Made by a program: the position numbers and the translations under genes. From the NCBI GenBank assembly GCA_007745835.1, contig CP036424.1:4575968-4639967 (forward strand): DNA of 64,000 bases, given 5' to 3'. This document shows positions 1 to 64,000 of this stretch, in pieces (positions within the stretch are counted from its first letter, which is position 1; every line of letters begins with the position of its first letter). Below the pieces are notes generated by a model that saw only the letters and a list, made by a program, of their open reading frames with translations, had not been told where the DNA came from and made no database searches. The DNA comes from Planctomycetes bacterium MalM25 (GTDB lineage Bacteria; Planctomycetota; Planctomycetia; Pirellulales; Lacipirellulaceae).

Positions 1-48
1 GCCTACCACTCGATCGGCCGCGTCGCCGTGGATGGCCGCAAGGCGTAG
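1..48 (+). CDS. 3' end of an unidentified gene
   Basis: The first 48 bases read in frame as AYHSIGRVAVDGRKA followed by TAG. The gene starts before the window, so only 15 residues are visible and the family cannot be named. It is supported as coding by the strong rho-independent-type hairpin that follows about 25 bases after the stop. Confidence 0.5.
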   Translation, partial: AYHSIGRVAVDGRKA

Positions 49-71
49 AGCCACGCACCAACGCGCAAACG

Positions 72-108
72 AAAGGCCACGCCGGGTGGACCCGGCGTGG
101 CCTTTATC
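72..108 (+). terminator. Perfect 15-bp stem terminator
   Basis: Two 15-base arms (72-86 and 91-105) are exact reverse complements around a TGGA tetraloop. The stem ends in TTT with a short T-rich tail. It follows the truncated gene ending at 48 and, with its A-rich left edge, could also act on the minus strand. Confidence 0.8.
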
Positions 109-130
109 GTTAAAAGAGACGCGGGCTCAC

Positions 131-240
131 TCAGCGGCGGCGAGTGCCCGCGACGCCGACGAGACCCAGCAGGCCGAAAAGTTCAGCGAGGTAGCGAGTC
201 ACGCCCCGTGATCGCTTCGGGAATCCGTCCCCGCCGCAGC
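131..240 (-). pseudogene. Possible PEP-CTERM anchor relic
   Basis: Reading the minus strand from about 190 down to 131 gives LFGLLGLVGVAGTRRR and a stop. This is the hydrophobic segment plus arginine cluster that ends PEP-CTERM proteins. In another frame just upstream, near 225, a short IPEA-like stretch appears, and no open frame joins the two. This looks like the frameshifted remains of a PEP-CTERM gene. The rest of the gap from 241 to 421 shows no convincing gene. The signal is short and could be chance. Confidence 0.25.
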
Positions 241-421
241 GATTGCCCCGCTAAACCAGCGACGAATCTGCTGTAAACGATTTCTCGGCGCCAAGGCCGC
301 GGGCGAGGGTTAAACGCTTGGCGACCGTCGCCATCCCGTCGACATGCCCCTATAGTCGCTTCACAGCTGCGACGAGCACCTTCCCGACCTGCCGAACAAC
401 CTTTCTCACCCTGGAAAGACC

Positions 422-1477
422 TTGTTTAAGCCGCCCCATCGCGTTGACGCCCGCCGCGCGTTCACACTGGTCGAGCTGCTGGTGGTGATCGCCATCATCG
501 GTATTCTGGTCGCCCTCTTGTTGCCGGCGGTGCAGGCCGCGCGCGAGTCGGCTCGTCGTACGCAGTGCAACAACCAGCTCAAGCAGATCGGGCTGGCGTT
601 GCAGAACTACCACGACTCCCAGGGTCAGTTCCCCAAGGGACGCAACTCGACCAGCGAGGTGGGCGTCGGCTGGAGCTTCCTGATCCTCCCCCAGATGGAG
701 GAGAACGCGATCCACGACGCTTACGACGCCACCCAGCCCGTGCACGCCGAAGCGAACGCCGCCGCGATGCGCACGCCGATCTCGGCCTACATCTGCCCCA
801 GCCGCCGGTCGGTCACGGCCGATCGCAACTTCGACAACAACGACCAGGGCGCCGGCGCCAACGGCGAACCGCTCGGCGTGGCGGTGGCCGGCGACTACGC
901 GGCCAACGCCGGCTTGGAAGAGGATATGGGCATGGAGAACAACGATTACGAGGAGGGCCAGGTCGACGAAGACAGCGCGATCGACTTCGTCCACTGGCAC
1001 GCCGACGCCTCGCTCGTGGGACCGATCTTCAGCAACTCGCGCATCCGGGCACGCCACATCACCGACGGCCTGTCGAAGACCTTCGCGATTGGTGAGAAGC
1101 ACGTGCGGCCCCGGGACTCGGATTGGACCGACGCGGAAGCGCACTCTAAGCAGGGCGACACCTGCTTCTTGGCCGCCGACAACCTCAAGACAATCCTCCG
1201 CGGCACCGAGGACGGCCTCGCCAGCGGACCCAACGACGACTCGCGACGCAGCGTCACGATGTTCGGCAGCTCGCACCCGGGCGTCGTGCTGTTCGTCTTC
1301 GCCGACGGCCACACCGAATCCCTCTCGACCAGCCGCAGCGGGTTCGCCAACGTGAACCCCAACCAAGTCGGCGACGTTCCCGACCCGACCGACCCGGAGG
1401 ACCTCGACGAGGTCGAGCAGTGGGGCTGGCTCATGGCGATGAGCACGATCGCCGGGGAGGAGATCATCTCCGACTGA
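422..1477 (+). CDS. DUF1559 prepilin-like protein
   Basis: A 351-residue protein with a type II pseudopilin N-terminus: a basic leader, then AFTLVELLVVIAIIGILVAL at about residues 14-33 and PAVQAARESARRTQCNNQL directly after. This is the signature of the DUF1559 family, which is massively expanded in planctomycetes. The leader would be cleaved by prepilin peptidase and the hydrophobic helix would anchor the protein in the membrane or a pseudopilus. The C-terminal half carries the family's soluble domain, including a GSSHPGVVLFVFADGH stretch near residue 280. The start is a TTG with GGAAAG just upstream. An ATG start in the conserved N-terminus is not available. Exact function is unknown. Confidence 0.9.
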   Translation: MFKPPHRVDARRAFTLVELLVVIAIIGILVALLLPAVQAARESARRTQCNNQLKQIGLALQNYHDSQGQFPKGRNSTSEVGVGWSFLILPQMEENAIHDAYDATQPVHAEANAAAMRTPISAYICPSRRSVTADRNFDNNDQGAGANGEPLGVAVAGDYAANAGLEEDMGMENNDYEEGQVDEDSAIDFVHWHADASLVGPIFSNSRIRARHITDGLSKTFAIGEKHVRPRDSDWTDAEAHSKQGDTCFLAADNLKTILRGTEDGLASGPNDDSRRSVTMFGSSHPGVVLFVFADGHTESLSTSRSGFANVNPNQVGDVPDPTDPEDLDEVEQWGWLMAMSTIAGEEIISD

Positions 1478-1486
1478 CCCGACGCT

Positions 1487-2404
1487 TCAGGGCTTGAAGC
1501 GGTTCCGCAGAGGCTCCCGCCGCGGACCGCGGCGCGGCGGTGGCGGGGCGCCCAGGATCACCATCGTGAGCACGCGGTAGCGGTGCGGTTTGAAGGGCTC
1601 TAGCAAGCGGAGCATCTCCTCGTCGTCGCTCCGCTCGGCGCCGGTGAAGAAGTGGGCCAAGTGGTGGGGGTGGCCGTAGTCGCCCAGCACCACCGAGTCG
1701 GCGTCGCCGAGGCCCGCGCCGCGCAGGTAGCCGACTGTCCACGGCCCCACGCCCGGCTGCTTCAGCAAGAACTCGCTAAGGCGATCCGCGGCGCCCGGTT
1801 CGACGCCCGCGCCCCACACGCGCTCGATCGCGGGGGCGATCTTCGCCAGCCGCTGGATCGTCCGCGCGTGCTTCGGCAGGATGTCGCACTCCATTAGCTC
1901 GTAAGTCGCTAGCCCCGCGAGCCGCTCCGCGGCGGGGGGCGTGAACAGGCCCTGCGACCCAGGAACCTCATCGCCGAAACGCTGGAGCAGCCGTCGCCAG
2001 CCTCGGCAGGCGTCGCGGAACGCGATGAGCTGCTGCAGCACCACCTGCACGAGCCGCTCGAACGCGATCGGCAAGCGCGGCAAGCGGAGCCCGTGCACCT
2101 TCGGCGTGATCTTCAGCAGCCGGCCGGTCGGTCGGAAAGTCGATGGATCGTCGAGCAAGCCGAACAACGCCGGCAGGCGCCCCTCGATCCACCCCGCGCC
2201 CTCTCCTTGCACGACGACTCGCAGCGCCTCATCGCGGTGCGTCGCCGCCAAGGCGACCGGCCCCTCGGGCGTGCGTATTGCGAGCTGAGCGCGATGATCG
2301 TCGTGCCGCAAGCAGGGGTTGCCCGTCCCCATGGTGAGGACGGTCATCGTCCGCCCCAGGTGGTACGGTCCCGTGATCGGCAGATGGACCTCGCAGCTCG
2401 ACAT
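1487..2404 (-). CDS. AlkA-like DNA-3-methyladenine glycosylase
   Basis: A 305-residue HhH-GPD superfamily base-excision glycosylase. The helix-hairpin-helix is visible at about 210-225 (LLKQPGVGPWTVGYLRGAGL), followed by SVVLGDYG, where the aspartate fits the catalytic Asp of AlkA-type enzymes (LPDDY in E. coli AlkA). The N-terminal part lacks an Ada or methyl-transfer domain, so it is a stand-alone glycosylase that removes alkylated bases. It converges on the DUF1559 gene with only 9 bases between stops. There is no visible operon partner. Substrate range cannot be read from the sequence. Confidence 0.85.
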   Translation of the reverse strand: MSSCEVHLPITGPYHLGRTMTVLTMGTGNPCLRHDDHRAQLAIRTPEGPVALAATHRDEALRVVVQGEGAGWIEGRLPALFGLLDDPSTFRPTGRLLKITPKVHGLRLPRLPIAFERLVQVVLQQLIAFRDACRGWRRLLQRFGDEVPGSQGLFTPPAAERLAGLATYELMECDILPKHARTIQRLAKIAPAIERVWGAGVEPGAADRLSEFLLKQPGVGPWTVGYLRGAGLGDADSVVLGDYGHPHHLAHFFTGAERSDDEEMLRLLEPFKPHRYRVLTMVILGAPPPPRRGPRREPLRNRFKP

Positions 2405-2420
2405 GCCGTACCGACCAGAT

Positions 2421-2480
2421 GGACAGGATCAACAGGATGCCCAAGATTGTCTTATCATCCCGTCGATCCTGTAAGTCCTG
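2421..2480. repeat. CAGGATCAACAGGAT-type imperfect hairpin
   Basis: The left arm 2421-2438 (GGACAGGATCAACAGGAT) pairs imperfectly with 2465-2480 (ATCCTGTAAGTCCTGC). Elements of this type are dispersed in many bacterial genomes and give rise to spurious ORFs beginning MDRINRM. It lies in the leader between the divergent AlkA-like and DUF5808 genes. A longer reading frame through it exists but is unlikely to be translated. Confidence 0.55.
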
Positions 2481-2514
2481 CCCAAGAGATCGACCGCGAC
2501 GACGAATCGTCAAT

Positions 2515-2742
2515 ATGAACCAGCAAGAGATCAACGACGCTGAGTGGGGCGACCCCGCGAACTGGACCTGGGGCGTTTACCGCAGCACGCGGGACACGCG
2601 TGTCTGGGTCCCCAAGCAGATCAAGTGGACCGGCTGGACGCTCAACTTCGCAAAGCCCGCGGCGAAGTGGTGGATGGTCGCGATCCTCTCGCCGGCGCTG
2701 ATCGTCGCGACGCTGTGCATCGCAACCTCGGCGTCACGGTAA
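2515..2742 (+). CDS. DUF5808 domain small membrane protein
   Basis: A 75-residue protein. Residues about 10-50 (WGDPANWTWGVYRSTRDTRV, then VPKQIKWTGWTLNFAKPAAK) match the DUF5808 pattern, in which a D/T-R-V-VPK segment precedes GWTLNFA. A single hydrophobic helix of about 20 residues closes the protein (WWMVAILSPALIVATLCIAT). I chose the internal ATG at 2515 because the upstream in-frame extension is made of repeat sequence. It is probably a membrane-attached component of unknown role. It is followed by a large palindromic repeat. Confidence 0.7.
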   Translation: MNQQEINDAEWGDPANWTWGVYRSTRDTRVWVPKQIKWTGWTLNFAKPAAKWWMVAILSPALIVATLCIATSASR

Positions 2743-2777
2743 CGTCTGGCGGTGATAACCGCGGCCGAAGCACACCC

Positions 2778-2865
2778 CTGTAGGAGGCGTCTCCGACGCC
2801 AATAACGCGTGACGAGCTGCTCTCGCCTGACTCACCGCCATCGGCGTCGGAGACGCCTCCTACAG
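2778..2865. repeat. Family B inverted repeat, copy 1
   Basis: Two perfect 23-base arms, 2778-2800 and 2843-2865, enclose a 42-base loop. The arm reads CTGTAGGAGGCGTCTCCGAC and onward. It sits between the convergent ends of the DUF5808 gene and the next gene. Two further copies with the same core lie at 17344 and 50349. No T-run follows, so it is not a standard terminator. Confidence 0.85.
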
Positions 2866-2870
2866 ATCGA

Positions 2871-3407
2871 TTAAACCAGCAGCGGCCCGCCGTCGGTCTC
2901 GTCCCACAGCTTGCGGACCTCGCCGAGGCCGTAGACGCAGAGCTCGAACTCGTCGCTCAGACGCTCGAGCAGTTCGCTGGGGGCGACCTCCTTCTGAACC
3001 GGGATCTTGCTCGCCACGGCGTAGCTCCGCTTGCCCATCTGGCGGTAGTCGAGCAGCGCGTCCTTGCCGCCCGCGTGGCGGAGGCGGTCGGCCACCTCGG
3101 GGAAGACGCCGGTCCAGAACAGGGTGAAGTCGCCGATGTGCCGGTGCAGCGTCCGCTTGGCGGGGCCGCGGCGTTCCTCGGCCTCCATCAGCATGTCGGC
3201 GACCTGCGTGAGCCGCTCGCCACGCACGCCGCGCACGCTGTAGATGTCGTCCGACGCGATGAAGCGCGTGAGCAGCCCGGTCACGTAGTCGATGAGCGGG
3301 GGGTCGGCCACGCCCAGTTCGGACATGAAGGCCTGCTCGGTCACGCCGGCGAAGAAACGCCGGGCGGCCGACTCGTCGCGGTCGGCTTGGGATCGATCGT
3401 CAAGCAT
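2871..3407 (-). CDS. Conserved hypothetical protein
   Basis: A 178-residue, mostly helical soluble protein that I cannot assign to a named family. It contains a patch around residues 30-50 (LGVADPPLIDYVTGLLTRF), then SDDIYSVRGVRGERLTQVAD. A region rich in R/H follows (KRTLHRHIGDFTLFWTGVF, residues about 95-115). There is no signal peptide or membrane helix. The start at 3407 was chosen because a GGAGAG lies just upstream. The longer open frame extends only through repeats and low-complexity sequence. It may share regulation with the trp genes upstream, but over 460 bases separate them. Confidence 0.75.
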   Translation of the reverse strand: MLDDRSQADRDESAARRFFAGVTEQAFMSELGVADPPLIDYVTGLLTRFIASDDIYSVRGVRGERLTQVADMLMEAEERRGPAKRTLHRHIGDFTLFWTGVFPEVADRLRHAGGKDALLDYRQMGKRSYAVASKIPVQKEVAPSELLERLSDEFELCVYGLGEVRKLWDETDGGPLLV

Positions 3408-3554
3408 CTCTGAACGCTCTCCGGGGCACGGGCTGTAAGCCGCGCCATGCGGGAGAGGGCCACCATCGCGATCGGCCGGAGCGAACCCCCAACTGTCGCC
3501 GAGGGACCAGCCGTCGCCGGGGGACCAAGGCCCGCTGGCGCGCCGTCGTGGTAT

Positions 3555-3574
3555 GCGGAATATCGTCATTCCGC
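3555..3574. promoter_or_regulatory. Operator-like inverted repeat
   Basis: Seven-base arms GCGGAAT and ATTCCGC are separated by six bases, in a locally AT-richer stretch about 150 bases upstream of the hypothetical gene starting at 3407. The size is typical of a dimeric regulator site, but no regulator is identified. Confidence 0.25.
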
Positions 3575-3661
3575 CGCCTGTGACTTCTCCAATATTGTAA
3601 TTACCAGCTCGCCGCGAGGCCAAAATTCGGGCTGCTATCGGCAACGTAATAAAGAAGAGAA

Positions 3662-3686
3662 AACCGCCAAGACGCCAAGAGCGCCA
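3662..3686 (-). repeat. Family A TTGGCG repeat, copy 1
   Basis: The plus strand has AACCGCCAAGACGCCAAGAG followed by CGCCA, identical over 25 bases to the copy at 6598 and to the reverse complement of the copy at 7497. On the minus strand it consists of TTGGCG hexamers at 8-9 base spacing, with a further unit at about 3692-3697. It sits in the 461-base gap 3408-3868, which otherwise holds the inverted repeat at 3555 and the family C hairpin at 3788. Confidence 0.85.
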
Positions 3687-3787
3687 GGGTTCGCCAAGAA
3701 ACTGGGAGGAACCACAACGAGCCCAACGGTCGCCTGCTTGCGGCGAACAGGACGGCTCAAGCCGTTGAATGGCAAACGCGGGGTGCG

Positions 3788-3822
3788 ACCCTCCCCTAGC
3801 CCCTCCCTGGAAGGGAGGGGAA
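3788..3822. repeat. Family C GC hairpin, half copy
   Basis: ACCCTCCCCTAGCCCCTCCC followed by TGGAAGGGAGGGGAAT forms a short strong hairpin (CCCCTCCCT/AGGGAGGGG). It matches one half of the longer paired elements at 49039, 52319 and 56855. It lies just beyond the trpA stop codon on the minus strand. Confidence 0.75.
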
Positions 3823-3868
3823 TGGAAGCTCAGCGCTGCCACCTAGAGGTGCTTGGCGTCGTGGCGGT

Positions 3869-4666
3869 TCATTCCTCGAGCGCCGCCAGCAAGGTCGCCA
3901 CGTAGTCGCCCACCTCTTTGAGCACCTCGGCGTGGGGGCGGCTGGCCGCTTCGGCGACGCGCTTCACGATCGCCGAGCCGACGATCAGGCCGTCCGCCAC
4001 CGGCGCCAACAGCTTCACGTGCTCCGGCTGGCTGACGCCGAAGCCGATGCAGATCGGCAGGTCGGTCTGCTCGCGGAGCCAGCCGACGTTGTCGACCAGG
4101 TCGGGCGGCAGCTGCGTCCGCTCGCCCGTGATGCCGGCGACCGACACGTAGTAGACGAATCCGGTCGACGTCTCGCAGATCCGCACCGCGCGGTCGCGCG
4201 GCGTGGTGGGCGTGACGAGCTGGATGAGCGACAGGCCACGCTCGCCGGCGACCTTCGCCAACGCGGGCGACTCCTCGACCGGCAGGTCGGGAACAATCAG
4301 CCCCGCGACGCCCCGCGAGGCGACATCGTCGCAGTAGCGCTCGACGCCGTGGCGGAAGATGATCGCGTAGCTGACCATCGTGACCGCCGGAGCGCCCAAG
4401 CCGGGGCAGGTCTCGCCGAGCATGTCGAGGATGCCGGCGAGCTTGATCTTCTTTTCCAGGGCGCGCGTGTAGCTCGCCTGGATGACGGGCCCGTCGGCGA
4501 TCGGGTCGCTGTAGGGCACGCCCACTTCGCACAGCGACGCCCCCCGGCCCACGACCTCCTTCAGGACCGCCGCGGTGAACGCGAGGTCCGGGTCGCCGGC
4601 GGTGACGAACGGCATGAGGGCCTTGCGGCCGTCGGCGCGGAGCTTGGCGAAAAGTTCGGGGATCAT
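3869..4666 (-). CDS. trpA: Tryptophan synthase alpha chain
   Basis: 265 residues, the normal length. TrpA cleaves indole-3-glycerol phosphate to indole and glyceraldehyde 3-phosphate and passes indole to TrpB through the alpha2beta2 tunnel. The active-site block LCEVGVPYSDPIADGPVIQ (about residues 45-63) holds the catalytic Glu and Asp. The phosphate-binding GFGVSQPEHV and ADGLIVGSAIVKR appear near residues 210-240. It is the last gene of the trpB-antitoxin-toxin-trpA block, starting 45 bases after the toxin stop. Separation of trpA from trpB by a toxin-antitoxin pair is unusual. Confidence 0.97.
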   Translation of the reverse strand: MIPELFAKLRADGRKALMPFVTAGDPDLAFTAAVLKEVVGRGASLCEVGVPYSDPIADGPVIQASYTRALEKKIKLAGILDMLGETCPGLGAPAVTMVSYAIIFRHGVERYCDDVASRGVAGLIVPDLPVEESPALAKVAGERGLSLIQLVTPTTPRDRAVRICETSTGFVYYVSVAGITGERTQLPPDLVDNVGWLREQTDLPICIGFGVSQPEHVKLLAPVADGLIVGSAIVKRVAEAASRPHAEVLKEVGDYVATLLAALEE

Positions 4667-4711
4667 GCGAAGGCGGAATGGGGAAGGCGGGGTGCGGGAC
4701 GCTTGGTCAAT

Positions 4712-5008
4712 CTAACCCGTAAGTGAGAGATCTTCGATCCGTCGGGCGCTGTGGTAGATCCGCAGAATATAGAGCGCCTGATCAACCACCTGATAGAAGA
4801 CAAGATACGGTTCCACCAAGAAGCGGCGGCAACCTCCGACTCTTGGATCCCGCTCGCCGCGCTCCGGGTGATGGCGTGTCAGTTCGATCTGATCATGGAT
4901 GAGCCGCACCATCCGATCCGCCAGCTCGATACGGTAGGCAGCATGGTACTCCCACACACACGCCAGATCGCTGCGAGCGGGATCGGTAATGATCACCTTG
5001 AGGCTCAA
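4712..5008 (-). CDS. ParE/RelE-superfamily toxin
   Basis: A 98-residue type II toxin. The sequence LKVIITDPARSDLACVWEY at the N-terminus, then RMVRLIHDQIELTRHHPERG, GCRRFLVEPYLVFYQV and LYILRIYHSARRIEDL, is the standard ParE/RelE fold. The YLVFYQV strand and IYHSAR end are typical of ParE-like members. The start is inferred as the TTG whose last two bases overlap the antitoxin stop (TTGA), which means tight translational coupling. ParE toxins poison gyrase and RelE toxins cleave ribosomal mRNA. The sequence does not decide between them. Confidence 0.88.
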   Translation of the reverse strand: MSLKVIITDPARSDLACVWEYHAAYRIELADRMVRLIHDQIELTRHHPERGERDPRVGGCRRFLVEPYLVFYQVVDQALYILRIYHSARRIEDLSLTG

Positions 5009-5301
5009 GACTTCTGATGCCTCCGGTGCATCTCGTCCAAGAACGCATCGGGGTCCCAATCGGAGACCTCACCACGGGTGATGGCCTCTTCCGCCTCAGC
5101 AAGACCTTTACGCATGTACTCGACATGCGCCTCGTCGGCGTCGAGCTGCTCGTTGGCGGCGGCGGGCTCGGCCGCCCCCCCCTTGAGCCGCTCGGCGATG
5201 CAGCGACGCAGGAACTCCTCCAGCGTGACGCCCTGGGCGTCCGCCATGCGGATGGCGTCGGCGCGAAGTTCTTCGGGTAAGTCGATATTGATGCTGACCA
5301 T
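5005..5301 (-). CDS. Antitoxin of ParE-type module
   Basis: 98 residues. The N-terminus, MVSINIDLPEELRADAIRMA then QGVTLEEFLRRCIAERLKGG, is a beta-strand/helix/helix DNA-binding element of the ribbon-helix-helix kind used by antitoxins. The acidic C-terminus (GLAEAEEAITRGEVSDWDPD) would wrap the toxin. It begins 17 bases after the trpB stop and overlaps the toxin gene by the TTGA junction. An antitoxin of this type normally represses its own promoter, so it could influence trpA expression. That is inference. Confidence 0.85.
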   Translation of the reverse strand: MVSINIDLPEELRADAIRMADAQGVTLEEFLRRCIAERLKGGAAEPAAANEQLDADEAHVEYMRKGLAEAEEAITRGEVSDWDPDAFLDEMHRRHQKS

Positions 5302-5318
5302 CTGATCGTGCTCCGGGG

Positions 5319-6548
5319 CTACCCGTAGTTTACTCCCTTCAGCCGCGCGATCTCCATCGCGTCCTTGTCCCCCCGCCCGCTCAGGCAGACAACGACCACC
5401 TCGTCCGGCGAGCGCTCGGCGGCGACTTCCATCGCCATCGCCACCGCGTGCGAGCTCTCCAGCGCGGGCATGATGCCCTCGTTGGCGGCGCACGCGTCGA
5501 AGGCGTCCATCGCGGTCGTGTCGCGGCAGCTCGTGTAGCGGACGCGCTGCGTGTCCTTCCAGTAGCTGTGCTCCGGGCCGACGCCCGGGTAGTCGAGACC
5601 GGCGGACATGCTGTGGACGTCGCAGGTCTGGCCGTCGTCGTCTTGCATGACGTAGCTGAACGAACCGTGCAGCACGCCGGGCTGGCCGTAGGTCAGCGGG
5701 CTCGCGTGGTCGCCCGCCTGGTCGGAGCGTCCGCCCGCCTCGACGCCGATCAGCTCGACGCCCTCGTGCTCGACGAACGGGTAGAACATGCCGGCCGCGT
5801 TCGACCCGCCGCCGACGCAGGCGACGACCGCGTCGGGCAGGCGTCCCATCCGCTCCTGGCACTGGGTGATGGTCTCCTTGCCGATGACTGATTGGTAGTC
5901 GCGCACGATCCGGGGGAAGGGGTGCGGGCCGACGACCGAGCCGAGGATGTAGTGGGTCTCCTCGACCGAAGCCATCCAGTCGCGCATCGCCTCGTTGATT
6001 GCGTCGCGGAGGGTCCGCGCGCCGCTCGTCACGGGGCGGACCTCCGCGCCCAGCAGCTTCATCGCGAAGACGTTCGGCGCCTGCCGGCGGATGTCCTCCT
6101 CGCCCATGTAGACGACGCACGGCAATCCGAAGTGCGCGCAAGCGGTCGCCGTCGCCACGCCGTGCTGGCCGGCGCCCGTCTCGGCGATGACGCGTTTCTT
6201 GCCCATCCGCTGGGTCAGCAGGCACTGGCCGAGCGTGTTGTTGATCTTGTGGGCGCCCGTGTGGTTCGTGTCCTCGCGCTTGAACCAGATCTGGGCGCCG
6301 CCGCACTTCTGGCTCAGCCGCTTCGCGTGGTAGAGCGGAGAGGGCCGGCCGACAAAGTCCCGCCACAGCTCGTCCAGCTCCGCCTGGAAAGCGGCGTCGG
6401 ACCGCGATTTCTCGTACTCGACCGCCAGCTCGTCGAGCGCTCGGACCAGGGTCTCGGGGACGTAGCGCCCGCCGAAATCGCCGAAACGCCCGGCGGCGTC
6501 GGGCACGTTGGGGCTGGCGGCTTCACGGGGGGGGGCGGTGGTGCTCAT
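5319..6548 (-). CDS. trpB: Tryptophan synthase beta chain
   Basis: 409 residues. It condenses indole with serine to give tryptophan. The PLP lysine lies in [15 protein letters not shown] (about residue 100), and the phosphate-binding loop GGGSNAAG is near 245. The protein ends with the conserved [17 protein letters not shown]. The ATG at 6548 is used because upstream in-frame sequence is repeat-derived. A run of nine C (minus strand) lies about five codons into the gene, within two prolines. A family A repeat lies 49 bases upstream in the leader. Downstream, the toxin-antitoxin pair and trpA follow on the same strand. Confidence 0.97.
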
Positions 6549-6597
6549 GGTACGATTGTCGGCTGCTGGAGCGGATAGGATCAAGCGGGCAGTTACT

Positions 6598-6622
6598 AAC
6601 CGCCAAGACGCCAAGAGCGCCA
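6598..6622 (-). repeat. Family A TTGGCG repeat, copy 2
   Basis: 25 bases identical to copies 1 and 3. On the minus strand it reads TGGCGCTCTTGGCGTCTTGG and then CGGTT, ending 49 bases before the trpB ATG. It also forms the left member of an inverted pair with 7497-7521, enclosing the membrane-protein gene. Confidence 0.9.
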
Positions 6623-6642
6623 CGGAAAGCTAGGGGTTTCCA

Positions 6643-7317
6643 ATGCCGGGGTCTTTTCCGCAATCGCCAGCGTCTGAGACTGGAGTAGGGCCCCCCTCGT
6701 GGGCCATACGGTTCTTCTCAGTTCAGTTCGGCCTTTTCCTGTTTTCAACGCCGTTTCTGTCGATAGTTCGAGGCCATAGACCATCGGTCGAGGAGGAGCT
6801 TTTCACCTCACTCCTGCTAGGTCTTATTCTAGTTCTACCGATGCTTTTCGGAGTTTGGGCCAGTTGGTCTCCGCTGCCTCCAATCCACCGCATTTCTATA
6901 AGTGTTGCTGCTACAAGCATACTAGGCGTGTGCTTCACTCTCGGCGACGCGGAGGCATTGCTCATTGCGATTGTTCTGTTCTTAACTTGGACCGTCGTTC
7001 TCACGATGGCCCGTCTAGCAACCGGTTTGAGGCTTGACGTAGTCGCTAACGCCATCTTTCCAACCGACCACTCCAAGCTTCGATTGAGCCATCTCCTTGG
7101 CATTATGACCGCCGTGGCTATGGCAACTGCTTGGGCCGTCTCTTGCATCGCTGATTGGCGAGGCATTCGCTACTGGATACCTTCCTTTGGCGACTATGTC
7201 CTTCTGATGCTTCCTGCCGTGGCATGCGTGATCCTAGTTCTCTCGCGACACCGTCGGTTCCTTCTAGCACTGTTCCTGCTTCCCGGAATCACTCTGATTT
7301 TCAGTAAGAATCGTTGA
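6643..7317 (+). CDS. Unknown integral membrane protein, low GC
   Basis: A 224-residue protein with about six hydrophobic helices, for example WAIRFFSVQFGLFLFSTPFL (20-39), LFTSLLLGLILVLPMLFGVW (53-72), LLIAIVLFLTWTVVLTMARL (105-124) and DYVLLMLPAVACVILVLSRH near the end. I recognise no family. Its base composition is clearly lower in GC than every neighbour, and codon choice is more AT-tolerant, suggesting recent acquisition. It lies between inverted family A repeats (6598-6622 and 7497-7521), on the opposite strand to trpB. The first ATG at 6643 is only 20 bases from the repeat. A start at one of the later ATG codons is possible. Confidence 0.6.
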   Translation: MPGSFPQSPASETGVGPPSWAIRFFSVQFGLFLFSTPFLSIVRGHRPSVEEELFTSLLLGLILVLPMLFGVWASWSPLPPIHRISISVAATSILGVCFTLGDAEALLIAIVLFLTWTVVLTMARLATGLRLDVVANAIFPTDHSKLRLSHLLGIMTAVAMATAWAVSCIADWRGIRYWIPSFGDYVLLMLPAVACVILVLSRHRRFLLALFLLPGITLIFSKNR

Positions 7318-7496
7318 AGGGGCAGCACCTACATCGTTTGATGCGCTCGAACAGCTTGACCCAAACGTCCTCATGATAGTCCTTGGCTCTTGCTTGAACG
7401 CTATTCTAAGTGCGCTGCTGCTTCGCTCGGGTGACTACCGTCTCAGGAACACACGGATATCACTTGAACGGTGAGCCGCCGCTCTTGGCGACCCCT

Positions 7497-7521
7497 TGGC
7501 GCTCTTGGCGTCTTGGCGGTT
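7497..7521 (+). repeat. Family A TTGGCG repeat, copy 3
   Basis: TGGCGCTCTTGGCGTCTTGG then CGGTT, ending 10 bases before the mutM ATG. An extra TTGGCG at 7485-7490 gives four hexamer units in all. Same orientation relative to its downstream gene as the copies before trpB and proA. Confidence 0.9.
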
Positions 7522-7531
7522 CTCTTAACCC

Positions 7532-8368
7532 ATGCCCGAGCTCCCCGAAGTCGAAACGATGCGCCGCAACGTCGCCGCCGCCGCGGGGGCGCGCGTCGTG
7601 GGCGTCGAGAAGCTCCCCTGCCCGCGCAAGCCGATCAGCATCACGCCGCGCATCGACCGGCTGCGGGCGCGGGTCGTCGATCGGACGATCGAGGCGGTCG
7701 AGCGGGTCGGCAAGCGGGTCGCGCTCCGCTTCGGCACGGGCGATCGGTTGATCCTCGAGCCGCGGATGACCGGCCTCGTCGGCGCGGGCGAGTCACCCGA
7801 TCCGCTCTATCTGCGGCTGCGGATCGACCTGGCCGACGGCGGGATCGACCGGGTCTGGTTCTGGGACCGCCGCGGGCTCGGGCTGGCGCGGCTGTACTCT
7901 GAGTGCGAATTCGCCGAAGCGTTCTCGGACGAGAAGCTCGGGCCGGACGGGCTGGTGGTTCGATCCGAGGACTTCCGTCATCGGTTGGGGGCGAGCCGGC
8001 GGGCGGTGAAAGTCGCGTTGCTCGATCAGCGCGCGGTGGCGGGCATCGGCAACATCTACGCGGCCGAGATCCTCCACGCCGCCGAGGTCCACCCGGCGGC
8101 CCGCTGCGACTTGCTCTCGGGGAAGCAGTGGGAACGGATCGCGGAGACGACCCGCTCGATCCTCGCGGAGGCGATCCGCTACGAGGGCTCGTCGCTCGGC
8201 GACGGGACCTACCGCAACAAGCTCAACCAGGACGGCAGCTACCAACTCCACCACCGCGTTTACGGCCGGGAAGGAGAGCCGTGCCCCCGCTGCGGCGCCG
8301 GGGTGCAGAAGGTCGTCCAAGCGCAGCGTTCGACGTTCTTCTGCCAGGCGTGCCAGAAACGTCGCTGA
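7532..8368 (+). CDS. mutM: Formamidopyrimidine-DNA glycosylase
   Basis: 278 residues. It removes 8-oxoguanine and ring-opened purines and nicks the DNA (beta/delta lyase). The N-terminus MPELPEVETMRRNV has the catalytic Pro2 and Glu3. The helix-two-turn-helix region contains AVAGIGNIYAAEILH near 165-180. The C-terminal zinc finger is CPRCG-x15-FFCQACQ (about 251-275). Length is normal. It converges on the secreted-protein gene and is followed by a GC hairpin at 8383. A family A repeat lies in the ribosome-binding region, with no clear Shine-Dalgarno between repeat and ATG. Confidence 0.96.
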   Translation: MPELPEVETMRRNVAAAAGARVVGVEKLPCPRKPISITPRIDRLRARVVDRTIEAVERVGKRVALRFGTGDRLILEPRMTGLVGAGESPDPLYLRLRIDLADGGIDRVWFWDRRGLGLARLYSECEFAEAFSDEKLGPDGLVVRSEDFRHRLGASRRAVKVALLDQRAVAGIGNIYAAEILHAAEVHPAARCDLLSGKQWERIAETTRSILAEAIRYEGSSLGDGTYRNKLNQDGSYQLHHRVYGREGEPCPRCGAGVQKVVQAQRSTFFCQACQKRR

Positions 8369-8382
8369 GAGGAATACGACAA

Positions 8383-8408
8383 GAGGCCGCGGATTGCTCC
8401 ACGGCCTC
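8383..8408. terminator. Bidirectional hairpin between convergent genes
   Basis: GAGGCCGCGGA (8383-8393) pairs with TCCACGGCCTC (8398-8408) around TTGC, with one G-T pair. It sits between the stops of mutM and the secreted-protein gene. No long T-run, so intrinsic termination is only likely, not certain. Confidence 0.55.
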
Positions 8409-8438
8409 TCGGGTCGATCTTGCCGTGGGTGTCCCGAC

Positions 8439-9035
8439 TCACGGGGCGATCGAGTGGTAGGCGATCGAGCTCTTGCCCATGCCGTTCGGGTAGTCGGTGC
8501 GGTGCGAGACCTGCTGGCCGCCGTGGTTGTAGTTGATGGTGGTGGTCGTCACGCCGCCGCCGCGGGGATGGCCAACCGGCCGGAAGACGGTCGTCGGGAC
8601 TTCGACCTCGACCGGCACGGTGTAGGTCACTTCGCGTTGCCGCGGGACCATGACGGTGTAAGTCCGCCCGTCCGGGTGGATCTGGGTCTTGGGGACCATC
8701 TCGGTGACGACGCGGGTGCGGACCTCCTCGACCATCTTCGTTCGCTTGACCACCCGCGGCTGCACGGCGGGGCGGGTGGTGACGGGGCGCCAGTCGCCAA
8801 CAGGCTGCCAATCGCCGGCGGGCTGCCAGCCGCCGCCGGCTGGAGTCCAACCCGAGTGGGTAACAACCTGACGATGGTTCCGCACGCGGTTCCCACCGAT
8901 CGAGACGTTGAAGCTCTTCCCTTTGCCGTTGTTCATGCCGAAGGAGATCTGAGCTTGGGCCGAGTTGGCAACGCCCAGCGACAGGGCGGCGAGGGCGGCG
9001 ACGAGCGTGAGGCGAGTGAGCGGCGAGCGGGTCAT
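8439..9035 (-). CDS. Secreted YTV-like protein
   Basis: 198 residues with a clear Sec signal peptide (MTRSPLTRLTLVAALAALSL, cleavage after AQA near residue 29). The middle contains short near-repeats of G-W/D-QP (GGWQPAGDWQPVGDWRPV, about 68-85). Two or three valine-rich repeats of the form TVMVPRQREVTYTVPVEVE follow (about 125-150). YTV-type repeats occur in many surface proteins of Rhodopirellula and relatives, so this is probably an extracytoplasmic structural protein. No enzymatic motif is visible. The gene is monocistronic and converges on mutM. Confidence 0.8.
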   Translation of the reverse strand: MTRSPLTRLTLVAALAALSLGVANSAQAQISFGMNNGKGKSFNVSIGGNRVRNHRQVVTHSGWTPAGGGWQPAGDWQPVGDWRPVTTRPAVQPRVVKRTKMVEEVRTRVVTEMVPKTQIHPDGRTYTVMVPRQREVTYTVPVEVEVPTTVFRPVGHPRGGGVTTTTINYNHGGQQVSHRTDYPNGMGKSSIAYHSIAP

Positions 9036-9289
9036 GGTCGTTTCTCGTTTAGGTGGAGCGGCTGGCGGCCGCGTGCTTTTTTGGCGTCCGGCGTTTGCCG
9101 GCTTCTACAGGGGGAAACGCCCCGGCGCCGGGGCGCGCACGCGAACTTCTGGAAAAACCTGAAACCGCCGAAATCCGACGGGGTTTCTAGGGAACGGGCC
9201 CGATACGGGGGGAGTCGTGGTCCCCACGCATCGCCCTCCTCGCGTAGAATGGTGGCTCCCGATCCCCTCCTCTCCTCAGAGACTTGGCC

Positions 9290-10318
9290 ATGCCGACGCC
9301 GAACCCGAGCGTGAACCGCCGTGACTTCCTCGCCGCCACCGCCGCGGGGGCGGGGCTGGCGGCGTTGCCGACAGGCACGGTCTGGGCCAAGCCGACGGCG
9401 ACCACCGCGGTCGCCACGCCCGAGTCGCTGGTGAAGCTGTTGCACGAGTCGTTTAGCCCACGGCAGCGCGAAACGCTCTGCTTCGCCTGGGACGCCAAGG
9501 GCCCCGGCGGCGGGCCGCTCCGCCGGAACGTGAACGCCAACTGGCAGATCACCGACCCGGCCCTCAACGACGACTTCTTCAACGATGAGCAGCGCGAGCT
9601 CGTCCGCGCCATCTTCGAGGGGATCTACAACCCCGAGTGGCACGAGCGGATCGACCGCCAGCTCGACGAGGACGCCGGCGGCTTCGGCGAGTCGAACTCG
9701 ATCGCGATCTTCGGCGAGCCGGGCAGCGACCGGTGCGAGTTCGTCATGACCGGCCGCCACATGACCGTCCGCTGCGACGGCAACACGACGCCGCACTTCG
9801 CGTTCGGCGGGCCGATCTTCTACGGCCACGACGCCAGCGAGACCCCCGACCACGAGGGCAACGTCTTCTGGCCGCAGGGCCTCGCCGCGAACGAGCTCTA
9901 CCAGATGCTCGACAACGAACAGCGCGACGCCGCCCTGGTGCGCGACAACATGCCGCGCGAGAACCGCGTGAAGTTCCGCAAGCTCACGCCCTACCAAGGG
10001 ATCCCGGTCGCCCAGCTGTCGGGCGATCAACAAGAGCACCTGCGGGGCGTGCTCAATAAACTCGTCGAGCCGTACCGCACGTCGGATCAAGAGGAAGCAC
10101 TCGACTGCCTCGCCGGCCAACGCCACGACGGCCACAGCGGCCTCGATGCATGCCACCTCGCGTATTACGAAGAAGGCGACCTGGGCGGCGATGGCGTCTG
10201 GGACAACTGGCGGCTCGAAGGCCCCTCGTTCGTCTGGCACTACCGGGGCAACCCGCACGTCCACGTCTGGGTCAACGTGGCCGACGACCCCACGGCGAAG
10301 ATCACCACCCACGGGTAA
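9290..10318 (+). CDS. Tat-exported DUF3500-like protein
   Basis: 342 residues. A twin-arginine signal opens the protein: NRRDFLAATAAGAGLAALPT (about 9-28), cleavage near VWA. The mature part has NSIAIFGEPGSDRCEFVMTG, RHMTVRCDG and a HFAFGGPIFYGHD segment (about 140-185), then NELYQMLDNEQRDAAL. This resembles the DUF3500 family, where an IFG-P block precedes GHH and a GP(E/I) block. Function of that family is not established. The ATG at 9290 is preferred to the TTG two codons upstream. Near the C-terminus SFVWHYRGNPHVHVWVNVAD has several histidines that could bind metal. Confidence 0.75.
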   Translation: MPTPNPSVNRRDFLAATAAGAGLAALPTGTVWAKPTATTAVATPESLVKLLHESFSPRQRETLCFAWDAKGPGGGPLRRNVNANWQITDPALNDDFFNDEQRELVRAIFEGIYNPEWHERIDRQLDEDAGGFGESNSIAIFGEPGSDRCEFVMTGRHMTVRCDGNTTPHFAFGGPIFYGHDASETPDHEGNVFWPQGLAANELYQMLDNEQRDAALVRDNMPRENRVKFRKLTPYQGIPVAQLSGDQQEHLRGVLNKLVEPYRTSDQEEALDCLAGQRHDGHSGLDACHLAYYEEGDLGGDGVWDNWRLEGPSFVWHYRGNPHVHVWVNVADDPTAKITTHG

Positions 10319-10342
10319 TTCGGATAAGTCACCCGGTCGGTA

Positions 10343-11005
10343 TCAGCCCGCCGGGACGCCGAGGCCGATCGTCGTCACGTCGCCCAAGAACTCCGCCGCC
10401 GCCGGGTTGCTGAAACCCACCTTCGGCGCGACGAAGGTCGCCGTGTCGTGCGCTCGCACGGTCGGCGAGCCGGGCTCGCCCGTGTCGCAATCGAGGCCGC
10501 TCGGCAGATCGACCGCGAGGCGGCGGCCCGGCTCGGCGTTGATCCAATCGATCAAGGTGTCGTAGGGGGGCCGCGGGTCGCCCGTCGCGCCGGTCCCCAA
10601 CAGCGCGTCGACCAACCAAGCCGTTCCGCCCGCGAAGGCATCGAGCTCCTGGATCACCAGCGCCGGGTTCACGCCCGTGACGTCGAGGATCGGGAGGTGA
10701 CAGTGGGTGAGCACGTCGAACGCCCAGAGGGCGTCGCCCGCCAGCTCCGAAGGGGGCGCGCCGAGCACAACGCGGCACGCGTGCCCGCGCGCCATGAGGT
10801 GCCGGGCGATGACGAAGCCGTCGCCCCCGTTGTTCCCCTTGCCGCAGACGACCACCACCGGGCCCTCGATTCCGACGCGCTCCATGAGATCGACGCACCC
10901 GCGGCCCGCGTTCTCCATGAGCACCACGCCCGGCACGCCGAGCCGCTCGATCGCGTCGCGGTCGAAGGCGCGGGCCTCGTCGCGGGTCATCGGCTGAAAC
11001 GTCAT
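10343..11005 (-). CDS. nnrE: NAD(P)H-hydrate epimerase
   Basis: 220 residues, the YjeF N-terminal domain alone, without the ADP-dependent dehydratase domain fused to it in E. coli. It interconverts R and S forms of damaged NAD(P)H hydrates. Visible motifs are VVLMENAGRGC, the nucleotide loop VVCGKGNNGGDGFVIARHL (about 51-69), LVDALLGTGATGDPRPPY and AVDLPSGLDCDTGEP. The partner dehydratase is not in this window. The gene is head-to-head with the lipoprotein gene, with a TGCTAGCA palindrome between them. Confidence 0.95.
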   Translation of the reverse strand: MTFQPMTRDEARAFDRDAIERLGVPGVVLMENAGRGCVDLMERVGIEGPVVVVCGKGNNGGDGFVIARHLMARGHACRVVLGAPPSELAGDALWAFDVLTHCHLPILDVTGVNPALVIQELDAFAGGTAWLVDALLGTGATGDPRPPYDTLIDWINAEPGRRLAVDLPSGLDCDTGEPGSPTVRAHDTATFVAPKVGFSNPAAAEFLGDVTTIGLGVPAG

Positions 11006-11068
11006 GCCGGCATGCTAGCAGAAGCCGGCCTTGCTGGCGGCGTCGCTTTTCGCGACCCTCCGCCGCCT

Positions 11069-11950
11069 ATGCCACGCGCGCTCGTTTTCCTGCCGCTCTT
11101 CGCCCTCGCCGGCTGCCAGTTGGCGCCGAAGGCGCCCCCTGCGCCCAGCGAGCCGGAAGCGATCATCCGCGGACAAGGCCCGCCGGTCTTCGAGACGGCG
11201 CCGTGGGGCCCCAGCTACCTGGCGCCGGGCGAACTCAGCTGCGAGACGCCGCCCCCGCTGGGCATGGGCTACGAGGTCATCGCCCCGACGCCCTACGCCG
11301 CGCCCGGCGTCCCGCTGGCCACGGCCCCGGTCAATGCGACCCCCGAACCGACAGCCGGCGGGGGCTGGTTCGATGTCCTCCCGCCCGAAGGGGGACCGAT
11401 CAGCGACGACTTCGGGCTGCCCAAGTCCCCCAAAGTCGAGAACCGGCTCAGCAACCCGCTGTACGTGCGCGCCACCAACCCGGACGCGGCGTGGGAGGCG
11501 ATCGCCGCCACGGTCGCGCGGTACCAACCGATCCGCAGCGAGCAACGCGTCATGCAGCAGGGCTCGATGCTCACCGAGGGACGCATCGAAACGAAGTGGC
11601 GTCCCGGATCGACCATCTTCGAGCCGTGGCGTCGCGACTCGGCGGGTGCGTACGACCGCTGGCAGAGCACGTTGCAAACGATCCGCAGGCGGACCACCGT
11701 CCGCGTGATCCCGGCGGCGGGGGGCTACGAACTCGACGTGCGCGTCGACAAGCAGCTCGAAGACCTCAACCGGCCGGAGCGAGCCAGCGCGGGCGCCGCC
11801 TCGATCAGGAATGACGCCTCGCTGCCGACCGACCGCGTGACGCCCGTCGACTCGGTCCGTGGCTCGGGCCGCTGGATCGACATCGGCCGCGACGAGGCGC
11901 TCGAACAACGCCTCCTCGCCCGCCTCTCTCGGCGGTTCTCGCCCCAGTAA
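11069..11950 (+). CDS. Putative lipoprotein
   Basis: 293 residues. A short signal ends in a lipobox (MPRALVFLPLFALAGC), so Cys16 would be lipidated and the protein anchored in a membrane. A proline-rich linker runs to about residue 110. A compact domain follows, with RLSNPLYVRATNPDAAWEAI (about 130-149) and a strand-rich region (RRRTTVRVIPAAGGYELDVR). It resembles planctomycete lipoproteins of unknown function that carry a DUF4136-like or LptE-like alpha/beta fold, but I cannot assign it. Start chosen at the ATG that gives the lipobox. Confidence 0.8.
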   Translation: MPRALVFLPLFALAGCQLAPKAPPAPSEPEAIIRGQGPPVFETAPWGPSYLAPGELSCETPPPLGMGYEVIAPTPYAAPGVPLATAPVNATPEPTAGGGWFDVLPPEGGPISDDFGLPKSPKVENRLSNPLYVRATNPDAAWEAIAATVARYQPIRSEQRVMQQGSMLTEGRIETKWRPGSTIFEPWRRDSAGAYDRWQSTLQTIRRRTTVRVIPAAGGYELDVRVDKQLEDLNRPERASAGAASIRNDASLPTDRVTPVDSVRGSGRWIDIGRDEALEQRLLARLSRRFSPQ

Positions 11951-11962
11951 GGGCGGCGACGA

Positions 11963-12802
11963 TCAACCGACGGCCGACTGGCTGTCCGAGGATTGCACGC
12001 CGAGCGCGGCGATCGGCTTGCCGGTCGGTCCGGCGAGCGCCTCCTGCGTGGCTCGGGGCAGCTTCAGGGTGAACTGCGTCCCCTTGCCGACCGTGCTCTC
12101 GACGCGGATCTTTCCGCCCGCCGATTCGATCATCTCGCGACACGCCGAAAGGCCGAGGCCCGCGCCCCCTTTGCCCGTGGCGTCGGGGCCCGCCTTCGTG
12201 CTGAAGCCCCGCTCGAAGATCTTCGGCAGGCTCTCCATCGGGATCCCCTCGCCCGTGTCGCGCACGGAGAGATCGACCGCCTGACGCTGCGGATCGTCCG
12301 CCACGCGGATGGTCACCAGGCCCCCCTTGGGCATCGCCTGCCGGGCGTTGGTCAGCAGGTTGAGCAGCACCTGCTGGATCTGGTTGCCGACCACCATCGC
12401 CAGGCCCTGCGCCTCGTACCGTCGCTCCACGCCGACGCGGTACTTCTGCAGCTCGCGTTCGAGCAGGACGAGCGTCTCGTCGCAGAGCGAACCGAGGTCG
12501 GTCGGCGCGGCCTCCTGCTTCCGATTGCGGGCGAGTCCCAGCACGCTGGAGGTCAGCTTCTCGGCGCGCTGGCCGGCGCCCAGGATCTTCTCGAGCGCGC
12601 GGGTGCGGGTCGCGTCGTCGGTGTGGCGGAGGCCGAGCTTGGCGTAGTTGAGGACCGTCGTGAGGACGTTGTTGAACTCGTGCGTCGTGGTGCTGACGAG
12701 TTGCCCGAGCGCCGTCATCTGCTGCGCGTCACGCAGCTCCTCACGCAAGCGTTCGATCTCTTGCAGCAGTTGCGTTTCGGTCCGGGGTTCGCTCGAGGTC
12801 AT
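11963..12802 (-). CDS. Soluble sensor histidine kinase
   Basis: 279 residues with no membrane helix. A short N-terminal coiled coil (LLQEIERLREELRDAQQM, about 12-29) leads into the H-box ALGQLVSTTTHEFNNVLTTV, with the phospho-accepting His at about residue 41. The N-box (LLNLLTNARQAMPKGG), G1 (VRDTGEGIPMES), F-box and G2 (GKGGAGLGLSACREMIESAG) follow in order. It is an NtrB-type kinase without a sensor domain and must receive its signal through the coiled coil or a partner. No response regulator is adjacent. A TGCTAGCA palindrome touches the start codon. Confidence 0.93.
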   Translation of the reverse strand: MTSSEPRTETQLLQEIERLREELRDAQQMTALGQLVSTTTHEFNNVLTTVLNYAKLGLRHTDDATRTRALEKILGAGQRAEKLTSSVLGLARNRKQEAAPTDLGSLCDETLVLLERELQKYRVGVERRYEAQGLAMVVGNQIQQVLLNLLTNARQAMPKGGLVTIRVADDPQRQAVDLSVRDTGEGIPMESLPKIFERGFSTKAGPDATGKGGAGLGLSACREMIESAGGKIRVESTVGKGTQFTLKLPRATQEALAGPTGKPIAALGVQSSDSQSAVG

Positions 12803-13034
12803 GCTAGCACGGTCCCGCCTTTAGAGAGTTGCACCCGCCACACGGCGCCAGCACGCTCCCTCCGCACCGCCCTGTTCGAGAAGGCTTCGCCGAAAAGCGC
12901 ACACACCGCCACCTAAGAAGAGCCATCGTCGATCCGGCATCGCCACCTACAAGCGCAGCGGGTAGAATCCCCAGCCAAGCGCCCGGACGGAACCGGGCGC
13001 GCCAAACTGTGACGCTCAACCCGGCGAGGCAAGG

Positions 13035-13433
13035 ATGCCTAACCCGACGGTTGCGACGACGTTGCCCATGCCGGCCGTCGCCGCTCGTAAGACCCGCCCC
13101 CGTGTTTATGACCCGGGCGCTCCCGCGACGCTCCCCTTCCCCGCGTCGCGCCCCGCCGCCGGAACCCGCAAGGTTTCGCACGCTTGCCTGCTCGAGGAGG
13201 CGACCGACCTCGCGCGGCTGTTCGGCTGCGAGATCCGCCGGCGTTGCCTCGGCGGAGCCGGCGGAGGATGCCGCTGGACGCGGGGCGCCATGCAGATCGT
13301 GCTCGACGTCGAGTCGCCGCACCGCGACCGGCTGGCGATCGTCGCGGACGCGCTGCGCGGCGACGATCGGCTCGCTTGGACCGAAATGTCCACCGAGTTG
13401 GCCGAGTACCTCCGCCCGCTCCGCGCGGCCTGA
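13035..13433 (+). CDS. Hypothetical protein
   Basis: 132 residues, no recognised family, no signal peptide. The N-terminal 45 residues are basic and proline-rich. The rest has a small alpha/beta look (ACLLEEATDLARLFGCEIRR, then AMQIVLDVESPHRDRLAIVA). A GC hairpin (12979-13000) lies in its leader. It is followed after 31 bases by the barrel protein, so the two may be cotranscribed. Codon usage in this frame is plausible, but several overlapping frames are open, so the call is moderate. Confidence 0.5.
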   Translation: MPNPTVATTLPMPAVAARKTRPRVYDPGAPATLPFPASRPAAGTRKVSHACLLEEATDLARLFGCEIRRRCLGGAGGGCRWTRGAMQIVLDVESPHRDRLAIVADALRGDDRLAWTEMSTELAEYLRPLRAA

Positions 13434-13464
13434 AGCAGCCCCCTCTTCCCGATGTGAGGCCGGC

Positions 13465-14262
13465 ATGCCCAAGCCGTTTGCGCTGCTGTTAATCCTCGCG
13501 GTGCTGGCGCCGCCGGCGGCGGCGTTCGACGTAGGCGACCCGTGGTTCCGCGGGCCGGAGGAAGGGCCCGCGAACCGGATCGAGTTCGTCTACGAGTCGA
13601 TGAGCCGCTCGTTGCGCACTCAGCTCGACCGCCCGCTGCTGGGCACGCCCTCTACAGGTCCTACGATGATCGGGCCTCAGCCCGCGGGCGAGAGCGGGCG
13701 AGATAAAGGTGACATCTTCTTGGTGCGATGGGTCCATCAACCGGTTGAGATGGTCTCGACCCAATTGGATGTCGGTTTCACCGGCGGGGAAGGCGACGAC
13801 GGCACTTCGATAATCGTGGGTGGCGCCGTCCGCTTCCTACTCAAGGAGAGCGGGCCGTTTCAGCTCTCGACGCAATTCGATGGGCACTACATCCCCAATG
13901 TGGAACAAGGCGGATCGGGAGTGTCGATCGTGCGCGGGCCCTACACCTACACGGGAGACTACCGGGTCCACGAATTCGGCGTCGCGGTGCTTGGCTCAAT
14001 GACCGCCGAGGTCAACGACCAAGTGCGGATCATGGCCTACGGGGGGCCGCGCATCTCGACCTACCGCGGCCGGATGGAAAGCCATGCCGACTACCCCGAT
14101 ACCGGCGATCGCATCTGGCTAACGGGCGTAACAAAGCAAGCGAGCGTGTTCGGCGTGGTGCTCGGTTCGCGTATTGACTGGGGCGCCCACTGGTCGGCCC
14201 GCGTTGAAGCCCGCTTGATCGAGGAGCAGAGCCTCTCGGCGAGCCTCATGGCGTCGTTCTAG
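13465..14262 (+). CDS. Outer-membrane barrel-like protein
   Basis: 265 residues. The signal peptide is MPKPFALLLILAVLAPPAAA, cleaved before FDVGDP. The rest is alternating hydrophobic strands (QLDVGFTGGEGDD, TSIIVGGAVRFLLKE, FQLSTQFDGHYIP, FGVVLGSRIDWGAHWSARVE), and it ends in phenylalanine (ASLMASF), the usual C-terminal signal for barrel insertion. It is probably a small outer-membrane beta-barrel of unknown cargo. It is preceded closely by the hypothetical gene and converges on the M48 peptidase with 12 bases between stops. Confidence 0.7.
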   Translation: MPKPFALLLILAVLAPPAAAFDVGDPWFRGPEEGPANRIEFVYESMSRSLRTQLDRPLLGTPSTGPTMIGPQPAGESGRDKGDIFLVRWVHQPVEMVSTQLDVGFTGGEGDDGTSIIVGGAVRFLLKESGPFQLSTQFDGHYIPNVEQGGSGVSIVRGPYTYTGDYRVHEFGVAVLGSMTAEVNDQVRIMAYGGPRISTYRGRMESHADYPDTGDRIWLTGVTKQASVFGVVLGSRIDWGAHWSARVEARLIEEQSLSASLMASF

Positions 14263-14274
14263 CGCTCTAAACCC

Positions 14275-15261
14275 TCACGGCTTCAGCCCGGGCGGCACGC
14301 CCTCGGGGAAGACGTCCTTGATCACCCGTTGGATGTACTCGATCCGGTTGGCCGGCTTGGGGTGCGTGCTCATCATTTCGGGGGGACCGCCACCGGGGGA
14401 GGCTTCGTCGAGGACCTTCATGAGGCCGATCATCGCGCGGGGGTCGTAGCCCGCCTTCTCGCAGAGGATGACACCCCAACGGTCGCTCTCGAGCTCATCC
14501 TCGCGGCCGTAGCTCATCTGCACCATGTTGGCAAGCGCCTGGGCCATTTGAGCGGACTGGGCGCTGCCGCCGGCGGCGCCGCCGGCCATGGCGATCGTGC
14601 CGAACATCTTTTGCTTGGCCATCCGCTCGTTTCCATGGCGATCAACCACGTGACCAATCTCGTGCCCCAGCACGCCGGCCAACTCGCCCTCGCTGTTCAA
14701 CCGACGGTAGAGCGCCTCGGTGATGAAGACCTGGCCTCCGGGCAGGGCGAAGGCGTTCACCGTTCGCGGGTCGCTCAGCAACGTGAACTCAAAGTCGTAC
14801 GGGTTGTGCAGCTCGACGCCGAGCTCGCGTTCCTTGTCTTGCATCCATAGCTCGAGTCCCCCCAGCAACCGCCGGCCCATCTCCTCGACCGCGTTGCTGG
14901 CGGCCACGTCGCGCGAGGCCCCGCCGTGCTGCTGCACCATCTTCGGCGCCGCCTGGCGCCCGAGGGCCATCTCCTGGTTCTCGTCCGGCATCGCGACCCG
15001 CTCGCGCTCGCCCGTGATCTCGTTCACGTCGCCCGGGTTGCCGTAGTACGAGATCAACGCGAAGGCGACGAGGCCCAGCGCGATCAGCAGGCGCAACTTC
15101 AACCCGCCGCCGAACAGCCCCCCGGGCCGCCGCCCCGCCTGCTGCTGGGGCGGACCCCCCACACCGAACATCGGCCGCTGTCGGCGGCCGTAGCCGCCGC
15201 CACGGGGGGCGGGCTGCGAGCGACGGGTGGGCATCGGAAAAGGCAAACGCATGCGGGACAC
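14275..15261 (-). CDS. Membrane-anchored M48 metallopeptidase
   Basis: 328 residues. A glycine/arginine-rich cytoplasmic N-terminus of about 50 residues leads to one membrane helix (LRLLIALGLVAFALISYYG, about 56-74). The zinc site HEIGHVVDRH (about 200-209) and the third ligand in GREDELESDRWGV (about 250-262) identify family M48, related to BepA/LoiP. Such enzymes degrade misfolded envelope proteins. The C-terminus has STHPKPANRIEYIQ, the M48C STHP-type motif. It is monocistronic as far as can be seen. Confidence 0.93.
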   Translation of the reverse strand: MSRMRLPFPMPTRRSQPAPRGGGYGRRQRPMFGVGGPPQQQAGRRPGGLFGGGLKLRLLIALGLVAFALISYYGNPGDVNEITGERERVAMPDENQEMALGRQAAPKMVQQHGGASRDVAASNAVEEMGRRLLGGLELWMQDKERELGVELHNPYDFEFTLLSDPRTVNAFALPGGQVFITEALYRRLNSEGELAGVLGHEIGHVVDRHGNERMAKQKMFGTIAMAGGAAGGSAQSAQMAQALANMVQMSYGREDELESDRWGVILCEKAGYDPRAMIGLMKVLDEASPGGGPPEMMSTHPKPANRIEYIQRVIKDVFPEGVPPGLKP

Positions 15262-15357
15262 GGCGCGGCTCTCGTATCGGGTTCAAACAGGGATTTGGTG
15301 ACGCGAGACGCACCAAGCATATCAACTCGACCCCGTTCGGGCGCGGAGCGCGGCCGT

Positions 15358-16503
15358 TTAGTCGATCCTCACCGGGCGGATCGCGTTGGTCGCGCAGTGG
15401 ACATTGCCCGACCACTTGTGGTACTGGCGGTCGTCCACAAAGTGCAGCTCGGCGGCGACCGCCGCGAGCCGCCGACGGACCTCGGCCTGGAAGGCGTCCT
15501 CGCCGTCGATGATCGGGCCGTTCGGGTCCGCCATCGCCACGTGGCCGGGGACGCCGTCGCGGCCGGGCAGAACCAGGCAGTTCACCACGTTCGGCGTCCG
15601 CGGCAGGCCGCCCGGCTGAAACAGCACCGGGAGGCCGATCACCCGCTTCGCGTCGACGCCGATCCCTTCGCAAAGCGCAGCGACCATCGGCTCGATCCGG
15701 TCGAGCCACATCCGTTCGTTCGCGGCGAGGAACTCCTCGTCGGCGAGCAAACCCGAGACGGTCGCCCCCTTCTCATAAACCGTGAGCATCGGCGCCTCGC
15801 CGTGGCCATCGCGTTCCAGTTGCTTCAGCAACGAGATCGCCGTGAGCGGATTCGGCACGCCGATGCTAAAGCCGCCGCCCTCGGTTGGCAGGAACGAGAT
15901 CATCTCATCAACGTGCTTGATCGTCAGCCAACCGACGTCGAGCGGCAGCGGCTCCTGCATGCCTTGCTCGGCGAGGAAGCGGACGACCTCGGGGTGCAGC
16001 TGCGCGTCGCGCTCGCGATCGACGCCGTACAGCACCCGGCCGTGCGGCCACGCCTCGGTCGGCGGGGAGGCTTCGAGGTTGCCGTACCAATCGATCCAAG
16101 AGACGCCACCCTCCCCCTTAGCGAACGCCTCGCGGTACTCGCCCACGCGCAGCAGCTCGACGCCCGGAAGGCGGTCCTTGGCGAATCCGTCGAGCGCCCG
16201 ATCCCGATTCGCCGCCAGCGCGACCGTTCCGGAACCATCGGCCCGTTCGAGGAACTCGACCGTGTCCTGCAGCCAGAGGTGGTTGTACGCGTAGGGCTCC
16301 CCCGCGGGGACGACGTGCAGCTCGGCGCCCGCCTGCTGGCAGACCGACCCGAGTTGCTCCAGCAACGCGTCGTTGCGCCCCGGGAACTCACGCACGAACA
16401 CGATCGAAGCGGGCGCGAGGCTCGAACGCACGAGCAGCGGGGCCTTCTCCTCGGCTCGGGCAGTGGTCGACAGCATCAGCAAACCGATCGCGGCGCGGAT
16501 CAT
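15358..16503 (-). CDS. Secreted protein-arginine deiminase-like enzyme
   Basis: 381 residues with an N-terminal signal (IRAAIGLLMLSTTARAEE). The sequence follows the C-terminal catalytic domain of protein-arginine deiminases: NHLWLQDTVEF (about 72-82, catalytic Asp), YGNLEASPPT, GWLTIKHVDEMISFLP (about 190-205, the His-x-Asp pair) and KWSGNVHCATNAIRPV close to the end, with the nucleophile Cys. It would hydrolyse peptidyl-arginine to citrulline, probably outside the cytoplasm. The vertebrate N-terminal calcium domains are absent. AAGGAG lies 11 bases before the start codon. Substrate is unknown. Confidence 0.85.
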   Translation of the reverse strand: MIRAAIGLLMLSTTARAEEKAPLLVRSSLAPASIVFVREFPGRNDALLEQLGSVCQQAGAELHVVPAGEPYAYNHLWLQDTVEFLERADGSGTVALAANRDRALDGFAKDRLPGVELLRVGEYREAFAKGEGGVSWIDWYGNLEASPPTEAWPHGRVLYGVDRERDAQLHPEVVRFLAEQGMQEPLPLDVGWLTIKHVDEMISFLPTEGGGFSIGVPNPLTAISLLKQLERDGHGEAPMLTVYEKGATVSGLLADEEFLAANERMWLDRIEPMVAALCEGIGVDAKRVIGLPVLFQPGGLPRTPNVVNCLVLPGRDGVPGHVAMADPNGPIIDGEDAFQAEVRRRLAAVAAELHFVDDRQYHKWSGNVHCATNAIRPVRID

Positions 16504-16675
16504 CGGGAGGGCTCCTTAGGGGAAGCCACAGTCTACCCGGCTCCGCGGCGACTTCCGCTGCGGGATGCGCAGCAAGAACGACCGTTCACGCAGTGCTCAA
16601 GCTCAATGGGCTCAACAGCACGGACCAAGCTTGGCCCGTGGTCTTGCCCAACCCGTGGCTTTCCTTTCCGTGGGG

Positions 16676-17290
16676 CTACCCCACGACCAACTGCACGAGC
16701 TTGGGCAGCATCTGCCGCATGGCCCGGCTGCGGTGGCTGATCGCGCGCTTCACCGCGGGGCCCATCTGGCCGAAGGTGCGGTGGTACTCGCGGACTTCGA
16801 AGAGCGGGTCGTAGCCGAACCCCCCTTCCCCGCACAGCTCCGTGACAATCCGGCCGTGGCACTCGCCGCGGGTCTCTGCGCGAACCTCACCGCTGGGGTC
16901 GGCGAGCACCAAGAGGGCGACGTAGTGGGCCGCGCGCTTCTCGGGGAGCACGCCCTGGAGGTTCTTCAGCAGCAGCGCGTTGTTCGCGTCGTTGGCGCCG
17001 TGCTCGCCCGCGTAGTGTGCCGAGTCGACGCCGGGGGCTCCATCAAGCGCGTCGACGCACAGGCCGCTGTCGTCCGCCAGCACCCACTGACCGAGCTCGC
17101 GGGCGTACTCGGTCGCCTTCTTGCGGGCGTTGTGCTCGAAGGTGTCGCCGTCCTCATCGACCTCGTGCGTGAGGCCCGGGAAGTCGTCGAGCGTGCGGAC
17201 CGCGACGCCCTGCGGCTCGAGCAGCGCGACGAGCTCGTCGCGCTTCTTCGCGTTGCGGGAACCGATCACGAGGGTTGGCGTGGTGCTCAT
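16676..17290 (-). CDS. rdgB: dITP/XTP pyrophosphatase (Ham1/RdgB)
   Basis: 204 residues. It hydrolyses non-canonical purine triphosphates to monophosphates and so keeps inosine and xanthosine out of DNA. Motifs: IGSRNAKKRDEL at the N-terminus, TFEHNARKKA (about 49-58), VLADDSGLCVDALDGAPGV (about 69-87), EGGFGYDPLF (about 154-163) and KRAISHRSRA near the end. The ATG at 17290 starts MSTTPTL. The annotated frame could extend three codons further, which is less likely. It is not part of an obvious operon. A family B palindrome lies just upstream. Confidence 0.95.
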   Translation of the reverse strand: MSTTPTLVIGSRNAKKRDELVALLEPQGVAVRTLDDFPGLTHEVDEDGDTFEHNARKKATEYARELGQWVLADDSGLCVDALDGAPGVDSAHYAGEHGANDANNALLLKNLQGVLPEKRAAHYVALLVLADPSGEVRAETRGECHGRIVTELCGEGGFGYDPLFEVREYHRTFGQMGPAVKRAISHRSRAMRQMLPKLVQLVVG

Positions 17291-17343
17291 AACGAGCACT
17301 ATCGCTTTCTCGAGCCGTAAAATGAAGCCGCCCTTCCGAGGGC

Positions 17344-17428
17344 TGTAGGAGGGGTCTCCGACCCCGATTCAAGCTGTTCAGCAAACCGAGCTAGCCAAAC
17401 CGAATCGGGGTCGGAGACCCCTCCTACA
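17344..17428. repeat. Family B inverted repeat, copy 2
   Basis: Perfect 27-base arms 17344-17370 and 17402-17428 (TGTAGGAGGGGTCTCCGACC and onward) around a 31-base loop. The loop contains GTTCAGC and GCTAGC, also found in the loop of the copy at 50349. Confidence 0.9.
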
Positions 17429-17452
17429 TGAACGGTTCTTTAGAATCCGGGC

Positions 17453-18721
17453 TCATCGCCGCCAGGCGAAACCGCTGGAGACGCTCCGTTTGGGCGCCTC
17501 GACCACGTGGGGACGGATGTCGAAGGGGATCGCTTTGAGCGGCTCCTTCGGGTCGTCGCTCACCTTCACGTGGGCGTACTTCGGATTCATCCCGCCGGCG
17601 ACCTGGCCGACCTCGCTGCTGTACAAGTTATTGAAGGTCTGACGCAGCTCCTGGCGCTGGGCGTCGGCCGAGGGGAGCCGCTGCTGCGCGAGGGGCGTGG
17701 TCGGCGTATTGAACGCGGCGCCGAACGTGCGGATGATGTCGACCACGTCGCCCTTGGGCTCACCGTCGGCGCCCTTCACGTCGTCGAACGAGCCGACCAT
17801 CACGCAGCTCTCGGTGCGGTCGTGGAACTCGTAGGCGTCCCATCCCTGGCGGCGCATCTCCTCGCAGAGGAAGTGCGCGTTCCAGCTCGCTTCGAGCAGT
17901 GGATCGTCCTTGTCCTTCTTGCGACGGACCTTGCTGCTGCGTCCCTGCTGAGCGCCCAACAGGGTGCCGCGCGCCCGGAACGACGCGACCTTCACGCTGT
18001 AGCGGCCGGGGATCTCGAGCGCCGAGTGGTCGAGGTCCTTGTTCATCTTCTCCACGAACTTGTCGACGCCCTTCGGCACGAAGTACTCCTCGGGCAACAG
18101 CGGGTTGCGCGTGAGGAAGGCGGTCTGCATCGGGCCGTTGGCGGTCTTCTTGCCCGCGAGCGCCGCGACCATCTGCTGGCGGTAGCCGGCGAAGTTCTGC
18201 GACGTGTGGCCGTCCGCGTTGGGGCGGAGGGCGGCGGGGCTGTGGCTCTTGATCGTGACCAGGTCGCGCTCCGCGATCGAGTCGTCGTACGCCGGGTAGT
18301 CGCCCACCAGGACGGCCCACTCCTGGCGTTTGTCGCCGTGCTTGTACTGCATCTTGATCGGCGCGCCGTAGCGGTCGACTCCCCGCCCGACCGGCTCGTC
18401 GCCCGCCAGGTCGAAGGTCATCTGGTGCAGGTAGGTCGGCAGGCCGAGCGTCTGGCGCAATTCGTGACAGAGATCGCGAGCTTGGTTCTCCGCGCCCGCG
18501 CCGGAGAACGTGGTCGCCAGAATCAGCCAGGGGCCCGACTGTTGGGTCAGCGCGAGCGAAGCGACCGGCATCTGGGCCGACGCCTGCCGCACGGGCTGCT
18601 GCGCCGCGGGGGCGGGCCGCTCCTTCTTCTTCGAGCGGAACGGGTTCCAGAACTGCGCCTCGCAGGGGGCAGCCAGGGCCAAGCCGGCCAGCAGGCAAAC
18701 AATCGTTTGGGCGGTACGCAT
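17453..18721 (-). CDS. Exported SPOR-like hypothetical protein
   Basis: 422 residues, with the signal peptide MRTAQTIVCLLAGLALAAPC and cleavage near CEAQ. Two segments have the strand-helix layout of SPOR/sporulation-related repeats: GPWLILATTFSGAGAENQAR with DLCHELRQTLGLPTYL (about 62-98), and GRYSVKVASFRARG with MRRQGWDAYEFHDRTESCVM and VGSFDDV (about 245-315). SPOR domains bind denuded peptidoglycan, so this may be a cell-wall-associated protein, but the match is by pattern only. GGAAGGA precedes the start. The family seems to be planctomycete-specific. Confidence 0.75.
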   Translation of the reverse strand: MRTAQTIVCLLAGLALAAPCEAQFWNPFRSKKKERPAPAAQQPVRQASAQMPVASLALTQQSGPWLILATTFSGAGAENQARDLCHELRQTLGLPTYLHQMTFDLAGDEPVGRGVDRYGAPIKMQYKHGDKRQEWAVLVGDYPAYDDSIAERDLVTIKSHSPAALRPNADGHTSQNFAGYRQQMVAALAGKKTANGPMQTAFLTRNPLLPEEYFVPKGVDKFVEKMNKDLDHSALEIPGRYSVKVASFRARGTLLGAQQGRSSKVRRKKDKDDPLLEASWNAHFLCEEMRRQGWDAYEFHDRTESCVMVGSFDDVKGADGEPKGDVVDIIRTFGAAFNTPTTPLAQQRLPSADAQRQELRQTFNNLYSSEVGQVAGGMNPKYAHVKVSDDPKEPLKAIPFDIRPHVVEAPKRSVSSGFAWRR

Positions 18722-18974
18722 GGGACGGTCCTTCCCTTCGCGGGGACATCTGGGAACGGGAGCGGCGAGGACCGTAGCAAAGGGCCCGAGGGGCTCCTAG
18801 AGAGATCCATACGCGCCAGGAAGCCCCGAATCCGCCGCCCCGCGCCGCCGCGGGCGGGGTAGGATGGGGCATCCGGGAAGGTCCAAGATCGCCCGCGGGG
18901 CGGCGAAATCCGTCCGTCCCCTACAATCGGACCCCGGACTCCTCCGAGCCCCTGACCCAACGCCAAGACACGCT

Positions 18975-20885
18975 ATGAACGCCCGTCTGACGCTGATCCC
19001 GCTTCTGCTGCTCGCCCTCAGCCTCCCCAGCCCAGCGGTTTACGCCGACACGGCCACGGCCGAAGCGGAGAAGACCGACGAGAAAACGGGCGAGAAAGCC
19101 GAGTCGAAGTCGGAAGAGAAGAAAGACGAGAAGAAACTCAGCCCCGCCGCCAAGCGGGCCGCCGAACGCGCCCGCAAGCGGGCCGAAGCGTCCAAGCGGG
19201 TCCGCTACGCCGAGTTTGTCCTGAAGGGCGAGCTGCCCGAGTCGCCCGGCGGGTCGGGCCCGTTCGGCGAGCTGTCGATCGATCTGCGCAAGCAGGTCGC
19301 CCGCATCGACCAAGCCGCGGAGGACGACCGCATCAAGGGGATGGTCCTGCGGGTGCGCGACGTCGCGCTGGGACGCGGCGCGCGGCACGAGCTCCGCCAG
19401 GCGATCGCCCGCTTCCGCGCCACCGGCAAGCCGGCCATCGCCGAGCTGGAGGCCGCCATGGCGCCCGGCTACTTGGTCGCGTGCGCGTGCGACGAGGTCG
19501 TCATGCCCGAGTCGGGCTTCCTGGTGATGACCGGCGTGCGGGCCGAGCCGATGTTCTTCAAGGGGATGCTCTCCAAAATCGGCGTGAAGGCGGACTTCAT
19601 CCACGTCGGCGACGCCAAGGGCGCCGCCGAACCCTACACCCGCCGCGCCTGGAGTGAGCCGGTCAAGGCGAACATCACGTCGATGATCGACGACCTCTTC
19701 GAGCAGATGATCGACACGATCGCGATGGACCGCCCCATGAAGCGGGGCAAGGTCCGCGAGGCGATCGACCACGGCCTGCTCACCGCGACCCAAGCGCACG
19801 AGTACGGCCTGATCGACCGGCTGGCGTACAGCGGCTCGCTCCGCGAGACGCTCCAGGAGCGGCACGACGACCAACCGGTCGTCTTCGTCCGCAACTACGG
19901 CAAGAAGAAGGTCGACACCGACTTCAGCGGCCCGGCCGGCTTCTTCAAGCTCATGGGCATGATCGCCGGCGGCAGCAAGTCGTCCGGCGGCAGCGGCGAC
20001 CAGGTCGCCATCGTCTACGCCGTCGGCCCGATCATGACCGGCGAGAGCGAGGTCAGCCCGTTCGGCGAGAGCAGCTCGGTCGGCTCGACGACGATCGTCA
20101 AAGCGCTCCGCAGCGCCGCCGACAACGACCGCGTGAAGGCGATCGTGCTCCGCGTAAACTCGCCCGGCGGTTCGGCCGTCGCCAGCGACCTGATGTGGAA
20201 CGCGATCCAGCAGATCGATAAGCCGGTCGTCGCCAGCATGGGCGACGTCGCCGCGTCGGGCGGCTACTACCTCTCGATGGGTTGCGACCACATCTTCGCC
20301 GAGCCGACGACCGTGACCGGCTCGATCGGCGTGGTCGGCGGCAAGATGGCGATCGGTGGGCTGCTGGAGAAGATCGGCGTGACGACCGACCTGGTCGCCC
20401 GCGGCAAGAACAGCGGCCTGTTCAGCCCGAACGAAAAATTTACCGACAGCGAGCGCGAGGTGCTCCAGGCGCTGATGGACGACACCTACGACCAGTTCAC
20501 CGCTAAAGCGGCCGCGGGCCGCGGCCTCACGCAGGACCGCATCAAAGAGCTGGGCGGCGGCAGAGTCTACACCGGCCGCCAGGCCGAGCGGCTCGAGCTG
20601 ATCGACGAGCTCGGCGACTTGAAGGCCGCCATCGCGAAAGCGAAGGACCTCGCCGGCCTCGACGAGGACGCCGACGTCGGCATCAAGACCTACCCGAAGG
20701 CGACCGACTTCTTCGAGTCGCTCTTCGGCGACACCGATGAGCAACGCGAGGTGCGCGTCCAACTCGACCTCGGCAACCTCCTGCCCGAGCTGCAAGAGAG
20801 CCTCGACCGGACGGCCTGGATCCGGCGGCTGTTCGCGAAGGAGCCGGTCGGGCTGGTGACCCCGTTCGAGGTGCGGATGCAGTAA
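18975..20885 (+). CDS. sppA: Signal peptide peptidase SppA, 67K type
   Basis: 636 residues. It degrades cleaved signal peptides in the membrane. A signal/anchor (LTLIPLLLLALSLPSPAVYA) opens it. A Lys/Glu-rich linker follows (about 25-75), then two tandem S49 domains. The catalytic lysine of the first domain is in VGDAKGAAEPYTRR (about 215), and the serine of the second is in MGDVAASGGYYLSMGCDH (about 420), followed by VTGSIGVVGGKM. The ATG at 18975 was chosen because it directly opens the signal sequence. A palindrome follows the gene. It is divergent from the SPOR-like gene. Confidence 0.94.
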   Translation: MNARLTLIPLLLLALSLPSPAVYADTATAEAEKTDEKTGEKAESKSEEKKDEKKLSPAAKRAAERARKRAEASKRVRYAEFVLKGELPESPGGSGPFGELSIDLRKQVARIDQAAEDDRIKGMVLRVRDVALGRGARHELRQAIARFRATGKPAIAELEAAMAPGYLVACACDEVVMPESGFLVMTGVRAEPMFFKGMLSKIGVKADFIHVGDAKGAAEPYTRRAWSEPVKANITSMIDDLFEQMIDTIAMDRPMKRGKVREAIDHGLLTATQAHEYGLIDRLAYSGSLRETLQERHDDQPVVFVRNYGKKKVDTDFSGPAGFFKLMGMIAGGSKSSGGSGDQVAIVYAVGPIMTGESEVSPFGESSSVGSTTIVKALRSAADNDRVKAIVLRVNSPGGSAVASDLMWNAIQQIDKPVVASMGDVAASGGYYLSMGCDHIFAEPTTVTGSIGVVGGKMAIGGLLEKIGVTTDLVARGKNSGLFSPNEKFTDSEREVLQALMDDTYDQFTAKAAAGRGLTQDRIKELGGGRVYTGRQAERLELIDELGDLKAAIAKAKDLAGLDEDADVGIKTYPKATDFFESLFGDTDEQREVRVQLDLGNLLPELQESLDRTAWIRRLFAKEPVGLVTPFEVRMQ

Positions 20886-20900
20886 AGCTATGCGAGGTAA

Positions 20901-20922
20901 CCCCGACCAAGCTTGGTCGGGG
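20901..20922 (+). terminator. 22-base perfect palindrome after sppA
   Basis: CCCCGACCAAGCTTGGTCGG then GG is its own reverse complement. It lies 16 bases beyond the sppA stop and is a likely transcription end, though a T-run is lacking. Similar palindromes may be dispersed repeats. Confidence 0.5.
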
Positions 20923-21071
20923 CTATCGTGAGCCGGGCTATCTCGGGGCGGGGCAATAAGGGGTTAAGCCCCTCCCCCAACCCCGCCTAGTTGACCCCTC
21001 GCGCCGCGACTCTCTAGACTGCTGGGCTGGTTTTTGCCCTCCCCCGCCCGCTGTCTGTGTGAGAATCCCCG

Positions 21072-22379
21072 GTGCCCGGAACCGCGATTATTGGCCTCCA
21101 GTGGGGGGATGAAGCCAAGGGCAAGCTGGTCGACCTGCTCACCCCGCGGCACGATTTCGTCGTCCGCTTCCAGGGGGGCGCCAACGCGGGCCACACGGTC
21201 GTCGTCGGCGACGAGGTCTACAAGCTCTCGCTGCTGCCCAGCGGCGTGATCACCGAGGGGGTCACCTCGGTCATCGCCGGCGGGGTGGTCGTCAATCCCG
21301 CCAAGGCGATCGAGGAGCTCGACGAGCTCTCCGGGCGCGGCGTCGAGGGGCTGGAGCGGAACCTCAAGATCAGCGACCGCGCGCACGTCATCCTTCCCTG
21401 GCACTTCGCCGAGGATCGCGCGCTCGACAAGAACACGTCCGACGGCGAGGACATCGGCACCACGCAGCGCGGCATCGGCCCCTGCTACCGCGACAAGGTC
21501 GCGCGGTCGCACGCGATCCGCTTCGGCGACCTGTACCGCGACGACCTGCGTGAGCGGATCGAGCACGTCGTCGCCGCCAAGCAGCCGGTGCTCGATGTGA
21601 TGGCCGGTGGAGAAGCAGATCAGCTGAACGCCGCCGCCATCTACGACCAGTACCGCGGCTTCGCCGAGCGGCTTAAGCCGCACGTCACCGACACGACCGA
21701 CATGCTGCTCGGCGCCGCCGAAGCGGGCAAGAAAATCCTCTTCGAGGGCGCGCAGGGCGCGCTCTTGGACGTCGACCACGGCACCTACCCGTTCGTGACC
21801 AGCAGCAACGCCTCGGGCGTGGGCATCCCGGCCGGCTCGGGTCTGCCGTCGCGGTACATCAACCACACACTGGGCGTCGTGAAGGCGTACTCGACGCGCG
21901 TCGGCGGGGGGCCCTTCCCCACCGAGCAGGACAACGACCAGGGCCAGAAGCTCCGCGACCAGGGCAACGAGTACGGCACGGTCACCAAACGCCCCCGCCG
22001 GTGCGGCTGGCTCGACGCGGTCGCCGTCCGCTACACGGCGCGGCTGGGCGGGGTCGACGCGATCGCCGTCATGCTGCTCGACGTGCTCAGCGGCTTCGAA
22101 GAGCTGAAGATCTGCACCGAGTACGAGCTGGACGGCGAGCGGACCCGCGTCTTCCCGAGCCACGTCGACGACCTCCGCCGCGTGAAGCCGGTCTTCGAGA
22201 CCCTGCCCGGCTGGAGCGAGGACGTCACCGGCGTGCGGAGCGTCGACGACCTGCCCGCCGCCGCCCGGGGCTACCTCGACCGCGTGAGCGAGCTGGTCGA
22301 GCGGCCGGTGTCGATCGTCTCGGTCGGGCCGGGCCGCGACCAGACGATGCTCACAGCCGAAGCGGAACTCCTGGCGTAG
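21072..22379 (+). CDS. purA: Adenylosuccinate synthetase
   Basis: 435 residues. It makes adenylosuccinate from IMP, aspartate and GTP, the first step from IMP to AMP. The phosphate loop is GLQWGDEAKGKLVDLL (about 8-23, catalytic Asp). Also seen are GANAGHTVVV (about 38-47), TTQRGIGPCYRDK, FEGAQGALLDVDHGTYPFVT (about 225-244) and RVGGGPFPTE (about 276). The start is GTG, with no nearer ATG before the conserved GTAIIGLQWG. It is likely its own transcription unit. Confidence 0.97.
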   Translation: MPGTAIIGLQWGDEAKGKLVDLLTPRHDFVVRFQGGANAGHTVVVGDEVYKLSLLPSGVITEGVTSVIAGGVVVNPAKAIEELDELSGRGVEGLERNLKISDRAHVILPWHFAEDRALDKNTSDGEDIGTTQRGIGPCYRDKVARSHAIRFGDLYRDDLRERIEHVVAAKQPVLDVMAGGEADQLNAAAIYDQYRGFAERLKPHVTDTTDMLLGAAEAGKKILFEGAQGALLDVDHGTYPFVTSSNASGVGIPAGSGLPSRYINHTLGVVKAYSTRVGGGPFPTEQDNDQGQKLRDQGNEYGTVTKRPRRCGWLDAVAVRYTARLGGVDAIAVMLLDVLSGFEELKICTEYELDGERTRVFPSHVDDLRRVKPVFETLPGWSEDVTGVRSVDDLPAAARGYLDRVSELVERPVSIVSVGPGRDQTMLTAEAELLA

Positions 22380-22483
22380 CCGGGGGTTCAAAGGCACAGA
22401 AGTCGCTCCCACGGCGGGTCACTTCGGCCGGGGCTTCTACAATCGGTCTTTGCACACCGAACCGCGAGGCGCATCTTCTCCTT

Positions 22484-23251
22484 ATGTCCGCTTCCCCGAC
22501 CGCCGTCACAACGCCCGCCGACCTGGAGGAGTTGCCGGCGGAGCGTTGGCCGCGGCACATCGCCATCATCATGGACGGCAACGGCCGCTGGGCCCAACGC
22601 CAGGGCCTCGCCCGCATGATGGGGCACGACCGGGGCGGGCACGTCGTGCGGGCGATCACGCGCGAGTGCGCCCGACTGCCGCACGTCGACCAGCTCACGC
22701 TCTACTGCCTGTCGAGCGAGAACTGGAAACGCCCCCAGGAGGAGCTCGACTTCCTCATGCAGCTGCTCGAGGCGTACCTCGTCAACGAGCGGCCGATCAT
22801 GATGGAGGACAACGTCCAGGTCGGCATGCTCGGCCGCCGCGAAGGCATCCCGCAGCGGGTGCTCGACGAGCTCGACAAGACGGTCGAGCTCAGCCGGGCG
22901 AACGACGGCCTGCGGCTGAACCTCGCGATCAACTACGGCGGGCGGGGCGAGCTGGCCGACGCGATGCGCGCCCTCGGCCGCCGGGTCCGCGACGGCGAGC
23001 TCGAGCCGGACGCCATCGACGAAGCGGCCATCTCCAACGCCCTCGACACCGAGGGACGCCCCGACCCCGACCTGCTGATCCGCACCGCGGGCGAGATGCG
23101 GATCAGCAACTTCCTGCTGTGGCAGATCAGCTACGCGGAGATTTGGGTCACCGAGAAACCGTGGCCCGATTTCGACGAATCGACCCTGCACGACGCCATC
23201 CGTGACTACGCTAACCGGGAACGCCGCTTCGGCGGGCTCAACCCGGGCTAG
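22484..23251 (+). CDS. uppS: Isoprenyl transferase (undecaprenyl diphosphate synthase)
   Basis: 255 residues. It builds the C55 lipid carrier for cell-wall sugars by cis condensation of isopentenyl diphosphate. Motifs: HIAIIMDGNGRWAQRQGL (about 25-42, catalytic Asp), GHDRGGHVVR, LTLYCLSSENWKRP (about 72-85), DLLIRTAGEMRISNFLLWQ (about 199-217) and the ending YANRERRFGG. A 24-residue N-terminal extension precedes the fold. It is followed by cdsA after a 249-base repeat-filled gap. The pairing uppS-cdsA is common in bacteria. Confidence 0.96.
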   Translation: MSASPTAVTTPADLEELPAERWPRHIAIIMDGNGRWAQRQGLARMMGHDRGGHVVRAITRECARLPHVDQLTLYCLSSENWKRPQEELDFLMQLLEAYLVNERPIMMEDNVQVGMLGRREGIPQRVLDELDKTVELSRANDGLRLNLAINYGGRGELADAMRALGRRVRDGELEPDAIDEAAISNALDTEGRPDPDLLIRTAGEMRISNFLLWQISYAEIWVTEKPWPDFDESTLHDAIRDYANRERRFGGLNPG

Positions 23252-23274
23252 ACCGCGCGGTGGCTGGGAGACCT

Positions 23275-23456
23275 TAGGAAGGGAGATGTTGGAGATGAGG
23301 GGGGATAAGGAGATGGCGGCTGCTTGGGACCAACCGACACGGCTTTGTTGGCGGCTTCTAATCCGTCAGTCAAGGAGATCCGTTTAGCCGTCTCGGTCCG
23401 CCCCACAAGAACGCCATCCCCCTATCCCCAATTCATCCCCTCATCTCCCCTTCATC
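23275..23456. repeat. Family D paired GAGATGAGG repeat
   Basis: The left part GGAGATGAGGGGGGATAAGG and right part CCATCCCCCTATCCCC plus CATCCCCTCATCTCCCC are imperfect inverted copies, about 100 bases apart. A fragment with the same purine-rich texture (GGGAGATGAAGGGGGAGATG) occurs at about 31353. This fills most of the uppS-cdsA gap. Confidence 0.6.
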
Positions 23457-23500
23457 AGGCCTCCCCACACAACGCTTTCCTGTACCACTAGCGCATCACC

Positions 23501-24442
23501 TTGCTTCACTGGCGACTGATCCTTGGCGTGCTGTTGGTGGCGATCTTGGGATCGCTCGCCTGGGCTGACTACGGATCGTCGTATCCGGGGCTGATCATGT
23601 CGCCCCTGGCGATCGCCGGCGCCTTCTTGGCGGCGGGGGAGCTGGTGCGGATGTTCGAGCACGACCCGAACCTCGCCTCGCCCTCGCGGTACCTGGTGAT
23701 CCCCGGCGCGGTGCTGACCGTCCTGGCAAGCTGCGCCCCGATGGCTTGGCCCCCCGGCGTCGAGGCGTCGGCCGAGAGCGCAGCGGCGGCGATCGGCCGC
23801 GTCGGCTGGGTGGCGGTCGGGCTGGCCGCCTCGTGCCTGCTGGTCTTCTGCTCGGAGATGCTCCGCTTCCGCCAGGCGGGCTCGGCGACCTCGCGGCTGG
23901 CGCTGGCCGTGTTCGGCATCGCCTACGCGGGCGGGCTCATGGGCTTTGTCGTGCAGTTGCGGCTCTTGCGGGACGGGCCCTGGGGACCGGACGGTCGGTG
24001 GGGCATGCTCGCGCTTCTGTCGCTGATTGTTGTTGTGAAGACGAACGACATCGGCGCCTACGTCGCGGGCCGGCTCTTCGGACGCCACAAGATGGCGCCC
24101 GTGCTCAGCCCCGGTAAAACCTGGGAGGGGGCGGCCGGTGGCTTCCTGCTGTCGACCGTCGCCACGCTCGCCACGCTCGGGCCGCTGGCCCACGCGATGG
24201 GCTGCGACAGCGGGCGGGACCGGCTCTCCTGGTTCGCTGGCAGCTTGATCTACGCCCTGCTGGTGGGCGCCGCGGGAGTGGCGGGCGACCTGGCCGTCTC
24301 GCTGCTCAAGCGAGACGCCGACGTGAAGCACTCCAGCACCTGGATGCCCGGTTTCGGCGGGGTGCTCGATGTGTTGGACTCGATTCTCTTCGCGGCCCCG
24401 GTCGCGTTTCTGCTGTGGCTGGCACGCTGTGTGGGCCCCTAA
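23501..24442 (+). CDS. cdsA: Phosphatidate cytidylyltransferase
   Basis: 313 residues with about seven or eight membrane helices. It makes CDP-diacylglycerol, the precursor of bacterial phospholipids. The conserved cytoplasmic loop KTNDIGAYVAGRLFGRHKMA followed by PVLSPGKTWEGAAGG (about 179-213) is clear. The CDP signature occurs near residues 265-295 as GDLAVSLLKRDADVKHSSTW then MPGFGGVLDVLDSI, with V where R is usual in DRxDS. The start is TTG at 23501. An in-frame TAG 12 bases upstream leaves no other canonical start. It follows uppS. Confidence 0.95.
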   Translation: MLHWRLILGVLLVAILGSLAWADYGSSYPGLIMSPLAIAGAFLAAGELVRMFEHDPNLASPSRYLVIPGAVLTVLASCAPMAWPPGVEASAESAAAAIGRVGWVAVGLAASCLLVFCSEMLRFRQAGSATSRLALAVFGIAYAGGLMGFVVQLRLLRDGPWGPDGRWGMLALLSLIVVVKTNDIGAYVAGRLFGRHKMAPVLSPGKTWEGAAGGFLLSTVATLATLGPLAHAMGCDSGRDRLSWFAGSLIYALLVGAAGVAGDLAVSLLKRDADVKHSSTWMPGFGGVLDVLDSILFAAPVAFLLWLARCVGP

Positions 24443-24656
24443 GCGGGGGGACCGCGGCGGCGCAATCCCCCCAGGCCCTCCAGCCGACAATCTCTGCGGG
24501 GATCACCACCCCCCGCGGGCCAGCCGCTGGGCAGCGAGTCGAGCGGTTGGGTATAGTTGCAACGGCGCGGAACCGCCTCGCCAACGGACCCCCGGCGGCG
24601 GCCCCACCGACGCGACCCCCAACACCTCGCGCGCCCTGATCGGCGCGACTTCGCGG

Positions 24657-25601
24657 ATGATCGAAGCAACCATTCCGATCGGCGGCCCGGAAGAGGCCGT
24701 GCTCTTGTTCGGCGTTGGGGACCAGCACCTCAAGCGCGTGCGTCAGAGCGCGCCGGCCAAGATCGCGACCCGCGACGGGCGCATCCACCTGTCCGGCGAT
24801 GAGGAGGCGGTCATCGCGGCGACCGCCATCTTCGAGCGCCTCAAGTCGGCGGTCGGTCACGAAGGCGCGCTCACCGCCGAACGGGTCGATGAGATCGTCT
24901 CGGAAGTGACCGGCGACAAGCCGTCGAAGGCGGCCGGCGTGCAGGTCGTGATCCAGCAGCCGGGCGTGACGATCCGCCCCCGCACCGAGGGGCAGGCGAC
25001 CTACCTGCAAGCGATCCGCGAGCACGACTGCGTCTTCTGCGTTGGCCCCGCCGGCACGGGCAAGACCTACTTGGCGGTCGCCGCCGCGGTCGAGGCGCTG
25101 CGCAACAAACAGATCCGCAAGATCGTGCTGGTCCGCCCCGCGGTCGAGGCGGGCGAGAGCCTCGGCTTCTTGCCGGGTGACCTGCAAGCGAAGATCCACC
25201 CCTACCTCCGCCCGCTGCTCGACGCGTTGGGCGAGATGATGGACTACGATCAGCTGAAGCGCTACACGAGTGAAGACATCATCGAGGTGGCCCCACTCGC
25301 TTACATGCGAGGTCGCACGCTGAACAACGCGTTCATCATCATGGACGAGGGCCAGAACACGACCGTTCCGCAGATGAAGATGTTCCTCACGCGGATGGGC
25401 GCCAGCTCGAAGATGGTCATCACCGGCGATAAGACGCAGGTTGACCTGCCGAAGGGCACGACCAGCGGCCTCGCCGACGCCGTGCAAAGGCTCGGCGGGA
25501 TCGACGGCCTGTCCTGCGTCGAGCTTCACGACCGCGACATCGTTCGCCACCGCTTGGTGAGCGCGATCGTTAACGCCTACGAGAAGGGGGGCGCGGGGTG
25601 A
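24657..25601 (+). CDS. PhoH-family ATPase
   Basis: 314 residues. PhoH-like proteins are RNA-linked P-loop ATPases, usually beside ybeY as here. An N-terminal KH-like region (about 1-95) leads to the Walker A GPAGTGKTYLAVAAAVEAL (about 125) and the Walker B IIMDEGQNTT (about 223-232), where most homologues have DEAQN. Also present are LVRPAVEAGESLGFLPGDLQ and MVITGDKTQVDLPKG (about 245-260). The ATG at 24657 was preferred. Upstream in-frame sequence of about 90 codons looks non-coding. It opens the phoH-pgpH-ybeY-corC cluster. Confidence 0.93.
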   Translation: MIEATIPIGGPEEAVLLFGVGDQHLKRVRQSAPAKIATRDGRIHLSGDEEAVIAATAIFERLKSAVGHEGALTAERVDEIVSEVTGDKPSKAAGVQVVIQQPGVTIRPRTEGQATYLQAIREHDCVFCVGPAGTGKTYLAVAAAVEALRNKQIRKIVLVRPAVEAGESLGFLPGDLQAKIHPYLRPLLDALGEMMDYDQLKRYTSEDIIEVAPLAYMRGRTLNNAFIIMDEGQNTTVPQMKMFLTRMGASSKMVITGDKTQVDLPKGTTSGLADAVQRLGGIDGLSCVELHDRDIVRHRLVSAIVNAYEKGGAG

Positions 25602-25659
25602 CGCCCCGCCGCGCGCCGGCCCCCACCCCGGGGACCCGACGCGTGCCGGTCGCCCGACC

Positions 25660-27915
<2,256 letters not shown>

Positions 27916-28001
27916 AGGAGCTTCCCCAAAAGCCGCCGCGGACTTGCTAAGCTAGTCCTCAGACGCCGCTCCCTAGTGCCGGGAAGCCTCCTCCCACTTC
28001 G

Positions 28002-28454
28002 ATGCAGATCGCGATCGCCAATCAGCAATCGGCCCTCCCAATCGACGAGGACCGACTGCGCGAAGTCACCGCCGCCATCTACGAGGGGGCGGGCTACACC
28101 GAAGGCGCCCTGAGCGTGGCGGTGGTCGACGATCCGACCATCCACGAGCTCAACCGCCAGCACCTCGATCACGACTACCCGACCGACGTGCTCAGCTTCG
28201 CGTTGGAGGACGAACCGCCCCGCCTCGAAGGCGAGGTAATCGTCAGCTCCGACACGGCGATCACCAACGCCGCCGAGTACGGCTGGCCCCCCGAGCACGA
28301 GCTGCTGCTGTACGTCATCCACGGCGTGCTGCACCTGGTCGGGCACCGGGACAAGGCGGACGACGAAGTCACCGCGATGCGCGACGCCGAGGCGCACTAC
28401 CTGCGTCTGGTTGGAGTCGAGCCCCCCTCCGCCCCGGAGGCAGCGCCGTCGTGA
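28002..28454 (+). CDS. ybeY: Endoribonuclease/rRNA maturation factor YbeY
   Basis: 150 residues. It matures the 3' end of 16S rRNA and takes part in ribosome quality control. ELNRQHLDHDYPTDVLSFAL (about 47-66) and the metal site HGVLHLVGHRDKADDE (about 108-123) identify it. The usual site is HGxLHLxGYDH. Here the position of the third histidine is Asp and the tyrosine position is His. The stop overlaps the GTG start of the next gene by 4 bases. Position between pgpH and corC is standard. Confidence 0.95.
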   Translation: MQIAIANQQSALPIDEDRLREVTAAIYEGAGYTEGALSVAVVDDPTIHELNRQHLDHDYPTDVLSFALEDEPPRLEGEVIVSSDTAITNAAEYGWPPEHELLLYVIHGVLHLVGHRDKADDEVTAMRDAEAHYLRLVGVEPPSAPEAAPS

Positions 28455-29734
28455 GCCAAGCCGCGTTGTTTTGGACCGCCGCCGGCTCGTTGCTGGCGAC
28501 CTTCCTCGCCGCGATCGGCGCACGGGCGTTGCGCGCGTTCTCGCGGACCGAGCTCCAAGAGATCTGCCAACGCGGCGAACGGCTGGAGCGCTTCGGCGAA
28601 ATCCTCCGTCAGCACGAGGCGACCGCCCTGGGCGTCGAGCTGATCGGCGCTTTCACCGGGGCGTTGTTCGCGGTCTCTTCGTTCGCCTGGAGCCTGGGTC
28701 GGGAGGAGACGCAGAGCTCCGTCCTGCTGGCCGCCGGCGGAGTCGGACTGGTTCTGGCCGCCCTGCGGGTGGCGACCCCTTGGGCGATCACGCGCGTCTT
28801 CGCCGCGCCGTTCCTCTACCACACCTGGCCGCTGTGGCGCGTGCTGGGCTCGCTCGCCGAGCCGCTGCGGGCCGGCGCCCGGCTGATCGACGCCGTGCTT
28901 CACCGCCTGGCGGGCCGCGAACCCTCGGTCCCGGACGAGGAGAGCATCGGCGAGGAGATCCGCACGATTGTGACCGAGGGGCACCGCGAGGGGCTCCTCG
29001 AAGAGGACGCGCGGGAGATGATCGAGGGCGTCATCGAGCTGGGCGACGGCGACGTCTCGCAGATCATGACCCCGCGGACCGAGATGCACATGCTGCAGGT
29101 CGATCTCCCGTGGGAAGAGCTGGTCGCCGACGTGATCCGCGTGGGGCACACCCGCATCCCGATCTACGAGTCGTCACGCGACGACTTGGTCGGTGTGCTT
29201 TACGTGAAGGACCTCATCCCCGAGCTGGCGAAGCCCGACCCGGAGGAGCGCCGCAGCATCCGCGAGCTAGCCCGCAAGCCGATCTTCGTCCCCGAGACCA
29301 AAGCGGTCGACGACCTGCTCACGATGTTCCAGCAGGAACGGACCCACATCGCCCTCGTGCTGGACGAGTACGGCGGGTTGGCGGGGCTGGTGACCATCGA
29401 GGATGTGCTGGAAGAGATCGTCGGCGAGATCGTCGACGAGTACGACGGCGAGGTCGAAGAGGAGATCTACGCGGTCGAGACGAACGCTTGCGAGGCGCTC
29501 GGCCGCACGCACGTCGATGAGATCAACGAGCGGCTCGGCCTCCGGCTCCCCGAGGACGGCGACTTCGACACGATCGGCGGCTACGTCTTCACCGAGCTGG
29601 GCCGCGTCCCGCGCCTCGGCGAACAGGTCGAGCACAACGGCACGGTCCGCGTGACCGTGCTGGAGGTCAGCAAGCGGCGCATCGAGCGTGTCCGCGTCGA
29701 GCGGATCGAGTCGGCGACGGCCGAGAGCGCGTAG
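28451..29734 (+). CDS. HlyC/CorC-family CBS domain protein
   Basis: 427 residues. The N-terminus has about three to four membrane helices (AALFWTAAGSLLATFLAAIG and others to about 145), shorter than a full CNNM/DUF21 domain. Two CBS motifs follow: IMTPRTEMHML with GHTRIPIYESSRDDLVGVLY (about 200-250) and IALVLDEYGGLAGLVTIEDV (about 300-320). A CorC_HlyC domain ends the protein (FDTIGGYVFTELGRVPRLGE). Members are linked to magnesium or cobalt efflux. GTG start overlaps the ybeY stop (GTGA), so the two are translationally coupled. Confidence 0.92.
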   Translation: MSQAALFWTAAGSLLATFLAAIGARALRAFSRTELQEICQRGERLERFGEILRQHEATALGVELIGAFTGALFAVSSFAWSLGREETQSSVLLAAGGVGLVLAALRVATPWAITRVFAAPFLYHTWPLWRVLGSLAEPLRAGARLIDAVLHRLAGREPSVPDEESIGEEIRTIVTEGHREGLLEEDAREMIEGVIELGDGDVSQIMTPRTEMHMLQVDLPWEELVADVIRVGHTRIPIYESSRDDLVGVLYVKDLIPELAKPDPEERRSIRELARKPIFVPETKAVDDLLTMFQQERTHIALVLDEYGGLAGLVTIEDVLEEIVGEIVDEYDGEVEEEIYAVETNACEALGRTHVDEINERLGLRLPEDGDFDTIGGYVFTELGRVPRLGEQVEHNGTVRVTVLEVSKRRIERVRVERIESATAESA

Positions 29735-29752
29735 CCGTCAGCGCGTCGGGGT

Positions 29753-29772
29753 CCTCGGGCTGCCGCCCGAGG
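29753..29772 (+). terminator. Short GC hairpin after corC-like gene
   Basis: CCTCGGGC and GCCCGAGG pair around TGCC 18 bases after the stop codon. No T-run. A possible end of the phoH-pgpH-ybeY-corC transcript. Confidence 0.4.
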
Positions 29773-29916
29773 CTGGGGGACGCATGGGTTTCCGTTCGTT
29801 TCTGGGGCGCCAGCATGGGCGCGCGTTTCTCTTGACGGGAGCAGGGGTCTCCCCCTACGGTCCGCCGCCCGCGCAGGCTATGCGCCTCGACCGCCCCACT
29901 CGGCCGACCGATCGAT

Positions 29917-31329
29917 ATGCTCCGCTCCGCCCTGCTAGCACTCACTACCATCACGCTCGCCACCCCCGCTGCGCTCGCTTGGGAGTGGCCGACGCTCTTC
30001 GGAGCGAGCGAAGAGGAAGCCCAGGAAACGGCCTCCGCCGTCGAGCGACCGGGCGGCCGCGAGTGGTGGCGCAAGAACAAGGGCCGGGCCGTCTTCGCGC
30101 CGGGCAAAGGCTATCAAGTAGAAGGCGTCGAAGGCTTCTTCGACGGCGCCGGCGTGCCGATCGCGGCGGCGATCGACGAGCAGACGCTCCGGCTCAACAG
30201 CTCGTTCGAGCAAGAGAGCGGCCTGCTGCCCGGCCTCGACCCCCGCAAGGCGGCGACGCGCGTCCGCGAAGCGACCGGCTACGGACCCGATCAACGCATC
30301 GCCGAGGCGCTCTTCAAGGAGGGCGTGCAGCTCTTCCAAGAGAAGAACTACGCCCCCGCCGCGACCAAGTTCGAGGCGGCCGCCAACCGGTGGCCCGGCA
30401 CCGACCTCGCCGCAAAGTCGCTCTTCAACCGGGGCGAGTCTCATTACTTCGACGAAGAGTTCAAAGAGGCTTCCGACGCCTACATCGAACTGCTCGATAA
30501 ACACCCCAGCACGGCCAAGCTCGACACCACGGTCGAACGCCTCTGGGCGATCGGTCAATTCTGGGAGGAGGCTTACTTCGGCGACTCCTGGCACTACCCG
30601 TTCGACTACAACCCGATCAACGGGACGCGGCCCAACTTTGACACGGTCGGGCACGCGGTGCGGCTCTACGAGGCGATCCGCCTGAACGACCCGACCGGCC
30701 CCCGGGCCGACGACGCGATCATGGCGACCGCCGGCATCCACTTCCGCCGCCAGCGGTTCAGCGACGCCGACTACCACTACTCGCTGCTCCGCAACGAGTA
30801 CCCGCGCAGCGAGCATCAGTTCGACGCGCACGTGCTCGGACTGCAAGCCAAGCTCCGCCGCTACTACGGGCCGGACTACGACGGAACGCCCCTCCGCGAG
30901 GCGAAGCGTCTCGAAGAGGTCACGCGGGCCAACTTCTCCGGCCGCCTCAACGACGAGGAACGGACCCGCCTCACCGAGGTCCGCGCCCAGGTCGCCCGGG
31001 CGATCGAGGAACGCGACCTCCGCATGGTCTCTTACTACGAGGGGACCGAGCACATCGCCGCGGCGAAGTACTACCTGGCCCGCATCATCCGCGAGCACCC
31101 CGACTCCCCCGCCGCCGAGCAAGCCGAGACCAAGCTGGCCGAGATCGAGGGGCTGCCGGACAACCCGGACGTGCCGCTCGAGTGGGCCATCAACCTGATG
31201 CCCGAGAGCAAGAAGTTCGAGTCGATCAACTCGGTCCAACTCGCCACGCCCGACACGCCCGTCAGCCCCGACGCCGGCCGCACGCTCATCGCCGACGAGT
31301 CGGCCAACGAAGGCACGACGACGCGCTAG
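29917..31329 (+). CDS. BamD-like TPR outer-membrane assembly protein
   Basis: 470 residues with a Sec signal (MLRSALLALTTITLATPAAL, cleavage near LAWEW). TPR-like helices begin at about 125: AEALFKEGVQLFQEKNYAPA, AATKFEAAANRWPGTDLAA, KSLFNRGESHYFDEEFKEAS and RQRFSDADYHYSLLRNEYPR. Near 370 AAAKYYLARIIREHPDSPAA gives the BamD-type final repeat. BamD scaffolds outer-membrane barrel insertion. No lipobox cysteine is visible, unlike E. coli BamD, and the protein is almost twice as long. It is followed at 90 bases by an LptE-like lipoprotein, which supports an outer-membrane biogenesis role. Confidence 0.8.
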   Translation: MLRSALLALTTITLATPAALAWEWPTLFGASEEEAQETASAVERPGGREWWRKNKGRAVFAPGKGYQVEGVEGFFDGAGVPIAAAIDEQTLRLNSSFEQESGLLPGLDPRKAATRVREATGYGPDQRIAEALFKEGVQLFQEKNYAPAATKFEAAANRWPGTDLAAKSLFNRGESHYFDEEFKEASDAYIELLDKHPSTAKLDTTVERLWAIGQFWEEAYFGDSWHYPFDYNPINGTRPNFDTVGHAVRLYEAIRLNDPTGPRADDAIMATAGIHFRRQRFSDADYHYSLLRNEYPRSEHQFDAHVLGLQAKLRRYYGPDYDGTPLREAKRLEEVTRANFSGRLNDEERTRLTEVRAQVARAIEERDLRMVSYYEGTEHIAAAKYYLARIIREHPDSPAAEQAETKLAEIEGLPDNPDVPLEWAINLMPESKKFESINSVQLATPDTPVSPDAGRTLIADESANEGTTTR

Positions 31330-31419
31330 TTCGCGAACCTTCAAAAGGGTAACGGGGAGATGAAGGGGGAGATGGGGATGGTCAACCGACAGGTTCCAAC
31401 CAACTTGCTCAAGAACACC

Positions 31420-31980
31420 ATGGCCAACCGTTCTTCAGCAACCTGTCTCCTGCTCCTGCGGATTCTCCCGGCGGTCGTCCTCATGGGCTGGACGCTCGGC
31501 TGCGCGGGTTATCGCTCGGGCGCCGATTCGCTCTACGCCCCCGACGTGGCGACGGTCTACGTCCCCATGATCGAATCGGACAGCTTCCGCCGCGACCTGG
31601 GCGAGCGGCTCACCGAGGCGGTCGTCAAGGAGATCGAATTGAAGACCCCCTTCAAGGTGATCGCGTCGCCTAACGCGGACAGCCTGCTCGTGGTGAACCT
31701 CCGCGCCGACCGCCGCACGGTGCAGGCCGAAGACCAGTTCGACAACCCGCGGGTCTTCGCGGGCGAGCTGGTCGCCGAGGCCACGTGGATGAACCGTCGC
31801 CGGCTGCCGATGGCGCCGACGCGGACGATCGATTTGCCCCCCGGCTTCGGCGACGCGGTGGGCATCAGCCAGCAGACCCCCTTCATCCCCGAGGCGGGTC
31901 AGACGATCGCTTCGCACCAGCAGAAGATGATCGCCCGCTTGGCAGAGCAGATCGTGGGCGTGATGGAAGAGCCTTGGTGA
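31420..31980 (+). CDS. LptE-like LPS-assembly lipoprotein
   Basis: 186 residues. The lipobox is at the end of RILPAVVLMGWTLGC, so Cys28 or so would be lipidated. The mature start GYRSGADSLYAPDVATVYVP and then SDSFRRDLGERLTEAVVKEI, with ELKTPFKVIASPNADSLLVV, follows the LptE pattern (G-Y, a VP strand, R-L-E/L-T-E helix, then strands). LptE plugs the LptD barrel that delivers lipopolysaccharide to the outer surface. I used the ATG at 31420. The earlier in-frame ATG lies in a purine-rich repeat fragment. Likely cotranscribed with the BamD-like gene. Confidence 0.8.
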   Translation: MANRSSATCLLLLRILPAVVLMGWTLGCAGYRSGADSLYAPDVATVYVPMIESDSFRRDLGERLTEAVVKEIELKTPFKVIASPNADSLLVVNLRADRRTVQAEDQFDNPRVFAGELVAEATWMNRRRLPMAPTRTIDLPPGFGDAVGISQQTPFIPEAGQTIASHQQKMIARLAEQIVGVMEEPW

Positions 31981-31997
31981 GGCGTTTCATCTACGCG

Positions 31998-32906
31998 TCA
32001 CCTCGCCACACGGCTCCGCCGAGCTTGCTCGGCGATATCGATTCCTGTCGCGTCGTTCCACAGCCGCAAGAAGCGCGCGTAGCCCGGGCCTGGGCGGCCT
32101 GAGCCGACCGGCTCGCCATCGAGACGCGTCACGGGCAGCAGGCAGATCGAGGTGCTGCTGAGCCACGCCTCGTCGGCGCAGCGGAACTCCTCGACGGTCA
32201 AGTCGCGCTCGGTGAACGGCACGCCCGCCTCCTCGGCAAGCTCCCGCAGCACGGCGACGCTCACTCCCGGCAGCACCTTCTCCATCCGCGGCGAGACGAT
32301 CCCCTCGGCCTCGTTGTAGACGACCACGTTCGCTGTCGACGCCTCGCCGACGAAGCCCTCCTGGTCGAGCAGCAAGGCCCGAGCGCCCGGCTCAAGCCGG
32401 CGGGCCTCTTGGTCGGCGAGGTAGTAGTGCATGCGGCTGCGGCACTTCAGCTCGGCTGGCCAGCAGCTGGGGGGCGTCTGCCGGTGTGTGCTGAGGCGGA
32501 GCGCCACCCCTTCGGTGAACTGGTGGGCCCAGTCGCCGAAGGCGAGCGGGAAGCCGTGCACGCACCGCGTCGGCTCGCCGCCGACGCCCGGCGTAGCGAA
32601 GGCGACGATCGCCCAATCGTCCTCGACGCCCTCCACACGCCCCGCAGTGCGGAGCGGCTCGTGCCGACTCAAGTACTCGGTGATGGCGGCATCGAGCTCA
32701 TTGACCGTCTCATCCGGCACGCCAACGACCCGGGCCGAACGCCGCAACCGCTCGACGTGCTCCGCCTGCCGCCAGATTCTGCCGACAAAGGTGCGCAGCC
32801 GCTCGGTGATGGTCACCCCCAGCGCGAATCCGGGGTCGCCGATCGAGATCGAGAGACCTTCGTCGGGAATCCACTGACCGTTGAGGTACGCCTGCCGCTC
32901 GCTCAT
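31998..32906 (-). CDS. Class IV PLP-dependent aminotransferase
   Basis: 302 residues, of the branched-chain/D-amino-acid aminotransferase and aminodeoxychorismate lyase superfamily. LSISIGDPGFALGVTITERL (about 18-37) is the N-terminal signature with R for carboxylate binding. ELKCRSRMHYYLADQEAR (about 150-167) holds the PLP lysine. ALLLDQEGFVGEASTANVVV (about 175-194) is the cofactor-phosphate region. The exact substrate (branched-chain amino acids, D-alanine or aminodeoxychorismate) cannot be decided. It converges on the LptE-like gene with 17 bases between stops. Confidence 0.9.
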   Translation of the reverse strand: MSERQAYLNGQWIPDEGLSISIGDPGFALGVTITERLRTFVGRIWRQAEHVERLRRSARVVGVPDETVNELDAAITEYLSRHEPLRTAGRVEGVEDDWAIVAFATPGVGGEPTRCVHGFPLAFGDWAHQFTEGVALRLSTHRQTPPSCWPAELKCRSRMHYYLADQEARRLEPGARALLLDQEGFVGEASTANVVVYNEAEGIVSPRMEKVLPGVSVAVLRELAEEAGVPFTERDLTVEEFRCADEAWLSSTSICLLPVTRLDGEPVGSGRPGPGYARFLRLWNDATGIDIAEQARRSRVAR

Positions 32907-32982
32907 GAAGCCTTCCCTCGAATGCACCCACCGTGCCTGCATCGTAGCGACCATGGGCCGGCAGACCAGGAGGCGACTTGCT

Positions 32983-33963
32983 CTAGCCCGCCGAAGCGAG
33001 GGTCGGCTCTCGCGGCGCTGCCGTTTCGCCGTCGGCAAAGGTGAGCCGGCGCCAGGCGGAGCTCATCAGGCCCGGGGCGCCGAGGTAGTCGTACAGGTCG
33101 TGGCTCTTGCCGACCGCGGACGCGACCGGCATCAGGCGGACACGCGCGGCCTGTTCGGCGTTCAGACCCCGCGGACCGAAGGAGCCCAGGGCGGTCGGGT
33201 TCGAGTGCTTCGACACAAAGCGGAAGTACCTCATCGCCGGGTCGCGCGGGTTGAGCGTGACCAGCAGCGTGTCGATCTTGTCGAGCGCCCGGCCGTGGTA
33301 CGAGCGGGTCGCGTTCCAGCAGGCGTCGTACGCACCGGCGAGGAAGACGGCCCGCATGCTGCTCACCCCACACGCCGAACAGCCGGGGTACGCCAAGCCG
33401 CTGAGCGACCCACCCGCCAGCAGGTGCGACGCGCCACTCGAGACCCGCGCGCCGTAGCTGTAACCCAGCAATCCAACGCGTGAACCGGAGGGCAAGCGAT
33501 CGAGCACCCAAGCGAGCTGCCAAGCGACCGGCCGTGTGCGGGCCGCTTTGACGCGGTAGTCCTTGACCAAGCCGGGCACCTTGCCGGAACACCACGAGAA
33601 GATAACGAACTGCACGGGGCGATCGTCCCCGCAACGGATCAGCCGTTGGTAGACGTGCCGGCCGCGGCGGCGGGCGGCAGCGGTCTCGATCTGGTTGCCG
33701 TGAACGTAGAAGACGATCGGCTGGGCCGGATCGAGCGAACCGAGCGCTTCGCCAAGCGGAGTGGCGACCCAGCGGCCCTCGGCGCGCTCCGCGGCGAACA
33801 CGCCTTCGGCGAGGCGCTCCGCGTCGGTCGTGCAGCCAACCGGGCGCGTGCTGACAAGCACCAACCGGTCTCCCGGTCGGACGCAGTCGGCCGCGTCGGC
33901 GGCCGCCACGAGGGCGAGCAGCGGGACGGCGAGCAGCAGGTTGGTGAGGCGCGGTCGTCTCAT
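32983..33963 (-). CDS. Exported alpha/beta hydrolase
   Basis: 326 residues with a signal peptide (LTNLLLAVPLLALVAAADAA). The core has PIVFYVHGNQIETAAARRRG (about 82-101, oxyanion-side HG), VQFVIFSWCSGKVPG, and the nucleophile elbow GLLGYSYGARVSSGASHLLA (about 168-187, G-Y-S-Y-G). Catalytic acid and histidine may be in the NPRDP region and SVGKSHDLYDYL. It resembles DUF900-like hydrolases. Substrate unknown. The ATG at 33963 was chosen as the start of the signal. An in-frame ATG 15 codons upstream is less likely. Confidence 0.82.
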   Translation of the reverse strand: MRRPRLTNLLLAVPLLALVAAADAADCVRPGDRLVLVSTRPVGCTTDAERLAEGVFAAERAEGRWVATPLGEALGSLDPAQPIVFYVHGNQIETAAARRRGRHVYQRLIRCGDDRPVQFVIFSWCSGKVPGLVKDYRVKAARTRPVAWQLAWVLDRLPSGSRVGLLGYSYGARVSSGASHLLAGGSLSGLAYPGCSACGVSSMRAVFLAGAYDACWNATRSYHGRALDKIDTLLVTLNPRDPAMRYFRFVSKHSNPTALGSFGPRGLNAEQAARVRLMPVASAVGKSHDLYDYLGAPGLMSSAWRRLTFADGETAAPREPTLASAG

Positions 33964-34274
33964 CAGCGAGCTACGCAGCGGCGGTGAAGTGGGGGGTTGG
34001 ACGGGCAACCCTACCCGCGCCTGGGGGGTCGCGCCGGAAGGATGTTGAAAAAAATGAACGGTTTCGTTTGCACGTCACGCGGGGTGAGGTAGTGTTTCGC
34101 GGCTTCATCACGCGACGAGTGTTTACGTCGATCGGAGCCCGTCGTCGTGTGATGCGTGACGACGCCCCCCAGCACAACGCCCTCCCTCCCCAAGCCGCGA
34201 CGGTGGCGTGTCGCGGCCCGCATAGCGAAGTGCGCGCCTTAGCGTGTGCATCGCCCCTCCGTAAGGACGCCGCC
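33964..34274. other. Long leader region, no gene seen
   Basis: This 311-base gap separates the divergent hydrolase and small-lipoprotein genes. It contains an AT-rich stretch near 34043-34066 (TTGAAAAAAATGAACGGTTTC) that could hold promoter elements. An in-frame extension of the lipoprotein runs through it but lacks coding character. No repeat family member or clear RNA fold was found. Confidence 0.35.
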
Positions 34275-34697
34275 ATGAAGAAACTGATCGCCCTCTGTAT
34301 CGTCACGACCGTTGTGACCAGCGTAACCGGATGCGGGTGCTGCCGGCGGATGCGTGATTTCATCTGCCGCGGTTCACGCTGTCGCCAAGCCGCGGTTGTC
34401 GCCCCCGCCCCGATCTGTGCGCCGGTTGTGCCGGTTGCGCCGATGGCCGCGGCGCCGATGTGTGACCCGGGCTGCGGCTACGCCGGCTTCGACCCCGGCT
34501 GCGGCTACTCGGGCCCCGCGACCTACGGCTACGGTGGCGGCTACGGCGGCATGCCGATGGACACCGGTTGGATGCCCGGCCCCGGCTGCAATAGCTGCAG
34601 CGGCGGCTACACGATGCCCTCCTACGACGGCGGCTACTCGGTCCAGCCGGGCGTCCCGTCGTCGACGGTCGACCCGGGCCCCGCCGCGGTGCAATGA
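34275..34697 (+). CDS. Small Gly/Cys-rich lipoprotein
   Basis: 140 residues. MKKLIALCIVTTVVTSVTGC gives a lipobox at Cys20, followed by a Cys-Gly-Cys-Cys cluster and RRMRDFICRGSRCRQAA. The rest is low complexity, rich in Gly, Tyr, Pro and Cys (GYGGGYGGMPMDTGW, PGPGCNSCSGGYTMPSYDGG). Comparable small lipoproteins are common in Pirellulales and may be surface structural parts. A strong terminator follows at 34771, so it is probably transcribed alone from a long leader. Confidence 0.8.
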   Translation: MKKLIALCIVTTVVTSVTGCGCCRRMRDFICRGSRCRQAAVVAPAPICAPVVPVAPMAAAPMCDPGCGYAGFDPGCGYSGPATYGYGGGYGGMPMDTGWMPGPGCNSCSGGYTMPSYDGGYSVQPGVPSSTVDPGPAAVQ

Positions 34698-34770
34698 GAT
34701 GATTCAACGAGGCTGAGCTTTCGCCCTCCCAGCACCAGCTCGCCCTCCGGTTGGAACCTTCCAGCCGGCA

Positions 34771-34822
34771 CAGCCCCACCCGGTTCGCCCGTCCTGAGCG
34801 AGCCGGGTGGGGCTGTTTTTGT
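34771..34822 (+). terminator. Strong intrinsic terminator
   Basis: CAGCCCCACCCGGTTCGC (34771-34788) pairs with GCGAGCCGGGTGGGGCTG (34798-34815) with one G-T pair, then TTTTTG. It ends the small-lipoprotein transcript. Confidence 0.92.
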
Positions 34823-34940
34823 TGGCTCCTCACGATTCCTGCGGCGTAGACTGAAGGGATGAACCTGCAAGGCTCGGTGCTGATCTGTGGGAGCCAGCGG
34901 AAAGCGTGCCGAGATCTGTTTCAGCCCAATGTTATCGTTC

Positions 34941-35939
34941 ATGAATCGGTCTCTAGCTGTCATCGCCCTGATCGCGTGCGCGGCGCCCGCGTTCGGGCAA
35001 CTGAAGGCCGCCCCGGCGGGTGGGACCACCGTCGCCGAGGCGACCGAGACCACCGTGCGGTTCCGTGTCGGCGCGATCGTGACCGCGAAGCGCGGCCCGG
35101 TGAAGGACATCCTCGGCATGGTCGCCGTACCGATCGACTGCGACGAGCAGACGGTGCGACTCGACGAGGAGGACATCAGCAAGCTGGTCGCCGGCTACGA
35201 GTTCCGCGACCTGGCCGGTGGCGCCGCACGGCTGTTGGTCTTTTCGATCCCGTACCTTGATTCGGGCGCCGAGGCCCGTGTCGTGCTGACCTACAAGGTC
35301 ACAACCCGCACAACTCCCCCACCCGAAGAGGCCGAGGCGGACCGTTTAGTGATCGCCCGCCGGCCGCCGCGTAACCTGCGTGGCTACCTGGGGCCGAGCC
35401 CGTTCGTCGAGTCGAAACATCCCAAGATCAAACGCCTCGCCAAATCGATCCGAGCCGACCTCGAAGAATCAGCGGGCGAGGAAGAGCTGTCCGATTGGGC
35501 GAGGATCGAGGGGCTTTACGATTACGTGATGGACAACATCGAGTACTTCGAGGGCCCCGACACCAGCGCCCTCAAGACGCTCGCCGACGAGACCGCCGAC
35601 TGCCACGGCCGCAGCGCGCTGTTCGTCGCCCTCTGCCGCGCCAGCGGCGTGCCCGCCCGCATGGTCTGGGTGCAGGACCACTGCTACCCCGAGTTCTATG
35701 TCGAGGACGAAGAGGGCGAGGGCCGGTGGTGGCCCGCCGAGAGCGCCGGCACGCGGGCGTTCGGCGAGATGCCGATCGCGCGGACCGTCATGCAGAAGGG
35801 GGACGACTTCCGCGTCCCCCGCGAGCCGGGCCGCCCGCCCGAACGGATGCGTTACGCGACCGATTTCCTCACCGGCCGCCCCGCGGTTAAGGGCGCTGGC
35901 AAGCCGAGTGTGAAGTACCTGCGCGAGATCGTGCCCTGA
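34941..35939 (+). CDS. Exported transglutaminase-like protein
   Basis: 332 residues. The signal is MNRSLAVIALIACAAPAFGQ, cleaved after FGQ or nearby. The transglutaminase core has DYVMDNIEYFEGPDTSALKT (about 195-214), then the nucleophile in ETADCHGRSALFVALCRASG (about 219-238), followed by VPARMVWVQDHCYPEFYVED with the catalytic His, and a WWPAESAG segment. Bacterial members are usually proteases or cross-linkers in the envelope. I chose the ATG that opens the signal. An ATG four codons upstream is also possible. Confidence 0.9.
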   Translation: MNRSLAVIALIACAAPAFGQLKAAPAGGTTVAEATETTVRFRVGAIVTAKRGPVKDILGMVAVPIDCDEQTVRLDEEDISKLVAGYEFRDLAGGAARLLVFSIPYLDSGAEARVVLTYKVTTRTTPPPEEAEADRLVIARRPPRNLRGYLGPSPFVESKHPKIKRLAKSIRADLEESAGEEELSDWARIEGLYDYVMDNIEYFEGPDTSALKTLADETADCHGRSALFVALCRASGVPARMVWVQDHCYPEFYVEDEEGEGRWWPAESAGTRAFGEMPIARTVMQKGDDFRVPREPGRPPERMRYATDFLTGRPAVKGAGKPSVKYLREIVP

Positions 35940-35951
35940 GACGCGACCGCG

Positions 35952-38062
<2,111 letters not shown>

Positions 38063-38066
<4 letters not shown>

Positions 38067-38653
38067 GCGTCAACGAGCCCCGTGGCGAGGTCCTTGAGAG
38101 CGCGGAGGACGCGGTGCTGCGCCACACGCGCCGCGCCGACCGTCATGCCCAGCTCGGACGCGACCCGCTCGGCCGGCTCCTGTCCGATCGCCAGCCGCCG
38201 GAACGCGGCGAGGCTGCGTGGCGCGAAGCGACCGTTGAGCATCCCCAACAACCGGTTGAGCACGAAGCGGTCGTGATCCGCCTCCCAGACGTGGGTGAGC
38301 CGGCTGGCGTCGTCGTTGAGCTGGTCGGCCAGCTCCCCCAGGTCAACGGCGCGGTTCTCGCCGACGCGGCGGCTGCGCTGGGACCAGTGTCGGCGCATCC
38401 GGTTGGCGGTGATCCGCCGGAGCCAGGTGCGGAACGCGCCGGTGCGGCCGTTGTGGTCGAACTTGGCGATCTCTTTGACGACCGTCTGCATGACCTCCTG
38501 ACGGATGTCGTCGGCGTCGGCGCCGGCGACGCCCTGCTTCTTGAGCCACGAGGCGATGAGCGAGTCGTAAACAGCCGCGAACTCGGCCCACGACTCCCCC
38601 GCTTGGGTTTGCCGCACCCGTTCTAAGAGCGTGATCCGCGTCGCCTCGCTCAT
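38063..38653 (-). CDS. ECF-family RNA polymerase sigma factor
   Basis: 196 residues. Region 2 is SWAEFAAVYDSLIASWLKKQ with GVAGADADDIRQEVMQTVVK (about 22-62), then FRTWLRRITANRMRRHW. Region 4 is FRRLAIGQEPAERVASELGM with TVGAARVAQHRVLRALKDLA (about 150-190). This form, coupled to a Ser/Thr kinase with a zinc finger, is known as a planctomycete ECF type in which the kinase replaces a classical anti-sigma. The ATG at 38653 was used. An earlier in-frame ATG adds 18 residues without homology features. It is transcribed first, then the kinase. Confidence 0.93.
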
Positions 38654-38932
38654 CGGAGCGCGCCTTGCGCTGGGGCTTGAGGGGAGGCCTGCCCGGCCAA
38701 AAGACACCTTCTCCCAAAGCGTCCTAACTCATTACTACACCAACAACTTACGCGAATCGTATTCAGATTGGGAGAAAAAATCTACGTCCAGCCGTAATAC
38801 GGATAGCCACCAGATGGCTACTTACCTGTAGGAACCCGCAATCCAAACCACCGCCGAGGGGATCAGCACGATGCCCCCCATTCGGCGGATCGCCGGCCCA
38901 CGCGATCCCAGGGGGCACAGGAGAACTGGCGA
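38654..38932. promoter_or_regulatory. Divergent promoter region of ECF operon and FixJ-like gene
   Basis: 279 bases, clearly AT-richer than the surroundings between about 38720 and 38830, between divergent regulatory genes. It probably carries both promoters, and an ECF-recognised autoregulatory promoter would be expected here. I could not assign -35/-10 boxes with confidence. GGAGAA precedes the FixJ-like start. Confidence 0.4.
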
Positions 38933-39628
38933 ATGACTCACTCGAACGAAATCGGCCCCGCTGGCGCCGAAGCGCTCCAACTCGGCCTGATCGAATCGAA
39001 TGCCTCGGTCCGTGACGCCATCGTCACGACGCTCGCTTCGCGCGGTTACCGCGTGCGGTCTTTCGGCTCCGCCGAAGAGTACCTCACGACCGACGAAGCG
39101 GGGCGGATCGATTGCTTGCTGCTCGGCTACCGCCAACCCGGCATAAGCAGCCTCGAACTGCAACGGCGCCTCACCGCCGGGCCGGACGCGCCGCCGATCG
39201 TCGCGACGAGCGACCCGACCGACGTGCCGGCCGCCGTGCGACTGTTGGACGGTGGGGCCATCTCACTGGTGCAGACGCCCGTCCGCGCCGAAGAGCTCGC
39301 GGCCGTGGTCGCACGGGCGATCGACTGGGGCGCCGTCCGGCGACGCGTCGCGAGTCGCTTCGTCCAGATCGGTGCGTCGGTCGAGCGGCTCTCGCCCCGC
39401 GAGAAGACCGTCCTTCAGGCGATCGTCGCCGGCCAGCTGAACAAGGCGATCGCCAAGCAGCTCGATGTCTCGGTCCGCACGGTTGAGGGCGACCGGGCCA
39501 AGATCGTGAGCAAGTTCGGCGCCGACACCACCGGCGAAGTCGTCGGCAAGTACGCCGAGTACCAGCTGCTGGCCGAGTGCGGCAAGCTGATCGGCTTGAA
39601 CGAGGCCGCGCCGGCGGAGGCGTTCTGA
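38933..39628 (+). CDS. FixJ-like regulator without phospho-Asp
   Basis: 231 residues. The N-terminal receiver-like domain has ALQLGLIESNASVRDAIVTT (about 14-33, with E in place of one acidic-pair residue), then IDCLLLGYRQPGISSLELQR (about 59-78). In FixJ the phospho-acceptor sits where this sequence has Gly (VLD becomes LLG). The later switch Lys is replaced too (SLVQTPVRAEEL). The C-terminal HTH is LSPREKTVLQAIVAGQLNKA then IAKQLDVSVRTVEGDRAKIV (about 154-195). It probably acts without phosphorylation. It is divergent from the ECF operon. Confidence 0.9.
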   Translation: MTHSNEIGPAGAEALQLGLIESNASVRDAIVTTLASRGYRVRSFGSAEEYLTTDEAGRIDCLLLGYRQPGISSLELQRRLTAGPDAPPIVATSDPTDVPAAVRLLDGGAISLVQTPVRAEELAAVVARAIDWGAVRRRVASRFVQIGASVERLSPREKTVLQAIVAGQLNKAIAKQLDVSVRTVEGDRAKIVSKFGADTTGEVVGKYAEYQLLAECGKLIGLNEAAPAEAF

Positions 39629-39670
39629 GAAACGAAGAGGCCCTCGCCGCGCAACACGCGGCGAGAGACA

Positions 39671-39725
39671 GCGTGAATCGGGCGTCGTCCTGCTGAACAG
39701 GCAGGGGCGACGCCCGCTTTCACGC
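39671..39725 (+). terminator. Long imperfect hairpin
   Basis: GCGTGAATCGGGCGTCGTCC pairs imperfectly with the segment ending GGCGACGCCCGCTTTCACGC (to 39725). It lies 42 bases after the FixJ-like stop. There is no T-run, so it could be a terminator or a repeat. Confidence 0.45.
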
Positions 39726-39809
39726 GCTGCCGCACCGTCCGGAACGCTCTCGCGGCGGAAGGGGTCGGACGCTATCGTCCGCGGACTCTCCCCCGAGGAC
39801 CGCGGCCCG

Positions 39810-40988
39810 ATGCTAGCAGGCGACTCTCAACCGCCGAACGAACCCTCCGCCGTGCGGACGATGCTCGACCGCCCCGTCGCGCAGATCGCGGCGTTCGTCA
39901 CGGGGTGCGTCGCCTTCTGGGGTCGGGCGACGGTTCGCCCGTGGCGCACCGGAAGCAAGGCCTGCACGTCCCCCGAGACGGCTCCGCCGCCGTTCGCTTG
40001 GCTGGTGACGGCCCTGTTCACCACAGGGGTCGCGCTGCGGGTTTTCTTGGCGATCGAAGCGATCCCCCCCTCACCCGAGGTGACGCTGCTGGGCGATCTG
40101 CGGATGGCGATCGGCGAGGTCTCCCTCACGGGCGCCGTGCTGATCACGCTCCCCTGTGTGCTGATCATCGCCCTGCCCGTGACGGCCCTGAGTCGCGTGC
40201 TGGGCTCCGGCCGACGACCCGACGACGACCCCTTGGTTGCCGCGGCGTGCCACGCCTTCGGCTGGCAGTTCGGCGCGGTCGCCCTCGCCCTCGCGGTGCT
40301 GATCGTGATGCAGCTCGCCGGCATGGAGCCGACCGGACGACTCAATGACGAGCTCAACGCCGTTGGCCCGTACCTGATCGGCTTGATCGTGCTTTGGGGC
40401 GCCTTGCTCGTTGCTCCCGCCCTGACCCGTGCGACAAACGACAGCGTGTTCGGCGGCGTTGCGATTGGACTCCTCGGGACGGCGCCCCTCTTCTTCGTCG
40501 CCCTCTGGAGCCTCGGCCAGAGCGTCGATCTCCAGGCTGCGAACGGGCTGAAAGAAGCCCGCAGGCAACGCGCCTGGTTCGGCGATCTGGAGGTGCAGGT
40601 GCTCGCCAGCGATCCGCTGCCGAAACTCCTTGGCGCCGAGCGGCATCGACTGAGAGTCGCCTACACGAGCCACTCCGATCGTTTGCTGATCGTGCCCAGC
40701 GAATCTGAGTTTGCTCCGGCAGACGCCTCGGCCGGCTGTCGGTATCGCATCGTTGAGTCCTCTCTCGACTATCTGCCCGACCGGGCGTTGCTGATCGAAC
40801 CGGGTCAGACACGGGTGGCGGAGTACACCGTCGAACCCCAGCCAGGTCTAACCGGCACCGCGCCGGAGCCGGGCAACGTCTCCTACCGCGTCCCCTACCA
40901 CCGTCGCGAACGGGACGGTGGGTTCTTGCGGGGCGAGGGGGAGTTGCACGCGCCACGCCTAGGCCAGGCGCCGAGCCTCCGGCGCTGA
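39810..40988 (+). CDS. Unknown membrane protein
   Basis: 392 residues. About five hydrophobic helices occupy residues 60-250 (FAWLVTALFTTGVALRVFLA, GAVLITLPCVLIIALPVTAL, FGAVALALAVLIVMQLAG, LIGLIVLWGALLVAPALTRA, GLLGTAPLFFVALWSLGQ). A soluble C-terminal part of about 140 residues follows (YTSHSDRLLIVPSESEFAPA, RYRIVESSLDYLPDRALLIE). The membrane part is reminiscent of the Yip1 fold, but I do not recognise the family. The TGCTAGCA palindrome begins within the start codon. It probably forms a unit with the next two membrane genes, 77 bases downstream. Confidence 0.7.
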   Translation: MLAGDSQPPNEPSAVRTMLDRPVAQIAAFVTGCVAFWGRATVRPWRTGSKACTSPETAPPPFAWLVTALFTTGVALRVFLAIEAIPPSPEVTLLGDLRMAIGEVSLTGAVLITLPCVLIIALPVTALSRVLGSGRRPDDDPLVAAACHAFGWQFGAVALALAVLIVMQLAGMEPTGRLNDELNAVGPYLIGLIVLWGALLVAPALTRATNDSVFGGVAIGLLGTAPLFFVALWSLGQSVDLQAANGLKEARRQRAWFGDLEVQVLASDPLPKLLGAERHRLRVAYTSHSDRLLIVPSESEFAPADASAGCRYRIVESSLDYLPDRALLIEPGQTRVAEYTVEPQPGLTGTAPEPGNVSYRVPYHRRERDGGFLRGEGELHAPRLGQAPSLRR

Positions 40989-41065
40989 AGCAACTTCGGG
41001 AACCGCCACCGGGCGGGCGTCGTCTGATTCGACGACCTGTTCGTTGAAACCCCGAAGGCAAGCGC

Positions 41066-41929
41066 ATGAACGAGCGCCTCCGCCGCACGACGCGGTACCT
41101 GCACGATCGGCTGCTCGACCTCGACCGCTTGCTCCGCGGCGAGGCGACCCGCCCCGATGCCGTGGGCGGCAAACGGCTGGAGGTCTCGGCGCGCGGCATG
41201 GCGGCGATCGCCGTGCTGCTGGCCATGTTCTACGGCGCGTGCATGGGGTCGTTCTCGCTCCTCAAGAGTGTCCCCGAGAGCTTGGACGATCCGTACGGCC
41301 CGTTTCTTCAGGTGCTCGCCTCGACGATCAAAACGCCCGCCCTGTTCTTGCTGACGCTCGTCGTGACGCTGCCGTCGCTCTACGTGTCGAACGCCCTGAT
41401 CGGTTCACGGTTGACCCTGCTGGGCATGACCCGGCTGCTGACCGCCTCGATCGCGGTGAACCTGGCCGTGCTGGCGTCGCTGGGGACGATCGTCCTGTTC
41501 TTCTCGCTCACGACCAACAGTTACCCCTTCATCCTGCTGCTGAACGTCGCCGCGTTCAGCGTGGCGGGAGTGCTCGGTCTGATGTTCTTGCTGCAGACCC
41601 TGCACCGCGTGCTGTCGCCCGATGAAGCGGCCTCGACGGAGCCACCCGCTGCTATCGATGATGCCGACGCGCTGCCCGAGAGCGACGAAGAGGCGCCCGA
41701 ACCCGCGGCGATCGACATGCCCGCTGGCCAGATGCTCGGCCGGCACACAAAACTGGTCTTCCGCTGCTGGCTGGTCCTCTTCTCGCTGGTCGGGGCGCAG
41801 ATGGGTTGGGTCCTGCGCCCGTTCATCGGCAACCCGGAATTGGCCTTCAGCTTCTTCCGCCCCAAGGAATCGAACTTCTTCGCGGCCGTCTTCGGCGCGT
41901 TGGGCAAGCTGCTGCTCGGCGGGGGGTGA
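41066..41929 (+). CDS. Membrane protein, LRPFIG paralogue 1
   Basis: 287 residues with five helices (about 44-64, 92-116, 118-145, 152-182, 228-253) and an acidic linker between the fourth and fifth (EPPAAIDDADALPESDEEAP, about 192-211). Landmarks: FYGACMGSF, IKTPALFLLTLVVTLPSLYV, GAQMGWVLRPFIGNP and FFRPKESNF. The next gene has the same order of helices and matching landmarks, so the two arose by tandem duplication. Family and function unknown to me. It is 4 bases from the next gene, so they are cotranscribed. Confidence 0.8.
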   Translation: MNERLRRTTRYLHDRLLDLDRLLRGEATRPDAVGGKRLEVSARGMAAIAVLLAMFYGACMGSFSLLKSVPESLDDPYGPFLQVLASTIKTPALFLLTLVVTLPSLYVSNALIGSRLTLLGMTRLLTASIAVNLAVLASLGTIVLFFSLTTNSYPFILLLNVAAFSVAGVLGLMFLLQTLHRVLSPDEAASTEPPAAIDDADALPESDEEAPEPAAIDMPAGQMLGRHTKLVFRCWLVLFSLVGAQMGWVLRPFIGNPELAFSFFRPKESNFFAAVFGALGKLLLGGG

Positions 41930-41933
41930 GCCG

Positions 41934-42614
41934 ATGCACGCGCTGCTACGCACTGCCGACGCCGTGCTACGGCGCGGCGCTCGGTCAACGGCGCCCGAAG
42001 CGTCCCCCCCGACTCTGCCACGACTCTTGCTTTGCGTCCTCGCGTTCGGCGGGTTCTATGGCGTGGTGATGGGCCTCTACCGCACCCTCAACGGCCAGCC
42101 CGACGGAGCGTTGCAGGCGCTCTACTCGGCAAGCAAGACGCCGCTGTTGATCCTCGGTTCGTTCGTGATCGGTCTGCCGGTCTTCTTCGTGCTGAGCACC
42201 CTGCTCGGCTTGCGGCGTGACTTCGGCCGCTCGGTGAGGGCGCTGATCTCCGCCCAGGCGGCGACCGCGATCGCACTGGCCGCCCTCGCTCCGGTGACCC
42301 TGCTCTTCTACCTATCGACGGCAGACTACCAGCAGGCCCTGCTGTTCAACGGCGTCTGCTTCGCGGTTGCGAGCTGCGCCGGGCAGGCGGTGCTGCGGGG
42401 TCACTTCCGTCCCCTGATCGCGCGCAACCCGCGGCATCGTGGCCTGCTGGTCGGCTGGGCGATCGCGTACCTCTTTGTCGCCGTGCAGTTGGCTTGGCTG
42501 CTGAGGCCGTTCATCGGTTCAGGACTGCGGGTCACCGTCTTCCGACCCGAGGCATGGGACAACGCCTACGTGGTCGTCGTGCGGCTCGTCTGGAGCCTGT
42601 TCACCGGCGATTGA
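41934..42614 (+). CDS. Membrane protein, LRPFIG paralogue 2
   Basis: 226 residues with five helices and the same landmarks as paralogue 1: FYGVVMGLY, SKTPLLILGSFVIGLPVFFV, VQLAWLLRPFIGSG and VFRPEAWDNAY. The acidic linker is missing, so it is shorter. Paralogue 2 is read from an ATG 4 bases after the paralogue 1 stop. Its own stop overlaps the end of the convergent peptidase gene by 14 bases. Possible roles include a two-subunit transporter or signalling pore, but that is a guess. Confidence 0.8.
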   Translation: MHALLRTADAVLRRGARSTAPEASPPTLPRLLLCVLAFGGFYGVVMGLYRTLNGQPDGALQALYSASKTPLLILGSFVIGLPVFFVLSTLLGLRRDFGRSVRALISAQAATAIALAALAPVTLLFYLSTADYQQALLFNGVCFAVASCAGQAVLRGHFRPLIARNPRHRGLLVGWAIAYLFVAVQLAWLLRPFIGSGLRVTVFRPEAWDNAYVVVVRLVWSLFTGD

Positions 42615-44100
42615 GAGCCAGCGGAACCACCAGGCATCCTGCCAGGGCGATCAGGCAAGCCATCGGCTCGGGCACGGCAACCGCCGAACCGGGGGCGTCG
42701 CCGGCCCCGAAGTTGTTCGCCCAAAGGGTGTAGTCGCCCGTGGTGTACTCCACGCCTAAGCCATCGCGCCAGACGGTGTAGTCCCCCGCGTCGACAAGGC
42801 CGTCGAGGTTGAAGTCGCCCGGCAGGTTCGCCAGGCCGGCGACTTGGGCGGGGGCGCCGACATCGACGTGCAGGTGGTTGCGGTGCCCGCCCGACGAGTC
42901 GAAGGAGAGCGAGACGCTCGGCCGCGCGGCGCGGATGCCGTCGAGGATGTCCTCGTTCGACGAGATGATGCGCAGAATGCTGCCACGCTCGGGTCCGCCC
43001 ACGGAGCCGGCGTCGATGAAGGCGACCGCCGTGTCGATCACGCCCTGCTCGGCGGCACTCACGGAGCCGTTTCCGAAGTTGTGCGTCGATCCGGTGACGT
43101 GCAGGTCGATGTCCATGCCCGCGCGGTGCGTGCTGTGGAAAGCCGAGGAGCCGTAGCCATCAAGGGTGGACATGCCGTTCATCAGCTGCGTGATGCCGGT
43201 GTCGTCCTTCGCGGCGGCGGAGCCCGCCTCCATGAGTTCGATCGCCCAGCTCGTGCCGAAGCGCTCGATCTGGGGCGTGTTCCCCGAGCGGACGCAGCCG
43301 CCACCCGGGTCGCAACTCGGCAGGAGATCAAAGTCGCCGATCATCCTCGAGACGCTGAACGTGCCGGTCGGCTGCGGGTCGGGATCGATCAGCTCGTCCC
43401 AGGTCGGCGCGTTCGCCGCGTTGAGCCAGCCGGCCGTATTGGGACCGATGATCCCGTCGACGTTCGCCTGGGTCGTGTTCACCCCGCCGACGATCGCCGC
43501 TTGGAAGGTGCGCAGCGCGGCGTCGGTGTTGGGCCCGAAGTCACCATCGACCACGATCTCCCCGCCCCCCTCCCTCTGGTAGCCGAGGTACCGCAGCCGC
43601 TGCTGCTGCTGGGCGACGTACAGCTCGTTGTTCGCCGCGCGGTTCAGACGCTCTAGGCTCTGCCCCACCGAGCCGACGCCCGCGCCGGTGTAGCCGGGCC
43701 GGACCGTCACCTCGAACGATTTCAACACGCCGTTGACACGCACGTTCCCCTGGATGACGCCCTGGAAGCCGCGTGCCGCTGGGTCCACGTCGCCTTCGCC
43801 CGGCGTGTCGGCGGCCGGGTTGGGGAGGACCCAGAACCGTCCGTCGTTCGCGAACGTCCCCTGATTGAGCGTGCTGCTCGTGAGCCCCGAATGGGGATTG
43901 CCGAAGCCGCCGACCTCTAGGCTCGAGAACGCCGCGCCGCCCGGCACGCCGGGGAGCGACCCGAGGTCGATCTCGATCAGATCGCCCGAACGCCCGTAGA
44001 ACTCGTAGTCGGCGGCCGTTGCGCCCACCGCCGACACGAGAACCACCACCACCGCAGAAACGCCAGCTACTGAACACCAGCCACGCATTGCCATCTCCAT
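42601..44100 (-). CDS. Murein-endopeptidase-like protein with dockerin and PEP-CTERM
   Basis: 499 residues. Order: signal peptide (WCSVAGVSAVVVVLVSAVGA), a domain to about 165, a peptidoglycan-binding-like region (RYLGYQREGGGEIVVDGDFG with PNTDAALRTFQAA, about 170-235), then a zinc-peptidase domain. That domain has FHSTHRAGMDIDLHV (about 345-360) and GGHRNHLHVDV (about 420-430), the H-D...H-H pattern of MepA-like DD-peptidases. A dockerin type I repeat follows (FNLDGLVDAGDYTVWRDGLG, YTLWANNFG), then a PEP-CTERM anchor (VPEPMACLIALAGC to LALNRR). It would be exported, act on peptidoglycan or peptides, and be sorted by exosortase. Start chosen among three close ATGs. Confidence 0.85.
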   Translation of the reverse strand: MEMAMRGWCSVAGVSAVVVVLVSAVGATAADYEFYGRSGDLIEIDLGSLPGVPGGAAFSSLEVGGFGNPHSGLTSSTLNQGTFANDGRFWVLPNPAADTPGEGDVDPAARGFQGVIQGNVRVNGVLKSFEVTVRPGYTGAGVGSVGQSLERLNRAANNELYVAQQQQRLRYLGYQREGGGEIVVDGDFGPNTDAALRTFQAAIVGGVNTTQANVDGIIGPNTAGWLNAANAPTWDELIDPDPQPTGTFSVSRMIGDFDLLPSCDPGGGCVRSGNTPQIERFGTSWAIELMEAGSAAAKDDTGITQLMNGMSTLDGYGSSAFHSTHRAGMDIDLHVTGSTHNFGNGSVSAAEQGVIDTAVAFIDAGSVGGPERGSILRIISSNEDILDGIRAARPSVSLSFDSSGGHRNHLHVDVGAPAQVAGLANLPGDFNLDGLVDAGDYTVWRDGLGVEYTTGDYTLWANNFGAGDAPGSAVAVPEPMACLIALAGCLVVPLALNRR

Positions 44101-44210
44101 TCCGAAGGAGCCGCTGTAAAACCCGATTCTAAATCGGGCCACAACGGGGCGATATCGATTTCTCGGCGCTGCGCGGCGCGATCGATGTTTGCGGGCGTCG
44201 GCAGCGACCC

Positions 44211-46187
44211 TCAATCCTCGTCTTGTCGCAGGCTGGCTAGTACGGTGTAGTCCTCGAGCGTCGAGGTGTCGCCGGCCGCTTCTTTGCCCGCGGCGATGTC
44301 GCGGAGCAGACGCCGCATGATCTTGCCGCTGCGCGTTTTCGGCAGCGACGCGGTGAAGCGGATGTCGTCCGGCTGCGCCAGCGCGCCGATCTCCTTGCGG
44401 ACGTGCTGCTTCAGCTGCTGGCGGAGGTCGTCGTCCGGCTCGGCGTCCTTCACGGTGACAAACACGGCGACCGCCTCGCCCTTCAGTTCGTGCGGCCGGC
44501 CGACGGCGGCCGCCTCGGCGACGGCGGGGTGGCTCACGAGGGCCGATTCGATCTCGATCGTGCTGAGCCGGTGGCCGGAAACGTTCAGCACGTCGTCGAT
44601 GCGGCCCATGATCCAGTAGTAGCCGTCCCGGTCGCAGCGTGCGTTGTCGCCGGCGAGGTACTTGCCGGGGACCTTCGACCAGTAAACCTCCTTGTAGCGC
44701 TCCTCATCGCCCCAGATGCCGCGGAGCATGCCGGGCCACGGGTGGGCGATCGTGAGCATGCCCCCCTGGTCGGGGCCGCACTCTTCGCCCTCCTCGCTGA
44801 TGATCTTGGGGATCACTCCGGGGAGGGGCTTCGTGCAGCTGCCCGGCTTGGTGGCGATCGCGCCGGAGAGGGGCGACATCATGATGCCGCCGGTCTCCGT
44901 CTGCCACCACGTGTCGACGATCGGGCAGCGCTCGCCGCCGATCTTCGTGTGGTACCACATCCAAGCCTCGGGATTGATCCCTTCGCCCACGGTGCCCAGC
45001 ACGCGTAGGCTCGACAGGTCGTGCTTATCGACGTGCTCGTCGCCCCACTTGATGAACGCGCGGATCGCCGTGGGCGCCGTGTAGAAGAGCGTCACCTTGT
45101 ACTTCTCAACGATCTCCCAGAAGCGATCCTCGGCGGGGAAGTTCGGCGCGCCCTCGTACATCACGCACGTCGCGCCCGCGGCGAGGGGGCCGTACGTGAT
45201 GTAGCTGTGGCCGGTGATCCAGCCGCAGTCGGCCGTGCACCAGTAGACGTCGTCCTCGCGGTGGTCGAAGACCCACTCGAAGGTCTTCTTCGCCCACAGG
45301 TTGTAGCCGGCGGTGGTGTGCTTGATCCCCTTCGGTTTGCCGGTCGATCCGGACGTGTAGAGGATGAAGAGGGGCGCCTCGCTGTCCATCGGCGTGGCGG
45401 GGCAGTCGTCGCTGGCGGCGTCCATCAGGTCGCCCCACCAGTGGTCGCGGCCCTCGGTCCACTCGACCTCGGATCCGACCCGCTTGAGCACGACGCAGTG
45501 CTTCACGGTGGGGCTCTTGGCGAGCGCCTCGTCGACCGTCGCCTTAAGCGGGAGCGCCTTGCCGCGGCGCCAGCCGGCGTCGGCCGTGAGGACGGCGACC
45601 GCCTCGGCGTCGTTGTTGCGGTCGGCGATCGCCTCGGCGCTGAAGCCGGCGAAGATCACCGAGTGGACCGCGCCGATCCGCGCGCAGCCGAGCATCGCGA
45701 TCACCAGCTCGGGCGTCATCGGCATGTAGATCGACACCCGGTCGCCCGCCTGCACGCCGAGGCCCTTCAGGACGTTGGCAAACCTGCAGACCTCCTTATG
45801 CAGCTCGGCGTAAGTGAGCGTGCGGGTGTCGCCCGGCTCGCCCTCCCACAGGATGGCCGTCTTGTCGCCGCGGCCACCACCTTCTGAAACGGGGCCGAGA
45901 TGCTTGTCCAGGCAGTTGTACGAAGCGTTCGTCTTCCCGCCGACGTACCACTCCGCATCGGGTTCGTTCCAGCGGAGCGTCTCTTCGAAGGGCTCGAACC
46001 AGTGCAGCTCCTCGCGGCCTCGCTCCTCCCAGTAGGCGACCGGGTCGGCGGCGACCTTCTGCCAGAGTGCCTCGTACTCCTCGAGCGACTTGACCCGCGC
46101 CTTCGCGGAGAACTCGGCGGAGGGAGGGAAGAGCCGGTCCTCGGTCATCACCGTGTCGATCGCGCCGGAAGCGTTCGCGTCAGCCAT
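44211..46187 (-). CDS. acs: Acetyl-CoA synthetase
   Basis: 658 residues, full length. It activates acetate to acetyl-CoA through acetyl-AMP. Motifs: WKPD-like N-terminus with [20 protein letters not shown], the AMP loop [20 protein letters not shown] (about 275-294), [20 protein letters not shown] (about 425), [20 protein letters not shown] (about 535) and the regulated lysine in [16 protein letters not shown] (about 620). It is monocistronic on the minus strand, with 418 bases to the next gene. Confidence 0.97.
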
Positions 46188-46605
46188 CGCGTTGAACCCA
46201 CTGAGCCAATAAGAGAGAGGAAGAGTTGAGCAGGTGAGTGTAGCCCCGCCCCAGCCACGCCGCCAAGCAGCCCAAAGGGCAAAGCGGACGAGGAGCGTGT
46301 GGGCAAGAACGACCGAGGCGATCAGTCAAGAGAGACGCCCGCGATCGCGCAAAACCTTGTCGGATTTGCGACATGAAACGCCCCTATTCGAGGGGCAAGA
46401 CGGGCCTCGGGCGGGGGTCGATAGCCTGTCAGACCCCGTAAAAACTGAGGGTAGCCGTCCTTGCAGAGCGTGCTGGAGCCGGGTTCCCGCGCTCCGATCG
46501 AGGAGGCCCCAGGAATTGCATCTACGAGAGGCCCAAAATACGATCGGGCTTATTGCTGCCTCTTATTCCCACGCACGTATCACTTCCAACCAGGAGCGGG
46601 ATCCC
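46188..46605. other. Intergenic region of 418 bases, possible leader
   Basis: Between divergent acs and the PEP-CTERM gene. A short hairpin GCCCCTATTCGAGGGGC lies near 46381-46397. Downstream there is pairing potential between GGGCCTCGGGCGGGG and the CCCCG stretch that follows. GGAGCGGG precedes the PEP-CTERM ATG. No gene, repeat copy or named riboswitch was recognised. Confidence 0.3.
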
Positions 46606-47307
46606 ATGCCATCCACACGTCCTTTTCTAGCCGCGCTGTGCGCGACCCTTTTGGGTGTCGGCGCTTCGCAAGCCGCGTTTATCGCGACCGTCGACGGGCC
46701 CAACTTCAGCTTCGGTGGCGACACCACCAGCGCGTCGGCGAGCATCGCCAGTGCGGCTATCGGCATGCCAGTGCACGGCAGCCTTTTCGGTGGCAACGGC
46801 GTGGCCGACCCCGACACTTACGTCCTGTCGTACACGCCGGGCGTTGACGCAGACAACTTCTCCCCGGCGGCCGGCGATCTCCTCGGCTCCACCACGGGCT
46901 TCGGTACCGAACTCGCTTCCGGCACCGCTGGCGGGGCGACTGGAACCTATGCCGTCTACATCACGGCGCCTTCTTCGACCAACGTCAACGCGGCCGGATC
47001 GACATTCACGATTACAGGCGACGGCGCGCCGCTCGTCGTTGGCCCCCTCGACATGAACGATGGCGGCACCGGCGCCGACCTGGATGCAGGTCCGGCGTTC
47101 GTGGGTGGCGCCAACAACTCGTGGTACAAGCTTGGCGAAATCGATCTCACCGCGGGCGTGACCTACAGCGTAACCATGGAGGCGGAAGTCAACTCGTTCG
47201 TCTCGCAGCGGTTGGCCGGCGTCATGTGGGAGGCTCAGATCCCCGAGCCGACTTCGTTCGCGCTGCTCGCCCTGAGCGGCTTGGCCCTCGCGGCCCGTCG
47301 CCGCTGA
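46606..47307 (+). CDS. PEP-CTERM sorting domain protein
   Basis: 233 residues. The signal peptide is FLAALCATLLGVGASQAA (about 7-24). The body is rich in Thr, Ser, Gly and Asn (FGGDTTSASASIASAAIGMP), with beta-sandwich character. The C-terminus has the PEP-CTERM tripartite anchor IPEPTSFALLALSGLALAAR then RR (about 212-233). Such proteins are cleaved and processed by exosortase and end up on the surface or in exopolymer. No enzyme motif is visible. AGGAGC lies 7-12 bases upstream of the ATG. It is followed by a strong terminator at 47351. Confidence 0.9.
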   Translation: MPSTRPFLAALCATLLGVGASQAAFIATVDGPNFSFGGDTTSASASIASAAIGMPVHGSLFGGNGVADPDTYVLSYTPGVDADNFSPAAGDLLGSTTGFGTELASGTAGGATGTYAVYITAPSSTNVNAAGSTFTITGDGAPLVVGPLDMNDGGTGADLDAGPAFVGGANNSWYKLGEIDLTAGVTYSVTMEAEVNSFVSQRLAGVMWEAQIPEPTSFALLALSGLALAARRR

Positions 47308-47350
47308 TCCCGATCGCCGTTTGCTATACGGCGTTTTTTGAAGTTTCCCG

Positions 47351-47385
47351 ACCGCCACGCCGCTACGGCGTGGCGGTCTTTTTTT
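47351..47385 (+). terminator. Strong intrinsic terminator
   Basis: ACCGCCACGCCG and CGGCGTGGCGGT are perfect arms around CTA, followed by a run of seven T. It ends the PEP-CTERM transcript. Confidence 0.95.
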
Positions 47386-47536
47386 GTGGGTTCGCTCTGA
47401 CGATTGGCGTCGTCAGCCCGCTGTCGCTCAGCGATCAGGATCGCTCGCGTTCCAAGCCGTGGCCCGCACTCGCGCGAACCCGACATCCCCTTATCTCTTC
47501 ACGTCGCAGCTATTGAGTAAGCCGCCCTTCAGATGC

Positions 47537-47565
47537 GCTCCGGGCGCTGACGCTTGCGGCTCGCC
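47537..47565. repeat. Planctomycete GGGCGCTGACGCTTGCGG repeat fragment
   Basis: CCGGGCGCTGACGCTTGCGG and TCGCC resemble a sequence dispersed in related genomes, always between genes. Adjacent CCCCATCTCCTC at 47569 recalls the family D motif. It lies beyond the asnS stop. Confidence 0.4.
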
Positions 47566-47579
47566 CTCCCCCCATCTCC

Positions 47580-48986
47580 TCAGAAGTCGGCCGATCCCGG
47601 AGTCCGCGGGAAGGGGATCACGTCGCGGATGTTCTGCATGCCGGTGACGTACTGCACCATCCGCTCCAGTCCCAAACCGAAGCCGCTGTGCGGCACGCTG
47701 CCGTAGCGCCGCAGGTCGACGTACCACCAGTAGTCGTTCGGATCGAGCTGCTGAGCCGCCATGCGCTCCAGCAAGCGGTCGAGCCGGTGCTCGCGTTGGC
47801 TGCCGCCGATGATCTCGCCCACGCCGGGGACCAGCACGTCCATCGCGCGCACGGTCGCGCGACCTTCGTCGTCCGGCTCGTTGCAGTACATGTAAAACGG
47901 CTTGATGCTCGCCGGGTAGTCGGTCAACACGACCGGCCCGCCGAAGTGCTTCTCGGTGAGCCAGCGCTCGTGCTCGGCTTGCAGGTCCGTGCCCCAGGCA
48001 ACCGGGTACTCGAACTTCTCGCCGGAGGATTCCAGCAGGCCGATCGCCTCGGTGTAGGGGAGCCGGGTGAACTCGTCGCCGGCGAGTTTCTCGAGGCGAT
48101 CGAGCACCGTCTTGTCGATGTGCTGGTTGAACAGGCCGAGGTCTTCCTGGCAGTCGCGCAGCACGTCGGCGACGATCCGCTTGAGGAACCGCTCGGCGAG
48201 GTCGATGTTGTCGGTCAGCTCGAAGAAGGCGGCCTCCGGCTCGACCATCCAGAACTCGGCGAGGTGGCGCGAGGTGTTCGAGTTCTCCGCGCGGAAGGTC
48301 GGGCCGAACGTGTAGACCTTGCCGAGCGCCGACGCGCAGATCTCTCCTTCGAGCTGACCGGAGACCGTCAGGTAGCTCGGCCGGCCGAAGAAGTCCTTGC
48401 CGTAGTCGACGCCTCCCTGGTCGTCACGGGGCGCGTTGGCCGGGTCGAGCGTCGAGACGCGGAACATCTCGCCCGCGCCCTCGCAGTCGCTGGCGGTGAT
48501 GATCGGCGTGTTGACGTAGAGGAAGCCGTCCTCCTGGAAGAAGTCGTGGATCGACCGCGACACCCGGTTGCGAACCCGCATCACCGCGCCAATCGCGTTG
48601 GTCCGCGGCCGCAGGTGAGCCCACTCACGCAGCTTCTCCAGCGAGTGCCGCTTCTTCTGCAACGGGTAGGTCTCCGGTTCCGCCCCGCCGAGCACCTCCA
48701 GCGAGTCCGCCTTCAGCTCGGTCGCCTGCCCCTTGCCCCCCGAAGCGACGACCTCGCCCGACACGACGACGCTGCAACCGGTCGTCAGATGCTTGACCTC
48801 CGACTCGTAGTTCGCCAACTCGACCGGCGCGAGCACCTGCAAGTTGCCGAGGCACGAGCCGTCGTTCACCTCGACGAACGAGAACCCCGCCTTCGAGTCC
48901 CGCCGGGTGCGAACCCAGCCCCTGATGATGGCCGATTGGCCAATGGCGGATTCAAGCCGGGCTTCCTTGACCGAGAGTTTCTGCAT
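47580..48986 (-). CDS. asnS: Asparaginyl-tRNA synthetase
   Basis: 468 residues, class IIb. It charges tRNA-Asn. The N-terminal OB-fold includes [20 protein letters not shown] (about 20-39). The catalytic core has [20 protein letters not shown] (motif 2 entry, about 150), [20 protein letters not shown] (about 225-244) and the motif 3 region [20 protein letters not shown] (about 435-455). Presence of AsnRS suggests Asn-tRNA is made directly. The ATG at 48986 gives the conserved start. A family C repeat lies upstream, between it and trxB. Confidence 0.97.
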
Positions 48987-49038
48987 CGTTGCGATCCTAG
49001 AGCAGTAGGCCGTCGAGAAGCGGACAATAACGAAGAAT

Positions 49039-49142
49039 CCCCCTCCCCTTTCAAGGGGAGGGGCTAGGGGAGGGGTGAATCAGGTACACGGGCACCCGGG
49101 ACGCCTCCTCCCCTAGCCCCTCCTCCTGAAGGAGGAGGGGGA
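49039..49142. repeat. Family C paired GC hairpins, copy 1
   Basis: CCCCCTCCCCTTTCAAGGGG with AGGGGCTAGGGGAGGGG is followed after about 32 bases by the inverted arrangement CCTCCTCCCCTAGCCCCTCC with TCCTGAAGGAGGAGGGGG. The two halves pair with themselves and with each other. It lies between asnS and trxB. The centre differs from the other two full copies. Confidence 0.85.
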
Positions 49143-49161
49143 TACGCGCTGCCGCGCTAAA

Positions 49162-50211
49162 TCAGATCCCTTTCGACGCCAACCAGCGTTCCGCGTCCAA
49201 GGCCGCCATGCAGCCGGTGCCGGCGGCGGTGCAGGCTTGGCGGTAGTAGTCGTCGGAGACGTCACCCGCGGCGAACACGCCCTCGACGCTCGTATTGGTG
49301 CGGAACGGCACGGTCCACGTGAGGTAGCCCTTGTCGTTCATGTCGAGCTGGCCATCCAGGAACTTCGTGTTCGGCGTGTGGCCGATGGCGACAAACATGC
49401 CGGTCGCGTCGAGCACGCGGTCGGGCTCGCCAACCGTCGAGGCGAGGCGGACACCGGTCATGCCGCTGTCGTCGTCGCCCAAGACCTCGGCGACCTGCGT
49501 GTTCCACAGGATGTCGATCTTCGGGTTGTTCTTCGCCCGGTCGGCCATGATCTTCGACGCCCGCAACTCGTCGCGGCGGTGGACCAGGTAGACCTTCTCG
49601 GCGTGCTTGGTGAGGTAGTCGGCCTCCTCAACGGCCGAATCGCCGCCGCCAACCGCCACCACCGGGTGGTTGCGGAACCGCGGCAGAGCGCCGTCGCACA
49701 CGGCGCAGGCGCTGACGCCCCGGTTCTTGTACTTCTCTTCGGAGTCGAGGCCGAGGTAGTTGGCGCTGGCGCCCGTAGCGATGATCACGGCGTGGGCCTC
49801 GATCTCCTCGCCGCCCGCCGACTTCATCTTGAAGGGCGAGCCGCTCTTCAGATCGATCTCAACGATGTCGTCGGTGACGATCCGCGTGTCGAAGTTCTTC
49901 GCTTGCTGGCGCATCAGGTGCATCAGTTCGGGGCCGCTGACGCCCTCCTTCTGGTGCATGTCGGCCAGCCAGTGGTGCTCGGCGTCGAGGGCCGACTTCA
50001 TGTAGCCCGACAGGTCGCCCGCCGGCCAGCCGGGGAAGTTCTCCACCTCGGTCGTGAGGGCGAGCTGGCCCAGCGGCAGCGTGCCGGCCAAGCGGTTGTC
50101 CTCGCTCACCGCCCCCTCGAAGACCAGGGGCTTGAGGTTCGCTCGGGCGGCGTAGATGGCGGCGGTCCAGCCGGCGGGGCCGCTGCCGATGATGACGACG
50201 TGTTCGGGCAC
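49162..50211 (-). CDS. trxB: Thioredoxin-disulfide reductase
   Basis: 349 residues. It transfers electrons from NADPH through FAD to thioredoxin. The FAD-binding [20 protein letters not shown] (about 5-24), the redox pair [14 protein letters not shown] (about 170-183, CAVC) and the NADPH fold [17 protein letters not shown] (about 188-204) are clear. The C-terminal FAD motif is [20 protein letters not shown] (about 310-329). Somewhat longer than E. coli TrxB because of a mid-region insertion. Divergent from cstA, with a family B palindrome between. Confidence 0.95.
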
Positions 50212-50348
50212 GGGGGGAATCCTGTCGAAGGGGGGCGTTGCGGCGGGGCGACGCCTTGCGGTGGCGGGTTCGGGGGCGCCTGGGGAGACGCCCGGGGGAC
50301 GGATTATAGTGGCCCGGCAAGGCCCGCGGCAGAGCGGGCGGCTCGGCC

Positions 50349-50433
50349 GTGGGAGGGGTCTCCCGACCCCGATTACGGTGGTTCAGCTCCAGCGGCTAGC
50401 ATCGCGTTTTCGGGGTCGAGAGACCCCTCCCAC
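50349..50433. repeat. Family B inverted repeat, copy 3
   Basis: Arms 50349-50371 and 50411-50433 match except for one base (GTGGGAGGGGTCTCCCGACC against its partner). The 39-base loop carries GTTCAGC and GCTAGC as in copy 2. It lies between divergent trxB and cstA, so termination is not its obvious role. Confidence 0.88.
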
Positions 50434-50474
50434 AATGGGCCGATTCCTATCGAAACGGCAGAGGTCGCTACACC

Positions 50475-52295
50475 ATGCTTACGATCGCCGTCGCTCTCGG
50501 TTCATTCGCCGCCCTCTGGATCGCCTACCGGGTGTACGGCAGCTGGCTCAGCCAGCGGGTCTTCCGGCTCGACGCCACCCGGGCCACCCCCGCCCACGAG
50601 CTGCGTGACGACATCGACTTCGTGCCGACCAGCAGCCCGGTGGTCTTCGGCCACCACTTCACCAGCATCGCGGGGACCGGGCCGATCGTCGGGCCGGCGA
50701 TCGCCGTCTTCTGGGGCTGGCTGCCCGCGATCTTGTGGATTGTCCTGGGGTCGATCTTCGTCGGCGCGGTGCACGACTTCGGCGCGCTGGTCGTCAGCCT
50801 CCGCAACCGGGGTCAGACCCTCGGCGAGGCGGCGGGGCGCCTCATTTCGCCGCGGGCGAAGCTGCTGTTCCTGCTCGTGCTGGCGTTCGCGCTGACGATC
50901 GTGATCGGCATCTTCGGCCTGGTGATCGCGGTGATCTTCAACGTCTACCCGGAGAGCGTGCTGAGCGTCTGGACCGCCATGCCGCTGGCGATGCTGATCG
51001 GCGCGTTCGTCGTGAAACCGGGCAAGCCGTTGCTCGTGCCGTCGCTGATCGGTCTGGCTTTGCTGTACTTCACGGTCTGGCTCGGCGCGTACCACCTGCC
51101 GATCACAATGCCCAGCATCCCAGCGCTCGGCGCGTACAACACGCCCGTGGTGCTGTGGACGACCGTGCTGCTGGTCTACTGCTACTTCGCCTCGGTGCTG
51201 CCGGTCTGGCTCTTGTTGCAGCCACGCGACTACATCAATAGCCAGCAACTGCTCGTGGCGATGGTGCTGCTGATCGCCGGCATGCTGGTCGCCGGGGCGA
51301 CCGGGGCGGCCGACCTGAACGCGGCGCCGATGATCGCCCAAGAGATCCCGGCCGACGCCCCGCCGATCTGGCCCTTCCTGTTCATCACGATCGCCTGCGG
51401 CGCGTGCAGCGGGTTCCACTGCCTCGTGGCGAGCGGCACCACAAGCAAGCAAGTCAACAACGAGTGCGACGCCCGCGTCGTCGGCTACGGCGGCATGCTC
51501 ATGGAGGGGGCGCTCGCGGTCGTCGTCGTGCTGGCCTGCTGCGCCGGGCTCGGGATGGGCGTCACCGCCGCCGACGGCAGCCGGCTGACCGGGCCCGAAG
51601 CCTGGAAGACCAAGTACCAAGCCGAGGTCACCACGGTCACCAATTCGGACGGCTCGACCAAGCAGGTCGGCGGCTGGAAGAACCACAGCCTGCCGCAGAA
51701 GATCGGAGCCTTCGTCGACGGGGGCGCGAACTTCGTTGCCGCGCTCGGCGTGCCGATGAAGCTCGCCGTGGCGATCATCGCCGTGCTGGTCGCTTGCTTC
51801 GCCGCGACGACCCTCGACACGGCGACGCGCTTGCAGCGGTACGTGATCCAGGAGATCGCGGCGACGGCGAACTTCGAGCCCCTCACTAACAAGCACGCCG
51901 CGACGCTATTGGCTGTCGTTGCTGGGGGAGCGGTGGCGCTGCTTCCCGGGCCAGCCGGCCCCGGCTCGGGCGGCTTGATCCTCTGGCCCCTGTTCGGAGC
52001 GACGAACCAGCTGCTCGCCGGGCTGGCGCTCTTGGTGTTGGTCTTCTACCTCTCCCGTCGGGGACTGCCCGTGGCGTTCGCGGCGGCGCCGATGCTGCTG
52101 ATGTTCGTCATGCCCGCTTGGGCGATGGGTCAGCAGGTGCTGTACGACTTCTGGCCGAACGAAAAATGGCCCCTGCTCGCCTTCGGCCTGGTGATCCTCG
52201 GCCTGCAAGCCTGGATGGCGGTCGAAGCGTTGCTCGTCTGGCCCAAGGCCCGCGGCGTGCTCGAAGCGGAGATGGCCGGGCAGGCCGCTTCGTAG
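50475..52295 (+). CDS. CstA-family peptide/pyruvate transporter
   Basis: 606 residues with about 15 helices. CstA-type proteins import peptides or pyruvate during carbon limitation. Signature stretches: VVFGHHFTSIAGTGPIVGPA (about 55-74), FWGWLPAILWIVLGSIFVGA (about 77-96) with VHDFGALVVSLRNRGQTLGE, the CGACSGFHCLVASGTTSKQV block (about 310) and ATTLDTATRLQRYVIQEIAA (about 435). C-terminal GLILWPLFGATNQLLAGLAL is standard. It converges on fliM across a family C repeat. Confidence 0.95.
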   Translation: MLTIAVALGSFAALWIAYRVYGSWLSQRVFRLDATRATPAHELRDDIDFVPTSSPVVFGHHFTSIAGTGPIVGPAIAVFWGWLPAILWIVLGSIFVGAVHDFGALVVSLRNRGQTLGEAAGRLISPRAKLLFLLVLAFALTIVIGIFGLVIAVIFNVYPESVLSVWTAMPLAMLIGAFVVKPGKPLLVPSLIGLALLYFTVWLGAYHLPITMPSIPALGAYNTPVVLWTTVLLVYCYFASVLPVWLLLQPRDYINSQQLLVAMVLLIAGMLVAGATGAADLNAAPMIAQEIPADAPPIWPFLFITIACGACSGFHCLVASGTTSKQVNNECDARVVGYGGMLMEGALAVVVVLACCAGLGMGVTAADGSRLTGPEAWKTKYQAEVTTVTNSDGSTKQVGGWKNHSLPQKIGAFVDGGANFVAALGVPMKLAVAIIAVLVACFAATTLDTATRLQRYVIQEIAATANFEPLTNKHAATLLAVVAGGAVALLPGPAGPGSGGLILWPLFGATNQLLAGLALLVLVFYLSRRGLPVAFAAAPMLLMFVMPAWAMGQQVLYDFWPNEKWPLLAFGLVILGLQAWMAVEALLVWPKARGVLEAEMAGQAAS

Positions 52296-52318
52296 TTCGC
52301 TTCGAGACGACAAAGCAT

Positions 52319-52441
52319 GAAGCCCCTCCCTTTCAGGGAGGGGTTGGGGAGGGTGAGGACGTTCAGGACAAGTGAGTCGCCTTGTGCCGAAGCGTTAACC
52401 CTCCCCTACCCCCTCCCTACAAGGGAGGGGAATCCTGTTGG
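52319..52441. repeat. Family C long hairpin, copy 2
   Basis: GAAGCCCCTCCCTTTCAGGG, then AGGGGTTGGGGAGGGTGAGG, a central stem-loop (ACAAG and CTTGT around an 8-base loop), and CCCTCCCCTACCCCCTCCC with ACAAGGGAGGGGAATC. It is near-identical to the reverse complement of 56855-56976. It lies between the stops of convergent cstA and fliM. Confidence 0.92.
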
Positions 52442-52508
52442 CAGACTCTTCAGAGGGGTAGGCCGTTGCTTCTTCGTTTCATCGCGTTAACGAACCCGAA
52501 AGAAGGCC

Positions 52509-53621
52509 TCAGCCCGCCTGCTTGCCGACATCGACGGACTTTTCTTCGATCGTTTCGACGATCTGCACCGCCTTACGGCCTTTGAACGCGCCGGGCGAGG
52601 CGTGGAACTTCTTGCGGCCTTCGACCGATACGGTCAGCGGCGCGCGGATGTCTTTCTCGGTCGTGATGATGTCGCCGACGCGCAGGCCGATCAGGTCGGC
52701 GGTCGAGATCCGCGAGTCGGCCAGGTCGACCGACATCTCCACGACCGACTCGCTCAGCCGGTCGCTGATCTGCTGGATCGACTCGGGCGTCGAGGGCTTC
52801 TTGCTGTAGGTGACCCAGCTGTTGGCGCTCAGCTTGCCGCCGATCCGCTCGATCGAGTTGAACGGGATGCAGAGGTTCATCATGCCGCGGACATCGCCGA
52901 TCGTCAGCTCGAAGCTGATGAGCACGACCACCTCGTTCGGCGGCACAATCTGCACGAGCTGCGGGTTGCTTTCGACGTGATCGATCGCCGGGTCGAGTTC
53001 GATCACGTTGTCCCAGGCGCTCTTCATCTCGGCGAGGAAGAGCGTGGTGATCCGGCCCGTGAGCAGCAGCTCGATCTCCGTGAGCGGCCGCCGCGAGGGG
53101 GGGGACGTGTCGCTGCCCCCGCCCAGCAGGCGGTCGATGATCGGGAACAGGAGCGACGGGTTGATGTCGAGGATCAGCTGCCCCTCGAGCGGGGGCGCGT
53201 TGATCAGGTTGAAGCAGGTCGGGTTCTCCAGGCTGAAGACGAACTCGCTGTAAGTGAGCTGGTCGACGCTCGTCAGCTTCACCTCGACGATTGTCCGCAG
53301 CAGGGCCGACAGCGAGGCGCCGTAGTTGCGACTGAAGCCCTCGTGCATCGTCTGCAGGGCTCGCATCTGCTCCTTGCCGACGCGCTCCGGCCGCTTGAAG
53401 TCGTAGGTTGTGACCTTCTCATTAGGCCGCGGCAGGGGCGCGATCTCCGGGACCACCCCCGAACCGCCAAACGACACCGCCCCGGCGGCGGGAGCGGGTT
53501 GAGCGCCCGCCGCGGGAGGCGAGGCGGGCGACGGCGCAGAAGCCGGCTGGCTGGGCGAAGCCCCACCGGCGCCGCCTAGCAGGCTCTCGATTTCGCTCTG
53601 ATTGAGGACGTCGTCGGACAC
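52509..53621 (-). CDS. fliM: Flagellar motor switch protein FliM
   Basis: 370 residues. FliM is part of the C-ring and binds CheY-P. The N-terminus MSDDVLNQSEIESLLGGAGG is the CheY-binding motif, followed by a Pro/Ala-rich linker (about 20-60). KVTTYDFKRPERVGKEQMRA begins the middle domain, FSRNYGASLSALLRTIVEVK follows, and the C-terminal SpoA-like domain has VEMSVDLADSRISTADLIGL and RVGDIITTEKDIRAPLTVSV. It implies a motile stage. It stands alone here, without fliN or other flagellar genes beside it. Confidence 0.96.
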   Translation of the reverse strand: MSDDVLNQSEIESLLGGAGGASPSQPASAPSPASPPAAGAQPAPAAGAVSFGGSGVVPEIAPLPRPNEKVTTYDFKRPERVGKEQMRALQTMHEGFSRNYGASLSALLRTIVEVKLTSVDQLTYSEFVFSLENPTCFNLINAPPLEGQLILDINPSLLFPIIDRLLGGGSDTSPPSRRPLTEIELLLTGRITTLFLAEMKSAWDNVIELDPAIDHVESNPQLVQIVPPNEVVVLISFELTIGDVRGMMNLCIPFNSIERIGGKLSANSWVTYSKKPSTPESIQQISDRLSESVVEMSVDLADSRISTADLIGLRVGDIITTEKDIRAPLTVSVEGRKKFHASPGAFKGRKAVQIVETIEEKSVDVGKQAG

Positions 53622-53747
53622 GGGGCGCGCAGCGACAGGGGGGAGATGGCAACGGGCAAAGAATAGGGAAGCGCCCGGAGCCCGTCAGCATCAGTTGGAC
53701 GGCCCCTGCTAGCACCCCCAGCCCCGACCCGCCCAGCCCCGACTCGC

Positions 53748-55022
53748 CTAGCCCCGGATCTGGCCCGAGCCCTGCACCACGTACTTGTAGCTCGTCAGCT
53801 CCTCGATGCCGCACGGCCCGCGGGCGTGGAACTTGTCGGTGCTGATGCCGATCTCGGCGCCCAGGCCGAACTCGCCCCCGTCGTTGAAGCGGGTGCTGGC
53901 GTTCACCATCACCGCGGCGCTATCGACCCGGGCGGCGAACTCGCGCGAGGCGTCCAGGTCGGCCGTGACGATCACGTCGGTGTGGCCCGAGCCGTAGCGG
54001 TTGATGCGCTCGATCGCCTCGTCGATCGAATCGACGACCGCCGCCGACATGACGGGGCCGAGGAACTCGGCGCCGTGGTCCTTCTCGGTCGCCAGCTTGG
54101 CGGCGGGGAAGAGCTTGCAGACGCGCTCGTCGCCGCGGACTTCAACGCCCGCCTCCGCCAGGGCGGCGCCGACTTTGGGGACCAACGCTTCGGCGGCGTC
54201 GGCGTGGACGAGGAGCGACTCCGCCGCATTGCAAACGCCGTAACGGTGCGTCTTGCTGTTGACCGTGATGGCGACCGCCATCTCTGGGTCGGCCGACGCG
54301 TCGAGGTAGACGTGGCAGTTGCCGTCGTAGTGCTTGATGACCGGCATCGTCGCCTCGCTGGCGACCCGGCGGATCAGGCCTTCGCCGCCCCGCGGGATGG
54401 CGACATCAATCAGCTCGCCCAACCCGAGGAACTCACCGACCGCCGCGCGGTCGGTCGTGGCGACAAGCTGCACGGCGTCGACCGGCAGGCCGGTCTCCTC
54501 GGCCGCCTGACCCAGGAGCTTCACGATCGCCTGCGAAGAGTGGATCGCCTCCTTGCCGCCGCGGAGAATGACCGCGTTGCCCCCCTTCACGCAGATCGCC
54601 GCCGCGTCGGCGGTGACGTTGGGGCGCGACTCGTAGATGAAGAAGACCACGCCAAGCGGCACGCGGACCTTATCGATCCGCAAACCATTGGGGCGCACGG
54701 TCGAGTCGATCACCGCACCGACCGGGTCGCGGAGCATCGCGACTTCTTCGAGCGCCGCCGCGATCCCCTCGATCCGGTCGGGCGTGAGCCGCAGGCGATC
54801 GACCTGGGCGTCGGTCAGGCCGTAGTCCGGCGCGGCGGACAGGTCCTTCGCGTTCGCCTCGGCCAGGGGGGCGCTCTCGGTCCGCAGCAGCTCGGCCGAA
54901 CGCCGCAACCAGGCGATCTTCACGTCGCCCGGGACGGTCGCCAGCAGGGCGGAGGCCCGCTTGGCGCGCTCGGCGACCTCGCGGCAGTAGGCAGGGATAT
55001 CAGCGATTTCGGTGGTGCTCAT
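53748..55022 (-). CDS. proA: Gamma-glutamyl phosphate reductase
   Basis: 424 residues. It reduces glutamyl-5-phosphate to glutamate-5-semialdehyde for proline. Motifs: [20 protein letters not shown] (about 112-131), [20 protein letters not shown] (about 136-155), [20 protein letters not shown], the catalytic Cys in [20 protein letters not shown] (about 255-274) and the C-terminal [20 protein letters not shown]. proB is not nearby. The ATG at 55022 lies 11 bases from a family A repeat, and upstream in-frame sequence is repeat-derived. Confidence 0.97.
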
Positions 55023-55033
55023 GCCTGGATTGG

Positions 55034-55060
55034 ACCGCCAAGACGCCAAGAGCGCCAAGG
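55034..55060 (-). repeat. Family A TTGGCG repeat, copy 4
   Basis: Plus strand ACCGCCAAGACGCCAAGAGC then GCCAAGG. On the minus strand three TTGGCG units end 11 bases before the proA ATG. A purine-rich stretch (CCACAAAGAAACAAAGAAAC) follows at about 55070, echoing the flank of copy 1. The rest of the 55061-55289 gap has no gene. Confidence 0.9.
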
Positions 55061-55289
55061 CATCGGGAACCACAAAGAAACAAAGAAACGACGACCAACT
55101 CCGCCGTGGTGGCGCCTGGCGGCTGAAGAACCCGGGGGAGGATGGCCGTCTCGATCCGCCGCACCAAGGCGATCGTCGTCCCCTCGTTTCTTCGCGGTTG
55201 ACCCTCCTGGCGTGACATTCGCGCAGCAAGGCGTAGAATGCGGGACCCTTCTCCCACTCTCTAGGTTCACGGCTCTTCGGAGGTTTCTC

Positions 55290-56762
55290 ATGGCGACAGC
55301 CGCCCAACCGGTCGCTCGGCCGCAGGTCAAGCAGACCCAACTCTTCATCGACGGTCAGTGGGTCGACGCCGCCAGCGGCAAGACTTTCGAGACGATCCAC
55401 CCCGCGACCGAGGAGGTGATCGCCAACGTCGCCGAGGGGGACGCCGAGGACATCGACCGCGCCGTCCGAGCCGCCCGCCAAGCGTTTGACGAGGGGCCCT
55501 GGTCCACGATGGACGCCCGCGACCGCGGCATGTTGATGAACCGACTTGCCGACCTGATCGAGGAGGAGATCGACTACCTCGCCGCGCTCGAGACGCTCGA
55601 CAACGGCAAGCCGATCAGCGACAGCCGCAACGCCGACCTGCCGCTGGTCGTCGACTGCCTCCGCTACTACGCCGGCTGGTGCGACAAGATCCAGGGCGAC
55701 ACGATCCCGGTCCGCGGTGACTTCTTCTGCTACACCCGGCGTGAGCCGGTCGGCGTGGTCGGGCAGATCATCCCGTGGAACTTCCCCGCGCTGATGGCCG
55801 CCTGGAAGTGGGGCCCGGCGCTCGCGGCGGGCTGCACGATCGTCATGAAGCCGGCCGAGCAGACGCCCCTCACCTGCCTGCGGATGGCGCAGCTCGCCAA
55901 AGAGGCGGGCTTCCCGGACGGCGTGATCAACGTCGTGCCCGGCTACGGACCGACCGCCGGCGCCGCGCTCGTGAAGCACCCGGGCGTCGACAAGATCGCG
56001 TTCACGGGCGAGGGCTCGACCGCGCAGACGATCCAGCGGAGCGCGATCGACACGTTCAAGCGCGTCACGTTCGAGCTGGGGGGCAAGAGCCCGAACGTCG
56101 TGTTCGCCGACGCCGACCTCGACGCCGCCGTGGCCGGCGCGCACTTCGCGCTCTACTTCAACCAGGGCCAGTGCTGCGTCGCCGGCAGCCGGCTCTACTT
56201 GGAAGACGCCATCCACGACGAGTTCGTCGAGCGGCTGGTCGCGATCAACGGCGAGCGCCGGCTCGGCGACCCGTTCGACCCGGAGACCGAGCAGGGCCCG
56301 CAGGTCGATCAGGCCCAGTTCGACAAGATCCTCAAATACGTCGACTACGGCAAAGAGGACGGCGCCCAGTGCGTCACCGGCGGGGGCCGCTTCGGTGAGA
56401 AGGGGTACTTCGTCGAGCCGACCCTCTTCACCGGCGTCGAGGACAACATGCGGATCGCCCGCGAGGAGATCTTCGGCCCCGTCCTTAGCGTGCTGAAGTT
56501 CAGCCAGGTCGAGGAGGTCGCCCGCCGCGCGAACGACAGCCCGTTCGGTCTCGCTGCCGCCGTGTGGACGAAGGATGTGAGCAAGGCGCACCACCTGGCC
56601 GCGAAGCTGCGCGCGGGCACGGTGTGGGTCAACTGCTACGACAACTTCGACGCCGCCGCCCCGTTCGGCGGCTTCAAGCACTCGGGCGTCGGCCGCGAGA
56701 AGGGCGCCGCGGGTCTCGACAGCTACCTGGAGACGAAGACCGTCACCGTCGGGCTGAGCTGA
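55290..56762 (+). CDS. NAD(P)+-dependent aldehyde dehydrogenase
   Basis: 490 residues. It oxidises aldehydes to acids. Motifs: [20 protein letters not shown] (about 15-34), [20 protein letters not shown] (about 154-173, Rossmann entry), the catalytic Glu in [20 protein letters not shown] (about 264-283), the nucleophile in [20 protein letters not shown] (about 290-309) and [13 protein letters not shown] (about 390). Closest in pattern to ALDH1/2-like class. GGAGG sits 8-12 bases before the ATG. Substrate not predictable. Likely its own unit. Confidence 0.95.
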
Positions 56763-56854
56763 CTCCGGGTAATAGCTCATCACAAAGGAACGAAGGGCCG
56801 CTCGGCCTTGAAGACTGGATCGGCGACGTCGCGTGAATCAACATGACGCGTCGC

Positions 56855-56976
56855 CCACAAGATTCCCCTCCCTTGCAGGGAGGGGCCAGGGGAGGGTCAA
56901 ACGCTTCGGCACAGGAGGATCTTCCTGTCCTGAGCGCCTCACCCTCCCCAACCCCTCCCTGCAAGGGAGGGGCTTC
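56855..56976. repeat. Family C long hairpin, copy 3
   Basis: Reverse-orientation twin of 52319-52441. Its central stem (ACAGGA with TCCTGT when read on the minus strand) replaces an A-T pair of the other copy by G-C, keeping pairing. It lies between the aldehyde dehydrogenase and lactonase genes, 37 bases before the latter. Confidence 0.92.
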
Positions 56977-57013
56977 TTGCCGTTTCGTTGTGACTTACGA
57001 CCTGAGATACCCC

Positions 57014-58123
57014 ATGCGTCTCGCGCTGTCTATCTGCTTGGCCCTCGCCACGTTCACGTCAGCCGCGGAGCACGACGTCTGGATTGGCACGAAAACCGGC
57101 CCCGACAGCCCGAGCCGGGGCGTCTACCACCTGACGCTCGACGACGCGAAGGGAAAGCTCTCGCCCGCCAAGCTCGTCGCCGAGGTCGAGGGGCCCGGCT
57201 GGGTCACGCGTCACCCGTCTCTGAGCGTGCTGTACACAACGCGCCGCGAAGAGATCGTCGCCTGGCGGATCGTGCGCGACGAGGAGGGCCTGCGGCTCGA
57301 AGAGATCAACGCCGAGCCAACCGGCGACGGCGGGGCGTGTCACGTCTCGGTTGATCCGACCGGGCGCGTGCTGTTGAGCGCCCAGTACGGTGGCGGTTCG
57401 GTCTGTTCGTATCGACTGAACGAAGACGGAGCGATCGCCGCACGGGTGTCGCACTTCGAGCACGAAGACCCGTCAAACGTGGTCCCCGGCCGCCAGAAGG
57501 CGTGCCACCCGCACTGGACCGGCGTGTCGCCCGACAACCGTTTCGTGATCGCGCCCGATCTGGGCGCCGACCGCGTTTACGTCCACAAGCTCGACGCAGA
57601 GACCGGCGAACTGTCTCGCCATGGCTGGGGGATCGCGATCCCCGGCGGCGGGCCGCGGCACTTCAAGTTCCACCCAACCCTACCGGTCGGCTACCTCGTC
57701 AACGAGCTGGCGATGTCGCTGTCGGTCTTCGACTGGAACGCCGAGCGGGGCGAGCTGACGCTCCGCCAAACGATCCCGACGCTGTCGCCCGAACAGATCG
57801 CCGGCGAGACGTTCAACAGCGGCTCGGAGGTCCGCGTCCACCCGTCGGGCAAGTTCGTGTACAGCGCGAATCGGGGGCACGACTCGATCACCGCGTTCGC
57901 CGTCGATCCGACGACCGGCGAGCTGTCGCTGATCGAACAAGAGCCGATCCGCGGCGGCTGGCCCCGCAACTTCAACCTCGACCCCACGGGCCGCTGGCTC
58001 CTCGCCGCGGGCCACGAGTCGAACACCCTCGCGGTGTTCGCCATCGACCAGGAGACCGGCATGCTACAGTACACACGCGAGGTGGCGAGCGTGCCGGCGC
58101 CGATCTGCGTCCATGTCGAATAG
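57014..58123 (+). CDS. Exported lactonase-family beta-propeller
   Basis: 369 residues. A signal peptide (MRLALSICLALATFTSAAEH) precedes a seven-bladed propeller of the 6-phosphogluconolactonase YbhE/Pgl type. Repeats such as DGGACHVSVDPTGRVLLSAQ with YGGGSVCSYRLNEDG (about 95-130), PDLGADRVYVHKLDAETGEL, GGGPRHFKFHPTLPVGYLVN and VHPSGKFVYSANRGHDSITA (about 277-296) carry the conserved H and P-N/S-R features. Since it is exported, a periplasmic lactone is a more likely substrate than cytoplasmic 6-phosphogluconolactone. The start at 57014 opens the signal sequence. Confidence 0.88.
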   Translation: MRLALSICLALATFTSAAEHDVWIGTKTGPDSPSRGVYHLTLDDAKGKLSPAKLVAEVEGPGWVTRHPSLSVLYTTRREEIVAWRIVRDEEGLRLEEINAEPTGDGGACHVSVDPTGRVLLSAQYGGGSVCSYRLNEDGAIAARVSHFEHEDPSNVVPGRQKACHPHWTGVSPDNRFVIAPDLGADRVYVHKLDAETGELSRHGWGIAIPGGGPRHFKFHPTLPVGYLVNELAMSLSVFDWNAERGELTLRQTIPTLSPEQIAGETFNSGSEVRVHPSGKFVYSANRGHDSITAFAVDPTTGELSLIEQEPIRGGWPRNFNLDPTGRWLLAAGHESNTLAVFAIDQETGMLQYTREVASVPAPICVHVE

Positions 58124-58131
58124 GAAGAACG

Positions 58132-58386
58132 ATGGCCAACTCGCTTGAAGGACTGATCGTCCTGGTCGTTAGTTCGATCTGTCTCTGGTTCTTCGGACAA
58201 CACCTAGCCAAGAAGATCCGCACGCAATCGACAACCGACGCGACTGGCAGCCAGGTCTCGAAAGAACAGAATCCCGAGCTGTACCGATTCCACGTCGCTC
58301 AACTCTGCGTGCTCTTAACGCTGTTAAGCTTCGTAGCGTTAGCTAGCGTGTATCGCATGCTCTTTGGCGTCGTGGTTGGCGATTAG
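58132..58386 (+). CDS. Small two-helix membrane protein
   Basis: 84 residues. MANSLEGLIVLVVSSICLWF then FGQHLAKK is the first helix (about 6-24). HVAQLCVLLTLLSFVALASV then YRML is the second (about 54-74). A polar loop lies between. No recognised family. It begins 8 bases after the lactonase stop, with GGAAGAACG before the ATG, so the two are probably cotranscribed. Confidence 0.7.
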   Translation: MANSLEGLIVLVVSSICLWFFGQHLAKKIRTQSTTDATGSQVSKEQNPELYRFHVAQLCVLLTLLSFVALASVYRMLFGVVVGD

Positions 58387-58494
58387 GCACGCCGTTCAGT
58401 ACGGCGTGATTTGCTCGGTGGCTCAGTAACCCGCCTCCGACAAGCAACACGTGGTGACGTTACGCCGCCATCGAGCTGTGCTCTAATCGAGCGT

Positions 58495-59340
58495 ATGCAC
58501 CTGCCCACGCCCCTCCCGGCCCTCATGGGCGTCGTGAACGTCACGCCCGATTCGTTCTCGGACGGGGGGCGGTTCCTTGACCCGCAGCGCGCCGTCGAAC
58601 ACGCGTTGCAACTCGCCGCCGACGGCGCGGCGATTCTCGATGTCGGAGGCGAGAGCACGCGACCCGGCGCCGAGCCCGTTTCGGCCGACGACGAACTCCG
58701 GCGGGTGATCCCGGTGATCGAGGGGCTCGCGGGGCGGACCGACGCGGCGATCTCGATCGACACCAGCAAGGGGGCCGTCGCCCGCGAGGCGCTCGCCGCC
58801 GGGGCGTCGCTCGTGAACGACGTGACCGGCCTGGAGGGCGATCCGGCGATGCTGGCGGTCGTCGTTGAGGCGGGCTGCGAGGTCGGCGTCATGCACATGC
58901 AGGGCTCGCCCCGCACGATGCAGGACGCCCCCCGGTACGACGACGTCGTCGCCGAGGTGAAGGCCTATCTCGCCGCCCGGCGGGACGCGCTGGCCGCCGC
59001 GGGCGTGGCGCGGGAGCGGATCATGCTCGACCCAGGCATCGGCTTCGGCAAGACGTTCGAGCACAACCTCGAGCTGCTCAGGCGGGTCGAGGAGTTCCAC
59101 GACCTCGGTTGCCCCCTCCTGGTGGGGCACTCACGCAAGCGGTTCCTCGGCCAGATTCTAGGCGACCCCGAAGCGGACCGGACAGCGGCCACGGTCGGCG
59201 TGGCGATGCGTTTGGCGGCCGCGGGCGTGCAGACGATCCGCGTGCACGACGTCCGGCCCGTTGCCGACGCCCTGCACGCCTTCGCGGTGGCGGGAGGAAT
59301 CCCCGCAAAAGATTTGCCACAAGGGCCTCAGCAGGCGTAG
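58495..59340 (+). CDS. folP: Dihydropteroate synthase
   Basis: 281 residues. It joins p-aminobenzoate to dihydropterin pyrophosphate in folate synthesis and is the sulfonamide target. Motifs: LMGVVNVTPDSFSDGGRFLD (about 10-29), AILDVGGESTRPGAEPVSAD (about 46-65), LVNDVTGL (about 103-110), GVMHMQGSPRTMQ, IMLDPGIGFGKTFEHNLELL (about 178-197) and LVGHSRKRFLG. The ATG at 58495 was chosen because it starts 9 residues before the conserved block. A longer in-frame extension is unlikely. Confidence 0.96.
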   Translation: MHLPTPLPALMGVVNVTPDSFSDGGRFLDPQRAVEHALQLAADGAAILDVGGESTRPGAEPVSADDELRRVIPVIEGLAGRTDAAISIDTSKGAVAREALAAGASLVNDVTGLEGDPAMLAVVVEAGCEVGVMHMQGSPRTMQDAPRYDDVVAEVKAYLAARRDALAAAGVARERIMLDPGIGFGKTFEHNLELLRRVEEFHDLGCPLLVGHSRKRFLGQILGDPEADRTAATVGVAMRLAAAGVQTIRVHDVRPVADALHAFAVAGGIPAKDLPQGPQQA

Positions 59341-59393
59341 AAACGAGGAGCCCGTCCCCTTCGCCCCACAAGTCGCGCTAAAGAAGGCCCGCC

Positions 59394-59675
59394 ATGTTCC
59401 GCGCCCTCCTGCTAGCTGCCGCCCTGCTCGCCAGCAGCACGCTGGCCCACGCCCGCAACCCGAACTACTACGGCACGCCCCGGGGCGTGAGCGCCCGGAC
59501 CTACAGCGGGATCTACCAGGCGCAGCGGCCCAATATCGTGCCGACGTTCTCGCTGCCGACCTACGGCGCCGGCTACCGCACGTACTACCGGGGCGGGTAC
59601 GCGCCGTACGGGTACTACCCGATCTACCGCCAGCCGATCGTGGTCTACCAGCCGGCGGTGGTTTACGGGTTTTGA
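59394..59675 (+). CDS. Small secreted Tyr-rich protein
   Basis: 93 residues. Signal peptide MFRALLLAAALLASSTLAHA, cleaved near ARN. The mature part is basic and tyrosine-rich (YRTYYRGGYAPYGYYPIYRQ, then PIVVYQPAVVYGF). Small proteins of this type are scattered in planctomycete genomes and are presumed surface or matrix parts. It follows folP by 53 bases. Confidence 0.75.
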   Translation: MFRALLLAAALLASSTLAHARNPNYYGTPRGVSARTYSGIYQAQRPNIVPTFSLPTYGAGYRTYYRGGYAPYGYYPIYRQPIVVYQPAVVYGF

Positions 59676-60122
59676 GCGCATCAAATGCTGGCGCCCGAGC
59701 CGATTCGGCCATTCCGTGAGCGCATAAAAAAGCTCCCAGAAAAGCACACGTCCCAGGGGGGCAGAGGACGGGAGACTTTTCCGGGAGCGATTGGACGCTT
59801 TGGTCCACCGAGGCGAAGGGGGGAGAATCGCAACGGTGAACGCGGCGTCGAAGGGTTGTACGCGAGCGACGGTTGGCATCCGTGCCTGACCGGTCGCTTA
59901 CGCGAGCCACCTTTTAAGGGCGGCCCTCCACGTGGTTTCGGGTTTCGTTTTCAACTCGCACGCGGCCGGCGACTTCCTGTCCCTCAGCCGTGTGGCGGGG
60001 AAGTTAGGGGGCACGCGAAATCGCATCAAGGGCGATTCGCGGGTCGTCCCCAAAAAACTCTCGGGCATGCCAGCAGTTGTGCTAGCAGCACGCGCCGTCC
60101 ACTAAGGCCGACGTGCTCCGAG
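59676..60122. other. 447-base gap with no clear gene
   Basis: Several frames are open but none has coding character or a family match. The region contains a minus-strand terminator (59726-59788) and a TGCTAGCA palindrome (60080-60087). It may be the 3' untranslated region of the carB operon or hold an unrecognised RNA. Confidence 0.3.
59726..59788 (-). terminator. Minus-strand intrinsic terminator
   Basis: Arms 59732-59744 and 59776-59788 (GCTCCCAGAAAAG and CTTTTCCGGGAGC, one mismatch) plus an inner CGTCC/GGACG stem are followed on the minus strand by six T. The nearest minus-strand gene ends at 60123, so the transcript would carry about 330 untranslated bases. Confidence 0.75.
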
Positions 60123-60752
60123 TCACGCCGGCGGCGCCTGATAGAACAGGATCACCCAGGCGATCGCCGCACTCTGCTCGGCCAGCACCAGAGCGCAGGC
60201 GAGGTGGTTCAGTCGCTCGTGCTTGTTCCAGGTCACCACCTGCGCGATCAGCAGCACGTGCAAGTAGAACAGCGCCGGAAACAGGGGAAACCACGTGGCG
60301 AAGAAGCACTGCAGTGCCCGCGATAGGTTGGCGATGATCCAGACCGGGCTGCGCGACATGCCAGCGCCCAGGAGCGACGTCGACACGCCCAGCAGGATCA
60401 GCCCGAGCAACGCGATGACGCTGCCGTAGGCGCTGGGCAGGCCGACGCCTTCGACCGCGGCCAGGACGGCGCGGTACGTCAGCGGGTTCCAAAAGAGAAC
60501 TTGGATCCCCATCCAGGCTGCCGGGTTCTCGCGGAAGCTCTGGCGGGTTCTGGCCACGTAGCTCGCCAACAGCGCCGCCAGGCCGGTGGTCACCACGAAG
60601 ACGAGCAAGAACCACTTGCCGCCGGCGTGGAGGGGCGACCATTCGGCCGGCAGGACGATCCACACCAGCAGGGCGACGAGGCTCGCCACGCCCGCGACGC
60701 CACAATCGAGCCGGCTGATCGGCGGCGCGTGCTCGGCCGGAGCCCCGCTCAT
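60123..60752 (-). CDS. Unknown membrane protein next to carB
   Basis: 209 residues with about five hydrophobic helices ([95 protein letters not shown]). No family recognised. The start overlaps the carB stop by ATGA, so it is coupled to carB translation. A role in carbamoyl phosphate use is not implied by the sequence. A terminator lies about 330 bases downstream. Confidence 0.75.
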
Positions 60753-63700
60753 GCGGACGCCCCGGCGGGTTCCGACGACTCGAAGCGCTCCTGCAGGCTC
60801 TCGACCTGCATCGGCTCGACGGCGAGGGTCTCCATCGCGGTGGCGGCCGCCTCGCAGGCCTCGATCGTGGTGAGGCAGGGCACGCCCGCGGCGGTCGCGG
60901 CGGCGCGGATCTTGCCCTCGTCGGTGCGGGCGCCCTTGCCGATCGGCGTGTTCATCACGAGGGCGACGTTCTCCTCAGCCAGGTAGTCCAGCAGGTTCGG
61001 CCGGCCCTGCGTGAGCTTGTTCACGCGCTCCGCCGTGACGCCGAGCTTCGCGAGCGCTTCGCACGTGCCGGGCGTGGCAAGGAGGCCGTAGCCCTTTTCG
61101 GCGAGCCGCTTGGCGATCTCCAGGCCGCGTTCCTTGTGCTGCGGGGCGAATGAGAGGAAGACGTTGCCCTCCAGCGGCAGGACCGAGCCGGCCGCGAGCT
61201 GGCTCTTGGCGAACGCCATGCTGAAGCGCGGGCTGACGCCCATCACCTCGCCGGTCGAACGCATCTCGGGGCCGAGCACGATGTCCACGCCACGGAATTT
61301 GATGAAGGGGAAGACGGCCTCTTTCACGGAGACGTGCGCCGGGATCGGGTCCTCGGTCACGCCCTGCTCGGCGAGCGACACGCCCGCCATGACCTTGGCG
61401 GCGACCTTCGCCGCGGGCAGCCCGGTCGCCTTGGCCACGAACGGAACCGTGCGGCTGGCTCGTGGGTTAACCTCGATCACGAAGAGTGTCGGCTTGCCAT
61501 CGATCTCCTTGACGGCGTACTGCACATTCATCAGGCCGCGGACGCCCAGGTCGCGGGCCAGCTTCTCGGTCGCCTCGCGGATCTCGGCGAGGACCGGGCC
61601 GGGGAGGCTGTAGGCCGGGATCGAGCAGGCCGAGTCGCCGGAGTGGACGCCCGCCTCCTCGATGTGCTCCATGATGCCGGGGACGACGACCGTCTCGCCA
61701 TCGCAGATCGCATCGACGTCGACCTCGGTCGCGCCTTCCAGGAAGCTGTCGATCAACACCGGCTGGCCCTGGGCGGCGATGAACGCCGCCGCGACGAAGC
61801 GATCGAGTTGAGGCGTGTCGTAGCAGATCTCCATCGCCCGGCCGCCGAGCACGAAGCTCGGGCGGACCAGCACGGGGAAACCGATCTTCGCAGCGATCTC
61901 GCGGGCCTCGGCGGGCGTCTTCGCGATGCCGCTGGGGGGCTGAGCCAGACCGAGCCGGTCGATCAACGCGGCGAACTTCTCGCGGTCCTCGGCGTCTTCG
62001 ATCGCATCGACCGGCGTGCCGATGATCGGCATGCCGGCATCCTGGAGGGCTCGGGCCAGGTTGAGCGGCGTCTGCCCGCCGAACTGCACGATCACGCCGT
62101 CCGCCTCGACCCGCTCGCAGACGTTCATCACGTCCTCGACCGTCAACGGCTCGAAGTAGAGCAGGTCGCTCGTGTCGTAATCGGTGCTGACGGTCTCCGG
62201 GTTCGAGTTGATCATCACCGACTCGATGCCCAACTCACGCAGCGCGAAGCTCGCGTGGCAACAGCAGTAATCGAACTCGATCCCCTGGCCGATCCGGTTC
62301 GGCCCGCCGCCGAGGATGACGATGCGTTTCTTATCCCCCTTCGGAGTGGACTCGTCTTCGACACCCCAGTAGGTGCTGTAGAAGTACGGCGTGTAGGCCT
62401 CGAACTCGGCCGCACAGGTGTCGACCGACTTGTAGACCGGCTTCACGCCGCGCGCCTCGCGGTCCTTGCGAACCTCGGTCTCGCTCACGCCGAAGATCGT
62501 CGCGAGCTGGCGGTCCGAGAAGCCTTGCTGCTTGGCGGTGCGGAGCAACTCGTCGCGAACCCGACCGAGTGACGTCGAGGGCTGGCCAGCCGCCGCTTCG
62601 CGTAGTGTCTCCTCCGTATCGACAATCTGCTGAAGGTTGTCGAGGAACCAAGGGTCGATGCCGGTCAGCTCGTAGAGCTCGTCGGCCGTCATCCCGCTCT
62701 TGAGCGCGTAGCGCAGGTGCCAAACCCGCTCGGCGCCGGGGACCGTAAGCTTGGCCCGGATTTCGTCGTCGGTCGGCCGCTCTTCGCTGTACCAGAGATC
62801 CTTGGGGCAGCTGCCAAAGCCGAACGCCCCGACCTCCAGGCCGCGGAGCGCCTTCTGGAAGCTCTCCTTGAACGTGCCGCCGATGGCCATCGTCTCGCCG
62901 ACGCTCTTCATCTGCGTGGTGAGCGTGCTGTCCGCCTCGGGGAATTTTTCGAAGGCGAACCGCGGGATCTTCGTCACCACGTAGTCGATCGACGGCTCGA
63001 AGCAGGCGCTCGTGTTGCGGGTGATGTCGTTAGCCAGTTCGGGCAGGCGGTAGCCGACGGCGAGCTTCGCGGCGATCTTGGCGATCGGGAAGCCGGTCGC
63101 CTTCGACGCGAGCGCCGACGAGCGGCTCACGCGCGGGTTCATCTCGATGACGATCATCCGGCCCGTGTTCGGGCAGATGGCGAACTGGATGTTCGAGCCG
63201 CCCGTCTCGACGCCGATCTCCCGGATCACGGCCAGCGACGCGTCACGCATCCGCTGGTACTCCTTGTCGGAGAGCGTCTGCGCGGGCGCCACCGTGATGC
63301 TGTCGCCCGTGTGCACGCCCATCGGATCGAAGTTCTCGATCGCGCAGATGATCACGACGTTGTCGTCCACGTCGCGCACCACTTCCATCTCGTACTCTTT
63401 CCAACCGAGGATCGACTCCTCGACGAGCACCTCGGTCGTCGGCGACAGGTCCAGGCCCGTGCGGACCATCTGGTCGAACTCGGCCCGGTTGTACGCGATG
63501 CCGCCCCCGGCGCCGCCCATCGTGAAGCTCGGGCGAATGATCGCCGGCAAGCCGATCTCTTCGAGCATCTCCTTGGCTTCTTCAACGGTCTTCACCGTGT
63601 CGCCTTTGCAGACGCCCAGCCCGATCTTCTTCATGGCCGCCTTGAACCGCTCGCGGCTCTCGGCCTTGTCGATCACGTCCGCCTTGGCGGCGATCATCTC

Positions 63701-64000
63701 GACGCCGTGCTTCTTGAGGACGCCGTGCTCCTCGAGCGCCATCGCGAGGTTCAGCGCCGTCTGCCCGCCGAGCGTGGGCAGCACGGCGTCGGGCTTCTCG
63801 CGCTCGATGATCTTCTCGACCACCTCCCAGGTGAGCGGCTCGATGTAGGTCCGGTCCGCCATCGACGGATCGGTCATGATCGTCGCCGGGTTCGAGTTCA
63901 CGAGCACCACCTCGTAGCCCTCCTCGCGCAGGGCCTTGCAGGCCTGCGTGCCGGAGTAGTCGAACTCGCAGGCTTGCCCGATCACGATCGGGCCGGAACC
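60749..64000 (-). CDS. carB: Carbamoyl-phosphate synthase large chain (5' partial)
   Basis: 1083 residues visible. The N-terminus is cut by the window, and [20 protein letters not shown] is the first segment, so about ten residues are missing. It makes carbamoyl phosphate from glutamine-derived ammonia, bicarbonate and 2 ATP for pyrimidines and arginine. Two ATP-grasp halves are seen: [16 protein letters not shown] (about 165) and [16 protein letters not shown] (about 720), each followed by an [13 protein letters not shown] motif. [20 protein letters not shown] opens the second half. The C-terminal allosteric domain ([20 protein letters not shown]) is present. Confidence 0.97.

What the first reader, a model, noticed from the sequence alone, without database searches (positions are those of the whole stretch)
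4712..5301. Toxin-antitoxin pair embedded between trpB and trpA
A coupled antitoxin/ParE-type toxin lies on the same strand as trpB and trpA with gaps of only 17 and 45 bases. All four may share one transcript. This would tie tryptophan synthase alpha synthesis to antitoxin autoregulation, or give an addiction-type safeguard for the operon. The antitoxin and toxin appear intact.
Basis: partly seen in the sequence, partly recalled or inferred. Interest (0 to 1): 0.6.

Follow-up and report, generated by a model that had tools for sequence, protein, structure and literature searches.

The report
Swappable toxin-antitoxin pair inside trpB–trpA
A small poison-and-antidote gene pair sits between the two genes for the enzyme that makes tryptophan in a planctomycete bacterium; relatives carry different, broken or no pairs at the same spot, so it looks like a tolerated, exchangeable passenger rather than a part of tryptophan control.

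Summary
Confirmed. trpB, antitoxin, ParE-type toxin and trpA are intact on the minus strand, with spacers of 17 and 45 nt and a TTGA overlap between antitoxin and toxin. Not an artefact: the genome is one contig, and a congener (G009) has an antitoxin–ParE pair at the same junction. Of 39 family genomes with measurable trpB→trpA spacing, 8 hold a pair or relic there: 2 ParE, 4 VapC, 2 decayed. A named MAG has an orphan antitoxin there, and 1 of 58 other Pirellulales measured has a third kind of pair. In close genome pairs, synonymous sites of the toxin genes are saturated while those of trpB and trpA are not, and the VapC tree contradicts the TrpBA tree, so alleles were replaced in situ. The window's antitoxin is a chimera: a ribbon-helix-helix head on a tail that elsewhere carries another head. 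Co-transcription is likely but unproven. Absence or decay in close relatives argues against addiction or TrpA control. TA pairs inside operons are a known kind (relA-mazEF-mazG), and by eye 7 of 18 ParE genes in five of these genomes sit that way. New here: the trp site and the head-swapped antitoxin.

The parts
5319..6548 (-). trpB, tryptophan synthase beta
   Evidence: TIGR00263 596 bits
5302..5318 (-). 17-nt spacer with CCGGAG upstream of the antitoxin ATG
   Evidence: sequence; G009 has the same 17-nt length and also CCGGAGCA
5005..5301 (-). antitoxin, 98 aa, chimeric
5179..5301 (-). antitoxin head, residues 1-41: ribbon-helix-helix (VapB/CopG-like)
   Evidence: profile of five trp-junction VapBs without the window finds only this place in the own genome at E<=1, E 9.8e-8; model helices 10-22 and 27-41
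5008..5142 (-). antitoxin tail, residues 54-98: ParE-antitoxin neutralising part
   Evidence: local score 151 against the G009 tail, best of 2000 shuffles 51; same tail at E<=0.01 in 18 further antitoxins of ParE loci, G009 (in the profile) included
4712..5008 (-). ParE/RelE-superfamily toxin, 98 aa, TTG start overlapping the antitoxin stop (TTGA)
   Evidence: PF05016; pLDDT 91; nearest PDB ParE2 5cw7
4667..4711 (-). 45-nt spacer before trpA, no terminator-like stem
3869..4666 (-). trpA, tryptophan synthase alpha
   Evidence: TIGR00262 240 bits

Best explanation
A complete type II toxin-antitoxin passenger lives in the trpB-trpA intercistronic gap and is read on the trpB transcript (inferred). 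The antitoxin has its own Shine-Dalgarno-like site in the 17 nt after trpB; toxin translation is coupled to it through a TTGA overlap (sequence shown, coupling inferred). The antitoxin tail should wrap the ParE-fold toxin, and its RHH head should dimerise and may bind DNA (inferred from families and model). The gap is a standing exchange site in this family: over time the resident pair has been replaced, decayed or lost while trpB and trpA stayed (shown by synonymous divergence, tree conflict and relics), probably by recombination in the conserved flanks (inferred). In this lineage an exchange joined an RHH head, best matched by VapB-type antitoxins at the same site, to the tail and toxin of a ParE module whose antitoxins otherwise carry another head (chimera shown, donor of the head inferred). 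It is selfish or neutral, not a regulator of tryptophan synthase (inferred).
For: Same-site pairs or relics in 8 of 39 family genomes: G000, G009, G034, G036, G037, G038 with open frames; G025, G033 decayed, plus an orphan RHH antitoxin in L100. Flanks against cassette, pS: G034-G036 trpB 0.37, trpA 0.42, antitoxin 0.94, toxin 0.76; G033-G036 0.26, 0.25, antitoxin 0.73; G033-G034 0.38, 0.43, antitoxin 0.84; G000-G009 0.43, 0.38, toxin 0.78. VapC tree puts G034 outside its trp sisters (98/92) while TrpBA groups G034, G033, G036 (100/100). Head swap: window and G009 tails homologous (151, 0 of 2000 shuffles), heads not (19, 964 of 2000); of 18 other antitoxins with this tail at E<=0.01 in 80 ParE loci (G009 included, which is in the profile), 17 have the LTPEQ-type head by eye, 1 is unclear, none is RHH. 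Window antitoxin against 43 family genomes: of 4 head-covering hits besides itself at E<=0.01, 3 are at trpB-trpA. No promoter or terminator found inside. TA in operon gaps is usual here: 7 of 18 ParE genes in five genomes by eye.
Against: The 46-column RHH tree is unresolved; one clade of the 8 trp-site heads is neither shown nor rejected (AU p 0.196). Some non-trp RHH heads score almost as high against the window head (79, 79, 79, 78) as the second trp one (81); only G025 stands out (105), and two trp heads score 56-59. VapC of three non-trp loci (G017, G157, G115) fall inside the trp VapC clade, though monophyly of the trp ones is not rejected (p 0.202). Synonymous estimates at 31-50% protein identity lean on uncertain alignments; the G000-G009 antitoxin, whose heads are non-homologous, gives only 0.53, and in wider pairs the flanks themselves reach 0.47-0.66, so the contrast rests on the close pairs. 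ParD-like RHH antitoxins also stand beside some ParE genes of the order (by eye: L186, L191, L203), so RHH plus ParE is not unique in itself; RHH with this tail is. No expression data; the promoter scan covers sigma-70 only.
Confidence: 0.72

Rival explanations
1. One reading: the pair regulates or protects the operon. RHH autoregulation or antitoxin addiction ties trpA expression and operon retention to the pair.
For: Tight same-strand packing and no internal promoter or terminator found; a pair or relic is present at the same junction in two clades.
Against: Absent or decayed in close relatives with intact trpB and trpA (G008, G007, G035, G025, G033); toxin and antitoxin types exchanged; a 99-nt clean junction exists in a congener. 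No inverted repeat of 8 nt or more near the antitoxin start except one 10-nt palindrome inside trpB (5405-5422).
Confidence: 0.12
2. Repeated independent insertion of unrelated TA modules at a permissive gap, with no ancestral resident and no local head transfer. It shares the passenger part of the best explanation and differs on where the head came from.
For: Different toxins (ParE, VapC and the G133 pair in another family); other genes also land here (DUF1963, esterase-like); RHH tree unresolved.
Against: Trp-site VapBs of G025 and of four Lacipirellula-genus genomes are 41-59% identical, and G025's half VapC, not in the profile, falls in the trp VapC clade (8 rows with 3 non-trp, 100/99); the window head's nearest family hits are at this site.
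Confidence: 0.4
3. Same resident module all along; the cassette simply evolves very fast.
For: Toxin and antitoxin genes can diverge quickly (recalled).
Against: In close pairs synonymous sites are saturated in toxin or VapB (0.73-0.94) but not in flanks (0.25-0.43); ParE and VapC are different families; G009 and window heads are non-homologous.
Confidence: 0.05
4. Assembly artefact or chance ORFs.
For: None found.
Against: Single-contig genome, same arrangement in G009, also a single contig, curated family score, confident toxin fold.
Confidence: 0.01

Closest known systems
mazEF inside relA-mazEF-mazG and yafNO inside dinB-yafNO-yafP of E. coli; parDE at relA-mazG in Salmonella (PMC7167474, passages read)
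   Same: TA pair in an intercistronic gap of an operon; strains without it keep an undisturbed operon; different TA modules at one site
   Different: Here the host genes are the two subunits of tryptophan synthase, and the antitoxin itself is a head-swapped chimera
ParDE / PaaA2-ParE2
   Same: Toxin family PF05016 and fold
   Different: Antitoxin misses the ParD cut-off; its head is VapB/CopG-like and its tail is of a type usually joined to an LTPEQ head in Pirellulales
VapBC
   Same: RHH head like trp-site VapB antitoxins of relatives
   Different: No PIN toxin in the window's pair
Antitoxin modularity and partner swapping (NetFlax/Panacea, PMC10440598; Makarova 2009, PMC2701414; passages read)
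   Same: DNA-binding and neutralising parts recombine; RHH and PIN/RelE are network hubs
   Different: Here the swap is seen at one fixed chromosomal site with the parts present in relatives

Membership tests
Type II toxin-antitoxin module | two small overlapping co-directional genes, antitoxin first, toxin of a known family | tested here: met
   TTGA overlap, PF05016 51.6 bits
Type II toxin-antitoxin module | toxin inhibits growth and antitoxin neutralises it | not testable with these tools
   needs expression in a laboratory strain
ParE/RelE toxin superfamily | curated family cut-off and fold | tested here: met
   51.6 against 23 bits; TM 0.84 to ParE2
ParE proper (gyrase poison) versus RelE (mRNA cleavage) | molecular target | not testable with these tools
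   fold nearer ParE chains, but RelE_StbE also scores 24.7, just under its cut-off 27.9
ParD antitoxin | PF03693 over cut-off | tested here: not met
   16.4 against 21 bits, tail only
VapBC | PIN-domain toxin next to the antitoxin | tested here: not met
   toxin is PF05016 with ParE fold. At the same site PIN passes Pfam's cut-off in G034 and G038; G036 and G037 were not scanned but align with them
TA embedded in an operon | short co-directional gaps on both sides, no terminator between | tested here: met
   17 and 45 nt, no terminator-like site between
TA embedded in an operon | shared transcript | not testable with these tools
   no RNA data
TA embedded in an operon | relatives with undisturbed operon | tested here: met
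   G008 99 nt, G035 137 nt, G039 144 nt junctions

The most novel reading that the evidence does not exclude
The trpB-trpA junction of this family (Lacipirellulaceae) is an old toxin-antitoxin exchange locus at which chimeric antitoxins are built in place: the resident DNA-binding head stays next to trpB while incoming modules supply new neutralising tails and toxins, so that an unrelated toxin comes under the old head's control.
Probability: 0.4. Interest if true: 0.6.

Novelty: new variant of a known kind. Interest (0 to 1): 0.42.

Why it matters
How chromosomal TA modules move into genomes and operons is unresolved (PMC7167474, passage, says the mechanisms remain unelucidated). This locus gives related genomes in which head, tail and toxin can be followed against well-conserved flanks, and a natural head-swapped antitoxin whose DNA-binding and neutralising halves can be tested apart. 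For the trp operon itself it is probably an ordinary passenger.

Tried and rejected
Chance or artefact: rejected. Fast evolution of one resident allele: rejected on synonymous sites in close pairs. Terminator or promoter isolating the pair: none found; folds of the three junctions are no better than shuffles. Operator palindrome at the antitoxin start: none found. PADLOC defence families: no match.

Matches by construction, not counted as evidence: trp-site VapBs, VapCs, window and G009 toxins and tails are members of the query profiles.

Trees: read one strand only and lost rows (G034 among them in both; G000 and G033 in 53); one search's AU p of 0.043 against one RHH clade comes from that flawed set with junk rows. 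One search replaced both. In one search the VapC set dropped L168 and L175 of the 30 loci, and the RHH set left out L143 of the 30 loci and added L100.

Dropped before counts: G026, G027, G031 (trpA or trpB missing) and G042 (opposite strands) of 43 family genomes. Outside the family: 38 genomes measured by script (the 30 best trpA loci, plus 8 more fetched mostly because printed distances were large, so not a random sample) and 20 by hand subtraction of printed coordinates (47-166 nt between profile matches). Printed lists were capped, and genomes with the genes on different contigs or far apart were left out. Only gaps of 220 nt or more were read for ORFs there. Gap lengths run to the codon aligned with the window's TrpA start; in most relatives the likely ATG lies 6 nt earlier.

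Literature: no paper on TA modules in trpBA seen in full-text searches (open-licence PMC; listings only, except passages of PMC7167474 and PMC13315336; the 10 papers were not opened).

Full report
On the minus strand lie trpB (6548..5319), a 98-residue antitoxin (5301..5005), a 98-residue ParE-fold toxin (5008..4712) and trpA (4666..3869), with spacers of 17 and 45 nt and a TTGA overlap between antitoxin and toxin. trpB, trpA and the toxin pass curated cut-offs. The toxin model is confident (pLDDT 91) and nearest to ParE2. The antitoxin passes no cut-off, but its model shows two helices in residues 10-41, a low-confidence stretch at 42-52 and two C-terminal helices, and its head matches Arc, CopG and VapB chains (E-values above 0.1, so supportive only).

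The genome is a single 4.72 Mb contig.

Survey of the junction. Of 43 family genomes searched, 41 have trpA and 41 trpB. In 40 with both genes located, 39 are co-directional and measurable, with gaps of 2 to 4054 nt. Eleven gaps are 500 nt or more. Eight hold a TA pair or relic: RHH antitoxin plus ParE in the window; antitoxin with another head plus ParE in G009; RHH antitoxin plus VapC in G034, G036, G037, G038 (PIN over Pfam's cut-off in the two scanned, G034 and G038; four acidic positions D5, E46, D102, D121 invariant in all four; that these are the PIN active site is recalled); RHH antitoxin plus the C-terminal half of a VapC, and a large enzyme-like ORF, in G025; RHH antitoxin with an internal stop in G033. 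The other three hold a DUF1963 gene in G007, a gene that looks the same in G006, and esterase-like and carrier-protein-like genes in G003 and G006 (by eye). A named Pirellulales MAG (L100) has an orphan RHH antitoxin in a 311-nt gap. Outside the family 58 genomes were measured (38, 20 from printed coordinates); one, G133, has a TA pair there, a 76-residue antitoxin overlapping by 4 nt a PF05016 toxin (46.4 bits). That sample was not random: several were fetched because their gap was large. Seven named Pirellulales loci outside the family with both genes have gaps of 51-111 nt; some may be the same genomes.

The cassette does not travel with its flanks. G034 and G036 have TrpB 93% and TrpA 97% identical with pS 0.37 and 0.42, but antitoxins 47% and toxins 48% identical with pS 0.94 and 0.76. 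G033 and G036: pS 0.26 and 0.25 in flanks, 0.73 in the antitoxin. G033 and G034: 0.38 and 0.43 against 0.84. Window and G009: 0.43 and 0.38 against 0.78 in the toxin, but only 0.53 in the antitoxin, whose heads are not homologous. In wider pairs the flanks reach 0.47-0.66 and the contrast shrinks. Alignments at this identity are uncertain, so the numbers are rough. In the TrpBA tree G034, G033 and G036 group at 100/100, while in the unrooted VapC tree a 98/92 branch sets G036, G037, G038 and G025, with three non-trp VapCs, apart from G034. Replacement by diverged alleles explains this; fast evolution does not. The window and G009 are not sisters in the TrpBA tree (G009 groups with G007 at 99/96), so the ParE pair was either lost in G007 and others or gained more than once.

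The antitoxin is a chimera. The tails of the window and G009 antitoxins are homologous (score 151; best of 2000 shuffles 51) and their heads are not (19; 964 of 2000 shuffles as good) (DNA alignment). Searching 80 ParE-bearing loci with the tail gave, besides the window, 18 antitoxins at E<=0.01, G009 (a member of the profile) among them; 17 have by eye the same head as G009, a domain of the form LTPEQ..AL..G..V.D..T..VY.L, 1 is unclear and none is RHH. Two antitoxins with that head have no Pfam match at E<=0.1. Other ParE loci of the order carry other antitoxins, some ParD-like by eye (L186, L191, L203), so RHH beside ParE is not unique; RHH on this tail is, in this sample. A profile of five trp-site VapBs without the window finds just this place in the whole own genome at E<=1 (E 9.8e-8, 41 candidates scored). 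The window antitoxin searched against 43 genomes gave 4 head-covering hits at E<=0.01 besides itself, 3 of them at trpB-trpA (G025, G033, G034) and one inside a 974-residue frame. Against this, the RHH tree is unresolved (AU p 0.196 for one clade) and some heads from other families score 78-79 where the second trp-site head scores 81; only G025 (105) is clearly apart. So the chimera is well supported, and the origin of its head from a resident VapB is probable but not shown.

How it works. A consensus scan found no promoter and no terminator-like site between trpB and trpA, so read-through from the trpB promoter is the simplest expression route (inferred). Antitoxin-first is the canonical order, with lower toxin translation giving antitoxin excess (review PMC7167474, passages). 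The module can be absent: G008 has a 99-nt junction, G035 137 nt, G039 144 nt, and decay is visible in G025 and G033. That argues against a necessary role in tryptophan synthesis and against strong addiction.

How special it is. Among 18 ParE-family genes of five genomes (4, 6, 0, 2 and 6 in G000, G007, G008, G009, G034), 7 including the two trp ones lie between co-directional genes with short gaps on both sides, by eye on ORF tables. TA pairs in operon gaps, and different pairs at one gap, are described for E. coli and Salmonella. The finding is thus a new variant of a known kind: a new and well-bounded site, between two subunits of one enzyme, with a head-swapped antitoxin. Six full-text searches, seen mostly as listings, showed no report of TA modules in trpBA.

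Noticed in passing
window 3664-3685 (-), 6600-6621 (-), 7498-7519 (+), 55035-55056 (-): Identical 22-nt element GGCGCTCTTGGCGTCTTGGCGG, 4 exact copies, chance expectation 0.01; three lie within 4 kb around the trp genes, one about 50 nt upstream of the trpB start.
   Followed up: partly
L033:7371-7625, L055 and 15 other ParE loci: Antitoxin head domain of the form LTPEQ..AL..G..V.D..T..VY.L, common beside ParE toxins in Pirellulales (by eye); the two examples scanned have no Pfam match at E<=0.1.
   Followed up: partly
L238 (G133), trpB-trpA gap: A third TA pair (antitoxin without a clear family plus PF05016 toxin) at the trpB-trpA junction in another family of the order.
   Followed up: partly
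L262, L246, L253 (G007): Other ParE pairs packed among housekeeping genes: directly before a folP-like gene (overlap), between a guanido-kinase-like and a DUF488-like gene, and upstream of a purA-like gene (names recalled, by eye).
   Followed up: no
L035 (G007) and L083 (G006), trpB-trpA gap: DUF1963 gene between trpB and trpA in B. colliarenosi; a similar-looking one in Aeoliella straminimaris with further genes in a 4-kb gap.
   Followed up: partly
window 5319-5380 and relatives: The last 60 nt of trpB are very alike between cassette-bearing relatives (0.93-0.95 identity in four pairs; 0.85 in two pairs with a cassette-less partner; other 60-nt blocks of trpB 0.72-0.97). Protein constraint or recombination are both possible.
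   Followed up: no
L095 (G042): trpB and trpA about 10 kb apart on opposite strands in a close relative.
   Followed up: no
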